Of a stretch of 64,000 nt of DNA, positions 1-64,000 are shown in pieces. Within the stretch, counting starts at the first letter, position 1. Each line of letters starts with the position of its first letter. The position numbers and the translations under genes were made by a program. The stretch comes from Lutimonas halocynthiae (lineage in GTDB: Bacteria > Bacteroidota > Bacteroidia > Flavobacteriales > Flavobacteriaceae). Under the pieces are notes generated by a model. That model made no database searches. It had not been told where the DNA came from and worked only from the letters and a program-made list of their open reading frames with translations. Location of the stretch: the NCBI RefSeq assembly GCF_030409835.1, contig NZ_JAUFQO010000016.1, positions 434,001 through 498,000 on the forward strand, given 5' to 3'.

Positions 1-366
1 CGTGGTAACTGGAATTTAGGATGGGATATCGGAAATCTAGATCTTTCGATACTAGTGGCTTATAAACTGAAAATGAATTGGGGCGCACGTATCAGGCTCA
101 TCACAGTGGTCAATAATCCGGATGAAGAAGAGAATGCGAAAGAATTCCTAAATACTTTAACGAGTCTGGCTCGATTGCCGCAAACCATGACCGAAGTGTA
201 TGTTGGCGATTTCTATACAGTTGTGAAAAATGCCCCAAATGCCGATCTCAATATTTTTGGTATGGATGAGGATCTCAAGTTTGAGTTTGTGAAAGAAATG
301 TCACATAAAACAAAAAGTTCTTGTCTTTTTGTAAGGGATTCGGGTCATGAGAGTATTTTAGCTTAA
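1..366 (+). CDS. SLC12-type cation-chloride cotransporter/amino acid permease, C-terminal fragment
   Basis: The frame is open from the first base, so the gene begins outside the window; 121 codons and the stop are present. The visible part resembles the cytoplasmic C-terminal domain of bacterial SLC12 (Na-K-Cl cotransporter-like) proteins: an AYKLKMNWGARIRLITVV strand followed by an AR(L)P helix, an ADLNIFG strand, and the ending SSCLFVRDSGHESILA. A GTG at 55 is an internal codon rather than a start, because coding sequence continues upstream of it. A complete SLC12 protein lies at 14793, so the genome has at least two paralogues. The family moves cations with chloride or amino acids across the inner membrane; the substrate cannot be told from this tail. 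The next gene is convergent. Confidence 0.72.
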   Translation, partial: RGNWNLGWDIGNLDLSILVAYKLKMNWGARIRLITVVNNPDEEENAKEFLNTLTSLARLPQTMTEVYVGDFYTVVKNAPNADLNIFGMDEDLKFEFVKEMSHKTKSSCLFVRDSGHESILA

Positions 367-393
367 AACGCTATAAAAGTGGCTCCTCACTTC

Positions 394-2652
394 TTATTTA
401 TTAAACCAATAGACAAGTTTGACCGTTAAAGATTGAGTTGTTTCTGTATAAGGAGGTAGTTCATCGTTATAAGTATATACTATGAATAGATCAGATGCAG
501 GCTGGTACCTCCATTGAAAACGTGAATTCAGATTAAAATTTTTGGACTGTTCATTATACTGAAACAGGGTAGCAAAAAACAGTTTATTGGTAAAAGTAAT
601 ATCTGCTTTAGCACCTATTAGCCAAAAGTCAGTTGTATTCCAAGGTGCAGGCATCTCAATATTATTATAGCTAATTACCGAACTAAGACTCACATAGGGT
701 TGAAACCTATAACCCAACTCGTTATTGATGCTAGTCCATGAACCGTCTTGATAATAGCCTCCAAATCTGGTTCCGATGCTATAAGTAAACATACTTTGCG
801 GCTTTGAATTGTAATTCATTCTCAAAGCATTCCAATGGTGTTTTGAACCAGCCGGTAATTCTGGTTTACCAGTACCTGTAGGATCGAAAGGTTCAAGGAG
901 TTCAACATATTCATCGATAAAGGTCAAACGAAATGAACTTCGATTTCTGAAATTGAAATAGTATTGAAGTAAATTTAAATAGTCGGTATTCTTTAAATCT
1001 TCATCGAAGTAAAAAATACTGGTCCATTTTGGGCCATGACTTAAAAGCGTGTTATTCTTTTCAGGATAAAACAAATAGCCTACAAAAGGATTCGCTTTGA
1101 AATAGCCCGTTCGAGGCACAAAACCTACCTCAGCTCGATAATCATCGGCTACATATTCTTCCTTAAAGCCAAAGTTCCAGTTTTGTGTTTTGTATTCAAT
1201 ATTAGCCGCTTGTGAAAATCCATTACCTTCATCATCAGGTGAGAATGATTTAAAAACAAAAGCCTTACCCGTCCATAAATTATTGTAGGAGGCCAGGTTA
1301 TATTCCAGTCCCAGATTTCGGTTGAACTTAGGGTATAATTCTCTGTACTCTTCTGTATCCATGGGATAAGATGTAGATTCCTTGTTTACAAACATCAGCC
1401 CGATACTAGATTGACTGAACACTTTTCTCTGAAACGTTAGTGCTGCAAAATTCTGACTTGGCAAACCTGTTTCTTCATCACTGGCTGTCTGCATATCCAT
1501 GAGGCCCATACGCCAGTTTTCATTCAAATTACCACTTACCCTTACCCCAGCATGAATGGGTACATCCAATCCAATTCTCCTTGAGAAAAACGGTCTGATA
1601 TTAGCATAACCAAAACTGGCAAACAAATCAGCATTTTCAAGAAAGAACTGTCTTTTTTCAGGATAAAATAATTCGAAGCGATCAAGATTAACAATTTGCT
1701 GGTCTACTTCAACTTGTGAAAAATCAGGGTTAATTGTCAAATCGAGGTTTAATGATGAAGTCAAGGCAAATTTTACATCACCTCCTATTTTGGTTTCGTA
1801 ATCTGTTTTATTACCATCTATATTATCAGCATTGACACTTCCTAAAACATAAGGAATTAAAGAGAAATTTACACCTGTAGGTGGTGGTGCTTCATCCCAA
1901 ACTAAAACACCTGAATAGGCCAGAGTGGATGTTGAAAATTGTCTTGGAACAGGGGTCCAGCTCGATTTTTCACTAGTTTTAAGGTCAAGTCTGCTGAAGT
2001 TGATCCCCCACTCCTTTACGTCTTTTTTATACCGTATAGATTTAAAGGGTATCGCCATTTCCACCACCCATTTATCCTTGTCTTGTTTCACTTTAGATAT
2101 CCATTTGCTATCCCAGTTAAGATCAACACTACTCCCGTTATTCATAGTGCCGTCCCATTGAGCTCCAGCTGCGTTGGCACCAAAAGAAAATCCGGTGGTT
2201 TGGTTGTTAAACGGGTCTAAGAACAATAAAAAATTATCATTTTTCCCAAAAGAAAAATCCCTTCTTAATGATTCTACATAATACGGGCCTGGTGGATTGT
2301 GATAGAAGATAGCTGCCAAATAAATGTGCTTATCATCGTAACACATACGAACTTCTGATTGTTGTTCCGCTTTACCGGTATCTTCAGGTAATACCATAAA
2401 AAAATCATCAGCTACGTCTGTTTCTTCCCAAGCCTGTTCGTCAACAACTCCATCAATCGTTATAACAGCACTGGTTTTTCGAATAGTAAGTCGGTAATCA
2501 GCATTCTTTTTTTGCCCTTGAATGGAATACGAAAAAATAAAAAAGAATAGAAAAGCTATAAAAGTTTTTGCTTTTGAGAAGCATAAACACCACTTGAAAA
2601 GCTGGCTGAGATTTGTGCACTTTATAAGGCCATTTGAATAATTGCTATTCAT
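394..2652 (-). CDS. DUF5916 outer-membrane protein with N-terminal CBM9-like domain
   Basis: 752 residues. A hydrophobic export segment at about 30-45 ends in SIQGQ. A carbohydrate-binding family 9-like beta-sandwich follows (about 55-245; ITIDGVVDEQAWEETD is the typical opening). The rest (about 260-752) is strand-rich with alternating aromatics and ends LVYWFNK, as in DUF5916 outer-membrane barrels. The segment FSQVEVDQQIVNLDRFELFY is typical of DUF5916. The start gives a 29-residue stretch before the hydrophobic segment, but no later ATG sits better. Members are common in Bacteroidota; substrate and reaction are unknown. The gene is alone, 91 bases downstream of the MDR gene and on the same strand. 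Confidence 0.8.
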   Translation of the reverse strand: MNSNYSNGLIKCTNLSQLFKWCLCFSKAKTFIAFLFFFIFSYSIQGQKKNADYRLTIRKTSAVITIDGVVDEQAWEETDVADDFFMVLPEDTGKAEQQSEVRMCYDDKHIYLAAIFYHNPPGPYYVESLRRDFSFGKNDNFLLFLDPFNNQTTGFSFGANAAGAQWDGTMNNGSSVDLNWDSKWISKVKQDKDKWVVEMAIPFKSIRYKKDVKEWGINFSRLDLKTSEKSSWTPVPRQFSTSTLAYSGVLVWDEAPPPTGVNFSLIPYVLGSVNADNIDGNKTDYETKIGGDVKFALTSSLNLDLTINPDFSQVEVDQQIVNLDRFELFYPEKRQFFLENADLFASFGYANIRPFFSRRIGLDVPIHAGVRVSGNLNENWRMGLMDMQTASDEETGLPSQNFAALTFQRKVFSQSSIGLMFVNKESTSYPMDTEEYRELYPKFNRNLGLEYNLASYNNLWTGKAFVFKSFSPDDEGNGFSQAANIEYKTQNWNFGFKEEYVADDYRAEVGFVPRTGYFKANPFVGYLFYPEKNNTLLSHGPKWTSIFYFDEDLKNTDYLNLLQYYFNFRNRSSFRLTFIDEYVELLEPFDPTGTGKPELPAGSKHHWNALRMNYNSKPQSMFTYSIGTRFGGYYQDGSWTSINNELGYRFQPYVSLSSVISYNNIEMPAPWNTTDFWLIGAKADITFTNKLFFATLFQYNEQSKNFNLNSRFQWRYQPASDLFIVYTYNDELPPYTETTQSLTVKLVYWFNK

Positions 2653-2743
2653 ATATCCTAATTAAATTTAAGCTTAAATATAGTGAATTAATAAGGAGAT
2701 TATCCTCATAAATTACAAGGATTTTCAGTTGATTTTATTACTT

Positions 2744-3760
2744 TTAAAATGTGATGACCGTTTTACCGATTGTTTTTCCAGACTCTTGCATTTGATGTGC
2801 TTTTTTTAAATTTTCAACAGTAAAACCTGCTAAAGAGGTTGTTAATGTTGTTCTCAAAACTCCTTCATCTAATAAACCTGATAAATGATTCAGTATTTCA
2901 TGTTGTCTTTCAATGTCATCAGTTGTATACATTGATCTCGTATACATAAATTCCCATGAAAAAGATACGCTTTTACTTTTCAAAAGATCAAGATTCAATG
3001 GTTTGCTGCTCCCTGTAATTGAAACAATGTGCCCCTGCGGTTTTATAATATCAGCTGCAATGTCCCAATATCCTTCCAGGTCTACAAAATCGAGTATATA
3101 ATTTACTTCACTATGCCCTATTTCTTCCAAGCCTTCTTTTAACTTATGATGATTGACTACAAAATCTGCCCCTAAATCTTTGCACCAGGCTATTGAATCT
3201 GGTCTTGATGCTGTGGCGATAACAGTTAGGTTTCCTAGTCTTTTAGCCAATTGTATAGCAATTGAGCCAACACCTCCTGCTCCTGCCAATACCAGAATTG
3301 ATTTGCCTTTATCGGTATAAGGATTTACTTTTATTCGGTCAAAAAGAGATTCGTAGGCAGTCAAACCGGTTAAAGGAATTGCTGCTGCTTCAGCTATGCT
3401 TAGGTTTTTAGGCTTGTTTCCTACAATCCTTTCATCTATTAATTGGTATTCAGCATTGCTCCCACTTCTCATAAGGTCTCCCGCATAAAACACTTCATCG
3501 CCAACACTGAACAGTGAACAAGTATCACCAACTGCTTCTACAATTCCTACAGCATCCCAGCCAATTACTTTGGGTGTATCCAGAACACTGTCTTTGGCCG
3601 CACTTTCTCTAATTTTAAAATCCACCGGATTCACTGAATTTGCCTGAACTTTAACCAATAAATCATAACCTGATGCTACTGGTTTTTCAGTTTCAAATTC
3701 AATAAAACTATTTGGGTCTGAAATGGGTAGCGATTGTTTAAATCCTATTGCTTTCATCAT
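2744..3760 (-). CDS. Zinc-independent MDR-family NADPH:quinone reductase/alcohol dehydrogenase-like
   Basis: 338 residues. GroES-like N-terminal half (about 30-120, including NSVNPVDFKIR) and a Rossmann half with the nucleotide loop LAGAGGVGSIAIQLAKRLG from residue 158. The four-cysteine structural zinc lobe of classical alcohol dehydrogenases is absent, which places it in the quinone oxidoreductase/ZTA1-like branch. Expected activity is NAD(P)H-dependent reduction of quinones or enones in the cytoplasm; substrate unknown. Two ATGs lie in tandem at the start (3760 and 3757). A second, more distant MDR protein is at 11507. Confidence 0.82.
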   Translation of the reverse strand: MMKAIGFKQSLPISDPNSFIEFETEKPVASGYDLLVKVQANSVNPVDFKIRESAAKDSVLDTPKVIGWDAVGIVEAVGDTCSLFSVGDEVFYAGDLMRSGSNAEYQLIDERIVGNKPKNLSIAEAAAIPLTGLTAYESLFDRIKVNPYTDKGKSILVLAGAGGVGSIAIQLAKRLGNLTVIATASRPDSIAWCKDLGADFVVNHHKLKEGLEEIGHSEVNYILDFVDLEGYWDIAADIIKPQGHIVSITGSSKPLNLDLLKSKSVSFSWEFMYTRSMYTTDDIERQHEILNHLSGLLDEGVLRTTLTTSLAGFTVENLKKAHQMQESGKTIGKTVITF

Positions 3761-3888
3761 CTTGTTTTAATTCAAATTAGTAATTAAAGTATTTTCTCAG
3801 TATTTGATGGCTAGAAGTTATGACTTTTTCGCTTAAAAAAAACGCAGATTTGATTCTATGTTCATTGAGAAATGACAAAGAACGCTGC

Positions 3889-5196
3889 TTACTTATTTTG
3901 AGGATTTTTGACCTTCAAAGAGGCAATGAATAAGAAAGCGAGAAATGCCAGTGTGACATAACTGATATAGCTGTAAGAACCAAATTTTGTAAAACAGAAA
4001 CTAAATAAACTAGGTGCAATGGCACTTGCGATGACTAAAAAACTCATCACCTTACCAGTAATAGCGCCTAAGTATTTTCTACCAAAATAGCGAGGCCAGG
4101 TTACCGCATTCACAACGGCAAAAAGTCCGCTAAAAACACCTAAGCCCGTTATTAAGAGATATACACCCCAGGTGTTGGATAGAAACAATAAACCTAAGGA
4201 CGCCAAAACACCACTTAATAACATGAGGTATAAGAAAATTTTGTGGTGAATATGATCACTTAATATATTGCACAGCGTGGATACTGAAATCGCAATGACT
4301 GAAATGGGAACAAAAATGGCTATGGCCTGTGACCTTGAATAATCCTGGCTTCCAAATATGGATACAACATGAAAGGTAAATCCGGTAATAAAAAAACTAT
4401 TGAAGGCTAATGTTAATCCAAACATCCAAAAGGCCCTGGTTTTTTTTGAGGCTTCAAGTGTAAACTCTTGGGTGACTTTTTTAATATCCACCTTTTTCAT
4501 AGCCTTGAGGTAACCATCAGGATTCATATTAAAATCTTCAGGTCTGTTCCGGTACAATTGGAGAATACAAAAACTAAAAATAAACAAACTAACGGCCATT
4601 ATTTGCCAACTCACTTCCCAGCCATGGTCTTGAATCAGCTTGTTGATTAAAATTGGTGAGCTAGAAAAACCCAGGCTTACACCAATACTACTAATCGAAT
4701 TCACCTTTCCTCGGTTCTTGTCAAACCAGATCATGATCATATTACGCGATGCCATGGTTAAAACCCCTTGTCCGGTAAACCTGATGAAAAAAAATAGAAT
4801 AGTCATTAAGGCAAAAGGCACCATCCATGAATCAAAATCTAAAATAGCTTTGATACCTTCACTTATTTCCACTGAAACAGAACATAACAGCAACGACACG
4901 CCCAATAAAAATGCTGCAAAGAAGGCAACATATCTGGCTCCATAGATATCAAATAACACGCCTGCTTTAGACACAAAAAAAGCACTTATTAGTGTGCCAA
5001 TCATGTAGGCATTACTAAACTGATTTCTACTTAAACCTAAAGCATCTTTAACGGGGTCAGTAAAAACTGATACGCCAACCGTTTGACCGGGAATACTTGC
5101 AAGAACACCTATACTCCCAATAAAGAGTACAATGTAACCATAAAAGAAAGGGAACTTCTCAGGATTAATAAATGAAAATTTGTTTGATTTTGACAT
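3889..5196 (-). CDS. Major facilitator superfamily transporter
   Basis: 435 residues with about twelve hydrophobic helices. After the second helix there is a motif-A-like loop GVLFDIYGARYV (about 78-89), and a long basic cytoplasmic loop (YRNRPEDFNMNPDGYLKAMKKVDIKKV, given here only as a landmark at about 215-245) separates the two six-helix halves. The N-terminal EKFPFFYGYIVLFIG and overall layout resemble the oxalate/formate antiporter-like (OFA/monocarboxylate) branch of the MFS. Substrate unknown. It is flanked by the MDR gene downstream and the msrA operon upstream on the same strand, separated by gaps of 128 and 84 bases, so it is probably transcribed on its own. Confidence 0.8.
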   Translation of the reverse strand: MSKSNKFSFINPEKFPFFYGYIVLFIGSIGVLASIPGQTVGVSVFTDPVKDALGLSRNQFSNAYMIGTLISAFFVSKAGVLFDIYGARYVAFFAAFLLGVSLLLCSVSVEISEGIKAILDFDSWMVPFALMTILFFFIRFTGQGVLTMASRNMIMIWFDKNRGKVNSISSIGVSLGFSSSPILINKLIQDHGWEVSWQIMAVSLFIFSFCILQLYRNRPEDFNMNPDGYLKAMKKVDIKKVTQEFTLEASKKTRAFWMFGLTLAFNSFFITGFTFHVVSIFGSQDYSRSQAIAIFVPISVIAISVSTLCNILSDHIHHKIFLYLMLLSGVLASLGLLFLSNTWGVYLLITGLGVFSGLFAVVNAVTWPRYFGRKYLGAITGKVMSFLVIASAIAPSLFSFCFTKFGSYSYISYVTLAFLAFLFIASLKVKNPQNK

Positions 5197-5280
5197 GAAA
5201 TTTTAATCATTCAAATGTAAAGGATTTATGAAGAAAACTGCAAGAAATCTATAGTTATTCAGCCACTATCCACCTAAGGT

Positions 5281-5787
5281 TTAGACATGCCTTATACGCT
5301 TCAATTGATCCTGAAACTGATCTGCAATAACGCTAAGTTTTGGATCAATATACTTCGTGCAAAACGGTTTTGACGGGTTCTTCTTATAATAATTCTGTAT
5401 CGCTTCAGGTGAAGGCCTGAATAATTTAAATGGATGTACTTCAGTTATCAGTTTATGATCAAATTCAGGTTGAAACGATGAAATTATGGATTTAGCTTGT
5501 TCTTCTTGTGATCCTGAAAAGGTATAAACCGCTGAGCGATATTTCTTACGCATCGAATGCTTAGAGCTGCTTTTATGCGTATGCAAATGAACCTCTATTA
5601 AGGTAGTTAGCGAAATGTCATCCTCTTTATAATGAACGATAACCGCTTCAGAAAAAGCACTATGGGCGTCAAACGAAGCAATCCAGCCTTGCTCAACTTT
5701 TATAACGCCATGTAAAGCCTGAAAAACCGCTTCGGTACACCAATGGCAACCACCTCCAAATCCAATTTTAATAATTCTAGCGTCCAT
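5281..5787 (-). CDS. msrA: Divergent peptide-methionine (S)-S-oxide reductase
   Basis: 168 residues. The N-terminus carries the MsrA signature in the form GFGGGCHWCTEAVFQ, with His instead of the usual Phe after the catalytic Cys (residue 14). YRSAVYT and the C-terminal FRPSPEAIQNYYKKNP region match MsrA. The usual HDPT motif reads HLHTHKSS, so the conserved Asp-Pro is lost. This suggests a divergent branch, possibly with altered substrate. The family repairs methionine-S-sulfoxide in proteins using thioredoxin. Its ATG overlaps the upstream 88-aa gene by 11 bases, and that gene overlaps selO, so the three are translationally coupled. Confidence 0.78.
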   Translation of the reverse strand: MDARIIKIGFGGGCHWCTEAVFQALHGVIKVEQGWIASFDAHSAFSEAVIVHYKEDDISLTTLIEVHLHTHKSSSKHSMRKKYRSAVYTFSGSQEEQAKSIISSFQPEFDHKLITEVHPFKLFRPSPEAIQNYYKKNPSKPFCTKYIDPKLSVIADQFQDQLKRIRHV

Positions 5788-6043
5788 CTTCTATAATCTT
5801 CACTTCTTTTAAAAAACCAATTACCTTGTCTGGAGACATTTCACAAGGTTTAATGTAGGTTTTGTCTTTACACATATAATAGTTTAAGCTAATAAAATCA
5901 GTGCCTTTTAATTCCTTTCCATAAATCTTAAAAGATTTTCCATCATTAAAAGTTTGCTTTGTGATACCGTACTTTATATTGCAAAACATTCCTTGGGTAT
6001 AGCCCTCAGGAATTTTATCTATAAGACTGTCTAAAGAAATCAT
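5777..6043 (-). CDS. Conserved-looking 88-aa protein between selO and msrA, function unknown
   Basis: The start at 6043 is chosen because its ATG shares four bases (ATGA) with the selO stop at 6042-6040; an alternative ATG at 6067 would overlap selO by 28 bases. The 88-residue product has no signal peptide and looks like a small alpha/beta protein, with motifs EGYTQGMFCNIKYGITKQTF and GTDFISLNYYMC. It has three cysteines (in GMFCN, YYMCK and KPCEM). It overlaps msrA downstream by 11 bases. I do not recognise the family. Tight coupling to SelO and MsrA points to a role in redox or oxidative-damage handling, but that is context only. Confidence 0.75.
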   Translation of the reverse strand: MISLDSLIDKIPEGYTQGMFCNIKYGITKQTFNDGKSFKIYGKELKGTDFISLNYYMCKDKTYIKPCEMSPDKVIGFLKEVKIIEDGR

Positions 6044-7617
6044 GAACTGCAAGAAAGCATCGAACAACCAACTTTGTTTCTTGCCCAGTCAGGCCTTTTT
6101 GCAAACCATTTTTTATGTTCAAGTTGTTCCTCATAGGGTTTTTTTAGCAAATCAAACAATTCCTCTATCACTCCATAATCGCCTTTATCAGCAGCATCAA
6201 TGGCCAATTGAGCCATATAATTTCGAAGCACGTATTTGGGATTAACCTGATTCATGCTTTGTTTTCTCTCTTCATAAGAAACGGTTTCCAATTTCAGTCT
6301 GGATGCATAGGCTTCAAACCATTTTTCCCATTCTTTTTCGATAATTTTAGTTATTTCACTAGGTACATAAAAGGCATCCGCAATAATTTCAAGTCCATTT
6401 GAAACTTTTTTAGCGCCAAACTGACTTAAATTTCTAAAGAAAATACTCATGTCAGTTTCTGTTAGATGTAAGATTTTCTCCAGATCTTTAATCAATAATG
6501 CATCTGCCTCGTTTTCTTGAAATAAACCGAGTTTAGTGCGCATCATATCATTGTATTTTATCATATACTTTTTTCCATAGGCAGCTAAAATAGTTTCCAG
6601 CCCACTCGCCTCTTCAATAAGGGGGTAAAGGGCATTGGCCAGCTTATATAAGTTCCATTGAATAATTTCAGCTTGAGTTCCAAATTTGTAGCGTTTAAAT
6701 TCTCTGTCTGTTGTATTTGGCGTCCATCCAAAATCAAACCCCTCTAACCATCCATATGGGCCATAATCTATGGTAAGACCTAAAATAGATGTGTTATCTG
6801 TATTCATAACACCATGAACAAATCCAACACGTTGCCAATGCACTACCATATCTAAATTGAGATTTACCACTTCATTAAAAAATGCCAAGTAAGTCTCTTT
6901 AGATGGTTGCCCAAGGTGAGAAAAGAAATGTTTAATGGTATAATCAACCAATGTTTTTAAGGTTTTAACGTCTCCTTGAGCTGCTAAAATCTCAAAATTT
7001 CCAAAGCGCAAAAATGTAGGCGCAATTCTCGATACAATAGCTCCCTTCTCATAGGCCGGGTTTCCGTCGTAAAGAACGTCTCGCATCACCTTGTCTCCTG
7101 AGAGTGCTAATGACAAGGCTCTTGTACTTGGTACGCCTAAATGATGCATTGCCTCGCTGCATAAATATTCACGCACAGATGATCGCAAAACTGCCAAGCC
7201 ATCGGCTGTTCTAGAGTATGGAGTTTCCCCAGATCCTTTAAGCTGCATGGCCCATCGTTTACCCTGGTGCGCTACTTCAGCTAAATTAATGGCCCTTCCA
7301 TCACCCAACTGACCTGCCCAGTTTCCAAACTGATGCCCACCATAACACATGGCATAAGGATTCGTATTGGCTAATACAGTATTTCCTGTAAATACGTTTA
7401 AAAATGCTTCACTCTTTGCTTCTGCTTCAGACATGCCTAAGGCTGATAGCATTTCCGGAGAAACATGTATCATTTCTGGTTTAGAGGTTTTCTTAGGCGT
7501 CACGAATGAGAAACAAGCCTCTTTTACCTGTCTTCTGTTATTTTCAAGAATTGGGTCGGCCGGTAATTCTGTATTAAATGTATCTTTTATATGTAAATTC
7601 ATATTATATATTTCCAT
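6040..7617 (-). CDS. selO: SelO/YdiU family protein adenylyltransferase (AMPylase)
   Basis: 525 residues, full length for bacterial SelO. Family landmarks are present in order: GQLGDGRA (102-109), QLKGSGETPYSR (125-136), HGVMNTDNTSILG (268-280) and TIDYGP (282-287), the last two being the metal/ATP-binding Asn and Asp region of this pseudokinase fold. SelO transfers AMP to Ser/Thr/Tyr of target proteins and is linked to oxidative stress. The tail ends GCSMLSCSS. In eukaryotic SelO a selenocysteine lies near the C-terminus; here ordinary cysteines are encoded and no TGA is read through. An alternative start is the ATG at 7602. First gene of a coupled operon with the 88-aa protein and msrA. Confidence 0.93.
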   Translation of the reverse strand: MEIYNMNLHIKDTFNTELPADPILENNRRQVKEACFSFVTPKKTSKPEMIHVSPEMLSALGMSEAEAKSEAFLNVFTGNTVLANTNPYAMCYGGHQFGNWAGQLGDGRAINLAEVAHQGKRWAMQLKGSGETPYSRTADGLAVLRSSVREYLCSEAMHHLGVPSTRALSLALSGDKVMRDVLYDGNPAYEKGAIVSRIAPTFLRFGNFEILAAQGDVKTLKTLVDYTIKHFFSHLGQPSKETYLAFFNEVVNLNLDMVVHWQRVGFVHGVMNTDNTSILGLTIDYGPYGWLEGFDFGWTPNTTDREFKRYKFGTQAEIIQWNLYKLANALYPLIEEASGLETILAAYGKKYMIKYNDMMRTKLGLFQENEADALLIKDLEKILHLTETDMSIFFRNLSQFGAKKVSNGLEIIADAFYVPSEITKIIEKEWEKWFEAYASRLKLETVSYEERKQSMNQVNPKYVLRNYMAQLAIDAADKGDYGVIEELFDLLKKPYEEQLEHKKWFAKRPDWARNKVGCSMLSCSS

Positions 7618-7700
7618 TGATTAAACTACATTCATAGACGTAATTTATACTATTACATTACGCTATAATAATGCCTTATAAATCTTTTCTTTAACAGCTG

Positions 7701-8963
7701 CTAATCCAGGTAAACAGGATCTAAATTTTTGGTAACCTTCTTGACCAAATGACCTACTGTTAAGCCTTGAACGATAATCGAAAAAACAACTACAACATAT
7801 GTAATTACCAAAAACAAATCTCGATGCATATCTTGGGTAAGTCCTAAAGCCAGCGCAATTGAAATCCCTCCTCGCAAACCGCCCCAAGTCATGATCAGGT
7901 TTGTTCTTGGAACAAAATCCAATTTCTTTTCAAAGAATTTTACAGGAAGAATGAGAGATAAATACCTGCAAATCAAGACCACCGGGATCGCAATGATTCC
8001 AGCGATAAAATAATTCATTTCAAATGAAAGCACCAGCATTTCCATACCGATCAATACAAATAAAATGGTGTTCATCAGTATATCGATCAACTCCCAAAAC
8101 TTATCTACATAATTCTCTGTTATTTTTGACATGGCTGAATTTCTAACCGTATCATTTCCTACGATTAACCCAGCGGTCACCATAGCTAACGGAGCTGACA
8201 AATGAAGCTTATGAGCTAACACGGTTCCTCCCATCACAGTGGCCAACGTGATAATTACTTCAATATCATAGTCATCGATAGATTTCATTAATTTAAAAGT
8301 GATCCACCCAAGAACCAGACCCAGAAAAACACCTCCAAAAACCTCTTGACTGAACAATTTAATAACATCAATGGTATCAACTTTTTCCGTTCCAAATTTT
8401 GCAATATTATAGATCGTAAGAAAGACGACAACTCCCACGCCATCATTAAACAAAGATTCCCCCACAATTTTAGTTTCCAGTTTCTTAGGTGCCCCTGCTT
8501 TTTTTAATATACTCAAGACAGCAATTGGATCTGTCGGAGAAATCAATGCACCAAATAGCAAACAATAAACGAGTTTGACTTCCATGCCCAAAAGTGGCAG
8601 CAGGTAATACATTGAAAAACCCACCAGAAATGTTGAAAATAACACCCCCAAAGTAGAAAAGGCAAATACAGGCCATTTTTGAACCTTTAACTGGTTAAAA
8701 TTGGTGTGCAAAGCTCCTGCAAAAAGCAAGAAACTCAGCATGATATCTAAGAGTACCTGCTTAAAATCTATATGTGTAATGATGTATTTTTCAGCATCCA
8801 ATAAAGCTGAATTGAAATAACTTAAGGCAAATACAGCCATCGTGAAAAGAATAGTAATCAACATCAAGCCAATCGTATTAGGCAACTTTAAGAACCTAAC
8901 ATTGATGTAGCCAAAAACAGCTGAAACGGTGACTAAAATTGAAATGATAAAAAAGTAATCCAT
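7701..8963 (-). CDS. CPA1-type Na+(K+)/H+ antiporter (NhaP-like)
   Basis: About 420 residues from the ATG at 8963; a GTG at 8984 would add seven residues but is less likely. Twelve or so membrane helices. The ion-binding helix reads VGESLFNDGVGVVVFL, with the Asn-Asp pair of CPA1 exchangers, and TWGGLRGGISIALAL is the conserved Arg-containing helix. Family role: electroneutral export of Na+ (or K+) in exchange for protons, giving pH and salt homeostasis. No long C-terminal regulatory domain is present. The next gene (9119) is divergent. Confidence 0.9.
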   Translation of the reverse strand: MDYFFIISILVTVSAVFGYINVRFLKLPNTIGLMLITILFTMAVFALSYFNSALLDAEKYIITHIDFKQVLLDIMLSFLLFAGALHTNFNQLKVQKWPVFAFSTLGVLFSTFLVGFSMYYLLPLLGMEVKLVYCLLFGALISPTDPIAVLSILKKAGAPKKLETKIVGESLFNDGVGVVVFLTIYNIAKFGTEKVDTIDVIKLFSQEVFGGVFLGLVLGWITFKLMKSIDDYDIEVIITLATVMGGTVLAHKLHLSAPLAMVTAGLIVGNDTVRNSAMSKITENYVDKFWELIDILMNTILFVLIGMEMLVLSFEMNYFIAGIIAIPVVLICRYLSLILPVKFFEKKLDFVPRTNLIMTWGGLRGGISIALALGLTQDMHRDLFLVITYVVVVFSIIVQGLTVGHLVKKVTKNLDPVYLD

Positions 8964-9118
8964 GGCATATATAATTATCAACACAATTTAACCCATTCCC
9001 ATAAGCCAGCAAAAATTATTTAGTGAACAAGCGTTTTTTCATAGAATCAAGTTTTTTAGCTAAAGATTTTACTATTTACTGACTTTTATTCTTATTTTTC
9101 ACATTCTAAAACTAAACG

Positions 9119-10000
9119 ATGATCATGAAAAATTTAATGAACAGTAATGCACTAAAATTAGTAACGCTCTGCATAGCCATTTTCAGTACTATTAATGCTG
9201 TAGCCCAGGATCAATTTGGCGGGCTAGCACTATACACAGTAAGAGATGCAATGGCTGTTGATGCCAAAGAAACACTTAAATCTGTAGCCGAAATAGGTTA
9301 TAAAAATATTGAAGCAGCAGGTTATAAAGACGGAAAGTATTACAATATGTCTCCTGAGGACTTTAAAAATTATTTAGCAGAATTGAATTTAACTCCTGTC
9401 AGTACGCACCAATCTGACATCAATATTGATGATGCAGATACGATGTTCGCAGATGCCAAGGCAGCAGGATTTGAGTATTTTGTTGTGCCAATTCCTCCTA
9501 TGGGATTGTTTAAATATTACCAGGAAACCCAGAGTATGGGAATGACAGGTGGCGCAGAGAACCTTGCTGAGATTCTAACTACCTTAGGTAAGAAATGTGA
9601 GAAAGCTGGTTTAAAATTGTTGTACCACAACCACGACTTTGAATTTATGAAAGATAAAGATGGTGTGGTGGTTATCGATTATTTACTAGAACACTTAGAT
9701 CCAAAATATGTAAATTTTCAAATGGATCTTTACTGGGTGACAAAGGCTGGAGCTGATCCGGTAGTATACTTTAATAAGTATCCAGGAAGATTTAAATTAT
9801 GGCATGTAAAAGATATGGATGATCAAGGAAGGTTTGCACCTGTAGGTAATGGGAAGATCGATTTTGCTAGAATTCTCAAAGACAAAAAGCTCTCGGGTAT
9901 GCAATATTATTTTGTGGAGCAAGATAAAACCTTTGATATGGAACCTCTTGAAGCGATAAAAATAAGCCACGAAGGCATTAAGAAAATTGGATTTAAGTAA
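9119..10000 (+). CDS. Exported sugar phosphate isomerase/epimerase-like TIM barrel (AP endonuclease family 2 fold)
   Basis: 293 residues. A signal peptide (about 1-30, ending NAVAQD) means periplasmic or surface location. The mature part is a xylose-isomerase-like TIM barrel: GGLALYTVRDAM, EIGYKNIEAAG, LLYHNHDFEF (His/Asp metal ligands, about 167-176), QMDLYWVTKAG, and LWHVKDMD (about 238-245, third metal ligand region). The family isomerises or epimerises sugars and their derivatives, often in polysaccharide utilisation; the substrate is not evident here. Starts with two close ATGs (9119, 9125). It is followed by a strong terminator, so it is a single-gene unit. Confidence 0.85.
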   Translation: MIMKNLMNSNALKLVTLCIAIFSTINAVAQDQFGGLALYTVRDAMAVDAKETLKSVAEIGYKNIEAAGYKDGKYYNMSPEDFKNYLAELNLTPVSTHQSDINIDDADTMFADAKAAGFEYFVVPIPPMGLFKYYQETQSMGMTGGAENLAEILTTLGKKCEKAGLKLLYHNHDFEFMKDKDGVVVIDYLLEHLDPKYVNFQMDLYWVTKAGADPVVYFNKYPGRFKLWHVKDMDDQGRFAPVGNGKIDFARILKDKKLSGMQYYFVEQDKTFDMEPLEAIKISHEGIKKIGFK

Positions 10001-10031
10001 ATCTAATCACATATAATAGAAAAAAGTAAGC

Positions 10032-10066
10032 AGGTATTGGTCATCAAGACAGTACCTGTTTTTTTA
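10032..10066 (+). terminator. Intrinsic terminator of the TIM-barrel gene
   Basis: Stem CAGGTATTG / CAGTACCTG (one G-U pair) with a short loop, followed by seven T residues. It begins 31 bases after the stop codon at 10000. Confidence 0.85.
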
Positions 10067-10121
10067 TGTCAAATTTTAGGTGTTGGGATTCAACATCTAT
10101 TCTAATAATAGAATAATCTAG

Positions 10122-10838
10122 TTAGATGATATTAAAAATGACGACAGCATAAAGATAAAAACGCACAAAACGCAGCAGTCCGAAAAGCAAATAATGTTGG
10201 AACTTATATTGTATCAACCCTGCAGCAATACTAGTCATGGAGAAAGGAATAGGTAATAAGGCGCCTACTACAATTAAAAAACCTCCCCATTTGCGAATCA
10301 TTTTTACATGTTTATACATTTTTAATTCGAGGTACTCATAAACTTTAGGCATTTTTGCAATGGCCCTTCCTATGAAATAAGAAATAATACCTCCTAAATA
10401 AGACAAGGCTGCCAGCATTGACAAATAGAAAATTGGCATTTGTGTTTTATCTGCCCAGGCTATAAAAATTTCAGGTGGAATTAATCCCAGAAGAGATTCA
10501 GAAGCAAAGAATACCGACAATATGGCGATAGGGCTATATGTTGTAGTAATTGATGTAAATAAATCATCAAAGTCTATCACAAAGGCATGAATGATCCATA
10601 AGGATACGATAAATGCAACAATAGGCAGAACAGCCTTCCCTAAACTTGACCTTACAAAAGCATAAAAGCCAGTATATGAATAATACTGGTGAAGTAATCT
10701 GATCCTTGATTTTTTTACACTTTGTTTAGGCATTGTACTCATCACTGTTTGAAACCTCAATTTTAAAGAATTGCAAAGATAAGGCATATTCATTATTTGA
10801 AGAACATCTTTGGTCTTCTTAACATATTTATAAGACAT
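10122..10838 (-). CDS. VTT/DedA-like membrane protein
   Basis: 238 residues. A basic 70-residue N-terminal tail is followed by four to five hydrophobic segments. The VTT-type core is visible: IPPEIFIAWA, SYLGGIISYFIGRAIAK, then RKWGGFLIVVGALLPIPFSMTSIAAGL, with the reentrant-loop pattern G-x-x-x-P-x-P found in DedA/YqaA/TMEM41 proteins. Family members are implicated in phospholipid scrambling and envelope homeostasis. An internal ATG at about 10740 (MSTMPKQS) could give a shorter form without the first 33 residues. It stands alone, divergent from the nucleotidase gene. Confidence 0.78.
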   Translation of the reverse strand: MSYKYVKKTKDVLQIMNMPYLCNSLKLRFQTVMSTMPKQSVKKSRIRLLHQYYSYTGFYAFVRSSLGKAVLPIVAFIVSLWIIHAFVIDFDDLFTSITTTYSPIAILSVFFASESLLGLIPPEIFIAWADKTQMPIFYLSMLAALSYLGGIISYFIGRAIAKMPKVYEYLELKMYKHVKMIRKWGGFLIVVGALLPIPFSMTSIAAGLIQYKFQHYLLFGLLRFVRFYLYAVVIFNII

Positions 10839-10990
10839 TTATTTTATGAGAGTGATTATTAGGTATTAAAATGCTTCACTTCTTTGCGAAAAGTTCAAGA
10901 AATTCAGGAAGAAACAATCACTTCAATAAAATTTTCATTGAAGGATTGCCTGTTTTCAATTATTGACTTATTTTACAGAAAATTTGAAAT

Positions 10991-11512
10991 ATGGTTATTT
11001 TTGTAGATATGGATGATGTGATTGCCGACACCTACGGGAAACACATAGAAATGTATAACACAGAGTTTAATAAAAACCTTCCTCTAGCTCATTTTAAAAG
11101 TGGTGAAGTTTGGCAAAATGTACCTGAGATGCACCAAGACAGTATTCGTAAGCATGCACGAACAGATGGTTTCTTCAGAACACTCAAACCCATAAAGGAT
11201 AGTGTTTTGGTATTAAAGGAAATCTGTCAAAAGCATGAAGTTTACATTGCCAGTGCTGCCACGCAGTTTCCAAATTCACTGCGTGAAAAAAGTGACTGGC
11301 TTGATGAGTATTTCCCTTTTATCAGCTGGCATTACCGAATCATGTGTGGTCATAAATTCATTTTAAAAGGTGACCTGCTCATAGATGATCGTACACTTAA
11401 TTTGGATAAATTTGACGGCAACACCCTTTTATTTAATTCCCCGCATAACGCCCATGACAACGGGCATGAGCGTGTAAGTAGCTGGAATGAAGTTGGCAAC
11501 AAGCTATTATAA
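10991..11512 (+). CDS. 5'(3')-deoxyribonucleotidase (HAD family)
   Basis: 173 residues, matching cytosolic 5'-nucleotidase type C. HAD motif I is FVDMDDVIAD (Asp6 nucleophile, Asp8 acid/base), motif II is in VYIASAATQF, and motif IV is the ILKGDLLIDDRTLNL stretch with the metal-binding aspartates. It should dephosphorylate (deoxy)ribonucleoside monophosphates in the cytoplasm and so trim nucleotide pools. The stop overlaps the convergent MDR gene by six bases. Confidence 0.88.
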   Translation: MVIFVDMDDVIADTYGKHIEMYNTEFNKNLPLAHFKSGEVWQNVPEMHQDSIRKHARTDGFFRTLKPIKDSVLVLKEICQKHEVYIASAATQFPNSLREKSDWLDEYFPFISWHYRIMCGHKFILKGDLLIDDRTLNLDKFDGNTLLFNSPHNAHDNGHERVSSWNEVGNKLL

Positions 11513-12484
11513 GCTATTGATTAATACAATGTTTCCCTTTTTCCGGCCACTGTCAACATATTGATGCGCTAAAGTAATTTCTTCAAGAGCATAACTTTTA
11601 TCGATCCAGGTTGTTAAAGATCCATTTTCTAAAAAGCCCTTTAATTCTAGGAAAAGAATTTTAAGTTCAGGTATTGGCTTCAACCCTGTGGCTGAAAATT
11701 TAGCTTTTTTTCCTCCAAGGATTCCAGTTTTTATCATCTGGTATAATAACGGGAGGCCAAGAACCGGAGATATAAATTGCCCTCCTGATGTCAATGCTTT
11801 CTTGCATGCTGAAAATGACAGGGTACCGACGGTATCATAAATGATATCATACAACTCGCCTTGTCTAGCAAAGTTAGTTTTAGTATAATCGATTACATGA
11901 TCAGCGCCAAAATTTTTGACCAAATCAATGTTGGAAGTGCTGCAAACACCAGTCACTTCAGCCCCAAGAATCTTTGCAAGTTGCACAGCAGCGCTTCCCA
12001 AACTTCCAGAAGCACCATTGATCAATATTTTCTGGCCCGGTTTCATATTCGCAATACTTTTGAGGAAATTTATTGAAGTTAAAGCCCCATCACAGACAGG
12101 TGCGGCTTGAGCAAAAGAAATGTTTTCTGGCTTTTTAAGTACCACTCCATCTTCTGGAACACAAACATATTCGCAGTTTGTTCCGGGTCCGAGTACAATT
12201 TCTCCAAACACAGCATCTCCAATGCTGAATGCGCTTACTTCTTTTCCGGCAGAAACAACAATTCCTGAAAACCCTGTTCCAGGAACTGGATTTTTGGGTT
12301 TGGTCAGGCCAATAAATAACCTCCCATAATATGGTTCTCCTTTTCTCATCATGCTATCAGCCGCGGTTACACTTGATGCTTTTATCTGTATGAGTATTTC
12401 ATTTGCATTTGGTATTGGTTTATCCGTTTCTGTTAGTTTTAAAACTTTTGGAGATCCGTATTGCGTTGTGATAATTGTTTTCAT
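11507..12484 (-). CDS. MDR-family NAD(P)-dependent oxidoreductase (quinone reductase-like)
   Basis: 325 residues. GroES-like N-terminal domain (VTAADSMMRKG at about 38-48) and a Rossmann domain with the loop INGASGSLGSAAVQLAKILG. LGAEVTGVCSTSN and GADHVIDYT are typical of the NAD(P)-dependent alcohol dehydrogenase/QOR-2-like branch. No structural zinc lobe. Cytoplasmic; substrate unknown. It is not a close copy of the MDR at 2744. A 340-base non-coding stretch separates it from the AraC-type gene upstream. Confidence 0.82.
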   Translation of the reverse strand: MKTIITTQYGSPKVLKLTETDKPIPNANEILIQIKASSVTAADSMMRKGEPYYGRLFIGLTKPKNPVPGTGFSGIVVSAGKEVSAFSIGDAVFGEIVLGPGTNCEYVCVPEDGVVLKKPENISFAQAAPVCDGALTSINFLKSIANMKPGQKILINGASGSLGSAAVQLAKILGAEVTGVCSTSNIDLVKNFGADHVIDYTKTNFARQGELYDIIYDTVGTLSFSACKKALTSGGQFISPVLGLPLLYQMIKTGILGGKKAKFSATGLKPIPELKILFLELKGFLENGSLTTWIDKSYALEEITLAHQYVDSGRKKGNIVLINSL

Positions 12485-12824
12485 GTTTTTGTTTTATAAG
12501 ATTTGTCATTTACTATTTTAGAAGTTTTTATCGATTCTAAAGAAATGATGCTAAACTGTTGATGATATAAATGATTATTGAAATTAAAATGCTGATCATG
12601 ATATGTAACTGGATTAAATAAACTTCCGTTTGAGTTTACAAAGATGCGATCAGAAGCAGTGCCGGTCGTTCCAGTTTTAAAATCAGAACCAATTTTATTT
12701 CAAAGGAATTGAGCTTATACTATGAGGTATCCTATTACTAATCAGCAACTAGAGCACTTTTAATTAAAACAAAAATTATAATAAAGGTCTTGGTATGTTA
12801 TTCGAATTGTTTTAAAATCAGAAC
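12485..12824. other. Intergenic stretch with a 16-base direct repeat
   Basis: No convincing gene. The sequence GTTTTAAAATCAGAAC occurs twice, at 12674-12689 and 12809-12824; the second copy touches the stop codon of the AraC-type gene. The promoter of the MDR gene probably lies at the low-coordinate end. Nothing else was recognised. Confidence 0.5.
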
Positions 12825-14612
12825 TTAAATCGCTCTAACTTGATTCCAATATGCCTTGGGAGTGATTCCCATATTTTTCTTAAAAAAAGTATTGAACACA
12901 GTTTTAGAATTAAAACCGCTATCATAAGCAAGAGCCAAAATGGTTAAATGCTTTTGAGAAGGATCTTGAACCTTTTCTTTAAAAGCCTCTAAACGGAGTG
13001 AATTGATGTATTCAGAAAAATTTTTCTCAAGGCCTTCATTTAACAATTGTGACACATAATTAGGAGGAAGCTCAAGTGATTCCGCCAAATGACGCAATGT
13101 AAGGTCTTGGTCTAGAAATGGTTTTTCATTTGACATTATTGATTCCAGCTGCAGTATATATCTATTGAGTTCATCCTTGCTAAATAATGTTTTTTTGTAT
13201 TTTCTTTTTTCGGCTTGAAATTTTGTAGCCGCTCCTAATGCATTTCTCATAAGGGTTTGAAACTTCTTATGTTGATGCAAGGGTTTTAAAACCGGTTCTG
13301 TATATAGCAATAGCATCATAGGTAATCTATAGCTAATTCCCTGTTCAATCAATCTAAAAACAGCTTCGTATTGCTTTAAGATGGCATTGATCAAAATTAA
13401 AAAGTTTAAAGCAGCTCCCATAGATTCAGACTCCAGATGCGATTCAAGCTGATTCATTCCAATTGCCACTTCTTTATCATTGTTTAAAGCAGCATAAGCC
13501 AAAGTGGTTCCACCTAATTTTGTGAGGTCTGCAGCATTATTGTTAGTTAATGATTGAAAATATACCAGCCCTTTTTCAGGACTACCCGATAAGACATAAG
13601 AAATTCCAATATAAAGTGGTGGAAAGGGTAAATCAGTCTTTAGGTCTAAACTTCTGAAAAGCCAATGAATTGCCAGTTCATATTCTTCTTTTAAATAATA
13701 TAGAAATCCTTTATAATGGACATTCATTGCCGATAGAGGCGCAATTTCTAAGGCCTTATCGAGATAAACAGCTGCATCATCTAGCTTTCCTTCAACGGTA
13801 AGGAAATTGGCTAAACTCAAGTACATTTCATCTGTTGGTCTGATTGCTATAGCCTGATTGACGTGTTCATAAGCTTTTTTAAGGTCCCAATTCTGATAGC
13901 AAGATATCCAAGCCATATTTAGTTGGGACTCTGGCAGGTTTGGATCTAACTCTAGCGCTTTATCAAGAAATGGTTTTGCCTGCATAAAGGCATCTTGGGC
14001 AGGCATCAAGCCCATTGTTCCAAGAAAAGCAAAAGCCTGGTTTACACCTAGATATGCCAAAGTAAACTGCTCTTCTTCCTCAATAAGATCCTTAAAGATG
14101 GAGATGGCTTTTTCAGTCTCAGGCAAAGTCAACTTCATAAGGTGAAACTTTGCTTTTAAATAAAGCTTATAGCTGTTTACTGATATATCGAGCACATCAA
14201 CCAAATGGTCTTCAATATCAAAGTGACCAATATGTTCTCTGAGTCGGTCTGCTATAAAAAGACTGATTTCATCTTGAACAGCAAAAATATCTTTTATAGA
14301 TCTGTCAAAAGTTTCTGACCAGAAATGAAAATCTTCTTCTACATCAATCAACTGAGCAGTAACCCGAATCAGCTCTCCCGAAAGGCGAATGCTGCCTTCT
14401 AATATGATGGCGACTCCCAATTCATTACCTATATCGCGAATCGGTAAATTTTTATTTTTAAAAAAGAAAGAAGAAGTGCGCGAAGTAACCTTTAAGTCTT
14501 TGATTTTGGCCAAGGCATTAATGATCTCTTCTGTCATGCCATCACTGAAATATTCATTCTCCTTATCAGAACTCATATTTACAAAAGGCAATACTGCTAT
14601 CGATTTATTCAT
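12825..14612 (-). CDS. AraC-family regulator with N-terminal TolB/FlgO-like domain and TPRs
   Basis: 595 residues in three parts. Residues about 1-115 match the domain found at the N-terminus of TPR-containing cyclases and regulators (IAVLPFVNMSSDKENEYFSDGMTEEI, positions 4-29, then ILEGSIR and SETFDRSIKDIFAVQDEI). Residues about 140-420 are tetratricopeptide repeats. Residues about 495-595 are an AraC-type double helix-turn-helix ending in the classic FSEYINSLRLEAFK and GFNSKTVFNTFFKKNMG pattern. No signal peptide or membrane helix, so it is cytoplasmic. The TPR part probably senses a partner or ligand. The target is unknown; the divergently placed SLC12 gene (14793, 180 bases away) is a reasonable guess. 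Confidence 0.85.
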   Translation of the reverse strand: MNKSIAVLPFVNMSSDKENEYFSDGMTEEIINALAKIKDLKVTSRTSSFFFKNKNLPIRDIGNELGVAIILEGSIRLSGELIRVTAQLIDVEEDFHFWSETFDRSIKDIFAVQDEISLFIADRLREHIGHFDIEDHLVDVLDISVNSYKLYLKAKFHLMKLTLPETEKAISIFKDLIEEEEQFTLAYLGVNQAFAFLGTMGLMPAQDAFMQAKPFLDKALELDPNLPESQLNMAWISCYQNWDLKKAYEHVNQAIAIRPTDEMYLSLANFLTVEGKLDDAAVYLDKALEIAPLSAMNVHYKGFLYYLKEEYELAIHWLFRSLDLKTDLPFPPLYIGISYVLSGSPEKGLVYFQSLTNNNAADLTKLGGTTLAYAALNNDKEVAIGMNQLESHLESESMGAALNFLILINAILKQYEAVFRLIEQGISYRLPMMLLLYTEPVLKPLHQHKKFQTLMRNALGAATKFQAEKRKYKKTLFSKDELNRYILQLESIMSNEKPFLDQDLTLRHLAESLELPPNYVSQLLNEGLEKNFSEYINSLRLEAFKEKVQDPSQKHLTILALAYDSGFNSKTVFNTFFKKNMGITPKAYWNQVRAI

Positions 14613-14792
14613 GTTTTACCTTCTGATTCTTTAGTAGTTGGATGTCAAAAGCTCGGAATGCTTTATGCATGATACAAATATATCAAATAACGGGCGATAT
14701 AAATATCTTGAACCAGAATCAAACTGATATACATTTTTAAAAAAGATTGGCTATATTCACCCTCTTATTAGAATCTAAAGGCACAGAGGCTT

Positions 14793-16976
14793 ATGTCTGC
14801 AAAAAAGAAGTTTGGAACTTTTGCAGGGGTGTTTACCCCATCCATTTTGACAATACTTGGTGTTATCATGTATATGCGACTCGGTTGGGTTGTTGGTAAT
14901 TCAGGACTCTTCGGAACGATCGCCATAATTATTATTGCACATATCATTGCTGTTACAACTGGTCTAAGTGTTTCTTCGGTAGCGACTGACAAAAAAATTG
15001 GCGCTGGTGGAATCTACTATGTACTCTCCAGGAGTATGGGTATTCCTATTGGCGGATCGATCGGTATTGCCATTTTTATCGGGACTGCCTTTTCCATATC
15101 CCTTTATTTAATAGGATTTTCTGAAAGTTTCAACAGCTATTTTGACTTGGGTATGTCAACCAACGACTTTCGTATAACTGCTACACTAGCGCTATTATCA
15201 TTAACAGTATTGGCATTAATCAGTACTTCAGTGGCCTTAAAAGCCCAGTTTTTTATACTTGCAGCGATCTTGATTTCATTGGTATCTATCTTTTTTGGGT
15301 CAACAGAATTTGCTCCTGAATCAGTTAATTTACTTCCTTCTGAAGGCTCAGTTCCGTTGGAGATGGTCTTTGCCATATTCTTCCCTGCGGTTACTGGATT
15401 TACAGCTGGTATTGCTATGAGTGGTGATTTAGAAGATCCAAAGCAATCCATACCCATGGGTACGTTAATGGCTATTGGCGTTGGATTATTTGTCTATGTG
15501 GCTTTGGCTATATTTCTTGCCTTTGCTGTAGACCCAGCCCTATTGAAAAGCGATTATAATATTCTCATGAAAATTGCCTTGTTTGCTCCGGCTGTTGTGG
15601 CAGGAATTTGGGGAGCAACTTTGTCATCTGCCATTGGTGGTATTCTTGGAGGCCCTAGAATTTTACAAGCCATGTCTATTGATTTGGTCACACCAAAAAT
15701 ATTTGGCAAAGGAAAAGGGAAAAATAACGAACCTGTCAATGCCTTGTTTCTTGTTTTTTTAATTGCCGAAATTGGTATATTAATTGGAGAACTAGACGTT
15801 ATAGCCAGACTGGTTTCAATGTTTTATCTAACAGCATATGGCTTTATCAATATCTGCTATTTCTTAGAAAGTTGGGCCAACCCTGATTTTCAACCTTCTT
15901 TTAAGATTAAACGATGGATTGGATTAGTCGGTTTTATGGCCTGCTTCGCCGTAATGTTCAAATTGGATACAACAGCCATGTTAGGTGCTTTGGCAGTAAT
16001 TGGGGCCCTATTCTTAGGTTTGCAGCGTAAGGAAGTCAAACTTCAATCGAATGATGTATGGCGAAGTGTATGGGAAAACATTGTCAACAAAGGGCTAAAG
16101 AAAATAGATTCTAATGCAGAGGAGAATTCTAACTGGAACCCCAATATTATACTGTTTAGTGGGCAGAGCGATCATCAGCGTTTTTTATTGGAATTAGGAA
16201 AAACTGTTTCAGGTAGAACAGGCATGGTAACCAACTTCAAACTAATAGTTGATAAGGATGATGACAAACCTCTAAAACGAACCGAACAGGTCGTTATGGA
16301 TGTTAATTTTAAAGAGTTAGGTATTTTTGCAAGGCAATTAAAAGTGAGTAATATTTATGAGGGTATTACCAATATAGCCTCCACTTTCGGGTTTTCTGGT
16401 GTTGAACCCAATACCATTATGATGGGTTGGCCCAAAGGCTTGGAAAACTCTAAAGAATATTCCAAAATGACCCAAACTTTGCTCCATTTGGATTATAACT
16501 TACTCTATCTTGATTTTGATCTTAAAACGAAATTTGGCAATTATAAAACTGTTGACCTCTGGTGGCGTGAAACGGATAGCAAAAATGCTGAGATGATGTT
16601 GAATATTGCACGATTTATTATTGCCTCTCCTAGATGGGACAACCCACATATTAGGGTGCTATTTGTCAATAATAACAATGTGGAAAGTTCAGTTATAGAA
16701 AATAAAATTCATGAGCTAGTTGAAGATCTTAGAGTAAATGTTGTGATCAAAATCATTAATAATGCAGTTGAACAAAAGGCGTTCTATGATATTATTGAAG
16801 AAGAATCTTCAACAACAGATCTAACTCTAGTGGGAATTCCAAACTTTCAAATAGAAAAACAGGCAGAATTTGTATTGAAAACAAACCATTTGTTTGAGGC
16901 CATAGGTTCTACCCTGTTGGTTAAAGCTGCAAATAATTTCAATGTTTTGGATCTGAGTTTTATTGACGAAGAATGA
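14793..16976 (+). CDS. SLC12-type cation-chloride cotransporter/amino acid permease
   Basis: 727 residues. The N-terminal half (about 1-415) has twelve hydrophobic helices of the APC superfamily: GVFTPSILTILGVIMYMRLG opens helix 1, and MSGDLEDPKQSIPMG and ILGGPRILQAMSID are characteristic SLC12 loops. The C-terminal half (about 440-727) is the soluble SLC12 domain, related to the fragment at 1-366. Eukaryotic relatives carry Na+/K+/Cl-; bacterial members are poorly characterised and may carry amino acids. Stop at 16976; the preferred start of the next gene is 74 bases downstream. Confidence 0.87.
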   Translation: MSAKKKFGTFAGVFTPSILTILGVIMYMRLGWVVGNSGLFGTIAIIIIAHIIAVTTGLSVSSVATDKKIGAGGIYYVLSRSMGIPIGGSIGIAIFIGTAFSISLYLIGFSESFNSYFDLGMSTNDFRITATLALLSLTVLALISTSVALKAQFFILAAILISLVSIFFGSTEFAPESVNLLPSEGSVPLEMVFAIFFPAVTGFTAGIAMSGDLEDPKQSIPMGTLMAIGVGLFVYVALAIFLAFAVDPALLKSDYNILMKIALFAPAVVAGIWGATLSSAIGGILGGPRILQAMSIDLVTPKIFGKGKGKNNEPVNALFLVFLIAEIGILIGELDVIARLVSMFYLTAYGFINICYFLESWANPDFQPSFKIKRWIGLVGFMACFAVMFKLDTTAMLGALAVIGALFLGLQRKEVKLQSNDVWRSVWENIVNKGLKKIDSNAEENSNWNPNIILFSGQSDHQRFLLELGKTVSGRTGMVTNFKLIVDKDDDKPLKRTEQVVMDVNFKELGIFARQLKVSNIYEGITNIASTFGFSGVEPNTIMMGWPKGLENSKEYSKMTQTLLHLDYNLLYLDFDLKTKFGNYKTVDLWWRETDSKNAEMMLNIARFIIASPRWDNPHIRVLFVNNNNVESSVIENKIHELVEDLRVNVVIKIINNAVEQKAFYDIIEEESSTTDLTLVGIPNFQIEKQAEFVLKTNHLFEAIGSTLLVKAANNFNVLDLSFIDEE

Positions 16977-17049
16977 TATTGCTATTTTTAAATCTTTATT
17001 AGAATGCTTATTAAAGGTCAAATTAAGTATATTCACATTGCAAAACTTG

Positions 17050-17832
17050 ATGACTGACTTTAAGACAAAATACGGACCATGGGCCTTGGTTGCAGGAGCA
17101 TCCGAAGGATTGGGAGCTGCCTTTGCAGAGGCTCTGGCTGAACGGGGATTGAACCTTATTTTGATAGCAAGGCGATTGGATAAATTGGAAGACCTGGCCC
17201 AACATATAAGCAACTTATATTCGGTCGAAACTATTGCTCATTCATTAGACCTAGCAGATTTTAAAGCAGTTAAAACTTTTGTAACACAACGCAAAGAATC
17301 TATTGGTTTACTGGTCTATAATGCGGCATATTCACCTATTGGGTATTTTGAAAATATTTCGGAGCAAAGCCTTGAGCAAATAGTTGATGTCAATATTAAA
17401 GCACCCCTGTTACTTTCAAAACTGGTATCTACACGAATGATTGAAAGAAAGAAGGGTGGAATCGTTTTGATGGCTTCCCTTGCCGGAGCTCAGGGAAGCC
17501 CAAAAATTGCCACCTACGGCGCTTCAAAAGCATTTAATTCTGTTTTTGCAGAAGGACTATGGAATGAATTAAAGAAGTATCAAATCGATGTGCTTGCCTC
17601 TTGTGCAGGTGCCATTTCCACTCCCGGTTATAAAAATGCCCAAAACACAAAAGATGCGCCGGGTACGCTGTCTCCTCAGCGCGTAGCAGAAGACACCTTG
17701 AAAGCACTTGGTAAGGGCCCGATAATTATTCCTGGTTTCACAAATAAACTAGCGTATTTTTTTATGAATCGCGTATTTCCAAGAAAATGGGCTATTTCGA
17801 TAATGGATAAAAACACTAAAGATCTAACATAA
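17050..17832 (+). CDS. Short-chain dehydrogenase/reductase (SDR)
   Basis: 260 residues from the ATG at 17050, chosen because it places the Rossmann loop AGASEGLG at residues 15-22 as is usual. The ATG at 16963 would add 29 residues and overlap the SLC12 gene. Classical SDR motifs: the glycine loop, NAAYSPIG in place of NNAG, the catalytic Ser in VLMASLAG, and YGASK as the Tyr-x-x-x-Lys pair. Reduces or oxidises a carbonyl/hydroxyl with NAD(P)(H). The stop TAA shares one base with the ATG of the ERG4/ERG24-like gene (TAATG), so the two are coupled and may act on the same lipid or isoprenoid substrate. Confidence 0.85.
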   Translation: MTDFKTKYGPWALVAGASEGLGAAFAEALAERGLNLILIARRLDKLEDLAQHISNLYSVETIAHSLDLADFKAVKTFVTQRKESIGLLVYNAAYSPIGYFENISEQSLEQIVDVNIKAPLLLSKLVSTRMIERKKGGIVLMASLAGAQGSPKIATYGASKAFNSVFAEGLWNELKKYQIDVLASCAGAISTPGYKNAQNTKDAPGTLSPQRVAEDTLKALGKGPIIIPGFTNKLAYFFMNRVFPRKWAISIMDKNTKDLT

Positions 17833-18908
17833 TGACACAAGCACTTGGTTTCTTTACACCCTGGATCATCTACCTGCTCATAACTTTTTTGCATTATTTC
17901 ATGCCTGGACGCTGGGTAACCGGCTATGTAAAACATGCTGAGACTGGCGAATTATTGAGGTATAAACTAAATGGGAGATTGGTTTTATTCACTTGTATCT
18001 TGCTCTGGCTTTTGGTGGGTTTTATGGGCTGGGTTCCTTATGACTGGCTCTATGCAATCAGATGGTATAGTCTGGCCGGTGCCTTTGTTTTTGGGTTGGT
18101 CTTTTCTTTATGGATTGTATTACCCTATCCTTCAACCGGAAGATCCTTGTTATTGGATATATTTTTAGGCCGACTTGAGAATCCACAATATAAAAATGGG
18201 AGAATCGATGCAAAAATGTGGTTATATCTTATTGGAGCTGTAATGCTTGAATTAAATATATTGAGTTTTGTTGCCCACCACTATGACGTTTTCGGAACTA
18301 TTTCACCTGGCTTATTACTTGGTGCAGCCATGTTGACCTATTTTATAATTGACTATTTAAGTTTTGAAAAAGTGCATTTGTATACTTATGATTTTTTTGC
18401 AGAGCGTGTAGGTGTCAAACTGGGATGGGGCTGCCTGACCTTCTACCCTTACTTTTATCTGATCGTTATCTGGGCGACTGTAAATTTACCTGATCCAAAA
18501 ACTCCTTTATGGGTACTTGTTTGTTATACGCTTCTTTTTTTACTGGGCTGGACGCTGGCTCGTGGGGCAAACATGCAGAAATATTTTTTTAAGACATCTC
18601 CTAAGAAAGCATTTTTAGGCATCAAGCCTGAAACCATATCTGACGGAAACAAAGTATTATTGGTGAATGGTTTTTGGGGCCTCAGTCGCCACATTAATTA
18701 TTTGGGAGAAATACTAATGGGTACCGCTATTGCTTTGATCGTTGGTTATCCTGGAGTATTATGGGTATGGTTGTACCCTTTGTATTATGTTGCTCTTTTA
18801 CTGCCAAGACAATTAGATGATGACAAAAGATGCGCCACTAAATATGGCAATCTATGGCAAGAATATACTCAAAGAGTTAAATATAAGATCATTCCGTATC
18901 TGTATTAA
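17832..18908 (+). CDS. ERG4/ERG24-like membrane reductase (sterol C14/C24 reductase superfamily)
   Basis: 358 residues with about eight to nine membrane helices. The C-terminus carries the family signature: GFWGLSRHINYLGEIL, then LYPLYYVALLLPRQLDDDKRC and KYGNLWQEYTQRVKYKIIPYLY-type ending. NADPH-dependent C=C reduction is the known activity in eukaryotic sterol synthesis and in 7-dehydrocholesterol reductases. The bacterial substrate is unknown and no sterol genes are visible here. Translationally coupled to the SDR upstream through TAATG. It is convergent with the esterase gene, with a 13-base gap. Confidence 0.83.
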   Translation: MTQALGFFTPWIIYLLITFLHYFMPGRWVTGYVKHAETGELLRYKLNGRLVLFTCILLWLLVGFMGWVPYDWLYAIRWYSLAGAFVFGLVFSLWIVLPYPSTGRSLLLDIFLGRLENPQYKNGRIDAKMWLYLIGAVMLELNILSFVAHHYDVFGTISPGLLLGAAMLTYFIIDYLSFEKVHLYTYDFFAERVGVKLGWGCLTFYPYFYLIVIWATVNLPDPKTPLWVLVCYTLLFLLGWTLARGANMQKYFFKTSPKKAFLGIKPETISDGNKVLLVNGFWGLSRHINYLGEILMGTAIALIVGYPGVLWVWLYPLYYVALLLPRQLDDDKRCATKYGNLWQEYTQRVKYKIIPYLY

Positions 18909-18921
18909 ATACATTCCTTAT

Positions 18922-20160
18922 CTACTTCCCTTTTAAACCTTCTAAACGTTCTTTATGAGCATCAGAACCCGATAATTCATAGGCCTTTGTTACATTCTTT
19001 AGTGCATTCTCTGTGTCGTTTTGACTTTCATAATAATCAGCCAATGAATCATAGGCATTCGCATCATTAGGAAAGTATTCCGTATTCAATTGAAAATACA
19101 TAAGGGCCTTGTCAAAATTTCCCATATCCATACTCATATAGCCACTCATATTGAATAGAAAATTAGGGTATGGAGCCACAGCGTAACCAAAGTGCTCTTT
19201 TAGTTTTTTCTCACGACGTTTGATTATCTGGTATAAAACATCATTTGGTGTTTGCGGATCATTAAACTTATTAATATCCTCCATTTGATACCATGAAAAT
19301 AGCCCAATCATCCCATCCATTATTGAAGGTAAAGGAATGGTTCCATGCAGGTCATTAGGATAAAATTTCCATTGAAAATTTAGTTCGTTCTCTTTATTGG
19401 CCTTCATTATTTCCGACATTTCGATAATGGATCTGGCAAACAATGTATATTCCGTAGTGTCTTTCATCACATTATCAATCGTAATATCGGTGTCAGCCAT
19501 GTGCAATTGCCCCCCTAGCGACACAAACAAAGACTTACCTGCAAAACTTTTTTGACTTAAAATATCTTTTGATTCCTTAAGTAATTTCTGTTGATCCCAA
19601 TCCATACTTGGGTCAATCGCAAGATAATTTTCGAATAATTCAGTATGATTCAATAACATATTCACGGTAAAAAGCCCACCGTATGAATGTCCTATCAATG
19701 TTCTGTAATTTGTCACAGGATAATGATCCTCAACAAAAGGAATTAATTCTGACTCAATGAATGAGGTAAATTTATCTGCTGCTCCATTTTCTTGATTATA
19801 TGCCTGCCCTCTTCTTTCAGAAAGTTCTGAGGTAGTAAGGTCTCTGGTTCTGCTTTCAGCATTTGAAATACCAACAAGAATCATATCAGGCATAAAACCT
19901 CCACTATAAAAACTGTGAACAGTTTGCAAAGCATTAAGCATAACATCTCCATCCAATAAAAAGACGACAGGATATTTAGTGTCACTACCTTCTACATAAC
20001 TGTCCGGAAGCACCACATAAAACTCTCTTGTCTCGTTTAAGACCTCAGAGTGAACACTGTCTTTAAGTCCAATCTGAATAAGATAATCTGATTGAGCCTG
20101 ACCTTTAAGGCTAATAAATAAAAAGGCGATAATTGTTGATAGGAGTAATTTCTTGATCAT
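18922..20160 (-). CDS. Exported Fes/EstD-type alpha/beta hydrolase with C-terminal TPRs
   Basis: 412 residues. Signal peptide about 1-23 (SLKGQAQ). Esterase domain about 25-300: FYVVLPDSY, YPVVFLLDGD, the nucleophile elbow GHSYGG (157-162, Ser159), and a late His in NDLHGTIP (about 270). The putative esterase family includes enterochelin esterases and S-formylglutathione hydrolase-like enzymes. Residues about 335-405 form two tetratricopeptide repeats (ALMYFQLNTEYFPNDANAYD is a clear one), an arrangement common in Bacteroidota. Periplasmic ester hydrolase of unknown substrate. Confidence 0.85.
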   Translation of the reverse strand: MIKKLLLSTIIAFLFISLKGQAQSDYLIQIGLKDSVHSEVLNETREFYVVLPDSYVEGSDTKYPVVFLLDGDVMLNALQTVHSFYSGGFMPDMILVGISNAESRTRDLTTSELSERRGQAYNQENGAADKFTSFIESELIPFVEDHYPVTNYRTLIGHSYGGLFTVNMLLNHTELFENYLAIDPSMDWDQQKLLKESKDILSQKSFAGKSLFVSLGGQLHMADTDITIDNVMKDTTEYTLFARSIIEMSEIMKANKENELNFQWKFYPNDLHGTIPLPSIMDGMIGLFSWYQMEDINKFNDPQTPNDVLYQIIKRREKKLKEHFGYAVAPYPNFLFNMSGYMSMDMGNFDKALMYFQLNTEYFPNDANAYDSLADYYESQNDTENALKNVTKAYELSGSDAHKERLEGLKGK

Positions 20161-20356
20161 AAAATTAGGTTTAAAAGAGGTTTGTTTATAAAGTTTTTGA
20201 AAGAATCAATAATTGTGCCTAAATCTAAAACCACGAAGATTTTATCTTTTTTCTCCAGTAATTTGATTTTTTCTTGATCTCCTTCTAACCAGAATTTAAC
20301 TTAAGAGTGCAATTAGATAATGTATGGGTTTGAGTTTAATTTGAAGCAAGTTAGCG

Positions 20357-20364
20357 TAACTTTG
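20357..20364 (+). promoter_or_regulatory. -7 promoter box of rluE, close to a leaderless start
   Basis: TAACTTTG matches the Bacteroidota -7 consensus TAnnTTTG exactly. Its last base is only six bases before the ATG at 20371, so the transcript would begin at or next to the start codon. No good -33 TTG lies at the expected spacing. Confidence 0.5.
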
Positions 20365-20370
20365 CATTAG

Positions 20371-20961
20371 ATGGAAATACAGGCAAAACATTATAAAATA
20401 TACAAACCTTTTGGCATGTTAAGTCAATTTCACTCCAATGCGCCAAAAGAAAAATATAAGAAACAGTTTTTAGGTGAACTTTATGATTTTCCTGAAGGGA
20501 TAATGCCTGTAGGAAGGTTGGATGAAAAATCAGAAGGCCTGTTATTACTGACTACTGATGGTGAATTATCATATCAAATAAATAATTCAGGTATAGAAAA
20601 AGAATATTGGGCCCAATTAGATGGAAATATCACTGAAGAGGCAATTGAAAGACTCTGCAGAGGAGTTGATATTGGCTTACTTGGCAAAATTTACAGAACA
20701 AAACCCTGCAAGGCTCAAATACTTGATCAAGCACCAAATTTACAAGCGGCGTCTATCAAACTTCGAATTGGCAGACATAGACCTAGTTCCTGGATTAGTA
20801 TCATCTTGACAGAAGGAAAATTCAGGCAAGTAAGAAAAATGACGGCGAGTGTTGGTTTCCCAACTTTAAGACTGGTGCGAAGTCGCATTGGCAATATTCA
20901 TTTGAATGAATTATCTCCTGGTCAAATTGAAAGTATCTCTATAGATATGAAACAAGTCTAG
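20371..20961 (+). CDS. rluE: 23S rRNA pseudouridine synthase, RluE-like
   Basis: 196 residues, the length of RluE, which lacks an S4 domain. The catalytic motif is VGRLDEKSEGLLLLT with Asp51. YKPFGMLSQF near the N-terminus and EGKFRQVRKMTASVGFPTLRLVR near the C-terminus (about 150-170) are the standard RsuA/RluB/RluE landmarks. It converts a uridine of 23S rRNA to pseudouridine. Convergent with the 77-aa gene, ten bases apart. Confidence 0.9.
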   Translation: MEIQAKHYKIYKPFGMLSQFHSNAPKEKYKKQFLGELYDFPEGIMPVGRLDEKSEGLLLLTTDGELSYQINNSGIEKEYWAQLDGNITEEAIERLCRGVDIGLLGKIYRTKPCKAQILDQAPNLQAASIKLRIGRHRPSSWISIILTEGKFRQVRKMTASVGFPTLRLVRSRIGNIHLNELSPGQIESISIDMKQV

Positions 20962-20970
20962 GAAATTAAA

Positions 20971-21204
20971 TCAATGAAGCTCCACACAGTAAATACTATT
21001 TGATATCAAGACTGATTCTATGTCTTGAGCAATGTTTGATTTAGAGTCAACTCTAAGTATATGATCGCGATCTTCAAAATCGAAGTCAATTTGAACTATG
21101 TTATCAAATGAATCCAAGAGTGATAATACCTCCGGTTTTTGAAAAGATTCAATATCAGTCTTGAATATTGAAATTGTTGATGTTCTAGGGTTTATTTCCA
21201 CCAT
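20971..21204 (-). CDS. 77-aa protein, ferredoxin-like (HMA-like) fold suspected, function unknown
   Basis: Small acidic protein with predicted order beta-alpha-beta-beta-alpha-beta: STISIFKTDI, QKPEVLSLLDSF, NIVQIDFDFED, HILRVDSK, DIESVLIS, YCVELH. That order matches heavy-metal-associated-like folds, but the CxxC metal motif is absent and only one cysteine is present. Its ATG overlaps the end of the MBL-fold gene by 13 bases, so it is the third gene of the tetR operon. I do not recognise a family. Confidence 0.68.
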   Translation of the reverse strand: MVEINPRTSTISIFKTDIESFQKPEVLSLLDSFDNIVQIDFDFEDRDHILRVDSKSNIAQDIESVLISNSIYCVELH

Positions 21205-22313
21205 GATGGGTCATTATTTGAGTTATTCGTTATTTTAATTTCTTCTCCTATTCTAGGAGTTATAAGATTTACATTGAGTTCTTTTGCTTTTAATGAAATC
21301 CTTTCAACAGGTTCCGTCCAGCTATGCATTCCTAGTTTAAAAGCGCCCCAATGAATCGGCATAACCATTTTAGCCTTGACGTCTAAAGCAGCTTGTGCTG
21401 TTTCTTCAGGAAACATGTGAATTTCAGACCATAGCTCATTGTATTGTCCACATTCCATCATAGCAAAATCAAAAGGCCCGAACTTGGCACCAATCTCTTT
21501 AAAATGAGGTCCATAACCGCTATCCCCACTAAAAAAAATACTTTCCGATTCAGACTGTATCACCCAGGAACTCCACAGCGTATTCGACCTGTCAGTTAGC
21601 CCTCTTCCAGAAAAATGTTGCGCCGGAGTACAGGTAAATGTTAAATTTTCAACTTTCGCTTCCTGCCACCAATCTAACTCTATGATACGATCAGAAGGAA
21701 TATCCCATTCAGCCAAATGTGCGCCTACTCCTAAAGGAACATAAAACATATTTACTTTGTCCTTGAGCTTTTGTATCGATCCATAGTCCAGGTGATCGTA
21801 GTGATCATGGGAAATTAATACAGCGTCAATATTTGGTAATTTTTCAATTTCGATAGGAAGCTTTTTACTGAATCTGTTTGTGCCTAACATAGGGTGCGGA
21901 GCCGGAACTTTGCCGAACATGGGATCTATCAAAATATTTGTTTGCTCCATTTGAATTAAAAAAGTAGAATGCCCAAACCATATCAATCTTGTTTTATCCT
22001 TGTAAGTCACAATATCCAAAGAGTCTATGCTTTTAACCAGGATATCATTTTTAGGAGTCGTATTAGGAATAGGGTTAAAAAAACCCACCAAACTCTTTCT
22101 CATATCAGAAAAACTCATATCTAGCTTTACATCCTGCTCGTTCACAAATTTTCCTTCTTCATAATTATCCGATTTAACATAAATCGCCTTTTGCTCTTTT
22201 GTAGCAGAACCGCCAAATTCAGGACTGAAATTAACAAACAAAACTATTGTCAAAAAAAGTAATAGCAACAAACTCATTATAATTAATCCCATCTTTTTAA
22301 GTATTTTAATCAT
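21192..22313 (-). CDS. NAPE-PLD-like MBL-fold metallohydrolase, membrane-anchored
   Basis: 373 residues from the ATG at 22313; a TTG at 22337 would extend it but is not needed. One N-terminal membrane helix (about 8-28). The metallo-beta-lactamase core contains FGHSTFLIQ, the zinc motif HDHYDH (169-174), FTCTPAQHFSGRG, FFSGDSGYG and MPIHWGAF, the usual pattern of bacterial relatives of N-acyl-phosphatidylethanolamine phospholipase D and of UlaG-like lactonases. Likely hydrolyses a lipid or lactone at the membrane. A paralogue with the same layout is at 30420. The upstream TetR gene and a matching palindrome suggest control by that regulator. Confidence 0.85.
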   Translation of the reverse strand: MIKILKKMGLIIMSLLLLLFLTIVLFVNFSPEFGGSATKEQKAIYVKSDNYEEGKFVNEQDVKLDMSFSDMRKSLVGFFNPIPNTTPKNDILVKSIDSLDIVTYKDKTRLIWFGHSTFLIQMEQTNILIDPMFGKVPAPHPMLGTNRFSKKLPIEIEKLPNIDAVLISHDHYDHLDYGSIQKLKDKVNMFYVPLGVGAHLAEWDIPSDRIIELDWWQEAKVENLTFTCTPAQHFSGRGLTDRSNTLWSSWVIQSESESIFFSGDSGYGPHFKEIGAKFGPFDFAMMECGQYNELWSEIHMFPEETAQAALDVKAKMVMPIHWGAFKLGMHSWTEPVERISLKAKELNVNLITPRIGEEIKITNNSNNDPSWWK

Positions 22314-22330
22314 GCTTTCTCCCTTATTGC

Positions 22331-22344
22331 CGAACAATTATTCG
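22331..22344. promoter_or_regulatory. Operator-like palindrome between tetR and the MBL gene
   Basis: CGAACAATTATTCG, 18 bases upstream of the MBL ATG at 22313. It closely matches the centre of the palindrome upstream of tetR (CGAATATTTATTCG), including the flanks CC on the left and ATT on the right. Probably a second binding site for the same TetR protein. Confidence 0.5.
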
Positions 22345-22362
22345 ATTTTGTGTCAAAAAATT

Positions 22363-22935
22363 TTAACTTTTAATAGCGTCCCACATCAGTGAAAACATTA
22401 AATCATTATCTTTTTTATTCAATTTCAATTTATTGCTTAGAATTAATTTGATCGTTTCAGACATCATTGAACCAATCACCGCTGATAATATTTCATTATC
22501 AACATTCTTAATCAAGCCCTCTTTTTTGCCAAGATCCAGCAATGAATTTGCCATTTGAGCCTTTTCATCTTTTATTTCACTTGGAATCAATTTATAATAA
22601 GGAGATTGTTTAACCTGATGCAAGAAACTCATTTCTTTGCTATGGTTAATACCGAAATCAAGCCAGTAAAGCCAAACGGATCTTAGTTTTAGTTTATACG
22701 GAAGCCCGTCTTTCACTTCTTTGTTACTGCTTTGTGAAACATTCTTTATAAGTTTAGTAGCAATTGAAACAATAAGATCTTCCTTGTTCTTATAATAAAC
22801 ATACAATGTTGAGGGAGAAACACCAACCTTTCGAGCCAGTTCCGCCATTTTAACACCAGCAAAACCTTTATCAAATACAATGTCAATTGTTTCAGTAACA
22901 ATTGATATTCTTTTGGTTTCATCTTTGAGTTTCAT
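22363..22935 (-). CDS. TetR-family transcriptional regulator
   Basis: 190 residues. The N-terminal DNA-binding domain is clear: FDKGFAGVKMAELARKVGVSPSTLYVYYKNKEDLI (about 22-56), with the recognition helix in GVSPSTLYVYY. The C-terminal part (about 60-190) is a helical ligand-binding domain. It precedes the MBL-fold gene on the same strand and probably controls its own operon through the palindromes at 22949-22980 and 22331-22344. The inducer is unknown; a lipid or membrane-active compound would fit the operon. Confidence 0.9.
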   Translation of the reverse strand: MKLKDETKRISIVTETIDIVFDKGFAGVKMAELARKVGVSPSTLYVYYKNKEDLIVSIATKLIKNVSQSSNKEVKDGLPYKLKLRSVWLYWLDFGINHSKEMSFLHQVKQSPYYKLIPSEIKDEKAQMANSLLDLGKKEGLIKNVDNEILSAVIGSMMSETIKLILSNKLKLNKKDNDLMFSLMWDAIKS

Positions 22936-22948
22936 TTGGCAAATATAA

Positions 22949-22980
22949 ATAATTAACCGAATATTTATTCGATTAATTAT
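22949..22980. promoter_or_regulatory. Near-perfect 32-base palindrome, candidate TetR operator
   Basis: Left arm ATAATTAACCGAATA (22949-22963), right arm TATTCGATTAATTAT (22966-22980), with two central T residues. The 15-base arms are complementary except at one position. It begins 14 bases upstream of the tetR start codon. A shorter related palindrome is found before the MBL gene. Confidence 0.7.
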
Positions 22981-22986
22981 AATTTG

Positions 22987-24297
22987 TTAAATAACACTTA
23001 CACGAACCTTCTTTTTCTTGAGTCTGGTATTATTTAGCTCAGAAACCAATTGAGCTGCTAACGTAACCGGGACAGCAACAAAAGTACAATCCTGCTTTAA
23101 TTCGATTACTCCAAGCTGGTCTTTATTAAGGTTACCTTGCTTAAAAAATAATCCAGCAATATCTCCTTTCGAGATTTTATCCTTTCGGCCTCCCGATATA
23201 AATAGGGTTTGCCAATATTGAGCCTTCTTCACCCCCTCCTTCAATGTCTTCTGTACTTCTACATCCTTCATAAAGTCTGGTAAATACTCTTTTTCCCAAG
23301 CCAAGACATAGGCGGTTCCTTTTGCATTAACCCTTGCAGTTCTACCATTTCTATGGGTAAATTCTTCCTTCATTCGCGGCAGTTCATAATGAATGATGAA
23401 CTTCAATTCTGGAATGTCAATGCCTCTTGCAGCCAAATCAGTAGCAACAATTACCTGATACGTTCCGTTCCTGAATTTTATCAAAGTTCTTTCTCGGTCC
23501 TTTTGTTCCATCCCTCCATTAAAACAACCATGACTAATCTGGTGCTTCTCTAAATAATTACTTACTTCCTGAATACTATCCTTCAGATTACAAAAAATGA
23601 TACCAGGCTGGTTTCCCAGATGAAGTAACAATTCTAATAACTTTGGTAATTTATTTTTCGATGAGGATTCAACCCTTTTAACCACAAGTTTAGACACAAC
23701 ATCTTTTAAGTAATTAATAGTCTTTGGATTTTTAAAAGCTACAAATGGTTGGATATCTACCCCTTGAGTAGCCGATGTCAATATCCTTTTACGAACACTA
23801 GGCAGCTCTTTTATGATGGCTTTCATTTCTGATTCAAATCCTGTTTCTAAAGATTTATCAAATTCATCCAAAACTAAGGTATCAATATAATAGGTTGAGA
23901 ACCTGTTACTACGCACATGATCATTTATTCTTCCGGGTGTTCCAATCAGTATTGCAGGTTTGTGCTTTAGATCAATCTTATCTTTTGAAACCGCTCTGCC
24001 TCCGTAAACTGCGTTGACCTTAAAACCTGAACCCATCTCTCTGACAACCTGTTCGATTTGAATAGCTAATTCTCTGGAAGGTACCAATATGAGTGCCTGT
24101 ACCTCTTTGCAATCTGCATCTAAAGCTTTTATTATTGGTAATAAAAAAGCTAGTGTTTTACCAGTTCCTGTAGGAGACAGTAATATTGTATTTTCATTTG
24201 TTTCTATAATAGGAATAGCTTCCTTCTGCATCTTATTCAACTCATGTATCTTGAGTTTCTCGAGAATAGCCTGTTGTTCTTTGATAATATTTGCCAT
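22987..24297 (-). CDS. DEAD-box-like RNA helicase with DEFD motif II and DbpA-type RNA-binding domain
   Basis: 436 residues. RecA domain 1 has SPTGTGKT (41-48), PSRELA, GTPGR, and motif II as DEFD (144-147) instead of DEAD, then TSATQ as motif III. RecA domain 2 has the ARGIDIPE and HRNGRTAR motifs. The C-terminus (about 365-436, KISKGDIAGLFFKQGNL onwards) looks like the RRM-like RNA-binding domain that follows the helicase core in DbpA, which binds 23S rRNA. Expected role: ATP-dependent RNA unwinding in ribosome assembly. Encoded 23 bases downstream of the RhlE-like gene, in the same direction. Confidence 0.85.
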   Translation of the reverse strand: MANIIKEQQAILEKLKIHELNKMQKEAIPIIETNENTILLSPTGTGKTLAFLLPIIKALDADCKEVQALILVPSRELAIQIEQVVREMGSGFKVNAVYGGRAVSKDKIDLKHKPAILIGTPGRINDHVRSNRFSTYYIDTLVLDEFDKSLETGFESEMKAIIKELPSVRKRILTSATQGVDIQPFVAFKNPKTINYLKDVVSKLVVKRVESSSKNKLPKLLELLLHLGNQPGIIFCNLKDSIQEVSNYLEKHQISHGCFNGGMEQKDRERTLIKFRNGTYQVIVATDLAARGIDIPELKFIIHYELPRMKEEFTHRNGRTARVNAKGTAYVLAWEKEYLPDFMKDVEVQKTLKEGVKKAQYWQTLFISGGRKDKISKGDIAGLFFKQGNLNKDQLGVIELKQDCTFVAVPVTLAAQLVSELNNTRLKKKKVRVSVI

Positions 24298-24320
24298 GGG
24301 TGTGTCTGGTAGAAAATATT

Positions 24321-25643
24321 TTATTTTCTTTTATTTACAATTGGTGGTTTAACCTTATTCTTTAAATGATCTGCCAAGATCTTGTCTACTAACTCATCTT
24401 TGGTAAGGTGATGAAATACAGTGTGGATCTGGCTCCTGAATTCAGGTGAAATTTCACGGTTTGGTTTGCTTTTAAATATTTTTTTTGCCCATAGCAAAGC
24501 ATTGTTTTCTTCTATATTTTTAGCAGCAGCTTTTTGGTGCTTTGTAAAGCTTAGACCAAGCTCTTTTTCGAAATCAGGAATTTCAATTTCCTCTTCTTTC
24601 TGGATTACACTCAAAGAAAAACCTTTTGCTCCTGCTCTGGCTGTTCTACCACTTCTATGCACATATGTTTCATAAACAGCTGGTAAATGGTAATTCACTA
24701 CATAAGAGATTTCCTTAACGTCTATTCCACGAGCTGCCAGATCTGTTGCTACCAGAATATCGATATGTCCTTCTCTGAATTGCCCCATAATTCGATCGCG
24801 AATGCCCTGACTCAGACTTCCATGTAGTGCTCCTGAAGAGAATTTATTAATCGCTAAATTTTTGGCCAATTTATTAACAGCTGCTTTGGTTTTACAAAAT
24901 ATGATTCCTCTTTCTCCTTCTCTTGAGCTTAAAAAATGCATCAAAACATCCAATTTTTCAATAGGCTCTACTACTACATATTGATGATCAATCCCTTGAT
25001 GTCCAACAGTATCCATGTCAGCACTCACCTGGGTAATATGTTTTGACATATAATTTTGAATCAACTGTTTGATCGTGCCTGGCATGGTTGCGGTAAAGAG
25101 CCATGTTCGTTTCTCTTTAGGAAGTGAAGTGAAGATCTCATCTAGCCCTTGTTTTAATGAGCCAATCATTTCATCAGCCTCATCGAGAACCAAATAGCCT
25201 ATCTGGCTCAAATCAACAGCACCTCGCTTCATTAAATCAATTAACCTTCCTGGTGTAGCAACTAAAATATGAGTCGCTTGAGTCAAACGCTCAATTTGTG
25301 GTTTAATCGGAATTCCTCCACAGGTTGCTGCTATAGATAGCTCAGGCATATTACTGGCATATGACTGAAGATTTTGAAATATTTGTTGACCTAATTCACG
25401 GGTCGGAGCAAGTATCAAAGCCTGTACATTAGGTTTAGTTGCATCTACTAATTGTAAAAGAGGCAAACCAAAGGCTGCGGTTTTACCTGTCCCTGTCTTT
25501 GCCAGACCAACAAAGTCTTTTTTTTGTTCTAAAAGAATAGGGATCGATTTTTGTTGAATATCAGTAGGAACATCTATTTTTAGTTCTTTCAAACTTTTTT
25601 GAAGCGCTCCATTAATACCAAGGGAAGAAAAATTTGGTGACAT
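24321..25643 (-). CDS. DEAD-box RNA helicase, RhlE-like
   Basis: 440 residues. All DEAD-box motifs are visible: AKTGTGKT (48-55), PTRELGQQ, TPGRLIDL, DEAD (154-157), motif III as TATMP, DLAARGIDV and HRSGRTAR. The short basic C-terminal tail (ENNALLWAKKIFKSKPNREI and a KNKVKPPIVNKRK end) probably aids RNA binding. Role: RNA remodelling in ribosome biogenesis or decay. Transcribed ahead of the DEFD helicase gene; the D-peptide unit and its terminator lie just upstream. Confidence 0.88.
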   Translation of the reverse strand: MSPNFSSLGINGALQKSLKELKIDVPTDIQQKSIPILLEQKKDFVGLAKTGTGKTAAFGLPLLQLVDATKPNVQALILAPTRELGQQIFQNLQSYASNMPELSIAATCGGIPIKPQIERLTQATHILVATPGRLIDLMKRGAVDLSQIGYLVLDEADEMIGSLKQGLDEIFTSLPKEKRTWLFTATMPGTIKQLIQNYMSKHITQVSADMDTVGHQGIDHQYVVVEPIEKLDVLMHFLSSREGERGIIFCKTKAAVNKLAKNLAINKFSSGALHGSLSQGIRDRIMGQFREGHIDILVATDLAARGIDVKEISYVVNYHLPAVYETYVHRSGRTARAGAKGFSLSVIQKEEEIEIPDFEKELGLSFTKHQKAAAKNIEENNALLWAKKIFKSKPNREISPEFRSQIHTVFHHLTKDELVDKILADHLKNKVKPPIVNKRK

Positions 25644-25711
25644 ATATTTATTTTAGGCAAAGATAGGTAGCAGAATCGAGTCAATCACATTGCATCGATA
25701 AAGATTTACTG

Positions 25712-25742
25712 TATAAAAAAGGCCCCTTAAAAAGGAGCCTTT
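25712..25742 (-). terminator. Intrinsic terminator after peptide D
   Basis: On the minus strand the stem AAAGGCTCC / GGGGCCTTT (one G-U pair) is followed by six T residues. It starts nine bases after the stop codon of the 36-aa peptide gene and separates that gene from the helicase pair. Confidence 0.85.
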
Positions 25743-25750
25743 AGTTATGA

Positions 25751-25861
25751 TTATCTAAATCTTCGTTTGACATTCCAATTGACTGCCTTCGCGTTGCTAA
25801 AGTAAAGTGTCTGAACACCCTCCTTTGAGCTTACCATTGTTTTAATTTCGTTAATTTTCAT
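25751..25861 (-). CDS. 36-aa basic peptide D of the W-motif micropeptide family
   Basis: ATG at 25861, TAA at 25751-25753, 36 residues, no signal peptide. The C-terminal half reads LYFSNAKAVNWNVKRRFR, matching the other three family members by FSN, K-x-V-x-W and R-x-F; the linker after FSN is three residues shorter and the terminal Gly is lost. It has a full Bacteroidota promoter (25883-25912) and an intrinsic terminator directly behind it, so it is a dedicated single-gene transcript. No known family recognised. Possible roles are a regulatory or RNA-binding micropeptide or a precursor peptide; these are guesses. Confidence 0.7.
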   Translation of the reverse strand: MKINEIKTMVSSKEGVQTLYFSNAKAVNWNVKRRFR

Positions 25862-25882
25862 AGGTTATATAATTTGAGGGCG

Positions 25883-25912
25883 CAAAATTACTATAAATAT
25901 TAATATAAACAA
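25883..25912 (-). promoter_or_regulatory. Bacteroidota-type promoter of peptide D
   Basis: On the minus strand TTG (25912-25910), 19-base spacer, TAATTTTG (25890-25883). This fits TTG-N19-21-TAnnTTTG exactly. The -7 box ends 21 bases before the ATG at 25861. Confidence 0.75.
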
Positions 25913-25945
25913 CAAAAAATAATAATATTTATTATAAAATATTTC

Positions 25946-25995
25946 AACAAGCTGACAGAGACAGCTTTAACAAGCATTAAAAAGCCTTAACAAGC
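25946..25995 (-). repeat. Three phased direct repeats GCTTGTT upstream of the peptide D promoter
   Basis: On the minus strand GCTTGTT occurs at 25989-25995, 25969-25975 and 25946-25952, each followed by AAGG, AAAG or GAAA. Centre-to-centre spacing is 20 and 23 bases, about two helical turns, and the array lies 34-85 bases upstream of the -33 element. It looks like an activator-binding array. Confidence 0.5.
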
Positions 25996-26269
25996 AGTAA
26001 AATAAGGTTTTTTTACTTCCTGAAAATTAATCAACATATACAATAATACCCCGATTAGCACAGTAATTAACACTAAAATAGACTCTTAATTCGGTGTGTT
26101 TAATTTTTTCTGTCGCAAATTCAATCACAGCCTTATGCATTTTTTGTTCGATTTACTGATGATTACCATCATTTTAAGTCTCATTTCAAGTATAAAAAAT
26201 CGCAGATCATTTGCTTGCTTATATTCATCAAGCTCAGGCTCATGTTGATACAGCTGATTCATTAGATAA

Positions 26270-26731
26270 TTAATCTGATAACTTGTACCATTCAATATCT
26301 TGAAGGTTCTCACGTCTCCCCTTGCTATAAACTGGATAGTTCTTTACAAGGTAATTCACAATCACTTCCTGTTGCGCTCCTAATTCCCATAAATTTTGTG
26401 TTTCTTGCATCCATCGAATAGTAGCATTCCACCGTTCTTTATTCATTCTGTTTTGAATAATCAATTGGGCTGAATGACAAGCGGTGCAATGTGCAACAAC
26501 AACCATTAGGCCTTCACCTTCTTTTAATCCGGTACGCACATGAATCCCGTTTTCAATTTCATTACTAGTGAAGACAGGGTCATTGGGGATATTTTGAGGT
26601 TTATTATTGGATTGAACATACAGAAATAAACCCCCAACAAACAGAATTAGCATTCCGATAACTACAATAAAACCAAAAAGCTTCCTTTTGTTTATCGAAT
26701 CAAGGTCATGATTTTTATTTCTATTTTCCAT
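26270..26731 (-). CDS. Membrane-anchored monohaem cytochrome c, likely electron acceptor of the sulfite oxidase
   Basis: 153 residues. One membrane helix (about 18-40) anchors a periplasmic domain with a single haem motif CTACH (82-86); Met96 or Met108 could be the distal ligand. Encoded eight bases downstream of the molybdenum enzyme gene, the arrangement of SorA/SorB-type sulfite dehydrogenases, where the cytochrome takes electrons from the Mo subunit. Transcribed with the aldo/keto reductase and Mo subunit genes. Confidence 0.82.
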   Translation of the reverse strand: MENRNKNHDLDSINKRKLFGFIVVIGMLILFVGGLFLYVQSNNKPQNIPNDPVFTSNEIENGIHVRTGLKEGEGLMVVVAHCTACHSAQLIIQNRMNKERWNATIRWMQETQNLWELGAQQEVIVNYLVKNYPVYSKGRRENLQDIEWYKLSD

Positions 26732-26738
26732 AAATTCC

Positions 26739-27959
26739 TTACACCACTTTTACTGCTATTCTATGACAGGCGTTATTCAAGTAGCCTTTTGGGTTCCAGC
26801 CTGGAACAAGCATAGGTTGAGCAGTATTTTCAGTATCGATAGCCCTTGCCCAGATTTCATAATAACCGGCTTGAGGAAATTTGATTTGAGCCTTAAAATG
26901 TTGCCAGGCCAGTCTATTTATTGGTTTTTCAAGTGTGCATGCTTGCCATGTAGCTCCAAAATCAATTGAATACTGCATTTTGGCGACCTCTAATTCTCCG
27001 GCCCAGGCATGCCCTCTAATATTTAATTCTTTTGTCAAATTGAATACTGCTCCCGATTTAGGGTATGTAATCAACGATTTTACCGGCATTGATTCAATAA
27101 TCTTCATATCCTGCTCTGGCACATCTTCACCAGGAGATACGTTATATTTAGGAACTCTATAAGAAGTTCCTTTCATTTTCGAACCATCATGCTCCTTGTT
27201 TCTCACACTAATTCTATTGATCCATTTGCCTGATGCCGACGCCGGCCAGCCACCTGCTATCAAACGAAGAGGGTATCCATGAGCCAAGGGTATAGGCTTA
27301 TCATTCATCATATATGCAATCAATGTTTCATCTTGAATTGCTTTATCAAGCGGAACACCTCTTGAAATAGGCTCTTTATTTACATCTCCGCTTAAATGTA
27401 CATCCGTGGCATGATAACCAATATATACGGCATCTTTTTTTATCTCAACATCTTCCAAGATATCCTTTAACCTGATACCCGTCCATTTTGCACAATGAAC
27501 AGCACCAATGGTCCATTGATTACCTTTTGCTGGCGGATCAAACTCACTTCTTCCGTTTCCACCGCACTCCAATGTCACCTGATAGGAATAGCTTTTAAAT
27601 TTGGTTCTGAGCGTTTCTAAAGAATAGGATTTAATTGCACTTACCGACTCCCCATCTATGGTTAACAACCATTGATCTGTGTTAATCTCTTTAGGGATAA
27701 GGCCGTTATTTCTAATAAACATTTTACTGTTGGGCGTCACCTTATCATCTAATAGATGTGCCTGAGCTTCAATGTTAAACGGTCTGTTATTCAAAACGAC
27801 CATTGAACTGTCAAGCCCAAATAACTCGAAAGGATCAGGATCTTGAAATGCAAGAATTTCATAATCTTTAGGCATCTTTGCGGCAAAGACTATTGGCATA
27901 CCTGCAATCGATGCCAGGCTGCTATATCCTGTTTTTTTTATAAATGATCTTCTTTTCAT
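26739..27959 (-). CDS. Sulfite oxidase-like molybdopterin enzyme (SorA/SoxC type), Tat-exported
   Basis: 406 residues. N-terminal twin-arginine signal KRRSFIKKTG (2-10) followed by a weak hydrophobic stretch: Tat export with cofactor. Molybdopterin domain about 75-275, with the Mo-ligand Cys132 in VTLECGGNGRSEF and the IPLAHGYPLRLIAGGWPA stretch typical of sulfite oxidases. The C-terminal immunoglobulin-like dimerisation domain spans about 295-406 (IRGHAWAGEL, YSIDFGATWQACTL). Oxidises sulfite, or a related substrate, in the periplasm and passes electrons to the adjacent cytochrome c. Confidence 0.9.
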   Translation of the reverse strand: MKRRSFIKKTGYSSLASIAGMPIVFAAKMPKDYEILAFQDPDPFELFGLDSSMVVLNNRPFNIEAQAHLLDDKVTPNSKMFIRNNGLIPKEINTDQWLLTIDGESVSAIKSYSLETLRTKFKSYSYQVTLECGGNGRSEFDPPAKGNQWTIGAVHCAKWTGIRLKDILEDVEIKKDAVYIGYHATDVHLSGDVNKEPISRGVPLDKAIQDETLIAYMMNDKPIPLAHGYPLRLIAGGWPASASGKWINRISVRNKEHDGSKMKGTSYRVPKYNVSPGEDVPEQDMKIIESMPVKSLITYPKSGAVFNLTKELNIRGHAWAGELEVAKMQYSIDFGATWQACTLEKPINRLAWQHFKAQIKFPQAGYYEIWARAIDTENTAQPMLVPGWNPKGYLNNACHRIAVKVV

Positions 27960-27994
27960 ATCAATACTAATTCCATATTCTTATATAATGAATC

Positions 27995-28951
27995 CTAATT
28001 CCATTGCATATGAGATCGTTCTTTCCAATAGAAATTTGATTCAACTGCATATTCTACAAGGGATGCCAGTTCCTGGTCTTCAAGTTTAAACTCCCTCGAT
28101 TTCAGATTTTCAGACAATTGACTGGTATTTGACGCTCCGCTAAGAACAATATTCGGTTGAAGATGATCGATAATAAACCTCAATGCAATTGCATCTACTG
28201 ATACCTTATATTTTTTCGATAAGCGCTCCAAATAGGTATAGAGGTTTTCATAATGTCTATACTTGCCATTCCTAAAAAGCCTGCCATTGGCTAAAGCCTC
28301 TTTTATGATGACTATTTTCCCTGCTTTTCTAAGTTTCTTAAGCAAGTCATGAGTGCTGGTTTCTAATATATTATAAGTAACCTGAAAGCTTTCAAAAAGC
28401 GATTCACTGTTGATTTTTATCTGTGAAGCATATTCCAACACTTCTCCTTGATTCGGGCCACTAGTCGAAATTCCGATTTTCAAACCTGTCTCCTTTTTGA
28501 TTTCAAAAAGTTTTTGCAAGACCTCCTTGTTATCTAAAATACCGCTTTCAAAAGTTGCTGAGTGGACCTGATACACCTTCAATGCCGGTAAAAGACACTT
28601 TGAAACAGACCATTGCTCAATAAGTTTATGAAGAGAATGTTCTTTGATTTCGTGAGGCCCTTTGTATCCTAATTCCCAATTCGCCACATAAGTATAGCCC
28701 CATTTTGTGCTCAATGCTAAATCCTTGTATGGATGCTGTCTAAACCATTCCTGCAAGAACGCTTCCCCCTGCCCATAAGAAGGGGCCGTATCAAAATGAC
28801 GAATCCCTTGCTCATAAGCATAGTCCATAACCTTAATGGCATTCTCATGGTAAAATGATTCGGATTTATTCGAGTCCGCTTCAGTTCTTATATTCAAATA
28901 TTCCGGCCTGCCTATAGCTGCCAAGCCCAATCCTAATTCAGTCTTTATCAA
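27995..28951 (-). CDS. Aldo/keto reductase
   Basis: 318 residues. (beta/alpha)8 aldo/keto reductase with the active-site region GIRHFDTAPSYGQGEAFL (about 50-67; Asp and Tyr), catalytic Lys in LALSTKWGYTY (about 83), and KVYQVHSATFE as the strand-4 histidine segment. The start codon is TTG at 28951: no ATG lies nearby in frame and upstream codons carry no ATG. NADPH-dependent carbonyl reductase of unknown substrate. It is the first gene of the operon with the sulfite oxidase and cytochrome, 35 bases ahead of the former. Confidence 0.82.
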   Translation of the reverse strand: MIKTELGLGLAAIGRPEYLNIRTEADSNKSESFYHENAIKVMDYAYEQGIRHFDTAPSYGQGEAFLQEWFRQHPYKDLALSTKWGYTYVANWELGYKGPHEIKEHSLHKLIEQWSVSKCLLPALKVYQVHSATFESGILDNKEVLQKLFEIKKETGLKIGISTSGPNQGEVLEYASQIKINSESLFESFQVTYNILETSTHDLLKKLRKAGKIVIIKEALANGRLFRNGKYRHYENLYTYLERLSKKYKVSVDAIALRFIIDHLQPNIVLSGASNTSQLSENLKSREFKLEDQELASLVEYAVESNFYWKERSHMQWN

Positions 28952-29028
28952 TTTATGATGTTGGTTTTAGTTTTATATACCTTGTTCTTTGTCAAGTCTA
29001 AATATACAATTTTATTAGAGTTTTGTAT

Positions 29029-29047
29029 GGTCGCTATAATAGTGACC
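29029..29047. promoter_or_regulatory. Palindrome upstream of the sulfite oxidase operon
   Basis: GGTCGCTA - TAA - TAGTGACC, eight-base arms with one mismatch, 78 bases upstream of the aldo/keto reductase start. Candidate operator for this operon. Confidence 0.4.
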
Positions 29048-29101
29048 TTGGCTTCTATTATCACTTTAGACTATGACATTTTCTTTGTGAATTAATTGCA
29101 T

Positions 29102-29136
29102 AAAAAAAACCTTAACAAAATTGTTAAGGTTTTTTA
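29102..29136. terminator. Bidirectional intrinsic terminator
   Basis: Stem CCTTAACAA / TTGTTAAGG flanked by A-tract on the left and T-tract on the right, so it can end transcription both ways. It follows peptide A (minus strand, stop at 29198) and insulates the sulfite oxidase operon. Confidence 0.85.
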
Positions 29137-29197
29137 CGGTGGAATTAATTTTTGTTCCATACATCATTTTTTAAGTTAGAATCAATATTACATTTTT

Positions 29198-29311
29198 CTA
29201 ATAACCGTAGTTTCTGTAATTTGACCATCTGATGCGCTTACTTTCTCTAAAGGTTGAAAAATTTGTAAATCTTGTTCCATTTGATGCGTTACTGTCGATT
29301 GTTGTTTTCAT
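29198..29311 (-). CDS. 37-aa basic peptide A of the W-motif micropeptide family
   Basis: ATG at 29311, TAG at 29198-29200, 37 residues. The C-terminal half reads FSTFRESKRIRWSNYRNYGY; the N-terminal half is polar and poor in hydrophobics, so there is no signal peptide. KR[IV][RK]WS-x-x-R-x-[FY]G is shared with the tandem pair at 54242-54509. An exact -7 box (29338-29345) lies 27 bases upstream and a strong terminator follows, so it is a single-gene unit. Its upstream neighbour is the hsp20 gene. Family not recognised. Confidence 0.75.
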   Translation of the reverse strand: MKTTIDSNASNGTRFTNFSTFRESKRIRWSNYRNYGY

Positions 29312-29337
29312 GATATATATGTTTAATTATTATACTG

Positions 29338-29345
29338 CAAATGTA
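29338..29345 (-). promoter_or_regulatory. -7 promoter box of peptide A
   Basis: On the minus strand TACATTTG, an exact match to TAnnTTTG, 26 bases before the ATG. No clear -33 TTG at the usual distance. Confidence 0.6.
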
Positions 29346-29415
29346 TATGACGAAGGCGTATTGGTAAATTCTGACTTACCGAACTGTAGATAAACAATGA
29401 CGAATTGTAAAAATT

Positions 29416-29446
29416 GGCCTTCTCCCTGTCTAAATCGAAGAAGGCC
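29416..29446 (-). terminator. Hairpin, possible weak terminator
   Basis: Perfect eight-base arms GGCCTTCT / AGAAGGCC with a 15-base loop. On the minus strand it is followed by AATTTTTAC. It may be a second stop behind the hsp20 terminator or a structured RNA element. Confidence 0.4.
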
Positions 29447-29593
29447 CGTTATTAAAATCCAATCTAAAAGCTTCCAATCATTATAAATACTGCTTAACAA
29501 TCAATCTATTTACTCCTATAGCTGGTCACTGCTGTTACCCGTGACATTGCATGAGCGATAATTGCGGTAGCTAGCTAACATTTGGGTTAAAGA

Positions 29594-29626
29594 ACAAAAA
29601 AAACCACCAGAACTGAACTGGTGGTC
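29594..29626 (-). terminator. Intrinsic terminator of hsp20
   Basis: Perfect stem ACCACCAG / CTGGTGGT with a seven-base loop, followed on the minus strand by eight T residues. It lies 26 bases after the hsp20 stop. Confidence 0.9.
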
Positions 29627-29651
29627 TTATCTAACTATCTGCTTTAAGAGT

Positions 29652-30128
29652 TTATGAAATCTCTATAGTCCTGGCTGGCTTTGGCTTGGCCTCTTCCTTC
29701 TTTGGAATGCTAACGGTCAGAATCCCATCAGTATAACTTGCATTTATCGCCGTGTCATCAACTGTTTCAGGCAACAAGAAGGTTCTTTTAAATGAAGCAT
29801 AGACAAATTCTTTCCTTGTATAGTTCTCCTTAGTATCTTCCTCAACTTTAATTTCAGCAGCAATAGACAATTCTTCATTCTCAAGTCCGATAATAAAATC
29901 AGTCTTTTTGAATCCCGGAACAGCCATATCTAGTATATAAGCTTCGTCTGATTCTATAATATTCACTTTAGGATTTGACAATCCTTTATTGAAATCTTTA
30001 CTTTTTGCCAGTTGCAGTTCATCATTGAATAATTCATCCATTAATGAAGCCCATCCTCCGTAGTTACCTAAATTTCTTTTATCTCTTTGAAGAATGTTTC
30101 TGTTTTTTGTAAGCATTAAATTGTTCAT
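29652..30128 (-). CDS. Hsp20/alpha-crystallin family small heat shock protein
   Basis: 158 residues. The alpha-crystallin domain spans about 48-145: NIIESDEAYILDMAVPGF opens it, FKRTFLLPETVDDTAINASY is the central conserved stretch, and DGILTVSIPKKE is the A-x-x-x-n-GvL-like closing motif. The tail ARTIEIS has the I-x-I motif used for oligomer formation. ATP-independent holdase for unfolding proteins in the cytoplasm. Single gene with a strong terminator; a perfect 15-base inverted repeat lies 108 bases upstream. Confidence 0.93.
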   Translation of the reverse strand: MNNLMLTKNRNILQRDKRNLGNYGGWASLMDELFNDELQLAKSKDFNKGLSNPKVNIIESDEAYILDMAVPGFKKTDFIIGLENEELSIAAEIKVEEDTKENYTRKEFVYASFKRTFLLPETVDDTAINASYTDGILTVSIPKKEEAKPKPARTIEIS

Positions 30129-30235
30129 TATATTTTTTTTAAAGGGTTTTACTTAATAATTGTTTCCGAATCAATGATTGCAAATGCAGGACCAAAAATG
30201 TTTTCAGCACTTTATGGTCAGCTTTAGAGCAAAAC

Positions 30236-30285
30236 AAATGCCATAATGACACTTATGACTAAAATAAAGCGTCATTATGGCATTT
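30236..30285. repeat. Perfect 15-base inverted repeat upstream of hsp20
   Basis: AAATGCCATAATGAC (30236-30250) and GTCATTATGGCATTT (30271-30285) are exact reverse complements separated by 20 bases. Neither strand has a T-tract behind it, so it is not a terminator. It sits in the 291-base gap between hsp20 and the second NAPE-PLD-like gene, both on the minus strand. Confidence 0.7.
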
Positions 30286-30419
30286 ATCATCATACTTGTT
30301 CATCACATTATGAAAATGCAGTCGATTTCAATATGTATTATTTAAATCAAGTAGGAACCTGTAATTTGAAGATGGCAGATTAATATAAAAACTTGATAAA
30401 TTATAATTATCAATTATAA

Positions 30420-31523
30420 CTAGAGGTATTTCTTCCACCAGGAATTTGATGCCAACTGTCCGAATTCAATTATTTCACCTGGTGCTGGGCTTAGGTATTG
30501 TTGATTGTTAACTTCTGATGCCTTTACAAACCGATCTATTGGGTCGGTCCAATGGTGAAGTGCCAGACTGAAAGCACCCCAATGAACAGGAATGGCTTGA
30601 TTAACCTTTGTATCAATTGCAGCTTGCACTGCCTCTTCAGGATACATATGAATTTGATACCAACGCTCATTATACTGTCCGCACTCGATAAAACCCCAGT
30701 CAAAAGGTCCGTATTTCTCTCCGATTAATTTGAAATGTTCATCATATCCCCCATCACCACTCCAGTAGATGCTGTGCTTTCCAGATTTCAAAATCCAACC
30801 ACCCCAAAGTGATTTTGCACGATCAAAAGCACCTCTTCCTGAAAAATGTCTTGAAGGTGTGAAAATAAAATCAATGCCAAATAATTTATGCTCTTGCCAC
30901 CAATCAAATTCAGTAATATGCTTACTATCAACTCCCCATTTCAATAAATGCCTCCCAACTCCCAAAGGAACAAGAAAAGTCTCCACCTTGTTTCGGAGCA
31001 AACGCATACTATGAAAATCTAAATGATCATAATGGTCATGGGTCATTAAAATAAGGTCTATAGCTGGTAATTTCTCAATCAATTCCAGACAATTCGCTGA
31101 AAACCGTTTGGTTCTAATGGGCCCGACTGGAGAAGCATCCTGACCAAACATCGGGTCAATCAAAATGTTTTTATCATTTAGCTGTAATAGCAAAACCGAG
31201 TGACCATACCAAATAAACTTAGGGACTCCATCTTTATTGAAATCAGATGCTTTGAATGGAGCAATGGGTATCAGCTTCTTTGGATCCCTGGCTTTACGAC
31301 CTTTTACATTTTCCTTTATAAGACCTGGTAACTTAAAAAGGTTCATATCCATAGTCGTTTTAGAGAGGTTTTGAAATGTGCCTTTTTTCCAATGTTCCGA
31401 TTTACGAAGTGATACTTTCTCATCCTTCTCTAGTTTTCCCCCAAACTGAGGATTCTTTTTTAGATAAAAATATCCAAATGGCAGGCCGAAGCCTAGTATC
31501 AACAAAATGACTGATGTTATCAT
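30420..31523 (-). CDS. Second NAPE-PLD-like MBL-fold hydrolase, membrane-anchored
   Basis: 367 residues from the ATG at 31523, which places the membrane helix (about 1-20) at the N-terminus; the longer frame to 31562 would need a TTG. Same motif order as the protein at 21192: YGHSVLLLQ, HDHYDH (162-167), FTPSRHFSGRG, WSGDGGYDEHF, GFIECGQYNERW, PVHWGAF, and the ending NSWWKKYL (SWWK in the other). Expected to hydrolyse a phospholipid or lactone. Unlike its paralogue it has no TetR gene or palindrome next to it. Confidence 0.85.
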   Translation of the reverse strand: MITSVILLILGFGLPFGYFYLKKNPQFGGKLEKDEKVSLRKSEHWKKGTFQNLSKTTMDMNLFKLPGLIKENVKGRKARDPKKLIPIAPFKASDFNKDGVPKFIWYGHSVLLLQLNDKNILIDPMFGQDASPVGPIRTKRFSANCLELIEKLPAIDLILMTHDHYDHLDFHSMRLLRNKVETFLVPLGVGRHLLKWGVDSKHITEFDWWQEHKLFGIDFIFTPSRHFSGRGAFDRAKSLWGGWILKSGKHSIYWSGDGGYDEHFKLIGEKYGPFDWGFIECGQYNERWYQIHMYPEEAVQAAIDTKVNQAIPVHWGAFSLALHHWTDPIDRFVKASEVNNQQYLSPAPGEIIEFGQLASNSWWKKYL

Positions 31524-31630
31524 GAATTTAGTCTTGCCACATTTTATTGACAGGAAAAGCAAACATATTGAAAAGCAATGGAATAATTCTACAGGATTTA
31601 TCTAATTCATGTTATATCAGATAATATCTT

Positions 31631-31638
31631 TAAGTTTG
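31631..31638 (+). promoter_or_regulatory. -7 promoter box of the SulP gene
   Basis: TAAGTTTG, an exact TAnnTTTG match, 40 bases before the ATG at 31679. The -33 position carries ATG instead of TTG. Confidence 0.5.
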
Positions 31639-31678
31639 TATCAAAGCGGTTAACTAACCTATTAGCACTTATATTAAA

Positions 31679-33358
31679 ATGAAAAAACTTAACAAAAAAT
31701 ATTTAAAAGGAGACCTTCAAGCGGGACTAGTCGTGTTTCTTGTGGCATTACCACTTTGTCTAGGAATTGCTTTAGCAAGTGGTGCCCCCCTATTCTCAGG
31801 AATAATATCCGGAGTTATTGGTGGTATTATTATCGGCTTCTTTAGTGACTCAGAATTAAGTGTATCTGGTCCGGCAGCAGGATTAACAGCTATTATACTT
31901 GCCGCCATCGCTAGCCTTGGATCTTTTGAGACTTTTCTTTTAGCTGGAGTTCTGGCAGGAATAATGCAAATAATCCTTGGTTATATCAAGGCCGGAGTCG
32001 TATCAAATTATCTGCCTTCAAACGTAATTGAAGGAATGCTGGCTGCCATTGGGATTATCATCATATTAACCCAATTACCACATGCCATAGGCTATGATGT
32101 TGTTAATGAGGGGGATTATTTTCATATCAATAAAGAAGGAAACTATGATATGTTTCCAACCATTATTAAGGCCATTAATTTTATGCATCCCGGTGCCGTT
32201 ATTATTGTCATAGCCTCTTTAGTGGTTTTAATAGCTTTCGAAAAAATACCTTTTTTAATCAATTTAAAAGCAATTCCCAGCGCACTGGTTGCTGTTTTAA
32301 CTGGAGTGATCATAAATGAAACCTTTAGATTTACAGGGTCTACTTTTCTTGTTGGACCTGATCATTTGGTGAGTTTACCGATACCCGATTCTATGTCTGC
32401 CTTTCTGAGTCAGTTTAGTCTTCCTGATTTTAACCAAATAACAAATAAAGAAGTTTGGATTGTTGCGATGACCATTGCAGCTGTTGCAAGTATAGAAACC
32501 TTGCTTAGTATTGAGGCTTCAGACAAACTTGATCCCTTAAAAAGGTACACCAACACCAACAAAGAATTAAAGGCACAGGGAATAGGCAATATCATTAGCT
32601 GTATGATAGGCGGTATCCCTTTGACCTCTGTGATTGTAAGATCATCTGCGAATGTGAATTCAGGAGGTAGAACTAAAATTGCTGCGATCTCTCATGGTAT
32701 ATTTTTAATGCTGGCCGTGTTATTAATTCCAATGCTTTTAAATAGGATTCCTTTGGCTTCATTAGCGGCCGTATTGATTGTGATTGGATACAAGCTTGCG
32801 AGCCCCAAGGTTTTTATGCACATGTGGAAGAATAGCAAAAAGTTCCAATTCATTCCTTTTGTAGTTACTGTGGTTGCTGTAGTATTCTCGGATATCCTTA
32901 TTGGTGTAGGAATTGGTTTAACAGTTAGTATATACTTTATTCTTAGAGGAAATTTAAAACTGGCCTACTTTTTTAAACAAGAAGATTATAGCGCTGATAA
33001 AACCATTCACATGGAACTAGCGCAAGAGGTTTCATTTTTGAATAAAGCAGCCATCAAACAAACTTTTGCTCATCTACCTGAAAACAGCAAGCTTGTTCTT
33101 GACGCATCACATTCTATTTATATTGATCATGATGTATTAATTCTGATAAAGGAGTTTGTTGAACTGGGTTGCAAAGAAAAAAATATTGAAGTCAAGCTAA
33201 TGGGCTTCAGAAAGGAATATAAAATTGAAAATACTGACGTACACGTTACGAATGTTTTATCTGACAATGATAAACCAGTATCTCGAAAAGAAATCCATTC
33301 TGGTGTAAAAGTACCTTCTAATGCATTAAAGCTTGAAGACCTTTCGGATGACACCTAA
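31679..33358 (+). CDS. SulP-family inorganic anion transporter with STAS-like domain
   Basis: 559 residues. Residues about 10-420 are the membrane domain with the SulP opening DLQAGLVVFLVALPLCLGIALASGAPLFSGI, SGPAAGLTAII, and the ASIETLLSIEASDKLDPLKR stretch. Residues about 430-530 look like a degenerate STAS domain (KLVLDASHSIYIDHDVLILI). The family moves sulfate, bicarbonate or other anions, often with Na+. The substrate is undetermined, and no carbonic anhydrase gene adjoins it. A strong terminator follows. Confidence 0.88.
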   Translation: MKKLNKKYLKGDLQAGLVVFLVALPLCLGIALASGAPLFSGIISGVIGGIIIGFFSDSELSVSGPAAGLTAIILAAIASLGSFETFLLAGVLAGIMQIILGYIKAGVVSNYLPSNVIEGMLAAIGIIIILTQLPHAIGYDVVNEGDYFHINKEGNYDMFPTIIKAINFMHPGAVIIVIASLVVLIAFEKIPFLINLKAIPSALVAVLTGVIINETFRFTGSTFLVGPDHLVSLPIPDSMSAFLSQFSLPDFNQITNKEVWIVAMTIAAVASIETLLSIEASDKLDPLKRYTNTNKELKAQGIGNIISCMIGGIPLTSVIVRSSANVNSGGRTKIAAISHGIFLMLAVLLIPMLLNRIPLASLAAVLIVIGYKLASPKVFMHMWKNSKKFQFIPFVVTVVAVVFSDILIGVGIGLTVSIYFILRGNLKLAYFFKQEDYSADKTIHMELAQEVSFLNKAAIKQTFAHLPENSKLVLDASHSIYIDHDVLILIKEFVELGCKEKNIEVKLMGFRKEYKIENTDVHVTNVLSDNDKPVSRKEIHSGVKVPSNALKLEDLSDDT

Positions 33359-33381
33359 TCAATTATCGATAATTTCTTAAT

Positions 33382-33410
33382 AAAAGCGCTCTGAAAAGAG
33401 CGCTTTTATT
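33382..33410. terminator. Bidirectional intrinsic terminator
   Basis: Perfect 11-base stem AAAAGCGCTCT / AGAGCGCTTTT with a GAAA loop. It separates the convergent SulP and MoxR-like genes and can serve both. Confidence 0.9.
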
Positions 33411-33415
33411 ATATA

Positions 33416-34876
33416 CTACAAGTTAGAAAGATAAGCACCGTAAGAATCTTTAAACTCAAAACCTTTTACAATCCTTTTCTTATTGAGCTTTTTATACGCT
33501 GACAAGGCCCAAAGAATAAATTCTTTGACAAAGAGTTTATCTCCAGCTTCTACCCCAGGCATATAGGTGTCGATCAATTCATCCAAGGCCCCAATAGAAT
33601 TGAGCGCCTGCCCATAGGCTTCTTCAGATCCATCATCATACAATTCGAAGGAACTCTCTTCAAAAAACCATTGCAAGACACCATCATATGGGTCTTTATC
33701 ATTTTCGTGCTTCAGTTTCTTTATCTTTGGGAAATACGTATCAAAAAGTGCTTTAGATGCATTCCCTATTAGCTGTTCAGCGACAAAAGCTGCTCCTTCC
33801 TGTTCACCTTCATAGACAAGTTCAACCTTCCCTATTATAGATGGTATCATACCCAGAATATCCGCATACCTAATACTTGTTTTATCGGCACCTGAAGCCA
33901 AACAGCGATGTTCTGCTGTACTTAAAAGGTTTTCATATGCCGTAATACTCATTCTGGCACTAATCCCGCTCTTACTATCTACATACTCACTTTCTCTGGC
34001 TTCAAATCCAATTTGTTCTACCAGATCTTTTGCCAACTCTGGCACATGAATATCACAAATTCTATTTTTTTGAAGTTTGGCTTCTTGGGCAGTAATGGTC
34101 TTAGCCACCTCTATACTTTTCGGATAATGAGTCAGGATCTGAGACCCAATTCTATCCTTCAATGGCGTAACAATACTACCCCTATTGGTATAGTCTTCAG
34201 GATTGGCGGTAAAGACAAATTGCAGGTCTAAAGGTAATCGTACTTGAAAACCTCTTATCTGTATATCTCCTTCTTCCAGTATGTTAAATAGGGCTACCTG
34301 AATTCTAGATTGAAGATCAGGAAGTTCGTTAATTACAAAAATACTTCGGTTAGCACGAGGAATCATTCCAAAATGTATCACTCTTTCATCAGCATAACTT
34401 AGCTTTAAAGTTGCCGCTTTGATCGGATCAATATCACCGATTAAATCAGAAATAGTCACATCCGGTGTTGCCAGTTTTTCATAAAATCGCTGCTCTCTAT
34501 GTATCCATTTAATAGGTGTTTCATCTCCTAAAGATGCAACCTGTTCTTTTGCAAAATTACTTATTGGCCACAAGGGGTCATCATTGATTTCTGAACCATC
34601 AATTGCCGGGATATATTCATCCAACAACTGAACCATTAATCTGGCCAACCTTGTTTTGGCTTGTCCTCTTAAGCCCAAGAGGTTTATATTATGTTCTGAT
34701 AGAATAGCTCGTTCTAATTGAGGAATTACTGTTTCGTCATAACCATGAATCCCCGTAAACGAAGCTTTCCCATCTTTAATGTTTTGAATTAAGTTCTCCC
34801 GCAGTTCTGTTTTAATACTTCTGCTTTGATAACCACTTTTCTTAAGTGCTCCTAATGTCTTTATACTTATATCCAT
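33416..34876 (-). CDS. MoxR/magnesium-chelatase-I-like AAA+ ATPase
   Basis: 486 residues. AAA+ core about 45-330: Walker A variant GLRGQAKT (68-75), Walker B/sensor region RSIFVINELPDLQSRIQVALFNILEEGD (about 185-212), VFTANPEDYTNRGSIVTPLKDRIG as sensor-1/arginine finger. The LLGLRG and LADI-type inserts fit the ChlI/BchI-like group. Its ATG shares one base with the stop of the VWA gene (TAATG). Such AAA/VWA pairs act as chaperone-like machines that insert metals or remodel protein complexes; the client is unknown here. Confidence 0.83.
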   Translation of the reverse strand: MDISIKTLGALKKSGYQSRSIKTELRENLIQNIKDGKASFTGIHGYDETVIPQLERAILSEHNINLLGLRGQAKTRLARLMVQLLDEYIPAIDGSEINDDPLWPISNFAKEQVASLGDETPIKWIHREQRFYEKLATPDVTISDLIGDIDPIKAATLKLSYADERVIHFGMIPRANRSIFVINELPDLQSRIQVALFNILEEGDIQIRGFQVRLPLDLQFVFTANPEDYTNRGSIVTPLKDRIGSQILTHYPKSIEVAKTITAQEAKLQKNRICDIHVPELAKDLVEQIGFEARESEYVDSKSGISARMSITAYENLLSTAEHRCLASGADKTSIRYADILGMIPSIIGKVELVYEGEQEGAAFVAEQLIGNASKALFDTYFPKIKKLKHENDKDPYDGVLQWFFEESSFELYDDGSEEAYGQALNSIGALDELIDTYMPGVEAGDKLFVKEFILWALSAYKKLNKKRIVKGFEFKDSYGAYLSNL

Positions 34877-35997
34877 TATCTAATTCTTTTTTTTCTGTTG
34901 TTTTCGTAATCATGAAATATCATCTCACCCAGACCATCAAGGCCGGTATAAAATGCTTTCCCTCTGTTAGACAAGGTAAACTCATCTATAAAGGTTTGTA
35001 AATAAGGGTCTTTGGCAATCATAAATGTTGTGATGGGGATATGCAATTTTCTAGCTTGTGCTGCCATTTGATAACATTTATCCACAATATATCCATCAAG
35101 ACCATTACTGTTCTTATAATAACTACCGTCCTGCATTTTAACACAACTAGGCTTTCCATCAGTAATCATAAAGATTTGCTTATTGGTGTTCCGCTTTCTA
35201 CGCAAGAGATCTAATGCCAATTGAAGCCCTGCAACAGTATTGGTATGATAAGGACCTACTTCCAAATAGGGTAAATCCTTCAATTTAATTGGCCAGGCAT
35301 CATTTCCAAAAACCAGAATATCTAAAGTGTCTTTAGCATATCGTGTAGTAATCAATTCAGCCAAAGCCATGGCTACTTTTTTAGCAGGTGTAATTCTATC
35401 TTCACCGTAAAGGATCATACTATGACTGATATCAATCATCAATACCGTACTCATTTGGGCCTTATGATGTGTGTCTTCAACCACAAGGTCGTTCTCGGTC
35501 AATTGAAAATCGTCAAAGCCATGATTTACCTGTGCATTTTTAAGACTTTCTGTAATATTGATGTGCTCTAGCGAATCACCAAAACGAAACGCTCTAAGGT
35601 CTCCCGTATGCTCGTCACCCAAGCCGCTGGTTTTCGTTTTATGGGTCCCTGCTCCTTTCTTCCTTATCTGACCAAATATTTGATTCAGTGCATTTTTTCG
35701 TATCGCCCTTTCAGTTTTAGCAGTGATTTTTTTATCATAAGTCCCATCCGGTTTGATTTCTTCTTTTATATACCCCTTGGTTTTAAGGTCTTCTATAAAA
35801 TCATCAATAGTGTAATTTTCGTCAGTAAGCTGGTATTCCTTATCGAGTTGTTCAAGCCAATCAATAGCTTCATCAAAGTCACCTGACGTATGCGTAATCA
35901 ATTCTTTAAAGATGTCAAAAAGCTTATCAAATTGGCTTTTTTGTTCCTCTGAATACAATTCAAATTGAAAACCAGAACTGTTCTTTTGTCTTTTCAT
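34876..35997 (-). CDS. Von Willebrand factor A domain protein (MoxR partner)
   Basis: 373 residues. A charged N-terminal region (about 1-175) precedes a VWA domain (about 180-373) with an intact MIDAS motif DISHS (189-193), TNTVAGLQLALDLL and MITDGKPS. Cytoplasmic, no signal peptide. Translationally coupled to the AAA+ gene that follows. Pair function is inferred from AAA/VWA systems such as MoxR/CoxE and magnesium chelatase I/D; no substrate gene is nearby. Confidence 0.83.
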   Translation of the reverse strand: MKRQKNSSGFQFELYSEEQKSQFDKLFDIFKELITHTSGDFDEAIDWLEQLDKEYQLTDENYTIDDFIEDLKTKGYIKEEIKPDGTYDKKITAKTERAIRKNALNQIFGQIRKKGAGTHKTKTSGLGDEHTGDLRAFRFGDSLEHINITESLKNAQVNHGFDDFQLTENDLVVEDTHHKAQMSTVLMIDISHSMILYGEDRITPAKKVAMALAELITTRYAKDTLDILVFGNDAWPIKLKDLPYLEVGPYHTNTVAGLQLALDLLRRKRNTNKQIFMITDGKPSCVKMQDGSYYKNSNGLDGYIVDKCYQMAAQARKLHIPITTFMIAKDPYLQTFIDEFTLSNRGKAFYTGLDGLGEMIFHDYENNRKKRIR

Positions 35998-36198
35998 ATT
36001 TTAGTCAAGATTTCATATTATAAATGATGTCTATGTTAAATTAAAGCAATTATTAGTAAACGAAATCACAAAATTGACATCGTTCAAAAGCATATGATTT
36101 AGTTTGGAGTGACAGGGAATTCAAAGGTTTTCAACCTCTATGATCAGTAATAAATTGAAAATTCCTTTTTCTTGATAGTCTCACAAAGATAAGGATAT

Positions 36199-37773
36199 TT
36201 ACTTACTTTCTTTTAAAGGACTATTGACCCAATACTTTTTAAACTCTTTTTCTTTATTGACCTCTGAAGCAGAAAGCACTTTATTTTTTTGAATAAAATT
36301 AAAAGTAGTGTCAATATCCAAATATTCGATGACCTCCTGGACGAAAATTTCTCTGAATTGTTTTAAAGTCAAAATCGGACCTTCATTAATCACATTTCCT
36401 TCTATATCGCGAACTCTTTGAATCGCATATACAATATCATTTATTATAGTGTTCCTGTCAATATTTTCAGTAAATGGGTATAACTTGATTTTCAAAGCCA
36501 TTGGATTGATATAGGATATTTCTTTAATATCCAGTTTCTTGTTCTTATAAAAAAAAGCAATGGTTCGGCCTGAATTATCTATCGTCGAAAGATCAATTTC
36601 ACGATTAAAAAATACTTGAAACGAATTTGAATCGAAATGATAAACTAAATCTTCAACCTTAAAGATTTCCTCATGCTTTACGTCAAAAAAATTATTAAAA
36701 GTCAAATAATTTAAATAATACTTATCATTCCGTTTTTTATACTCAACATTCACCTCGTATAAAATCGATTTACTTCTAACATCTTTTGTTGTATAATTAA
36801 GCCTGTGAATTCCATAATCATATTTTCCAATATAAATGCTCCCATTGCCTTTAAAATAGCGATCCATACTTTGTATACTTGAAATAAAATCTATTTTATA
36901 AATCGGCTCATCGTCCAAAAAAACGATTTTATCTATCCAGAAAGAATGCTGTTTAACAAAATCCTTATTCATTACATCAACAAAGGAGAATGATTTCTGA
37001 TCGAAGTTTCGAATACAATTTCCTATATTCAAGAGATACAATTCATTACCGCCTAAAGGAGAAAACGTAACTCCTTTTAAGTATTTGACATTAGAATTAT
37101 CATAAGGGACTGCCAAAAGCGTATCTATTGCAAAATTTCTATTCAAGTCATATTGAATTAAAGCAGCTTGATTACTGGAATCAAAAAACTTGTTTGTTCC
37201 AAACCCCGCATCAAAAACTTTAATAATTCCTTCATTTAGATTAACATACGACGCAGATTTCAAAGGGTGATCATTTTCCAATTGACGGGCATCAACAATT
37301 TTTTGATAATCTCTATAATAGGCTATATGTCCGAAGGGTTCTACAGGATAATTAGTGGGAATATTATCAATAGCCAATCTTACAATTTTCCTGGCACCGT
37401 ATTGCTTTTCCTTTTTATCAGTCTTTAGAACAATTTCATCTAAAGACTCCAACTTTTGCAAAAGGGTCAACACAGTTGTTTTACTGGATTGTAACTCCCC
37501 TGCTCCAAATATTCGCGTCTCATAGCCTATACAAGAAATTTTAAGGGATTCATCTTGCTTTAAAAACTTTTTTGGTATCCTGAAATTGCCATTTTCGTCA
37601 GAAATAACACCAACATTAGCGTTTATAAGAATAATTGTTGCGAATACGATAGGGCGCTCATCTTCCTTATCAATAATTTGAAATACAGCAGTATTGGCAT
37701 CTTGAGCAGTGATTCTGCTGCAAATTCCAAGTAGTAAAATAATAAAAACCCGGCCCATTGAACCCTGTAACAT
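36199..37773 (-). CDS. Exported protein with carboxypeptidase D regulatory-like domain
   Basis: 524 residues. Signal peptide about 1-23 (ICSRITAQD); an alternative ATG is at 37758. Residues about 28-105 are a CarboxypepD_reg-like beta-sandwich (VFATIILINANVGVISDENGNFRIP, then LKISCIGYETR). A segment SLDEIVLKTDK follows, as at the entry to TonB-plug or DUF5686-like proteins. The rest is strand-rich with no recognised enzyme motif. Probably located in the periplasm or outer membrane. Function unknown. Confidence 0.75.
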   Translation of the reverse strand: MLQGSMGRVFIILLLGICSRITAQDANTAVFQIIDKEDERPIVFATIILINANVGVISDENGNFRIPKKFLKQDESLKISCIGYETRIFGAGELQSSKTTVLTLLQKLESLDEIVLKTDKKEKQYGARKIVRLAIDNIPTNYPVEPFGHIAYYRDYQKIVDARQLENDHPLKSASYVNLNEGIIKVFDAGFGTNKFFDSSNQAALIQYDLNRNFAIDTLLAVPYDNSNVKYLKGVTFSPLGGNELYLLNIGNCIRNFDQKSFSFVDVMNKDFVKQHSFWIDKIVFLDDEPIYKIDFISSIQSMDRYFKGNGSIYIGKYDYGIHRLNYTTKDVRSKSILYEVNVEYKKRNDKYYLNYLTFNNFFDVKHEEIFKVEDLVYHFDSNSFQVFFNREIDLSTIDNSGRTIAFFYKNKKLDIKEISYINPMALKIKLYPFTENIDRNTIINDIVYAIQRVRDIEGNVINEGPILTLKQFREIFVQEVIEYLDIDTTFNFIQKNKVLSASEVNKEKEFKKYWVNSPLKESK

Positions 37774-37934
37774 TCAATTTCATTTAGACTTAAAAGTAAA
37801 TAATAAATATCAAAACGAAGACTATTGATGCTTTTTATGACATGAATAAATTCCCATTCTCATAAATTGAAAAAATACTAATCAACGAAATTAGCCTAAA
37901 TATAAATCTTATATTCGTCTTAAAATTCTCACAG

Positions 37935-38885
37935 ATGAATATTCTTAGAACTGCCTTATTATTGATTATTACACTCGTGGTTGTACCTGTATTTTCCTAC
38001 TATTTTGGTACGCCATTAAATGAGATCTCAGTTGAGGCATTAACCCTGCTAGCTAAGATCTGTTTGGGAGCCATTATCTATTGTTTTATTCTTGGTGAAT
38101 TAACAGGGAACAATAGTCAAGTTGATAAATTATGGAGTTTATTACCCATCGTTTATGTATGGATTGTAGCGCATTATGGCGGTTATTCTACACGTTTAAT
38201 AGTAATGGCAACTTTGGTGTCATTTTGGGGAATAAGACTTACCTATAATTTTTCAAGACATGGTGCTTTTACAATTCGTTTCTGGGAAGGAGAAGAAGAT
38301 TATAGGTGGGCCGTCTTGAGAGCCAGACCTGAGTTTCAGGCTAAATGGAAATGGACTTTGTTCAATCTGTTTTTTATTTGTGGCTATCAACAAATTTTAA
38401 TTTTACTCTTTACTTTACCGATTATTATCGCTTTACAATTTAATGAAACACCTTTTGGTTATATCGACATTATCATAGCCGGTTTGATGCTATTCTTTAT
38501 TATTTATGAGACGATCGCTGACAACCAGCATTGGAAATTTCAAAGTGAGAAATGGAAAAGAATAAATGCTGATGAAAACCTTGAAGGGGATTATAAAAAA
38601 GGCTTTCTCGATAAGGGTCTATGGGCCTTTTCTCGTCATCCTAATTATTTTGCTGAACAGGCTGTATGGCTTAGTTTTTATCTGTTTAGTATCTATACAT
38701 CATCTGAATGGCTGAACTGGTCAATTGCAGGCAGCCTTCTATTGGTAGTTTTATTCCAAGGAAGTTCAAATTTTAGCGAAGAGATTAGCACAGAAAAATA
38801 CCCATTATATAAAGAATATCAGAAAAGGGTTCCTCGATTCTTTGGCTTAAGAAAAAAGCAAAACGCTTCATCTACTAAAAGTTAA
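37935..38885 (+). CDS. DUF1295 family membrane protein (steroid 5-alpha reductase-like)
   Basis: 316 residues with about seven membrane helices. The C-terminus carries the family signature: KGLWAFSRHPNYFAEQAVW, then EEISTEKYPLYKEYQKRVPRF. Relatives of steroid 5-alpha reductase and isoprenylcysteine methyltransferases use this NADPH- or SAM-binding C-terminal half. Substrate unknown. It belongs to the same broad fold group as the ERG4/ERG24-like protein at 17832 but is a different family. Monocistronic and convergent with the GH2 gene, 26 bases away. Confidence 0.83.
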   Translation: MNILRTALLLIITLVVVPVFSYYFGTPLNEISVEALTLLAKICLGAIIYCFILGELTGNNSQVDKLWSLLPIVYVWIVAHYGGYSTRLIVMATLVSFWGIRLTYNFSRHGAFTIRFWEGEEDYRWAVLRARPEFQAKWKWTLFNLFFICGYQQILILLFTLPIIIALQFNETPFGYIDIIIAGLMLFFIIYETIADNQHWKFQSEKWKRINADENLEGDYKKGFLDKGLWAFSRHPNYFAEQAVWLSFYLFSIYTSSEWLNWSIAGSLLLVVLFQGSSNFSEEISTEKYPLYKEYQKRVPRFFGLRKKQNASSTKS

Positions 38886-38911
38886 GGCTTCATAATTCAA
38901 CAAATAAGTTG

Positions 38912-40711
38912 CTATTCTTTGTTTTTATAATAGTTCTGCAGGGTATAAAATGATTTTTTCTTTACACCTTGTTCAGAAATAAGTCCTTTCCTATTAAAAT
39001 CCATTTGAATTTCCTTTAGGTGCCTTCTAGCTGATCTGAAGTCCATTAGAATCCATGGTGTTATGCCTCTTAAAAAATCGATATTATCCATCATTTCAAG
39101 GTTCGTTTTAAAGACATAATCCTGATATTCTTCGGTCCATCGTTCATCTTTATCACCGTGAAGTCCTGCAAGCGCACCCGCTCCTACCTCACTCATTATC
39201 ATTGGTTTATTGTATAAATTTTTCCATTTATAATCTGAACATTCCTCAGGACTGTCAACATACCAACCGCAATAACTGTTAATACCAATTACATCTACTG
39301 CTTCCGCCAAAGGATCATCTATTACTTTGAATCCATCCTCTCCTGACTGTGTATCAAGTGCGGCCGTGATCAACCTGCTTGAATCCATTTCTTTTGCCTT
39401 CGAAATTAAGCTCTTTAAAAAAACATTACGATCATCACTAAGAGGCGTTTCATTTGCAACTGACCATAAAATGATTCCAGCCCTGTTCTTGTCTCTACTG
39501 ATCATTTCTTTTAATTGGTTTTCGGCCAATTGGTACGTATCAGGATTGTCAAAAGATACGGTCCAGTAAACAGGAATTTCAGACCAAATCATTAAACCCA
39601 TTCGCTCAGCTTCTCTTACCATTTTTTCGCTGTGAGGATAATGTGCTAATCGAACAAAATTACAGCCCAATTCTTTTGCCCAAGACAACAATGTCAAAAT
39701 CTCATCTTCAGTGGTTACCCTACCTGTTTTATAAGGAGCCTCTTCATGAATGCATATTCCTTTCAAAAAGACAGAAGCACCATTTAATAATATGTCATAG
39801 TCTTTGGTTTCGATGGTTCTAAAACCAATACTGTCAATCAATTTATCATCATTAATTGAAAACTCAAGATGATACAGCTTGGGGTTTTCAGGTGTCCATA
39901 ATTCTGGTTTGGCTTTTATTTTGAAAGAAGCCATGCCCTTTTCATCTATACTTAGGTCAATTTTCTTTTTCAATTCTGGAATGGATACACTCAGCTTGTC
40001 ATTCTCGGCTTGCCCATGCACTAAAAACGTCCCTTCAATATTCTTTCTATCTGTTGACAGTTGTATTGAATAATCTTTTATGTGTGACTTAGGAAGGTTG
40101 ATAAGGTGAACTGATCTGGTAATTCCTCCGTAATTCCACCAATCACTGTTAACCGTAGGAATGGCATCCTTAAGTCTTTTGTTATCTACCTTAACAACTA
40201 TAAAATTATCCTTTTCTTTTAAACGCCCTGTCACATCAAACTGAAAAGGTGTATAGCCACCTTGATGCTCACCTAAATATTCACCATTTAAATATACTTT
40301 GGCTTCATAATTAACGGCTTCAAAATAAAGATAGGTTAGCTCGTTTTGAGCAGGATTATAATCAAAGGATTTCTTATACCAAATGGTCCCTTCATAATAG
40401 TAATATTTATCACCTTGTGTATTCCAATCTCCAGGCACTTTTAAAGTCGCATCGGTGTCAAAATCATACTCAATTAAATCTGAAGGTGATTTCATTTTTT
40501 TATTCTTGAAATACCCATCTTCTTTTGGAAGATATCTATGATTATAATAACCGTTTTCAAGTGGATCAACGATAATTTTCCAATCACCATCTAGACTTAC
40601 TTTTTCCCTATTTTCAATATTTTGAAGCAGATTTCCGTTTAATTGACATTGAATAAGTTCTGCATAGCTCAACAAGATGAGTAATACAAAAAAAGACTTC
40701 TTATTTAACAT
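38912..40711 (-). CDS. Glycoside hydrolase family 2 (beta-glucuronidase/beta-galactosidase-like), exported
   Basis: 599 residues from the ATG at 40711, chosen because the signal peptide (MLNKKSFFVLLILLSYAEL) then begins at residue 1; a longer frame to 40822 would overlap the preceding gene by over 100 bases. A lipobox-like LIQC ends the signal. The GH2 order is seen: jelly-roll domain (about 45-190, WYKKSFD, YLNGEYLGEHQGGYTPF), immunoglobulin domain, TIM barrel with LAHYPHSEKMVREAERMG. Acid/base Glu lies in WSVANETPL (about 418) and nucleophile Glu in MSEVGAGAL (about 509). Periplasmic or lipid-anchored glycosidase. Four bases downstream of the aldo/keto reductase stop. Confidence 0.9.
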   Translation of the reverse strand: MLNKKSFFVLLILLSYAELIQCQLNGNLLQNIENREKVSLDGDWKIIVDPLENGYYNHRYLPKEDGYFKNKKMKSPSDLIEYDFDTDATLKVPGDWNTQGDKYYYYEGTIWYKKSFDYNPAQNELTYLYFEAVNYEAKVYLNGEYLGEHQGGYTPFQFDVTGRLKEKDNFIVVKVDNKRLKDAIPTVNSDWWNYGGITRSVHLINLPKSHIKDYSIQLSTDRKNIEGTFLVHGQAENDKLSVSIPELKKKIDLSIDEKGMASFKIKAKPELWTPENPKLYHLEFSINDDKLIDSIGFRTIETKDYDILLNGASVFLKGICIHEEAPYKTGRVTTEDEILTLLSWAKELGCNFVRLAHYPHSEKMVREAERMGLMIWSEIPVYWTVSFDNPDTYQLAENQLKEMISRDKNRAGIILWSVANETPLSDDRNVFLKSLISKAKEMDSSRLITAALDTQSGEDGFKVIDDPLAEAVDVIGINSYCGWYVDSPEECSDYKWKNLYNKPMIMSEVGAGALAGLHGDKDERWTEEYQDYVFKTNLEMMDNIDFLRGITPWILMDFRSARRHLKEIQMDFNRKGLISEQGVKKKSFYTLQNYYKNKE

Positions 40712-40715
40712 AGTA

Positions 40716-41702
40716 TCAGGCTTTGAGTATTTCTTCAATGGATTGCAATTCTTCATTTGAAAATTCCAAGTTGTCAAGTATACCAACCGCATCTTCAATT
40801 TGGGAAACTTTGCTCGCGCCAATAATCACGCTTGTAACCCTGGGGTCTCTTAAAACCCAACAAAGTGCCAGTTGAGACATTTTTTGACCTCTCTTTTCAG
40901 CTATTTGGTTTAAGGCTTTTACCTTTTCAATTTTATCTTCGGTAATTTGAGAACTTTGCAAGAATCCATGTGATTTTGCTGCTCTGGAATCTTTTGGAAT
41001 TCCATTGAGATATTTGTCAGTTAATAATCCTTGAAATAGAGGACTAAACACGACTGATCCCACTCCATTTTTTTCCAAAACATTTAACAAGCCATCTTCA
41101 ACCCATCTATTAAACATACTATATGATGGTTGGTGAACAACACATGGAGTGCCCAAAGACTTTAATATGTCAAAAGCCTGCTGTGATTGTTCAGGGTTAT
41201 AATTTGAAATCCCGGCGTAAAGCGCTTTACCAGATCTGACGATCTGATCTAAAGCCATCATAGTTTCTTCAAGTGGTGTATCAGGATCAGGTCTGTGACT
41301 ATAAAAAATATCAACGTACTCGAGCCCCATTCTTTTAAGACTTTGGTCACAGCTTGAAATTAAATATTTTCTAGAACCCCACTCACCATATGGACCAGGC
41401 CACATCATATATCCAGCTTTAGAAGTAATAATCATTTGGTCTCTGTAAGCAGCCAGTTCATCACGAAGAATTTTTCCAAAAGTCTCTTCAGCAGAACCTG
41501 GAGGCGGACCGTAATTGTTAGCCAAATCAAAATGCGTAATACCAAGATCAAAAGCTCTCAAAACCATTTCTTTAGCATTTTCATACACATCAACACCAGC
41601 AAAATTATGCCAAAGACCAAGTGATATTTTGGGTAAAAGCAGGCCGCTTTTACCACACCTACTGTATTTCATTTTCTCATATCTAAGTTCGTCTTTTTCC
41701 AT
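40716..41702 (-). CDS. Aldo/keto reductase, YghZ/Gpr-like
   Basis: 328 residues. Motifs of the L-glyceraldehyde-3-phosphate reductase group: ISLGLWHNFAG, GITHFDLANNYGPPPGSAEETFG (catalytic Asp/Tyr, about 53-75), IITSKAGYMMWPGPYG (catalytic Lys), VDIFYSHRPDPDTPLEET, and the C-terminal VTSVIIGASKVSQIEDAV for NADP binding. Alternative start ATG at 41672. The family reduces small aldehydes and sugars. The gene is four bases ahead of the GH2 gene in the same operon, which suggests handling of a sugar released by that enzyme. Confidence 0.88.
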   Translation of the reverse strand: MEKDELRYEKMKYSRCGKSGLLLPKISLGLWHNFAGVDVYENAKEMVLRAFDLGITHFDLANNYGPPPGSAEETFGKILRDELAAYRDQMIITSKAGYMMWPGPYGEWGSRKYLISSCDQSLKRMGLEYVDIFYSHRPDPDTPLEETMMALDQIVRSGKALYAGISNYNPEQSQQAFDILKSLGTPCVVHQPSYSMFNRWVEDGLLNVLEKNGVGSVVFSPLFQGLLTDKYLNGIPKDSRAAKSHGFLQSSQITEDKIEKVKALNQIAEKRGQKMSQLALCWVLRDPRVTSVIIGASKVSQIEDAVGILDNLEFSNEELQSIEEILKA

Positions 41703-41819
41703 AATTCTATTTTAATTTACTGGATAATCGGTGGATTTAACACATAAAGTACTGTACATTCTTATAAAAGTAAAAATAAGAATAAAAATGTTTAAATACG
41801 GCAAATTTCAGCAGTTCAA

Positions 41820-41842
41820 TAAAAAACAGGGCCGAAGCCCTG
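41820..41842 (-). terminator. Intrinsic terminator of the repeat-protein gene
   Basis: On the minus strand CAGGGC-TTCG-GCCCTG followed by TTTTTTATT. The loop is the stable UUCG tetraloop. It lies 32 bases after the stop at 41874. Confidence 0.9.
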
Positions 41843-41873
41843 ATTTCATAAATCACTAAAAAAATAGCATCAA

Positions 41874-42968
41874 TTATTGTGGTAATGCCTTGATATGAGC
41901 ATATATCTTAACCCCATTTAATTCCATTTCCAAATCTTCATTTATCATTTTCACTCCTTTTACGTCATTTAGTTCTCCTTCTGGAGAAATGGCCTTAATG
42001 CCAATTTCTTTGCCATTTTTATCAACTGCCTTAATACTGATTAAATTACCAGCTCGACTGGTTGCCTTAACGTCTAATAAATTTTCATTTTTATCCATTG
42101 CTTTAATTACATATAAGGTACCATCATCACCAATTGCTCTAACGGCTGATTTCGTATTGTCACTTATAATAACTTTAACAGGAAGTTGAAGTGCATCACC
42201 AATAAAGGCTTTTATATCTAACATACTTCTTTGGTTAGAATTCTGTATTGCCTTTACATCAAAAATATTTCCTTCTCCATCTATTGCTTTCACATCCAAG
42301 GTGTGCCCCTCGGGATGGATAGCCTTTATATGCCAAATAAAACTATCAGATGAACAACCAGTCTGAGAGATGGCTTTCACATGCGCATGGATAAGCACAC
42401 CATTAATGCTTGATTCGATAGGATCTTTAATTACTTTGACACCTTTAACATCATTCAACTTTCCTGTAGGTGAAATAGCTTTAATACCATAGAACTCCTT
42501 GTTCTTAGTAATGGCTTTTATATGTATGATATTCCCAGAATGACCTACTCCCTTAACATCGAGTATTTCTCCTTTGAGATTAATCGCTTTGATATCTAGA
42601 ATTTCTCCATTTTTCGTTATTCCCTTTACAGGCATAAACCTTCCATCACTTTGTAAAATTTTTACAGGTATTCTCTTGCCTTGCATGATTATCTTGATAT
42701 CCATCAAAGTAGTCTGGTCAGCATTCTGAATGGCCTTTAAATCATATTGATTTCCATTTGAATCAATTGCTTTTACATCAAGAAAATAGCCCTCAGGATG
42801 AATCGCTTTGACATGCCAAATGAGCTCCCCGCCAACATCATCACTTCTAACTGATTCGGTAATCATACTTGAGTCATTCAGTTTTGTAAAACCAAGACTT
42901 AAAAATCCGATGCAAAAAGTGGCCAGTAACCATAACCTTACTGAACCTAATTTATTCAAACTAGACAT
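41874..42968 (-). CDS. Exported protein made of two duplicated arrays of about 20-residue VKAI repeats
   Basis: 364 residues. A signal-anchor or signal peptide (about 10-27) is followed by two large modules. Module 1 is about 48-200, module 2 about 209-364; both open with IWH[VI]KAIHPEG and both close with [IV]KAISP[TE]G[KE]LNDVKGVK, then NGV.I.AH[VI]KA. Within each there are about nine short units of the form x-[LV]-D-[VI]-K-[AG]-[IV]-x-x-x-G, suggesting a beta-solenoid or stacked beta-hairpin. No cysteine pattern or enzyme motif. Function unknown; an extracellular scaffold or binding role is plausible. Single gene with its own terminator. Confidence 0.8.
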   Translation of the reverse strand: MSSLNKLGSVRLWLLATFCIGFLSLGFTKLNDSSMITESVRSDDVGGELIWHVKAIHPEGYFLDVKAIDSNGNQYDLKAIQNADQTTLMDIKIIMQGKRIPVKILQSDGRFMPVKGITKNGEILDIKAINLKGEILDVKGVGHSGNIIHIKAITKNKEFYGIKAISPTGKLNDVKGVKVIKDPIESSINGVLIHAHVKAISQTGCSSDSFIWHIKAIHPEGHTLDVKAIDGEGNIFDVKAIQNSNQRSMLDIKAFIGDALQLPVKVIISDNTKSAVRAIGDDGTLYVIKAMDKNENLLDVKATSRAGNLISIKAVDKNGKEIGIKAISPEGELNDVKGVKMINEDLEMELNGVKIYAHIKALPQ

Positions 42969-43119
42969 ATTGTTGAAATTTTAATGAAAGTGAAATAAGC
43001 TTGTACCCCTATCCTAAAAAGTTAAAGGTTAGGTAAATACCATCATTAAAATTAGCACGTATTTAAACAGAAAGACATGACTTTTATCAGTAAATGAGAG
43101 AATATTAACTGGTTTCAGG

Positions 43120-44091
43120 TTAATATGTAGAATTCAAGTTGGGGCAGCCAGTGGCTCGAGGTTTTTTACAGAAAACATTGTATCCCAACGTGACTTGATG
43201 ATTACCTCCGTTTGACAAGACAACATCTCCAATCTGGCTTGAATAAGTGTATGAAAACATAAATCGCTTGTGATTGATACCAATAATCGGGGTGATCATT
43301 TTAAAACTTTCAATGTTCGAATCAAAATTCTGGCGATATGAAAGGGCAGCCCAGATTTGACTTTTATTTCCTATGTTTTTATAGGCTTTAATATTGATGT
43401 CAACAAAGGCCTCTCCTGTATACTCTATGTATTGAAACATCAATGAAGGTTCAAATTGCAATTTTTTACCACGCCCCAAATAATAACCAAATGTGAGTAA
43501 GTACCTTCTTAAATTATCAGATTCAAACCTGTTATTCACAAGGTCTCTTGGAGTCATAAGGAGGTTTTTTACTGTAAAATAGCTAAAGGAATCCATATAG
43601 TGATAGCCCAAACCAAAATCAGCATTATAATAACCAGTTGACTCAACTCCTTGTGAAACAACTGGATCAGGAATATTAAAGTCACTTTGATCGATAGAGT
43701 TTTGACTAAACATAAACGAAAGTCCAAAAGACAATTGGTTCAAAGCATCCTCTCTTCCAAAATTGACATGATAGGCATATGTTGCTAAGAATCCTTGTTG
43801 TGCGTGATACCCATTTTCGTCATTAAAAGCAATCGCTCCAATTGCCATTTTTTCAGTTATCCGAGTATGGAAACTCAATGTTTGCAACGAAGGAGCATCT
43901 TCTACACCAACCCATTGTTGCCGGTAAGTGAACCTGATTTTTCCACAATTTCCAATACCCGCTGCTGCAGGATGTACCAAGTATACATTGTCTGATAAAT
44001 AATCGGAATATATAGGAAATGTTTCCTGTGCAGTCATATAATGACTAGCAAACCCAATTATTATAATGATTAAAAACTTTTTCATAGACAT
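43120..44091 (-). CDS. PorP/SprF family type IX secretion-associated outer-membrane protein
   Basis: 323 residues. Signal peptide about 1-21 (ASHYMTAQE). The mature protein is a barrel with the PorP/SprF landmarks: YLSDNVYLVHPAAAGIGNCG, FTYRQQWVGVEDAPSLQTLSF, and ITEKMAIGAIAFNDENGY. Such proteins are usually encoded beside a large type B-sorted substrate that they help attach or secrete, and the adjacent gene (44096) is exactly that. The gap between them is four bases. Alternative ATG at 44085. Confidence 0.92.
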   Translation of the reverse strand: MSMKKFLIIIIIGFASHYMTAQETFPIYSDYLSDNVYLVHPAAAGIGNCGKIRFTYRQQWVGVEDAPSLQTLSFHTRITEKMAIGAIAFNDENGYHAQQGFLATYAYHVNFGREDALNQLSFGLSFMFSQNSIDQSDFNIPDPVVSQGVESTGYYNADFGLGYHYMDSFSYFTVKNLLMTPRDLVNNRFESDNLRRYLLTFGYYLGRGKKLQFEPSLMFQYIEYTGEAFVDINIKAYKNIGNKSQIWAALSYRQNFDSNIESFKMITPIIGINHKRFMFSYTYSSQIGDVVLSNGGNHQVTLGYNVFCKKPRATGCPNLNSTY

Positions 44092-44095
44092 GTAA

Positions 44096-46642
44096 CTATC
44101 TTCTAATTAAACTAAAATGACCCGTATGAACTCTACCGTCTTCCAGCTGTACCCTGTACCAGTAATCGGCTGATGGCAACGGATTACCATTAAATAAACC
44201 ATACCATCCGTCTCCTTCTGCATCTAGTTGGGCAAGCAATTTACCGAATTTATCATAGATATAAATTTTTGATTCTGGTTGGAAAGAAACACCAGACACT
44301 TGCCATGTATCATTATAGCCATCTGCATTTGGAGTAAAAAACTTAGGATAGCCAATCACAGAGACTTCTATATCAGTTGTTCCACAACCATTTTTATCTC
44401 TTACAAACACAGTATGGATCCCCGGTAAAACATCATCGAAAAAAGGTTCTGACTGAAAAGGTCCAAAAAAATTATCCAATGCATACTCATAGTCACCTAT
44501 ACCTAAATTTGTTGGGTCAATTCGAATCGAATTTGCTTCTTCACCATCCATTACTTCTATATCATTTTGACTAATTGTAGCTATTGATGATTCACTTACG
44601 TTTATGACTTTTTGATCAGACTTACAACCCAAGCTTGAAGTAGCTGTTACAGCATATTGACCTCCCATCGAAACAGTTATCGATTCACCAGTTCCTATAA
44701 TTGATCCTGAGCTATCTTCCCACACATACGTATAAACCTCCTGAGCGTTAAAAACCGCTAATTCAATGGGATCTGAATTTAAACAATAAACATCCTCTGA
44801 GTTTACCTGAAACTCAGGCAAAGAATACACATACAATTCCAGAAATTCGCCCAGGCTGATACAATCACCATTGTCAACGCTTTCTATTCTTACATAGAGG
44901 CTTTGAAAATACGGAGTCTCATTTTTATAGTCAGTTTGAGGAAGAATTTCATTTTGCTCAAGGGTCGCATCATCTAAATTCCTGTAATACTGTACTCTCA
45001 GATTTTGAGGTGGTAATTGGCCCAATATAGACGCTGAAGCTTCTGTTAAATCAAATGAATATAATCCGTCATTCGCATTATCATCATCACAGGATTCTAA
45101 TACCACAATATCGACCGGCTCTGTTGCAGATACCTTGAGATTCACAATACCTATATCAAAACAACCTTGCTCATTTTCTACTCTTGCAAATACCTGATCA
45201 GCAGTTTTATTGTTAAACGGAAAAGGTTCTAAAGCATTTAAAGCTTCCTTCGCATCTTCTTCTGTAAGGTGATAGGTAATTTTTCTTAATGGTGGTGGTC
45301 TTGAAACCGCTGCTAAAATCACTTTTTCAACCGTGTTTTTTATAAAAAGGTCATTTGCTTCATTTAGATTAAAGTCGGTATAGCCATCTGTAGGATTATC
45401 ATCCTGATCGCAATTTTTCAATACCACCTCCTTCTCAATATCAGGGATTTCAAAAACAGTAGCTAAAACTAATTTACGCTCCCCAGTTGGGCAATCATTT
45501 TGAGATGCTAAAACAAAATAATCTTCGGTTGCAGTCAGATTAGGAGCATAAGTACTTCCTTTCCATACAGGATTCGTGCTGGTCTCAGATTCAAACCATA
45601 ATATTTCGGAATCAACTGGCTGGTCATCTACAACAGTTGTCGTTGCTCGTAATTCTATAATTCCAGGCCCACATCTTGACCCATTAAACACACTGTCAAT
45701 TTTATTCGTATAAATTCTTGTAAAAGCTGAAAAATCAGGTGCATCATCGGGTCCTCCATATCCGTATTCAACGATATATCCTTTGGGCTGATAATCTCCA
45801 GATGGCTCACCAACATTGCTTAAATCATTCCATGAGCCACGAATACCAACTCCAGGAGCTGTTACATGAGCATAATCTTCACCACCAAGATTATTAGGTT
45901 CATTTGTATTCCAGAATTCAAATGCACCATTTGGTGCACTTCCATTAGCATCTCCAATCCAGAATACGTCTCCTGCTTCAGGTCCGGTAACCCACTTCCA
46001 TGTGCCCTCAATTTCAGCATCACTTCCTCCAATCCATCCAGCTCCTCCTGCTTGCTCTCCTGATAACTGCGCTTCTTCTCTAGAAGTAATTGTAGCTAAG
46101 TAGCCTTGAAGGCCATAATAATCTCTGCTTTCAGCCTGAGCCATTGCTTGAGTCCAGGTAATTCCAACAGCATCTATAAATTCATAATAATGTCCTGTAG
46201 AAGGAAGGTAGTTGGCATCTCCAATAGTTAAAGAAAAAAACCTTTCCCCTGAAAATTCTATATCTGTGTTTACAAAAACAACATCTTCAACGGCAGCTAT
46301 TATATCACCTAATACAAGAGGGTCATTTGTTTTGCTCCTTAATGTTAATTTTGCAGTATTAGAATTCCAGGAAGCACGGATATTAGGTTGGTCATTTGCT
46401 AATTTGAGCAGATCTGTTTGTCTGTTATAACCTGAGGATATTTGTACAAAAAAGGCCTCTATCACAGTCTCATCAGGATTTGCAATGCTTATTTCACTTA
46501 CTATCGCGATTTCAGATAACGGGCAGTAGAATTGATCCCCTTCTGCTGTAATAATAGGCGGTTCAATCCCAGTTTGAGCCATAGTAATAAAAGAAAACAA
46601 GCAAAAACTTGATAACAATATTCTTTCGTAGAAGGGTTGCAT
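44096..46642 (-). CDS. T9SS type B-sorted surface protein with C-type lectin domain
   Basis: 848 residues from the ATG at 46642; a GTG at 46648 is less likely. Signal peptide ends ITMAQTG. A C-type lectin domain is visible at about 150-310: YYEFIDAVGITWTQAMAQAE, GWIGGSDAEIEGTWKWVTG, and WNTNEPNNLGGEDYAHV with the EPN calcium/sugar motif. Immunoglobulin-like and adhesin-like segments follow. The C-terminal domain (about 765-848; FFTPNADGYNDTW, IYDKFGKLL) is the gliding/type B sorting signal. It should be secreted by the type IX system and displayed at the surface, where it may bind glycans. Partner: the PorP protein next to it. Confidence 0.9.
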   Translation of the reverse strand: MQPFYERILLSSFCLFSFITMAQTGIEPPIITAEGDQFYCPLSEIAIVSEISIANPDETVIEAFFVQISSGYNRQTDLLKLANDQPNIRASWNSNTAKLTLRSKTNDPLVLGDIIAAVEDVVFVNTDIEFSGERFFSLTIGDANYLPSTGHYYEFIDAVGITWTQAMAQAESRDYYGLQGYLATITSREEAQLSGEQAGGAGWIGGSDAEIEGTWKWVTGPEAGDVFWIGDANGSAPNGAFEFWNTNEPNNLGGEDYAHVTAPGVGIRGSWNDLSNVGEPSGDYQPKGYIVEYGYGGPDDAPDFSAFTRIYTNKIDSVFNGSRCGPGIIELRATTTVVDDQPVDSEILWFESETSTNPVWKGSTYAPNLTATEDYFVLASQNDCPTGERKLVLATVFEIPDIEKEVVLKNCDQDDNPTDGYTDFNLNEANDLFIKNTVEKVILAAVSRPPPLRKITYHLTEEDAKEALNALEPFPFNNKTADQVFARVENEQGCFDIGIVNLKVSATEPVDIVVLESCDDDNANDGLYSFDLTEASASILGQLPPQNLRVQYYRNLDDATLEQNEILPQTDYKNETPYFQSLYVRIESVDNGDCISLGEFLELYVYSLPEFQVNSEDVYCLNSDPIELAVFNAQEVYTYVWEDSSGSIIGTGESITVSMGGQYAVTATSSLGCKSDQKVINVSESSIATISQNDIEVMDGEEANSIRIDPTNLGIGDYEYALDNFFGPFQSEPFFDDVLPGIHTVFVRDKNGCGTTDIEVSVIGYPKFFTPNADGYNDTWQVSGVSFQPESKIYIYDKFGKLLAQLDAEGDGWYGLFNGNPLPSADYWYRVQLEDGRVHTGHFSLIRR

Positions 46643-46707
46643 TTTCACAGCATTGAATAAAAACGCTTAAAAGTAGTGAATTGAATTAAAACAGAATATG
46701 ATTTTAA

Positions 46708-46745
46708 AGCATATTCCTAATTAGCATGATAAGAATATGCTAATT
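46708..46745. repeat. Overlapping alternative hairpins after the CIA30 operon
   Basis: Two perfect nine-base inverted repeats overlap: AGCATATTC (46708-46716) with GAATATGCT (46733-46741), and AATTAGCAT (46719-46727) with ATGCTAATT (46737-46745). They share bases, so only one can form at a time. The T-tract on the minus strand is weak (TTTAAAAT). The position, directly after the CIA30 stop at 46752, suggests a terminator or stability element. Confidence 0.55.
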
Positions 46746-46751
46746 TCGACT

Positions 46752-47288
46752 TTATTTGAGGCTAATTTCTTTAACGATAAGCTCGAAGGATTCTTCTCGT
46801 TTATTCCCAATTAAAAAGGCAACTTCCTCAATTTTAAGCCCTTCAAAATTTGAAACATTAACATCTCTTCCTCTAAATCGAGGTTCTAGACTTGCAAAAG
46901 GAATCGTAATTTTTTGCCACTTACCATTTGTAGTAAATGTATAAACATATGAATGGCGCTGGTCAGTGCTAGACTTTACCCTAAATTGATAGGTTTTCCC
47001 ATCTCCTTTCAATTCTAAAATAAATGATTTATAAGACAAAAGTGATTTCTGCTTAAATTGATTCCTAATCATTGTGAATCCACCATTATTATCAGTAGAA
47101 ACCTTTCCACTAAATACCGCCTTATGATCTATGACTTCAAAACGTCCCTTTGATAAACCACCCATTACCCCGTCATTCACAATCAACCACCCCTTTTCAG
47201 CATCATCATTAGAAAAATTAAAAAGATAGTCTTGAGCCTCCATCGAATTAGTCATACATAATAATATTAATAGGATTAACTTCATCAT
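46752..47288 (-). CDS. CIA30 family exported protein
   Basis: 178 residues. Signal peptide about 1-18 (MTNSMEAQ). The remaining galactose-binding-like domain is the CIA30 family: FNFSNDDAEKGWLIVNDGVMGGLSKG, NGGFTMIRNQF, ILELKGDGKTYQFRVK, and PFASLEPRFRGR. The mitochondrial member helps assemble complex I; bacterial exported members have unknown function and probably bind carbohydrate or another ligand. The ATG shares one base with the stop of the SRPBCC gene (TAATG). Last gene of a four-gene operon. Confidence 0.85.
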   Translation of the reverse strand: MMKLILLILLCMTNSMEAQDYLFNFSNDDAEKGWLIVNDGVMGGLSKGRFEVIDHKAVFSGKVSTDNNGGFTMIRNQFKQKSLLSYKSFILELKGDGKTYQFRVKSSTDQRHSYVYTFTTNGKWQKITIPFASLEPRFRGRDVNVSNFEGLKIEEVAFLIGNKREESFELIVKEISLK

Positions 47289-47770
47289 TATTCATATTTA
47301 CCAAAAAGTTCAATGAGTTTGTTCGTGCGGTAATTGAAAATTTCTTTCAACTTTGGTTTTACCAATAAACCATGAAATCTATTTGCCAATAAGGGAAAGG
47401 GTAATTGATAATGAACGATATCAATCATTTCTGTACCTCCATTAATTTCTTTAACAAAATGTTTATGATGCCATAAAGCATATGGTCCAATTCTCTGTTC
47501 ATCTACAAAATACACCATATCATCTACATAGGTTATTTCGGTAACCCAATTCAGCTTAAGACCAAGTAAAGGAGAAACCTTATAGCTAATAATCTGACCT
47601 GGAAACATATCTCCACCACCGGTTGAAATAATATTGAACCCCATATAGCCGGGTGTTATGATCTTCAGATTATCTGGGTTTGAAAGAAAATCCCATGCTT
47701 CATTCACACTAATAGGAAGGTTAATCTTTGCAGATAATTGATAAATCTGACCTTGTTTTTCGAAATCCAT
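47288..47770 (-). CDS. SRPBCC-family (START-like) ligand-binding protein
   Basis: 160 residues. SRPBCC fold with INLPISVNEAWDFLSNPDNLKIITPGYMGF at the N-terminus and HHKHFVKEINGGTEMIDIVHYQLPFPLL in the middle. Proteins of this group bind hydrophobic ligands, and relatives are often annotated as cell division inhibitor- or polyketide cyclase-like. No signal peptide. It lies 37 bases downstream of the broken glutathione peroxidase and is coupled to CIA30 downstream. Confidence 0.82.
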   Translation of the reverse strand: MDFEKQGQIYQLSAKINLPISVNEAWDFLSNPDNLKIITPGYMGFNIISTGGGDMFPGQIISYKVSPLLGLKLNWVTEITYVDDMVYFVDEQRIGPYALWHHKHFVKEINGGTEMIDIVHYQLPFPLLANRFHGLLVKPKLKEIFNYRTNKLIELFGKYE

Positions 47771-47807
47771 TCTTTCAATTTAAGATCAAAATCTATAATA
47801 GATTCAT

Positions 47808-48302
47808 CTAATTTAAATGTTTTAATATTTTTTTGCTTAACGGCTTTGTGAGGGAGTAATAATAATCTATCAGTTTTCCATTTTCATCAATAAGATATTT
47901 TTGAAAATTCCATTTAACTGAAGAGTTACTTTTTCCGTTGTACTCTTTTCGGGTTAGCCATTTATATAATGGATGCTGATTTGAGCCTTTAACATCCAAT
48001 TTCTCAGTGAGTGGAAACTATACCCCAAAATTCATAGAACAAAATCTTGTTATTGTCTCTGCATCACCAGGCTCTTGTTTTCCAAATTGGTTACAGGGTA
48101 CACCAATTATTTGTAGTTGATCTGGATATAAGTCGTAAAGTTTTTGAAGATCTTCATATTGTTTCGTAAAACCACATTCAGAGGCTGTATTCACTATAAG
48201 AACTTTCTTCCCTTTGCAATTATCCCAACTAAAAACACCCCCTTGAAGGGTGTTTAATTTAATATCAAATATATGTTTAGGAATCTCGCTAATGCTCACC
48301 AT
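47808..48302 (-). pseudogene. Glutathione peroxidase interrupted by one in-frame TAG
   Basis: One continuous frame of 164 codons is a full-length GPx except for a single stop. Residues 1-94 carry NTASECGFTKQY with the peroxidatic Cys43 and VPCNQFGKQEPG with the catalytic Gln76; they end NFGV, then TAG at 48020-48018. Directly after it, in the same frame, the family continues with FPLTEKLDVKG, HPLYKWL and VKWNFQKYLID, which contains the catalytic Trp and Asn. Intact homologues have an amino acid (often Thr or Asp) at the stop position. No frameshift is needed. Either a recent nonsense mutation, read-through, or a sequencing error. GPx would reduce peroxides with thioredoxin. Confidence 0.85.
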
Positions 48303-48524
48303 TTAGATGGTTACATGCATTTTTAACCTAGACTCTACTTTCTTTTTAATTGCGGTCAATCTTTTCATAAGATCCATTAGACTTTGGTCCTTATTCACTT
48401 TATACAATTCGTTAAGATTCAAGATTAAAGTTTTGGCTTCTCTAGATGCCAATATTCTATCGTTTGTTGATTTCAAAGACAACTTTCGGCTTTCAAATTC
48501 TAAGGCTTGTGTTACAGCTTCCAT
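48303..48524 (-). CDS. 73-aa helical protein upstream of gpx, function unknown
   Basis: Highly charged, apparently all-helical protein with heptad-like leucines (LILNLNELYKVNKDQ and SLMDLMKRLTAIKKKVESRL). No signal peptide, no cysteine, no known motif. Its TAA abuts the ATG of the gpx frame, so the two are co-transcribed. It is the first gene of the operon gpx-SRPBCC-CIA30. A coiled-coil dimer is likely. Confidence 0.65.
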   Translation of the reverse strand: MEAVTQALEFESRKLSLKSTNDRILASREAKTLILNLNELYKVNKDQSLMDLMKRLTAIKKKVESRLKMHVTI

Positions 48525-49052
48525 AATTCGGGGGGATTAAAATTATACATTGTTAATATTATTATTGTTATAAATGTCGCTAATCTTCTTTAAACCTTTC
48601 AAAAAAAGTGCCAAAAAATTTCAACTTCACAAGTTAAAGGTAATTCTACATCTAATTAATTCCCTATTAATTTGATCGGAATTACTTATGACCAAATAGA
48701 ATTTATCTATATCATTATATTTCAAGCCTATAATCGAAGGATCCATGGGCCTTGCAGCCCATAGATCCTTACCAAATTAACAAAAAACTCTCAATTGATG
48801 ATTCATTATTATAGACTTGCAAATTCAAGTATTGTTAACTGGCATCTATGTATTTAACATTTATTTAACCAATTATAACGCTATACGGTCTCCTATTCTT
48901 TCATTTTGGACTTAAAAAAAAGCTTAATATGCTTATTTGACAGTGTCAAAAATGCGTTTTAATGTTAATTGAAAAAAATATGCTAATTAAAGTTGAAGCA
49001 ACACTGAAAAATGTGCAACAATATCTGATACTTTTAATAAATTGTTTCTAGT
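48525..49052. other. Long intergenic region with an unexplained hairpin
   Basis: About 530 bases between the gpx operon (minus) and the HtrA-like gene (plus); it must hold both promoters. A 14-base stem lies at 48737-48770. No other gene, tRNA or repeat was recognised. Confidence 0.5.
48737..48770. ncRNA. Hairpin of unknown role, possible structured RNA
   Basis: AAGGATCCATGGGC / GCCCATAGATCCTT form a 14-base stem with one mismatch and a six-base loop CTTGCA. No T-tract on either strand, so it is not an intrinsic terminator. GC-rich against AT-rich surroundings. Confidence 0.35.
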
Positions 49053-49121
49053 ATGAAATTGTACATGAATAATAACTATTTTTACCGCCAAAAAAAGAAC
49101 TTAAGTTTAAAATTATTATGA
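49053..49121 (+). CDS. 22-codon leader frame overlapping the HtrA start
   Basis: ATG at 49053 (a second at 49065), then a short basic, Asn- and Tyr-rich frame ending in TGA at 49119-49121. That TGA shares three bases with the ATG of the protease gene at 49118 (ATGA). Could be a translated leader peptide that couples to the protease, or a chance frame. Confidence 0.35.
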   Translation: MKLYMNNNYFYRQKKNLSLKLL

Positions 49122-50152
49122 ATAAGCAAATGTATAAGGCAAATAAAATTTTAATAATAGCGCTGTTTTTGTTGAGTTTCTCTATCAAAGCACAGTCCCT
49201 TTCAGAATTGTATAATAAATCAAATCCGGCGGTAGTGGTAATACTTACCGAACAAAAGGAATTAGTTAGTTCAGGGAATGTTACCAAAACCGTAACTGCT
49301 GGAGGACTTGGTTCTGGATTTATGATTAGCGACACCCAGATTATCACTGCTGCTCACGTAGTGCAGGTAGCGGAAAAAGTCAATGTTCAATTCTTGGATG
49401 GAGAAATTATTCCTGCAAAAGTTGTGTCTGCTTATGCTACTGCCGATGTAGCTTTACTCGAGTTGATATGGCCTAGGAAAGATGCGGTAACATTAAGTTT
49501 CGCTGATTCAAATGAAGTCAAAATAGGTGAGCAAGTATTTGTAGTTGGAGCGCCGTATGGTTTAGGTCATTCACTTTCTTCAGGGTATGTTAGTGGAATT
49601 ATTAATGACAGACATGATAAAAACCCCTTTACAAATTCAGAGTATATTCAAACTGATGCTGCAATTAATACAGGTAACTCAGGAGGGCCAATGATCAATA
49701 TGAAAGGTGAAGTGATTGGTGTGGTTAGCAACATACTCACACAGTCAGGTGGATTTCAAGGTATTGGATTTGCCTCATCCTCTAATATCACCAAAGAATT
49801 GTTATTTGAGCAGAAAATCCTTTGGAATGGAACAGATTTGATTCCATTGACCGGGAAAATGGCACAGATATTTAATTTGCCTCAAGAAAGTGGCTTGCTT
49901 GTTCAAAGAGTCGTTAAAGTTTCTCCTTTTGGGATTCTAGGCCTGGAAGATGGTGATATTGAAATGACTATCAATGGAGAAAAATTAATAGCCGGAGGTG
50001 ATATCATTCTTTCAATCAACGGAGTGAAGTTTGAGAACACAGATGAATCACTAGTTAATATTGCAAGAGTTATGGAGATCAAAGGCGAAAACCAAGCCAT
50101 CGAAATTGTTGTCTTCAGAGCTGGAAAGAAAGTTACTTTAGGTCGTCAATAA
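49118..50152 (+). CDS. HtrA/S1C-like periplasmic serine protease with PDZ domain
   Basis: 344 residues. Signal peptide about 1-26 (SIKAQS). Trypsin-like domain with the full triad: His80 in ITAAHVV, Asp110 in ATADVALLEL, Ser188 in NTGNSGGPM. A single C-terminal PDZ-like domain occupies about 245-344 (ESGLLVQRVVKVSPFGILGLEDGD, ILSINGVKFENTDESL). Degrades or refolds damaged envelope proteins. A 22-codon frame overlaps its start. Followed by a bidirectional terminator. Confidence 0.9.
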   Translation: MNKQMYKANKILIIALFLLSFSIKAQSLSELYNKSNPAVVVILTEQKELVSSGNVTKTVTAGGLGSGFMISDTQIITAAHVVQVAEKVNVQFLDGEIIPAKVVSAYATADVALLELIWPRKDAVTLSFADSNEVKIGEQVFVVGAPYGLGHSLSSGYVSGIINDRHDKNPFTNSEYIQTDAAINTGNSGGPMINMKGEVIGVVSNILTQSGGFQGIGFASSSNITKELLFEQKILWNGTDLIPLTGKMAQIFNLPQESGLLVQRVVKVSPFGILGLEDGDIEMTINGEKLIAGGDIILSINGVKFENTDESLVNIARVMEIKGENQAIEIVVFRAGKKVTLGRQ

Positions 50153-50171
50153 AAAATATTTCAAGTTTAAT

Positions 50172-50204
50172 AAAAAAGAGGTTTTCAAAAACCTCTTTTT
50201 TTAT
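50172..50204. terminator. Bidirectional intrinsic terminator
   Basis: Stem AAAAAGAGGTTTT / AAACCTCTTTTT flanked by A- and T-tracts between the convergent protease and hydrolase genes; it reaches the stop codon of the latter. Confidence 0.85.
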
Positions 50205-50983
50205 TTCATCAAGAACGAAATAACTTCATTTGAAAACGCTGCAGTATTTTTAGTGTCATTATGTGTTCCAGGAACTATTTTATAAAAGGCTCCGGGAATC
50301 TGTTCAGATAACTTTTTTGGATCTCCATTATCTTTGTCCTGATCTCCTGCGATTACCAACACATTAGCTTTGATTGTTTGTAGTTCTTTTATTGAAGTGA
50401 CGGGTTGATATTCCTGTAAATAACCAAGAATCTTTGAATCAGCGCCTATTGACTTTGCATATTTTATGGCTCCTTCTGTTATATCATTTGGAGGTTCCTC
50501 TCCACTAAATGCTTTTTGAAACATAATGCGTCTAGACCAATCAGGGTTTGTAAAATCCAAGCCCATTCCACCTAATACGGCTTTCTTTATTCTAGGTTCA
50601 TCAATCAATAGTTTTGATAAAACGATCGCTCCCCTTGAATAACCAACCGCCAGATAAGATTCTAATTTCAAGAAATCCGCAAGTGCAATTAGGTCTTTTA
50701 TTTCAGCGTCATTAGCATAAAAAACAGCCTCTTGAGGACGGTCAGATTGTCCATTCCCTCTTAGATCAGGAATGATAACGCGATAACCATTTTCTGCAAG
50801 GTCTTTCGCTAAAACAGAATGCTTCCAAGAATCTCCTGAAGAAATAAATCCATGTATAAGAATTACCGGGATACCCGATCCTGTATCACTAAATGCTATT
50901 TTAGTACGATCAAAAGACTCAAATGATTTTTGAGCTTGTAATCCAGCGCTAAGTAAGATTATGTATAAAAGTATTTTGTTCAT
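50201..50983 (-). CDS. Exported alpha/beta hydrolase
   Basis: 260 residues. Signal peptide about 1-18 (SAGLQAQ). Canonical alpha/beta hydrolase: IPVILIHGFISSGDSW (oxyanion region, 38-53), IPDLRGNGQSDRP, nucleophile elbow GYSRGA with Ser116, acid in VIAGDQDKDNGD, His in VPGTHND (about 241). Similar to periplasmic esterases/haloperoxidase-like enzymes; substrate unknown. One base separates it from the acetyltransferase gene upstream, so the two form an operon. Confidence 0.87.
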   Translation of the reverse strand: MNKILLYIILLSAGLQAQKSFESFDRTKIAFSDTGSGIPVILIHGFISSGDSWKHSVLAKDLAENGYRVIIPDLRGNGQSDRPQEAVFYANDAEIKDLIALADFLKLESYLAVGYSRGAIVLSKLLIDEPRIKKAVLGGMGLDFTNPDWSRRIMFQKAFSGEEPPNDITEGAIKYAKSIGADSKILGYLQEYQPVTSIKELQTIKANVLVIAGDQDKDNGDPKKLSEQIPGAFYKIVPGTHNDTKNTAAFSNEVISFLMK

Positions 50984-50984
50984 A

Positions 50985-51401
50985 TTAGATTGGATTATTC
51001 TTTAATTTTTCCATTTGAAACTCAGGATGCGCTATTACTTTGAATCCCTTTTTAAGATAAAACTCATGTGCATCATGAGTTGCCAGTTTAAAAGTTTCTA
51101 AGTCCCTAATATCTTTGTGTTGCAAAATCTCATCCATGAGTAATGAACCTAATCCATTCCCTTTATATTCATCAATAATAAAGACATCCATCAAATAAGC
51201 AAAGACAGCGCCATCTGTTAGAACTCTAGCAAATCCAATTTGAGACTTACCTAAATAAAGTCCGAAACAAATAGAATTTTCGATACTGGTTTGAACGGAT
51301 TCTTTAGTTCTGTTTTTTGCCCAATAAGATGACTGTAGATAGTTTGTGATGAATTGTAAATCCAATCTATTTTTATCGGTACTAATTTCAACTCCTTTCA
51401 T
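50985..51401 (-). CDS. GNAT family N-acetyltransferase
   Basis: 138 residues. GNAT fold with the acetyl-CoA-binding segment DVFIIDEYKGNGLGSLLMDEIL (about 73-94; the R/Q-x-x-G-x-G/A loop reads YKGNGLG). The C-terminal FYLKKGFKVIAHPEFQMEK is the typical motif after the splayed strand. Acetylates a small molecule or protein N-terminus/lysine, not determinable. First gene of the two-gene operon with the hydrolase. Confidence 0.88.
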   Translation of the reverse strand: MKGVEISTDKNRLDLQFITNYLQSSYWAKNRTKESVQTSIENSICFGLYLGKSQIGFARVLTDGAVFAYLMDVFIIDEYKGNGLGSLLMDEILQHKDIRDLETFKLATHDAHEFYLKKGFKVIAHPEFQMEKLKNNPI

Positions 51402-51437
51402 AGTATTATTTCATAAAATTCAATCGACTTTGAGTCA

Positions 51438-51926
51438 TTATTTTTTGGGTTCATCACAACCTTCTTTTCTTCTGGTATCCATCAGGTGCATGATTTTCCA
51501 ACTACCTAAAGCATCTTTTGCTAAATGAAAAGCATCAACGCCACAATGACTGAATTCTGCACCAACATAGAAGGCGTAATCTGTCCAAACCTGGGCAATT
51601 CCGCCATCAACCATAACACTGGTATTCCATATTTTCTCATCCCAAATTTTTTCATGAGGACTCCCAATAGCTGTTAAAAAAGGAGCGAGTTCACCTTTTT
51701 TAAGTACCTTCTCTCCTTCCTTATTCGTATATGAAGTATACATTTGAACATCTTTTGAAAAGAGTGCTTTAACTTTGGAGCTGTCGGCCTCCCTCATCCC
51801 GTCAAACAGGTCATTGATCACTTTTTCAACAGCCTGTTTGTCTTTACCAAGATCAGCTTGTGCATAAATATCTGATCCAAATAAAATAAAAGCGAAGGCG
51901 AAAAATAATAGTTCAAGCTTTTTCAT
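51438..51926 (-). CDS. Exported NTF2/SnoaL-like (DUF4440-type) protein
   Basis: 162 residues. Signal peptide about 1-22 (SDIYAQAD). The remainder is a cone-shaped NTF2-like domain: AVEKVINDLFDGMREADSSKVKALFSKDV, then VMVDGGIAQVWTDYAFYVG and GSWKIMHLMDTRR. This family binds small ligands or acts as isomerase/hydrolase; no catalytic residues can be assigned. An exact -7 box on the minus strand lies at 51961-51968, in the shared promoter region with the HIT gene. Confidence 0.83.
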   Translation of the reverse strand: MKKLELLFFAFAFILFGSDIYAQADLGKDKQAVEKVINDLFDGMREADSSKVKALFSKDVQMYTSYTNKEGEKVLKKGELAPFLTAIGSPHEKIWDEKIWNTSVMVDGGIAQVWTDYAFYVGAEFSHCGVDAFHLAKDALGSWKIMHLMDTRRKEGCDEPKK

Positions 51927-51960
51927 AATAGATAAATTATAGTTTAAATTAGTGCTTGCT

Positions 51961-51968
51961 CAAAGTTA
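51961..51968 (-). promoter_or_regulatory. -7 promoter box of the NTF2-like gene
   Basis: On the minus strand TAACTTTG, an exact TAnnTTTG match, 34 bases before the ATG at 51926. Confidence 0.5.
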
Positions 51969-51984
51969 ACCAAATAAATAAATC

Positions 51985-52437
51985 ATGAAATTAACCACCC
52001 TATTATCTTGTCTTTTTGTTTTAATCTATTCAGGTCTTTTGGCGCAATCAGCCTCATATCAGAAAGAGAAAGCCAGAAAAATTGAAGAAGGATCTCCCTT
52101 TACTAAAATCATTAACAGAGAATTACCAGCGACTATTGTCTATGAAGATGAAGAGATTATTGCCTTTGTTCCTTTAAAGGAGCAAGCAAAAGTCCATTTG
52201 CTAATTGTTCCCAAAAAAGAAATTCAAACATTAAATCAGGCAGACCAAGATGATGCCCTATTACTTGGAAGAATGTTATTATTAGCGGCTAAACTTGCCA
52301 AAGAAAACAATATTGACGCATCTGGTTACCGGGTTTCAATGAACATGAATGAGGATGCCGGCCAATCTGTCTTTCATATTCATATGCATTTATTGGGAGG
52401 CAATACACTGGGCCCAATGGTAGATCGTATCGATTAA
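51985..52437 (+). CDS. HIT-family (Hint-like) protein with a signal peptide
   Basis: 150 residues. An N-terminal signal peptide (about 1-21, SGLLAQS) precedes a complete Hint domain: PFTKIINRELPATIVYEDEEIIAFVPL (38-64), VHLLIVPKKEI, and the histidine triad HIHMH (131-135). Hint proteins hydrolyse purine nucleoside phosphoramidates in the cytoplasm, so export is unusual. The ATG at 51985 is the only start before the signal, and the domain itself begins with no other start nearby. Followed 38 bases later by the amidohydrolase. Confidence 0.85.
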   Translation: MKLTTLLSCLFVLIYSGLLAQSASYQKEKARKIEEGSPFTKIINRELPATIVYEDEEIIAFVPLKEQAKVHLLIVPKKEIQTLNQADQDDALLLGRMLLLAAKLAKENNIDASGYRVSMNMNEDAGQSVFHIHMHLLGGNTLGPMVDRID

Positions 52438-52475
52438 TCAGTATTTTTATCTTTTTTATTCTAATCCCTTATTTC

Positions 52476-54071
52476 ATGAAACTAATGAATCAATTTCTGA
52501 CTTATTTTTTAATTATTGCTGTTTCGTCATCGCTTTTTGCACAAGACAATCAATCGGTTAGTGAAGGCCCGTTCGATCAATTAATAATCAGAGGCGTAAC
52601 CCTTATCAATGGAAATGGGGCACCACCAATTGGGCCAGTAGACATCGTCGTAGAAAAGAATATTATCAAAGAAATAAAAGTTGTAGGATATCCAGGTGTT
52701 CCAATAAATGCTGAAAACCGTCCTAAATTAAAAACTGGAGGAAAAGAGTTAAAAGCTGATGGTATGTATTTATTACCTGGTTTCATAGATATGCATGGAC
52801 ATATTGGAGGCAAGTCACAGGGTGCTGAATCCGATTATGTATTTAAATTATGGATGGCACATGGTATTACTACGATTAGAGAACCTAGCGGAAGAGGAAT
52901 TGATTTTACTTTAGAATTAAAAAAGCAAAGTGAGAAAAATGAGATCATTGCTCCCAGAATTATTTCTTACACAGGATTTGGTCATAAAAGTGAAACATTT
53001 AACCCCCTCAATGATCAGAAAATCAATACACCTGAGTTGGCTCGAAAATGGGTAAACGCCAATGCTGATAGAGGTGCCGATGGAATTAAATTTTTTGGGG
53101 CCGAACCAGAAATTATGCAGGCGGCTTTGGAAGAAAATAAAAAATTAGGTCTTGGATCGGCTTGTCATCACGCACAGATGAGCGTTGCCAGATGGAATGT
53201 CTTACATTCTGCTCGAGCGGGATTAACATCAATGGAGCACTGGTATGGTTTGCCAGAGGCTCTTTTTGAGGATAGAACTATTCAAAATTACCCATTAGAC
53301 TATAATTACAATAATGAACAACATAGATTTGAAGAGGCTGGTAAATTATGGGAGCAGGCTGCTAAGCCCTATTCTGACCATTGGAATAAAGTAATGAATG
53401 AACTTATTGAACTAGATTTCACCTTAGATCCTACTTTTAATATTTACGAAGCGAGTAGAGATTTGCACAGAGCGCGAAGAGCTGAATGGCACGAAACCTA
53501 TACACTACCTTCACTGTGGAGATTTTACCAGCCCAGTAAAATTTCTCACGGATCCTACTGGCATTTTTGGGGAACGGAACAGGAAATTGCCTGGAAGAGA
53601 AATTACCAATTATGGATGACTTTTGTCAATGAGTATAAGAATCGTGGTGGTCGCGTTACCGCAGGTTCTGATTCTGGTTTTATTTACCAACTTTATGGTT
53701 TTGCCTACATAAGAGAACTAGAACTTCTAAGAGAAGCAGGTTTCCACCCTCTTGAGGTAATAAGGGCTGCAACCTTAAATGGCGCTGAAGCATTGAACAT
53801 GGATAAAAAAATCGGATCTGTTGCGATAGGTAAATTAGCAGATTTCGTCTTATTAGATGAGAATCCATTGCAGAATTTAAAAGTTTTATACGGAACCGGG
53901 GCCATAAAACTGACTGATGAGAATGAAATTGTTCGAGTTGGAGGTGTTAAATACACAATCAAGGATGGAATCATCTATGACGCTAAAAAACTCTTAAATG
54001 AAGTTAAGCTCATGGTTGATCAAGCCAAAACGGAAGAGAATTTTATGATCATACAACCCGGAATGGATTAA
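52476..54071 (+). CDS. Exported amidohydrolase-superfamily enzyme (imidazolonepropionase-like)
   Basis: 531 residues. Signal peptide about 1-22 (SSLFAQD). Amidohydrolase fold: GFIDMHGHIGG with zinc ligands His107 and His109, a later metal/His segment SACHHAQMSVA (about 227-237), SMEHWYG, and the Asp in TAGSDSGFIYQLYG (about 392). The C-terminal LADFVLLDENPLQ is the usual return to the small sandwich domain. Many exported relatives act on cyclic amides or dipeptides; the substrate here is unknown. Possibly co-transcribed with the HIT gene, 38 bases upstream. Confidence 0.87.
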   Translation: MKLMNQFLTYFLIIAVSSSLFAQDNQSVSEGPFDQLIIRGVTLINGNGAPPIGPVDIVVEKNIIKEIKVVGYPGVPINAENRPKLKTGGKELKADGMYLLPGFIDMHGHIGGKSQGAESDYVFKLWMAHGITTIREPSGRGIDFTLELKKQSEKNEIIAPRIISYTGFGHKSETFNPLNDQKINTPELARKWVNANADRGADGIKFFGAEPEIMQAALEENKKLGLGSACHHAQMSVARWNVLHSARAGLTSMEHWYGLPEALFEDRTIQNYPLDYNYNNEQHRFEEAGKLWEQAAKPYSDHWNKVMNELIELDFTLDPTFNIYEASRDLHRARRAEWHETYTLPSLWRFYQPSKISHGSYWHFWGTEQEIAWKRNYQLWMTFVNEYKNRGGRVTAGSDSGFIYQLYGFAYIRELELLREAGFHPLEVIRAATLNGAEALNMDKKIGSVAIGKLADFVLLDENPLQNLKVLYGTGAIKLTDENEIVRVGGVKYTIKDGIIYDAKKLLNEVKLMVDQAKTEENFMIIQPGMD

Positions 54072-54163
54072 AAATTCTTTTTTTTTATATTCTTCATAAT
54101 AATTTTTTTGCTCCTATTCTATGATATAGCAACGATTCATAGTTAATATTTTGTTAATATAGT

Positions 54164-54193
54164 ACTTTGTTTAGCATAGTACTGTAACAAAGT
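54164..54193. promoter_or_regulatory. Perfect eight-base inverted repeat upstream of the tandem peptides
   Basis: ACTTTGTT (54164-54171) and AACAAAGT (54186-54193) are exact reverse complements, 14 bases apart, about 50 bases upstream of the first peptide start. The flanking TAGTACT is also duplicated (54160-54166 and 54177-54183). Candidate operator. Confidence 0.5.
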
Positions 54194-54241
54194 TAGTATT
54201 TGTGGCGTCTATATAGTAGAAACCAATTAAAAACAAGAATT

Positions 54242-54358
54242 ATGAAAACCTTTTTAAGCACTCCGACAGAATCCGAATCAAGAAAGTACGTTACTTTTTC
54301 TAATTTTCGAAACACCAAAAGAATCAAATGGTCAGAATACAGAAATTTCGGTCATTAA
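54242..54358 (+). CDS. 38-aa basic peptide B of the W-motif micropeptide family
   Basis: ATG at 54242, TAA at 54356-54358, 38 residues. The second half reads FSNFRNTKRIKWSEYRNF before a final GH; the first half is rich in Ser, Thr and Glu. No signal peptide and no cysteine. It shares KR[IV]KWSE-x-R with peptide C, 37 bases downstream, and with peptide A at 29198. The pair ends in one strong terminator. No exact -7 box was found; near matches with wrong spacing occur at 54163-54169 and 54194-54202. Confidence 0.75.
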   Translation: MKTFLSTPTESESRKYVTFSNFRNTKRIKWSEYRNFGH

Positions 54359-54395
54359 TCAAAAAATCAAAGTCTAATACTACAAACAAATTACC

Positions 54396-54509
54396 ATGAC
54401 AACAAATATGAATATATCTACAACACAGGCCAGAGAGCATTTGTATTTTAGCAATTATAAGTATACAAAAAGAGTTAAATGGTCAGAACACAGACATTAT
54501 GGATTATAA
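54396..54509 (+). CDS. 37-aa basic peptide C of the W-motif micropeptide family
   Basis: ATG at 54396 (a second in-frame ATG at 54408), TAA at 54507-54509, 37 residues. The second half reads YFSNYKYTKRVKWSEHRHYG. Aligned without gaps to peptides A and B over the last 20 residues. Substitutions such as Ile/Val, Arg/Lys and Phe/Tyr are conservative, which suggests protein-level selection. It is co-transcribed with B and followed by the terminator at 54530. Confidence 0.75.
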   Translation: MTTNMNISTTQAREHLYFSNYKYTKRVKWSEHRHYGL

Positions 54510-54529
54510 TAAGAGCATACCACCTTAGC

Positions 54530-54568
54530 AAAACCTATTCAACAATTTGGATAGGTTTTTTTTTGTTT
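54530..54568 (+). terminator. Intrinsic terminator of the tandem micropeptide unit
   Basis: Stem AAACCTATTCAA / TTGGATAGGTTT (one G-U pair) followed by eight T residues, 21 bases after the stop of peptide C. Confidence 0.9.
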
Positions 54569-54650
54569 TTAATTCCTTCAATTTATTGTATTAACCTCAT
54601 TTTAATATTATTACCTATCTTTAAGATCAATTAACTTTAAATCTTATTTT

Positions 54651-55085
54651 ATGTCTGAATCTAGCAAAAAACCTGGTATCTCTTTTTTGATAATCGGTAT
54701 TGTGGCCTTAGTATGGAATCTTATGGGTGTAATGGCTTACTTAGATCAAGCCTACATGACTGAAGAAGAATTACTCGCAAAATCGGTAGCCGAACAAGCT
54801 TTATATGCCGATGCACCTGCCTGGGTTACCGGTGCTTTCGCTATCGCTGTTTTTGGAGGTGCTTTGGCAAGTATACTACTGCTATTGAGAAAAAAACTTG
54901 CAACTTTTGTATTTATCCTGTCATTTGCAGGTATAGTAGCGCAGATGAGTTATAATTTCTTCATGTCAGATGCAGCCGAAGTTTATGGCCCTGGAGGTAT
55001 GATCATGCCGATAATGGTTCTGGTTATAGGTGCTTTTTTAATTTGGTATTCTAAAAAGATGGAACAGCAAGGCGTAATCAGCTAA
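54651..55085 (+). CDS. Small four-helix membrane protein, function unknown
   Basis: 144 residues with four hydrophobic helices (about 9-29, 57-80, 85-105, 117-137). The first helix and following loop IVALVWNLMGVMAYLDQAYM and the AWVTGAFAIAVFGG stretch recur in small Bacteroidota membrane proteins with no assigned role. No enzyme motif. Single gene with its own terminator; near-match promoter box TAACTTTA before it. Confidence 0.75.
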   Translation: MSESSKKPGISFLIIGIVALVWNLMGVMAYLDQAYMTEEELLAKSVAEQALYADAPAWVTGAFAIAVFGGALASILLLLRKKLATFVFILSFAGIVAQMSYNFFMSDAAEVYGPGGMIMPIMVLVIGAFLIWYSKKMEQQGVIS

Positions 55086-55108
55086 ATTGACAACAGTCAA
55101 AATCCTAT

Positions 55109-55143
55109 AAAACTTATCCAATCTATTGGATAAGTTTTTTTTT
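55109..55143 (+). terminator. Intrinsic terminator
   Basis: Perfect 14-base stem AAAACTTATCCAAT / ATTGGATAAGTTTT with a two-base loop, then nine T residues in total. Confidence 0.9.
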
Positions 55144-55210
55144 ATTCTCTCAATTTAAACTAAAAATTATCTTTCATTTTTATATTTTGCACAGCGAATA
55201 AATATTGCCA

Positions 55211-57514
55211 ATGAAAGTTTGTATAGCAGAGAAACCTAGTGTTGCCAGAGAGATTGCCAAAATCTTAAAAGCCAATACCAAAAGAGACGGTTATTTCGAA
55301 GGAAATGGCTATGCCGTAACCTATACATTTGGGCATTTATGCACACTTTTCGAACCTAATGATTATAAGCCCTACTGGAAAAAATGGGATTTGAATAACC
55401 TCCCAATGTTGCCTGATAAATTTAATATTAAAGTGAATTCAGATAGTGGAATTCAAAAGCAATTTCAGATTATAAAAGGTTTATTTGAAAAAGCTGAAGT
55501 TGTAATCAATTGTGGTGATGCAGGTCAAGAGGGAGAGTTAATACAGCGTTGGGTAATGATGGAGTCCGGATTTACCGGAAAGTCTCAGAGACTTTGGATT
55601 TCATCACTTACTGAGGAGGCCATAAGAGAAGGGTTTAAGAATTTAAAACCTGCAAGCGACTATGATTCCTTATTTTATGCAGGGTTTTCAAGGGCAATTG
55701 GTGATTGGCTTCTTGGAATGAATGCAACAAGACTATACACCCTGAAATACGGAAAAAACAGACAGGTCTTATCTGTTGGCAGGGTGCAAACCCCTACCCT
55801 TGCGATGGTGGTTGATCGTTATCAAACTATTTTGAACTTTAAACCTGAGCCCTATTGGGAGTTACAAACTACTTATAGAGATACTCTTTTTAGATATGAA
55901 GAAGGGCGATTTCTAAATAAAGAGGAGGGCGTTTCAATTGCGGATAAAGTAAAAGAAGAAGATTTTGAAATTACGGCTATACAAAAGAAGAAAGGAAAAG
56001 AATACGCCCCAAAATTATTTGACCTTACAGGGCTTCAAGTCTATTGCAATACAAAATTTGGTTTAACTGCAGAACAAACACTTCAAATTGCTCAAAAACT
56101 TTATGAGCAAAAACTAATTACTTATCCGAGAGTTGATACTACCTTTTTACCTAATGATGTCTATCCCAAAATTCCTGGAATCTTAAGTAAATTAGCACAT
56201 TACAAGAGTCTGACAGAAATACTGTTGACCAAAAAGATTAAAAAATCATCGAAAATCTTTAATGACAAAAAAGTAACTGATCACCATGCCATCATACCCA
56301 CTGGAATGGAAGCATATCTTTCAGGTGACCAACAGAAAGTGTATGACATTATTTCGAGAAGATTCATTGCTTCGTTTTATCCAGATTGTGATGTTGCTCA
56401 CACCCATGTACAGGGAGAAGTAGCTGAGATTCAATTTAAAACGAGTGGTAAACAAATTATTAATGCGGGATGGAAACTGGTATTCCAAGAAAACAATCAG
56501 GAAGCAGAAACTGAAAAATCATTATTACCTACTTTTGTAAAAGGAGAAAAAGGAAGGCATGAACCTTCTTTTCTTGAAAAAGAAACCAAACCTCCAAATC
56601 AATTTTCAGAAGCCAGCTTACTGAGGTCGATGGAGACTGCAGGAAAAGATATAGACGATGACACATTACGTGATGTGATGAAGGAAAATGGTATTGGCAG
56701 GCCTTCAACACGAGCCAGTATCATTGAAACGCTCTTTAGGAGAAATTATATCGTTAGAAATAAAAAGCAAATTTTGCCTACTTCAACCGGAATTGATCTG
56801 ATCAATACCATTCAGAATCAATTACTTAAATCTGCTGAACTAACAGGTAATTGGGAGCGTAAATTAAAGGAAATTGAAAAAGGGGAATTCAAGGCTGGCT
56901 CCTTTATCAAGCAAATGAAAAATATGGTAGATCAATTGGTTTATGAAGTGAGATCAGACAATAGACCGAGAAGTATATCATCAGCTGACAAACCGATTGA
57001 GACAAAAGTAAAAAAAGTGAAAGTATCTGCCTCTTTTGTCGCAGGGCACACCTGTCCTAAATGTAAGCAAGGAACATTAAAGAAAGGGACAAAAGCTTTT
57101 GGATGCAGTCAATTTAAAGAAGGGTGTGACTTTTTATTACCCTTCACATTTATGGAAAAGAAAATTTCTGAAAAGCAATATATCCGCTTGGTAAATAAAG
57201 GTGAAACTGTTCTTTTAAAAGGCTTCAATCAGAATGGACATAAAGTAAATGGAAAATTAAAGTTAACAGACGATTCACATATAACCTTTATCGAAAAAGA
57301 AGAAAAACAACAAGTACAAAAAGAACTCTTATGTCCTAAATGTCAAAAAGGAAAAGTTCTTAAAGGCAGTAAAGCCTATGGCTGCAGTGATTTTAAAAAT
57401 GGTTGTGATTTTATTTTCTCTTTTGATAAACTCAGAAACCTTGCAGCAGATAAAAAGCTTACAAAAGAGCTCGTGTACAACATCATTTCAGATAAAGCCA
57501 ACTGGACCAGCTAG
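55211..57514 (+). CDS. topB: DNA topoisomerase III (type IA)
   Basis: 767 residues from the ATG at 55211; a TTG two codons upstream is not needed. TOPRIM domain at about 1-140 (MKVCIAEKPSVAREIAK; NCGDAGQEGELIQRW with the Glu/Asp metal ligands). The catalytic tyrosine is in LITYPRVDTTFLP (about 303). IGRPSTRASIIETLFRR is the conserved domain IV motif. Two C-terminal four-cysteine zinc modules start at about 615 and 720, each CPKC-x(14)-GCS-x(6)-CDF. Relaxes and decatenates DNA. The stop shares the four bases CTAG with the stop of the convergent DUF2461 gene. Confidence 0.93.
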   Translation: MKVCIAEKPSVAREIAKILKANTKRDGYFEGNGYAVTYTFGHLCTLFEPNDYKPYWKKWDLNNLPMLPDKFNIKVNSDSGIQKQFQIIKGLFEKAEVVINCGDAGQEGELIQRWVMMESGFTGKSQRLWISSLTEEAIREGFKNLKPASDYDSLFYAGFSRAIGDWLLGMNATRLYTLKYGKNRQVLSVGRVQTPTLAMVVDRYQTILNFKPEPYWELQTTYRDTLFRYEEGRFLNKEEGVSIADKVKEEDFEITAIQKKKGKEYAPKLFDLTGLQVYCNTKFGLTAEQTLQIAQKLYEQKLITYPRVDTTFLPNDVYPKIPGILSKLAHYKSLTEILLTKKIKKSSKIFNDKKVTDHHAIIPTGMEAYLSGDQQKVYDIISRRFIASFYPDCDVAHTHVQGEVAEIQFKTSGKQIINAGWKLVFQENNQEAETEKSLLPTFVKGEKGRHEPSFLEKETKPPNQFSEASLLRSMETAGKDIDDDTLRDVMKENGIGRPSTRASIIETLFRRNYIVRNKKQILPTSTGIDLINTIQNQLLKSAELTGNWERKLKEIEKGEFKAGSFIKQMKNMVDQLVYEVRSDNRPRSISSADKPIETKVKKVKVSASFVAGHTCPKCKQGTLKKGTKAFGCSQFKEGCDFLLPFTFMEKKISEKQYIRLVNKGETVLLKGFNQNGHKVNGKLKLTDDSHITFIEKEEKQQVQKELLCPKCQKGKVLKGSKAYGCSDFKNGCDFIFSFDKLRNLAADKKLTKELVYNIISDKANWTS

Positions 57515-58176
57515 TCAATCAATGATGCTCCATTTAGATCAGTTGTTAATACATCACTCATATAATCAAAGAATGGTCGAAGCGCTTCAAATGAATCTTT
57601 AACTTCTGTGGAAAAATCACCAGCCAATACCTCCTTATCCGTAAATTTCCTCACAGCTACAAATCCTTTCTTGCGTATTAGGTCTATTGCAGGGTCATCT
57701 TTCTGAAACCCCTTAGGAGCTGTTTTTAATTCTTCTCCAACTAATTCACCTCCAAAATACTGAGTAAATTTATCTTCTTTTAATATTTGCCTTATTTCAT
57801 CATCACCAAACTCAAATTCCTTTCTAATCCTGAATAGATCATCTTTCTCGGGAGCCCAAAAACCACCAGCCAAGAAAGATTCTCCTGGTCGTATTCTCAA
57901 ATAGTAGCCACCTCTTAACCTACTGCCACTTCGACTAAAAGAACCTGCAAAATGAGGGTTATACGGTGTTTTGTCTTTAGAAAATCGAACGTCACGATAA
58001 ATTCTGAATAATTTAAATTTTTCAATTTCATCGTTTGCTTCTAAGTTTTGCCTAACGAGTTCGTAAAATGACTTTGCCTCATTCTGAACACTTACAAACG
58101 CTTCCTTATGTTCGCCAAACCACTCTCTGTTGTTGTTCTTTTTGAGCTCCTTTAAAAAATTTAAAATTTCTTTCAT
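57511..58176 (-). CDS. DUF2461 (TIGR02453) family protein
   Basis: 221 residues. Family landmarks: FLKELKKNNNREWFGEHKEAF at the N-terminus, LFRIYRDVRFSKDKTPYNPHFAGSF (about 57-81), and LRGGYYLRIRPGESFLAGGFWAPE. Widespread, function unknown, cytoplasmic. TAG stop overlaps the topB TAG in a palindromic CTAG. Confidence 0.9.
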   Translation of the reverse strand: MKEILNFLKELKKNNNREWFGEHKEAFVSVQNEAKSFYELVRQNLEANDEIEKFKLFRIYRDVRFSKDKTPYNPHFAGSFSRSGSRLRGGYYLRIRPGESFLAGGFWAPEKDDLFRIRKEFEFGDDEIRQILKEDKFTQYFGGELVGEELKTAPKGFQKDDPAIDLIRKKGFVAVRKFTDKEVLAGDFSTEVKDSFEALRPFFDYMSDVLTTDLNGASLID

Positions 58177-58230
58177 AATTTACATTATTGTCATGTTTCA
58201 AATTAACCTAATTGATTTGGTCTTCTAAAT

Positions 58231-61200
58231 TCAATTTTTACGGGCTTTTTGCCAATTCTGTTTAAAAATTGATAACAAGCTAATTATTAATAAAACAAAA
58301 ACACTAATGTAAACAAAATTAGGAATTGGAACAGGATCACCTGTTGCATAAGAATGAAGTCCTGTTAAATAGTAATTAACACCAAATGATGTCATGGCAA
58401 TAGAAAGAAAAGCAAATGTACTGGCCACACTTATCACAAGATCATTATTCAACTTAGGGATCAATCTCATATGCAAGACTATGGCGTAAACGATAATACT
58501 GATCAAAGCCCAGGTTTCTTTTGGGTCCCAGGCCCAATATCTGCCCCAAGACTCATTCGCCCATACACCTCCTAAAAACGTTCCAATACTCAATATGAAC
58601 AAGCCAAGCGTCATAGACATCTCATTAATATAGGACAATTCCTTTATTTTAAGATTCAAAACTTTAGCGTTAGAAGAATTTCTAAAAATAATCAGCAACT
58701 GTGCCATGATACCCAATAAGGCTGATAAGGCCAGCGGTGCATAACTACTGATGATTGTTGCAACATGAATTTTCAGCCAATAAGACTTTAAAACCGGCAT
58801 CAGATTGGTGATTTCAGGACTTAACCAATCCAAATAACTTACAAATAATAAGGTTCCGGTAAATATACTCGCCAATGGCAAGGAAAAATCTGATTTTCTA
58901 AAAAATGCCAATCCAAAAAACATGAGTGACCAGGCAACAAAAACAATCATTTCATAGCCATTACTCCAAGGTGGATGGCCCGCAATATACCATCTCAAAA
59001 TTAAATTAAATGAATGGATTAAAAAGACAATAAGGCTGATAACCACCAGCAGATTCATCAGAAAACGCAGTATAGGTCTGTCAATGAAGATTCTTATAAT
59101 TGCAAGAACAAGCAGCAGCATACCGATTGTAAAATAGGCTTGAAATAACCAAAAATTCAAATTCAGTTGGTTATACCATAATTCTGCCGAGATCCTTTCT
59201 TCTGATGGTATGATATCCGCAGCCAAAACATCTTGGTATTTCTTTATATACGCAATACTATCTTCTGCTTCAGACCAATCTCCTGTGGTCTTGGCTTCTT
59301 GTATATTGACAAAATATAAAGGAATAATTCCTTTGGCAAATCGAGCATCAGCTTCATTAAAATCTTCAAAACTATAATTTGGATTATACCATGTTTTTAA
59401 GGGGTCATCCTTTTTAGGAAATATTTTTAGATAATTGCCTGAAAGGACGTTAAACAATAAATTAAAACGTTCATCAACTTTCAGAATTTCTTTATCAAAT
59501 TCACTCCTTTCTCCTGGTTTTTTTTCATTTGCTTTTAAAACAAAATCCTCAAGAATATAATCCTTATCCAAATCTAAAAGACCATTAAAAGGAACCAAAC
59601 CATCATTATTCGTAAGGATTGATGCAAATACTTCACCTCCTTTTTTCTTGTCAATTTTGATCAACGGAATAGAATACCATTTTCCAGGATCGAGATGAAT
59701 GGCCAAAAACACCTGATTCGCATCAAGCTTTACGTTATTACCCTTATAATAATTTTTTCTTGAAACCTTTCTTAAAAATTCAGAAGCCAATGTGTTTAAC
59801 GGTTTAATCCTTCCATCAAGATCTTGTACCATTAATTTGCCAAAAAGCGCAGCATGCATTTTATCAACTCTTTGAGATATCAACACACTATCAATTGGCT
59901 GCTCTGATTCTATGCTTTGCGCCTGCGAGCTCAATGAAAAAAGAAATCCTATAACCAGGAGGCTTAGTGTCTTTGATTTTAAATTGTCTAATCTTTTTCT
60001 GACCAAATTAAATCTTGAGCCTTTTACAAACAAGGTTAAAAACATACCGAGACCCATCAAAATATATCCAATATAAGTTATAACAGTTCCGGGCAAATCT
60101 TTATTAATGGCCAATACGGTACCTTTCTCATCACTATCGTAGGATGCCTGAAAAAAACGATGCCCTTTATAATCCAACACATGGTTCATATAAATACGGA
60201 AGTCCTCCTTTACAGCACCATCAATAATAGTTACTTCACTAGCATAAGAAGACGGACTTGTTGAACCAGGATATTTTTCCATTTGAAAGTCTCTTAATTT
60301 TAGGCTAAAGTCTGTTTTCACAGCAAGAGCTCCATAACCAAGTTTTATTTCCTTGTCATGAACATAAAAGCTTTTGAATTTAGGTAAGTGTCCGTGTTTA
60401 TATACCACTGCAAGCTCTTGTTGTTCTCCCTTCGACTCAATATCAAACACCAGTAAATCATCTATATTATCGTCATTATCCTTTGGTTTTTTAGATGCAG
60501 ATTTCCAGACCAGCTTGCCATTCTTCTCATGCTTCACCGCAACAAACGAAAAATCATGAAAGCGATACAATGTGTTCATTCTTAAATTATAAGAAACATT
60601 GGCATCTAGCATTCCGGCGGCTTCAGTTGCCATGGTAAAAAAATCTATGTCTTCAGTGGATCGAATCTTTAGGCTATCATTCTTCTTAAAAATTTCTACA
60701 CCACTAGCAACTTTTGATTGAAATGCAATCTCATGCTGATGCGTTCCAATTAATTTACTGCTTTCCTCTTGAATGTAAATAGTTTCTCTTCCGTTACCGG
60801 CAGCTAAAACCAATTCTATAAACTCATCTCCTTTTTCATTAGTTGCTTTAATGAGTTGCTCCCTGGCATCAGGAATAAATTCTTTAAATGATACAAAGAC
60901 AGCTTCTCCGTCAATGCTACTTTCAATTTTAATATTGTTGTCTTTAATTGGAGAGAAGTAAATTTCTTTTTGCAAAATTGGATTGGCTTCCTGACCCACT
61001 AAATGCAATTGCAAATAGTTTTTATCAGAAATCATGATATTTGATGAAGCCCCTTCTCTGATTCTCATGATTCCCTCAAAACCCGTATAACGGCTAATTC
61101 CTGCTCCAACAAGAATTACTATAAAAGCAATATGAAAAAGCAATACTGGCCATTTCTGTCTGCGAAATAGTTTATACCTAAACATATTTGCGATAAAATT

Positions 61201-61377
61201 CATTCCTAACAAGACCATAACCAACTCAAACCACCAGGCATTGTAAATTACCGTTCGCGCCGTTTGTGTTCCAAAATCATTTTCCACAAAAGTCGCAGTA
61301 GCCATTGAAGCCGCAAAGACAAACAATAGTGTCAATGCCATTTTTGGTGAAAAAAGTATCGAAAGAATTGATTTCAT
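58231..61377 (-). CDS. ccsBA: Fused ResB-CcsA cytochrome c synthase (System II CcsBA)
   Basis: 1048 residues. The N-terminal ResB-like part (about 1-460) has three early membrane helices and a large periplasmic domain with HVLDYKGHRFFQASYDSDEKG. At about 462-480 lies a helix that looks like an internal signal peptide (FLFSLSSQAQS), the fusion seam. A second periplasmic domain (about 480-735) leads to the CcsA part (about 740-1048), with PPWSNGYEMIVF and the haem-handling WGRYWAWDPKETWALI. It transports haem and attaches it to apocytochromes c outside the membrane. It follows nrfA behind an internal hairpin terminator, and would mature NrfA and NrfH. Confidence 0.93.
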   Translation of the reverse strand: MKSILSILFSPKMALTLLFVFAASMATATFVENDFGTQTARTVIYNAWWFELVMVLLGMNFIANMFRYKLFRRQKWPVLLFHIAFIVILVGAGISRYTGFEGIMRIREGASSNIMISDKNYLQLHLVGQEANPILQKEIYFSPIKDNNIKIESSIDGEAVFVSFKEFIPDAREQLIKATNEKGDEFIELVLAAGNGRETIYIQEESSKLIGTHQHEIAFQSKVASGVEIFKKNDSLKIRSTEDIDFFTMATEAAGMLDANVSYNLRMNTLYRFHDFSFVAVKHEKNGKLVWKSASKKPKDNDDNIDDLLVFDIESKGEQQELAVVYKHGHLPKFKSFYVHDKEIKLGYGALAVKTDFSLKLRDFQMEKYPGSTSPSSYASEVTIIDGAVKEDFRIYMNHVLDYKGHRFFQASYDSDEKGTVLAINKDLPGTVITYIGYILMGLGMFLTLFVKGSRFNLVRKRLDNLKSKTLSLLVIGFLFSLSSQAQSIESEQPIDSVLISQRVDKMHAALFGKLMVQDLDGRIKPLNTLASEFLRKVSRKNYYKGNNVKLDANQVFLAIHLDPGKWYSIPLIKIDKKKGGEVFASILTNNDGLVPFNGLLDLDKDYILEDFVLKANEKKPGERSEFDKEILKVDERFNLLFNVLSGNYLKIFPKKDDPLKTWYNPNYSFEDFNEADARFAKGIIPLYFVNIQEAKTTGDWSEAEDSIAYIKKYQDVLAADIIPSEERISAELWYNQLNLNFWLFQAYFTIGMLLLVLAIIRIFIDRPILRFLMNLLVVISLIVFLIHSFNLILRWYIAGHPPWSNGYEMIVFVAWSLMFFGLAFFRKSDFSLPLASIFTGTLLFVSYLDWLSPEITNLMPVLKSYWLKIHVATIISSYAPLALSALLGIMAQLLIIFRNSSNAKVLNLKIKELSYINEMSMTLGLFILSIGTFLGGVWANESWGRYWAWDPKETWALISIIVYAIVLHMRLIPKLNNDLVISVASTFAFLSIAMTSFGVNYYLTGLHSYATGDPVPIPNFVYISVFVLLIISLLSIFKQNWQKARKN

Positions 61378-61393
61378 GAATTATAGATATTAA

Positions 61394-61423
61394 AAACCTC
61401 ATAGATAAATACCTATGAGGTTT
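61394..61423 (-). terminator. Hairpin between nrfA and ccsBA, likely partial terminator
   Basis: Perfect 11-base arms AAACCTCATAG / CTATGAGGTTT with an eight-base loop, followed on the minus strand by TTTTTAATA. It lies 22 bases after nrfA and 17 bases before the ccsBA start, so it could reduce ccsBA expression relative to nrfHA. Confidence 0.7.
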
Positions 61424-61444
61424 GATAGTAAGGGTTTGTGAACC

Positions 61445-62938
61445 TTATTCTGTGCCCGCTGAACTTTGTTCCATTTTAGCCTCTCTTGCCTTGGCTTCTT
61501 CTAACCAGACAGGAATTACTTCCTTCTTAAAAGTTTCCTTTTCAGCTCTTAACTTATCCATGTCTAAGCCAATATACTTTTGAGCCTTTGCTTTTGAAGC
61601 TATATCCGGCATCTCAATAGCTTGATTATAACCTAATTCTGCCAATAATCTGGCTAATTTAATACGTGCATCCGACACCTTAGACATTCCTGTAGCATAA
61701 ACTCTTGCGATTTCTACTGGAGAATGAAATGAACCACCATGAGAAGCAGCCCCATAATCCCATCTCCATTGTCCGTGTCTGATATCTTGTAATATCTCTG
61801 CCATTTGCGCTTCAGTTGCTCCTAATTCCCAGGCTTTTTGAGCTTCTAAATGAGCCAGAACAAGATCATCTTCTAAAGCCAATCTTGTTTCAGCAGATTT
61901 CTTTTGTCTCGAATATACATTTTCAATCAACTTGTTTGTTTCTTGTCTGTGACAAACCTGACAAGAATTAGCAACATTGTTCAAAGGCGATTGAATATGA
62001 TGATCCGTGAATTTTTGACCTCCTTCACTCTTATAAGGCATGTGACAATCAGCACAAGAAACACCTCTGTCAGCATGAACACCTGTTAAATAGGTCTCAT
62101 ATCCAGGATGTTGTGCTTTTAACATAGGCGCCTTACTTAAAGAATGCGTCCAATCGCTAAAGCCTATATCATCATAATATTTTTCCATGTCATCAACCGA
62201 AGTTCCATTTTTCCAAGGGAATACCAAATAAGGAACGCCTTCTTTACCAGGGATATTCTTATTAAAGTAATATTCAACATGGCATTGTGCACATACCAAA
62301 GATCTCATTTCCTGATGCGTGGCATGACTAATATCTTCACCCATGGCTTCAAAAGCTTCTACAAGCGCTGGCCTTGAGATTTGTAAACTCATATCATTTG
62401 GATTATGGCAATCAGCACAACCTATATTATTTACAACCTCGCTCCCTTTAGAAGCCCATTTTCCAGAATAAAACTCGTCAATACCTTTTTCATTCATTAA
62501 TCTAGGCACATCCGGACTCTTACAAGTCCAACAAGTACTTGGCATAGGCCCGTCATCTGGACCGGTTGGACCACCTGTTCTCAAAGAATTGCGGATATCA
62601 TCAACTGCGTAATAATGTCCTCTTCCTTGACTGTAGTCTTTTGCAAAACCATATCCTGCCCAAAGAATAACCAAATTTGGGTCTTCTTCCAAAAGGTCAA
62701 TCATATGACTGCCTCCTTGGTATGAAGCAAAATTAGTATCCAAAGTTTGCAAATAGGACTGGTACTCTTTTGGAAAGTTTTTACCCCAAACGTCATTTCG
62801 AGGTTCATTATCGCTGATTTCCACTTTAGGTGTATAAGCAAATTTGGCTTCATTCTTCCTGTTTATAACACTCGAAGCCAGCATTCCTAATAGAAACACC
62901 ACTATGGCGGTTACGATAAATAAGATCCAATTTTTCAT
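61445..62938 (-). CDS. nrfA: Ammonia-forming cytochrome c nitrite reductase, catalytic subunit
   Basis: 497 residues. A signal-anchor (about 4-25) is followed by a pentahaem domain: active-site haem CWTCK (136-140, lysine ligand), then CADCH (174-178), CAQCH (216-220), CADCH (295-299) and CQVCH (326-330). AQCHVEYYF and KAQHPGYETYLTG are NrfA active-site and calcium-site regions. Reduces nitrite to ammonium with six electrons in the periplasm, taking electrons from NrfH. The C-terminus KKEVIPVWLEEAK resembles the C-terminus of NrfH. It is 13 bases downstream of nrfH and precedes ccsBA. Confidence 0.97.
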   Translation of the reverse strand: MKNWILFIVTAIVVFLLGMLASSVINRKNEAKFAYTPKVEISDNEPRNDVWGKNFPKEYQSYLQTLDTNFASYQGGSHMIDLLEEDPNLVILWAGYGFAKDYSQGRGHYYAVDDIRNSLRTGGPTGPDDGPMPSTCWTCKSPDVPRLMNEKGIDEFYSGKWASKGSEVVNNIGCADCHNPNDMSLQISRPALVEAFEAMGEDISHATHQEMRSLVCAQCHVEYYFNKNIPGKEGVPYLVFPWKNGTSVDDMEKYYDDIGFSDWTHSLSKAPMLKAQHPGYETYLTGVHADRGVSCADCHMPYKSEGGQKFTDHHIQSPLNNVANSCQVCHRQETNKLIENVYSRQKKSAETRLALEDDLVLAHLEAQKAWELGATEAQMAEILQDIRHGQWRWDYGAASHGGSFHSPVEIARVYATGMSKVSDARIKLARLLAELGYNQAIEMPDIASKAKAQKYIGLDMDKLRAEKETFKKEVIPVWLEEAKAREAKMEQSSAGTE

Positions 62939-62951
62939 ATTAATGATATTT

Positions 62952-63539
62952 TTATTTATTCATTTCAGTTTGTAACCAAGCTGGAATAACATCCTTCTCG
63001 GGGTCAGTTGGTATTGGTGCAAGGGTATATTGGGTGCTTGCCAGACCGTGCACCCTGCCATGAGGGACTTCTCTGTGACAATCCCAACATTTTCTACCGG
63101 TTCTGTTCTCAGCGTGATTGTCTAGCCAACTCGACAGTTTTACATCAGTAACCTGATCTGCATGACACCTGATGCAATTGTTGTGAACCACTTCTTGCGA
63201 AGCTTCCTTCATCTTAATCACCTGAGGTTCTTGGCGCAAAGTAAAAACAGTGGCGTGATAGAGACCATCTTTGGCTTTAAAAAAGTATTTATTAGCAATA
63301 TTGTTGTGCGGAACATGGCAATCATTACACGAAGTTGCTTCTCTGTGCGAACTGTGCATCCAACTATTGTATTCAGAGGTCATCACATGACAATTGACGC
63401 AAGTTTTTGGATCATCTCCCATATAAGAAATCACCTCTGATTCCTTTGCTAAAAAAGTGGAAAGTCCAACGATAGTGCCAAATATGACTATGGCATATGG
63501 CAGCCATCGAGACTGGTATGGTAAAAATTTAAAAGACAA
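62952..63539 (-). CDS. nrfH: Tetrahaem quinol dehydrogenase NrfH
   Basis: 195 residues of the NapC/NirT family. One membrane helix (about 13-31) and four haem motifs: CVNCH (47-51), CNDCH (71-75), CIRCH (122-126) and CWDCH (151-155). It oxidises menaquinol and passes electrons to NrfA. The start codon is TTG at 63539: an in-frame stop lies four codons upstream and no ATG is near, so the start is well constrained. A palindrome ACCTGAGTCAGGT lies 46 bases upstream. First gene of nrfH-nrfA-ccsBA. Confidence 0.95.
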   Translation of the reverse strand: MSFKFLPYQSRWLPYAIVIFGTIVGLSTFLAKESEVISYMGDDPKTCVNCHVMTSEYNSWMHSSHREATSCNDCHVPHNNIANKYFFKAKDGLYHATVFTLRQEPQVIKMKEASQEVVHNNCIRCHADQVTDVKLSSWLDNHAENRTGRKCWDCHREVPHGRVHGLASTQYTLAPIPTDPEKDVIPAWLQTEMNK

Positions 63540-63584
63540 TTCGTTTGGTTAATTTTAAGCTGTAAATATAATCAAATAGTATAA

Positions 63585-63597
63585 ACCTGAGTCAGGT
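63585..63597. promoter_or_regulatory. Palindrome between nrfH and the porin-like gene
   Basis: ACCTGA-G-TCAGGT, perfect six-base arms, 46 bases before nrfH. Candidate operator for nitrite/anaerobic control of the divergent pair; the regulator is unknown. Confidence 0.5.
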
Positions 63598-63761
63598 GGT
63601 AATAATTAATTTGAAATTTATGAAACTTACCTAAAACATTCGTTAATTTGTACTTTTAAAAATTAAAAATGATACAGTTAAGTGTCTAATTTTAATTTAT
63701 AAAGAGAAAATAAAAAACTGATTTACATTTTTTTACAATACTCCAATTAATCTATTACATT

Positions 63762-64000
63762 ATGAAGAAAATTTTAATAACCTTAATTTTAATTATTGGT
63801 ACGGCGCATTTGTCTGCACAAGAATTAACAGTTTCTGCTCAATTAAAACCTCGTTTTGAAGCGAGACATGGTTTTGGCACCTTAGCCTCGCCTGATGATG
63901 AAGCAGCGCTTTTTGTTTCTCAACGTACGCGTTTAAGTGTAGATTTTACAACTGAAAAATATGAAGTTTATATGGACATTCAGAATGTTGGTGTTTGGGG
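63762..64000 (+). CDS. Outer-membrane alginate-export/porin-like protein, N-terminal part
   Basis: ATG at 63762; the frame runs off the window after 79 codons. Signal peptide about 1-19 (GTAHLSAQE). The mature start SAQLKPRFEARHGFG followed by FVSQRTRLSVDFTTEKYEVYMD is the first beta-hairpin of alginate-export/porin-like barrels (R-P-R-x-E-x-R opening and the QRTRL motif). Divergent from nrfH, so it may be the nitrite/nitrate entry porin of this module. Confidence 0.75.
   Translation, partial: MKKILITLILIIGTAHLSAQELTVSAQLKPRFEARHGFGTLASPDDEAALFVSQRTRLSVDFTTEKYEVYMDIQNVGVW

Follow-up and report, generated by a model that had tools for sequence, protein, structure and literature searches.

Two small open reading frames (ORFs) stand in tandem at positions 54242 and 54396 of a 64,000-nucleotide stretch of Lutimonas halocynthiae DNA, which as a whole is referred to here as the window. 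What do such short frames encode, how is their expression governed and what could their products do? A sequence-only reading of the window had grouped them with two ORFs elsewhere in it, as a family of four peptides of 36–38 residues sharing a C-terminal pattern around a tryptophan. The best explanation of the comparisons described below is that the pair belongs to a micropeptide set found across the Flavobacteriaceae, most arrays of which appear to form a regulon.

The four ORFs of the window and their transcription units

All four ORFs were verified in the window, with the coordinates and products claimed for them (Table 1). Their C-terminal region is indeed common to them, but its conserved part is not the FS[NT] element of the pattern first proposed; it is [ST]-K-x3-W-x3-[RK]-[RN]-[YF]-x(1,2)-end. 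The window has three ORFs of 18–50 aa with the strict form, W-x3-[RK][RN][YF] near the C-terminus; 100 Markov-1 resamplings gave 0.18 on average and never more than two. ORF 54396 (...WSEHRHYGL) is close to the strict motif and fits a looser one, W[SN]-x2-R-x-[FY]; unrelated frames near 7219, 31087 and 53648 of the window fit this looser motif too. ORF 25751 fits a sister class, W-N-x-K-R-R-[FY]. The proposal that each unit has its own terminator holds for transcription units, the ORFs at 29198 and 25751 having one each, but not for single ORFs, as the tandem pair shares one. The hairpins of the 29198 and 25751 units come from RNA folds; a simple terminator scanner gave neither.

Table 1. Features of the micropeptide units in the window
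Feature	Position	Strand	Evidence
Micropeptide ORF 1 of tandem pair, 38 aa, MKTFLSTPTESESRKYVTFSNFRNTKRIKWSEYRNFGH	54242..54358	+	ORF and profile match
Micropeptide ORF 2 of tandem pair, 37 aa, MTTNMNISTTQAREHLYFSNYKYTKRVKWSEHRHYGL	54396..54509	+	ORF and profile match
Palindromic operator TACTTTGTTTAGCATAGTA, consensus as before PadR operons	54163..54181	+	Sequence comparison
ECF-type promoter TGTAAC-N17-CGTCTA, abutting operator	54183..54211	+	Pattern match
Intrinsic terminator common to the 54242/54396 pair	54530..54559	+	Scan and RNA fold
Single micropeptide ORF, 37 aa, MKTTIDSNASNGTRFTNFSTFRESKRIRWSNYRNYGY	29198..29311	-	ORF and profile match
Terminator hairpin of 29198 unit	29099..29138	-	RNA fold, z -5.4
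Hsp20/alpha-crystallin gene directly upstream of 29198 unit	29652..30128	-	Pfam PF00011
Micropeptide-like ORF, W-N-x-K-R-R-F class, 36 aa, MKINEIKTMVSSKEGVQTLYFSNAKAVNWNVKRRFR	25751..25861	-	ORF and profile match
Terminator hairpin of 25751 unit, ahead of DEAD-box helicase gene 24321-25643	25718..25742	-	RNA fold, z -3.4

The ORF at 25751 is the weakest of the four, since a counterpart was looked for next to the corresponding helicase gene in genomes G012 and G015 and not seen (the G015 match is without the helicase start). Its unit has, by eye, a housekeeping-type promoter and stands ahead of the DEAD-box helicase gene. At loci L402, L404 and L405 (genomes G004, G005 and G016) a DEAD-box helicase gene is convergent to a micropeptide unit; in the window, 25751 precedes the DEAD-box gene. 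Counterparts of ORF 29198 in G011 and G013 likewise lie behind an Hsp20 gene. Neither the promoter nor the operator of the ECF/PadR module described below was found at the 29198 or the 25751 unit. A stretch conserved ahead of both the 29198 unit and its counterparts, TTTTACAATTC[AG]TCA...TCGGT (window 29310-29430, minus strand), is unlike that module and is perhaps a direct-repeat site for a regulator.

A micropeptide family of the Flavobacteriaceae

The family is larger than the four members first counted. A profile made from those four gives 13 matches in the same genome, five of them on the contig of the window (four inside the window and one just outside), one on contig C1 and seven on contig C12. 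C12 carries a row of five ORFs with a period of ~114 bp, four of which encode MRTTIFNNSKRVRWSAHRNYAIKS and one a 22-aa variant; tandem copies within one genome are near-identical. Units are short, with 1-5 ORFs of about 19-45 codons each. Among 199 Flavobacteriaceae genomes, a wider alignment of the 36-38 aa class has matches in 26, and a sister class of 28 aa (the MRTLNNNQLTGTLNGTKSNQWNSKRRYR type), discovered via its promoter, occurs in 70. The 28-aa peptide is often followed by one of 44 aa that ends in W-K-G-x-K-R-Y-A-H or similar. Together the two profiles match 91 of the 199 genomes, some of the matches being marginal (E up to 1e-3). The sequence-only reading had made the existence of homologues elsewhere a check on its own proposal, and these matches provide them; the micropeptides are spread over many Flavobacteriaceae genera and are not strain-specific.

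The first search for relatives, which used the profile of four sequences, had its best match outside the Flavobacteriaceae at an E of 0.015. The 28-aa profile, run on 295 genomes sampled at class level, among them some Flavobacteriaceae, matched a single one, inside a 356-aa frame and probably by chance. Profile comparison of the 28- and 37-aa classes aligns the Trp module in register, with a probability of 10.6% and P 0.003, which is not decisive; comparison of the 28- and 44-aa classes gives a probability of 1.5%. Upstream of 37-aa copies at L096, L105, L110, L125, L126, L222 and L230 there is a family of small ORFs containing RPRIYFRIGFGWNTDRWYD.

Profile searches of Pfam and NCBIfam gave no credible match (the best of 58 members, a single one, reached E 0.029 in Pfam), in line with the earlier reading, which knew of no family to match the peptides. 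A PDB profile search with the 37-aa alignment returned a best E of 0.27, which is chance, as are the single weak matches of the 37-aa set in PHROGs and PADLOC. The 28-aa class was absent from the annotated phages and viral contigs searched, and the window peptide 54242 was not found in plasmids. Rfam, run on the window and eight array loci, placed no family at the window or at the arrays. A Flavo-1 RNA (RF01705, 46.5 bits) was seen at L233:4967-5081 (+), in Aquimarina macrocephali, not adjacent to the array. The literature, judged from titles and abstract starts and with subscription papers and preprints largely outside the search, held nothing resembling the family; an earlier description is possible.

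Conservation at the codon level, another check set by the earlier reading, is evident in both classes, with dN/dS between 0.06 and 0.36. For ungapped pairs of equal length and at least 55% identity, the Nei-Gojobori method gives 0.06-0.17 for the 36-38 aa class (531 pairs) and 0.09-0.36 for the 28-aa class (1060 pairs), each with third-position excess; the pairs share ancestry and are not independent, so the values are descriptive. Within the genus, ORF 54242 has a pN/pS of 0.10-0.16 when compared with six close orthologue loci and of 0.34-0.37 for two others that are more distant, and ORF 29198 one of 0.30-0.32. The 54396 peptide is identical in G014 (L131), where the DNA has four synonymous differences from the window; its pN/pS, computed from that identical copy, is 0.28-0.50. 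In sequence terms, such values show strong purifying selection on the micropeptide ORFs as translated sequence. It is hardly credible that what is conserved is an RNA repeat, the ORFs in it being incidental. Near-identical tandem copies in a genome would suit a repeat of this kind, but synonymous change far exceeds non-synonymous change, the conserved residues of the C-terminal module are encoded by several synonymous codons and the Rfam search was empty at these loci.

The earlier suggestion that the C-terminal motif is under selection is supported, and the Trp stands at a fixed distance from the end of the peptide. Among 150 peptides from the 68 promoter loci described below, 147 have the Trp 8 or 9 residues from the C-terminus; the filter behind this set required basic residues and admitted Trp at 6-13, so that it is partly conditioned, though not on 8-9. 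In 140 unique peptides the frequency of S/T at W-5 is 0.88, of K at W-4 0.74, of R at W+4 0.87, of R/N at W+5 0.92 and of Y/F at W+6 0.94. The N-terminal parts are conserved within each class and different between classes, the differing ones including those of the promoter-found peptides of G066, G077, G146 and G209 and of the near-motif peptide of G114. One of the peptides has only 19 aa. As stop codon the 150 peptides have TAA in 125 cases, TAG in 23 and TGA in two.

Such an arrangement brings nascent-chain arrest to mind, in which the C-terminal module would work at the stop codon, from within the ribosome tunnel, and the peptide would be irrelevant once released. The steady distance from Trp to stop, the variation of the N-terminal parts between classes and the existence of a 19-aa peptide all speak for such an arrest. 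We nevertheless consider it improbable: the N-terminal parts are conserved inside each class, the mixture of stop codons means that no RF2-specific stop is kept and no regulated downstream gene is evident, as the units of the window end in terminators and neighbours vary over the loci. A leader or attenuator peptide is disfavoured on the same grounds, with terminators after the window units, varying genes downstream of the loci and no regulated gene evident on the transcript.

In the first class, 112 unique peptides have a median net charge of +6, a pI of 11 and a GRAVY of -1.2; they are basic, as the earlier reading had it, and also hydrophilic. Around the Trp, the hydrophobic moment does not exceed that of shuffled sequence (mean z -0.17 for a helix and -0.45 for a strand), and the idea of an amphipathic helix was rejected for this reason. 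An AlphaFold model with two helices, at residues 10-20 and 26-35, is weak (pLDDT 69, pTM 0.29). With such a GRAVY the peptides are not the hydrophobic transmembrane peptides expected of a type I toxin. It is quite improbable that they coat a leaky inner membrane and so take on part of the role of PspA; they are cationic, have one Trp and would come under a regulator of envelope-stress type (see below), but the moments, the GRAVY and the weak model all count against membrane binding.

Secreted or modified products, such as RiPP precursors, leaderless bacteriocins or signals, might also be small, cationic and encoded in tandem copies. They are a very improbable reading here, as the peptides are hydrophilic, occur across many genera rather than in particular strains and lack a recurrent gene for modification or export next to the 80 promoter loci, where the commonest neighbours were inspected by sight, one member each. 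For RiPP precursors in particular, these commonest neighbours gave, by sight, no recurrent candidate for a modification enzyme; one encoded elsewhere is possible. Leaderless bacteriocins are disfavoured too: the peptides are hydrophilic, no amphipathic signature was seen and no immunity or export genes recur nearby.

Promoter, palindrome and the PadR operon

Many units are preceded by a palindrome, TACTWTGYNNNRCAWAGTA, that abuts the sequence TGTAAC...CGTC, which we take to be an ECF-type promoter consensus, with TGTAAC as -35 and CGTC as -10 element, 15-18 bp apart. No paper giving this consensus was found in the literature searched. The loci that were fetched gave 133 profile hits, of which those with E < 1e-3, or in L108, were kept: 127 ORFs in 69 clusters. 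The pattern GTAA[CT]-N15-18-CGTC stands before 41 of the 69 clusters, as compared with a mean of 0.12 clusters for shuffles and none for the reversed control, and the operator, allowing two mismatches, before 35 (reversed, none). Clusters with several ORFs account for most of the latter: 29 of the 35 such clusters have the operator, as do 6 of the 34 that consist of one ORF.

The association also appears when the promoter is taken as the starting point. The exact DNA pattern alone, scanned over named genomes, gave at least 117 stretches, and the 80 listed ones were examined. Motif peptides lie within 750 bp downstream in 68 of these 80 listed loci and within 750 bp upstream, on either strand, in none. 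Five of the 12 misses lie at sequence ends; L194 starts with a family peptide, L230 with an FGWHTD-like ORF and L254 with a Trp-less tandem peptide, and L193 and L221 have no peptide in the available sequence. Near-motif peptides follow the promoter at L215 and L222, and tandem 33-aa peptides without Trp at L189 and L196. At L209 and L252 the promoter is ahead of an ordinary exported-looking protein, and at L206 nothing recognisable follows. L189, L196 and L254, from Christiangramia/Gramella, have the same promoter and then tandem 33-aa peptides, e.g. MKTFLSNTKNRRSFMNTEANSSTFSFSNRRRYF, with a basic tail.

A degenerate form of the promoter pattern (up to three mismatches) occurs in 90 of the 199 genomes, with three hits for the reversed control. 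Promoter and profile hits coincide in 77 genomes; the promoter alone is found in 13, the peptide alone in 14 and neither in 95. The 13 promoter-only genomes include four with motif peptides (G066, G077, G146 and G209), one with a near-motif peptide (G114) and four in which the site is, by position, that of the PadR operon (G107, G127, G221 and G223). The site precedes a receptor-like gene in G023 and an ordinary protein in G083, and those of G117 and G187 are without assignment.

Seven micropeptide units are present in the own genome. Those at 29198, 25751 and C1:301343 are without either module, the unit near 150 kb of C12 has a doubtful ECF-like match alone and C8:501068 has an ECF-type promoter without operator. 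To judge from sequence, not every copy belongs to the PadR circuit discussed below (29198, 25751 and C8:501068 do not). Exact ECF-type sites number four in this genome, with two hits per strand for the reversed control. By sight, what follows three of the four is in turn a gene for a MacB-like permease, one for a serine hydrolase and a small ORF, and no gene next to these three sites looks like a sigma gene. Such neighbours would fit an envelope-stress response, though this is no proof of one.

With one mismatch at most, the palindrome has three sites in the own genome: at the tandem pair, at the five-ORF row and at a DUF4870-PadR-HAAS/PspC operon. This count is weak when taken alone, because the reversed palindrome has two. 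Upstream of PadR at the best 30 PadR matches, among which the own and G011 loci had helped to shape the operator consensus, the palindrome is present within one mismatch at 29 loci and within two at the remaining one; at these loci the reversed form needs 2-5 mismatches and one shuffle each 3-5. A strict operator scanned over 40 genomes has 24 sites, 14 before micropeptides, seven before PadR operons and three elsewhere. The DNA itself shows that most arrays have a palindrome abutting what looks like an ECF-type promoter, and that the same palindrome lies upstream of a conserved PadR gene. Sequence evidence for regulation through the palindrome and the putative ECF-type promoter is good.

The conserved PadR gene is present in 186 of the 199 genomes, and just one of the 91 peptide-bearing genomes is without it, a 73%-complete assembly. 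PadR is near-universal and the peptides occur in about half of the genomes, so PadR would have other work as well. The sequence-only reading had suggested looking for a partner gene that always co-occurs. No neighbour is such a partner: the commonest neighbour family, found at 22 of the 80 loci, is encoded on the opposite strand and for the most part lies upstream, and neighbours otherwise vary. The PadR operon, with its shared operator, is a candidate partner in trans.

A look-alike palindrome, TACTTTG-N5-CAAAGTA, accounts for 12 of 20 fetched palindrome loci not linked to peptides (L326-L341) and is mostly found ahead of an operon for a winged-helix regulator and a CreD-like membrane protein (names by sight). 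The rest of the 20 are six PadR operons and two loci, L329 and L335, that fit the PadR form yet are neither. At L335 (G023:C1:15258) a strict operator of the PadR type stands ahead of a long ORF that by sight resembles a TonB-dependent receptor. This receptor-like gene is possibly a further member of the regulon.

A HAAS-PadR pair with PspC has been proposed to form a signalling system for envelope (membrane) stress, and the GxP groove of HAAS to be a site of protein-protein contacts (PMC11237479). The peptides might be feedback ligands of their own circuit, with PadR or the groove of HAAS (or else an ECF/anti-sigma pair) as the binding site, and adjust the stress response in the manner of an intracellular peptide hormone. 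In favour, besides the proposed groove, are the operator sites of the own genome, seen at the PadR operon and two peptide operons and nowhere else, and the structure of the peptides themselves, a conserved C-terminal short linear motif behind a variable N-terminal part. We think such ligands unlikely, since many genomes keep PadR without detected peptides, so that the circuit needs none of them, and since a charge of +6 is in our judgement atypical for a ligand of this sort.

The proposed circuit and comparable systems

PadR proteins are generally repressors. As the operator touches the -35 element, the arrangement would fit repression by PadR. We infer that PadR, informed by its membrane partners DUF4870 and HAAS-PspC, would bind at the peptide operons as well as at its own and repress both until envelope stress occurs. 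An ECF sigma factor would then drive a multi-ORF mRNA, so that much peptide could be made quickly. What the peptides do next is a matter for guesswork. The basic C-terminal module with its Trp and Tyr/Phe and its free C-terminus may dock on a single conserved partner inside the cell, RNA or the ribosome being the likeliest, and may thereby adjust gene expression in stress; the multiple copies may serve dosage.

On balance, the micropeptides are probably a main output of a PadR-HAAS-PspC envelope-stress circuit, with a conserved intracellular partner as the probable target. RNA or the ribosome is preferred as that partner because the peptides are very basic and hydrophilic, with one Trp near arginines, and because no amphipathic signature and no recurrent export or modification gene beside the loci were seen; for RNA binding this is a guess from composition. 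Taken further, these ideas would give a stress circuit across the family whose main dedicated output is a set of peptides of 19-45 aa, with N-terminal parts free to change and one module anchored to the C-terminus, which act as intracellular ligands on a universal machine of the cell such as the ribosome, the strength of output being set by how many tandem copies there are. We put this forward tentatively, as a proposition that may well be wrong. The family and the circuit would be new, and the function could still be of a known kind.

About half of the Flavobacteriaceae genera sampled have a chromosomal peptide family for which Pfam and NCBIfam contain no matching model; its genes lie below common gene-calling length limits, which is perhaps the reason. 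An entire stress output may have gone unnoticed. The defined promoter and operator make the family findable by DNA pattern and directly testable, and the predicted PadR-HAAS-PspC stress system would gain a concrete output in the Flavobacteriaceae. The question raised is what a short peptide with a conserved C-terminal tail binds under envelope stress.

Other bacteria make small products that invite comparison. FbpA-C and SR1P of Bacillus subtilis and SRA of Escherichia coli are very short, basic or soluble, and are made from short transcripts under stress or nutrient control. The micropeptides resemble them as very short basic products but have no credible relation in Pfam or NCBIfam, or, for the 37-aa class, in the PDB; we know of no tandem rows or C-terminus-anchored Trp module in FbpA-C, SR1P or SRA. 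The arginine-rich RNA-binding peptides of the lambda N type have a short Arg-rich stretch beside a Trp, and so do the micropeptides, which differ in being chromosomal, in their spacing, in the C-terminal placement of the stretch and in the absence of the 28-aa class from the viral sequences searched. Leaderless bacteriocins of the aureocin A70 type are encoded by tandem genes for cationic peptides of 30-45 aa without leader and are hydrophobic and accessory; the micropeptides share the tandem genes, the charge, the shortness and the lack of a leader but are hydrophilic and spread over many genera. The nearest likeness in regulation is to the PadR-HAAS-PspC module, as far as the accessible text of its description goes (PMC11237479): the own-genome PadR operon has the PadR, HAAS and PspC domains and an operator in common with the peptide operons. 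That text makes no mention of a micropeptide output, and at the peptide loci, in a further difference from the module as described there, the operator adjoins a putative ECF-type promoter.
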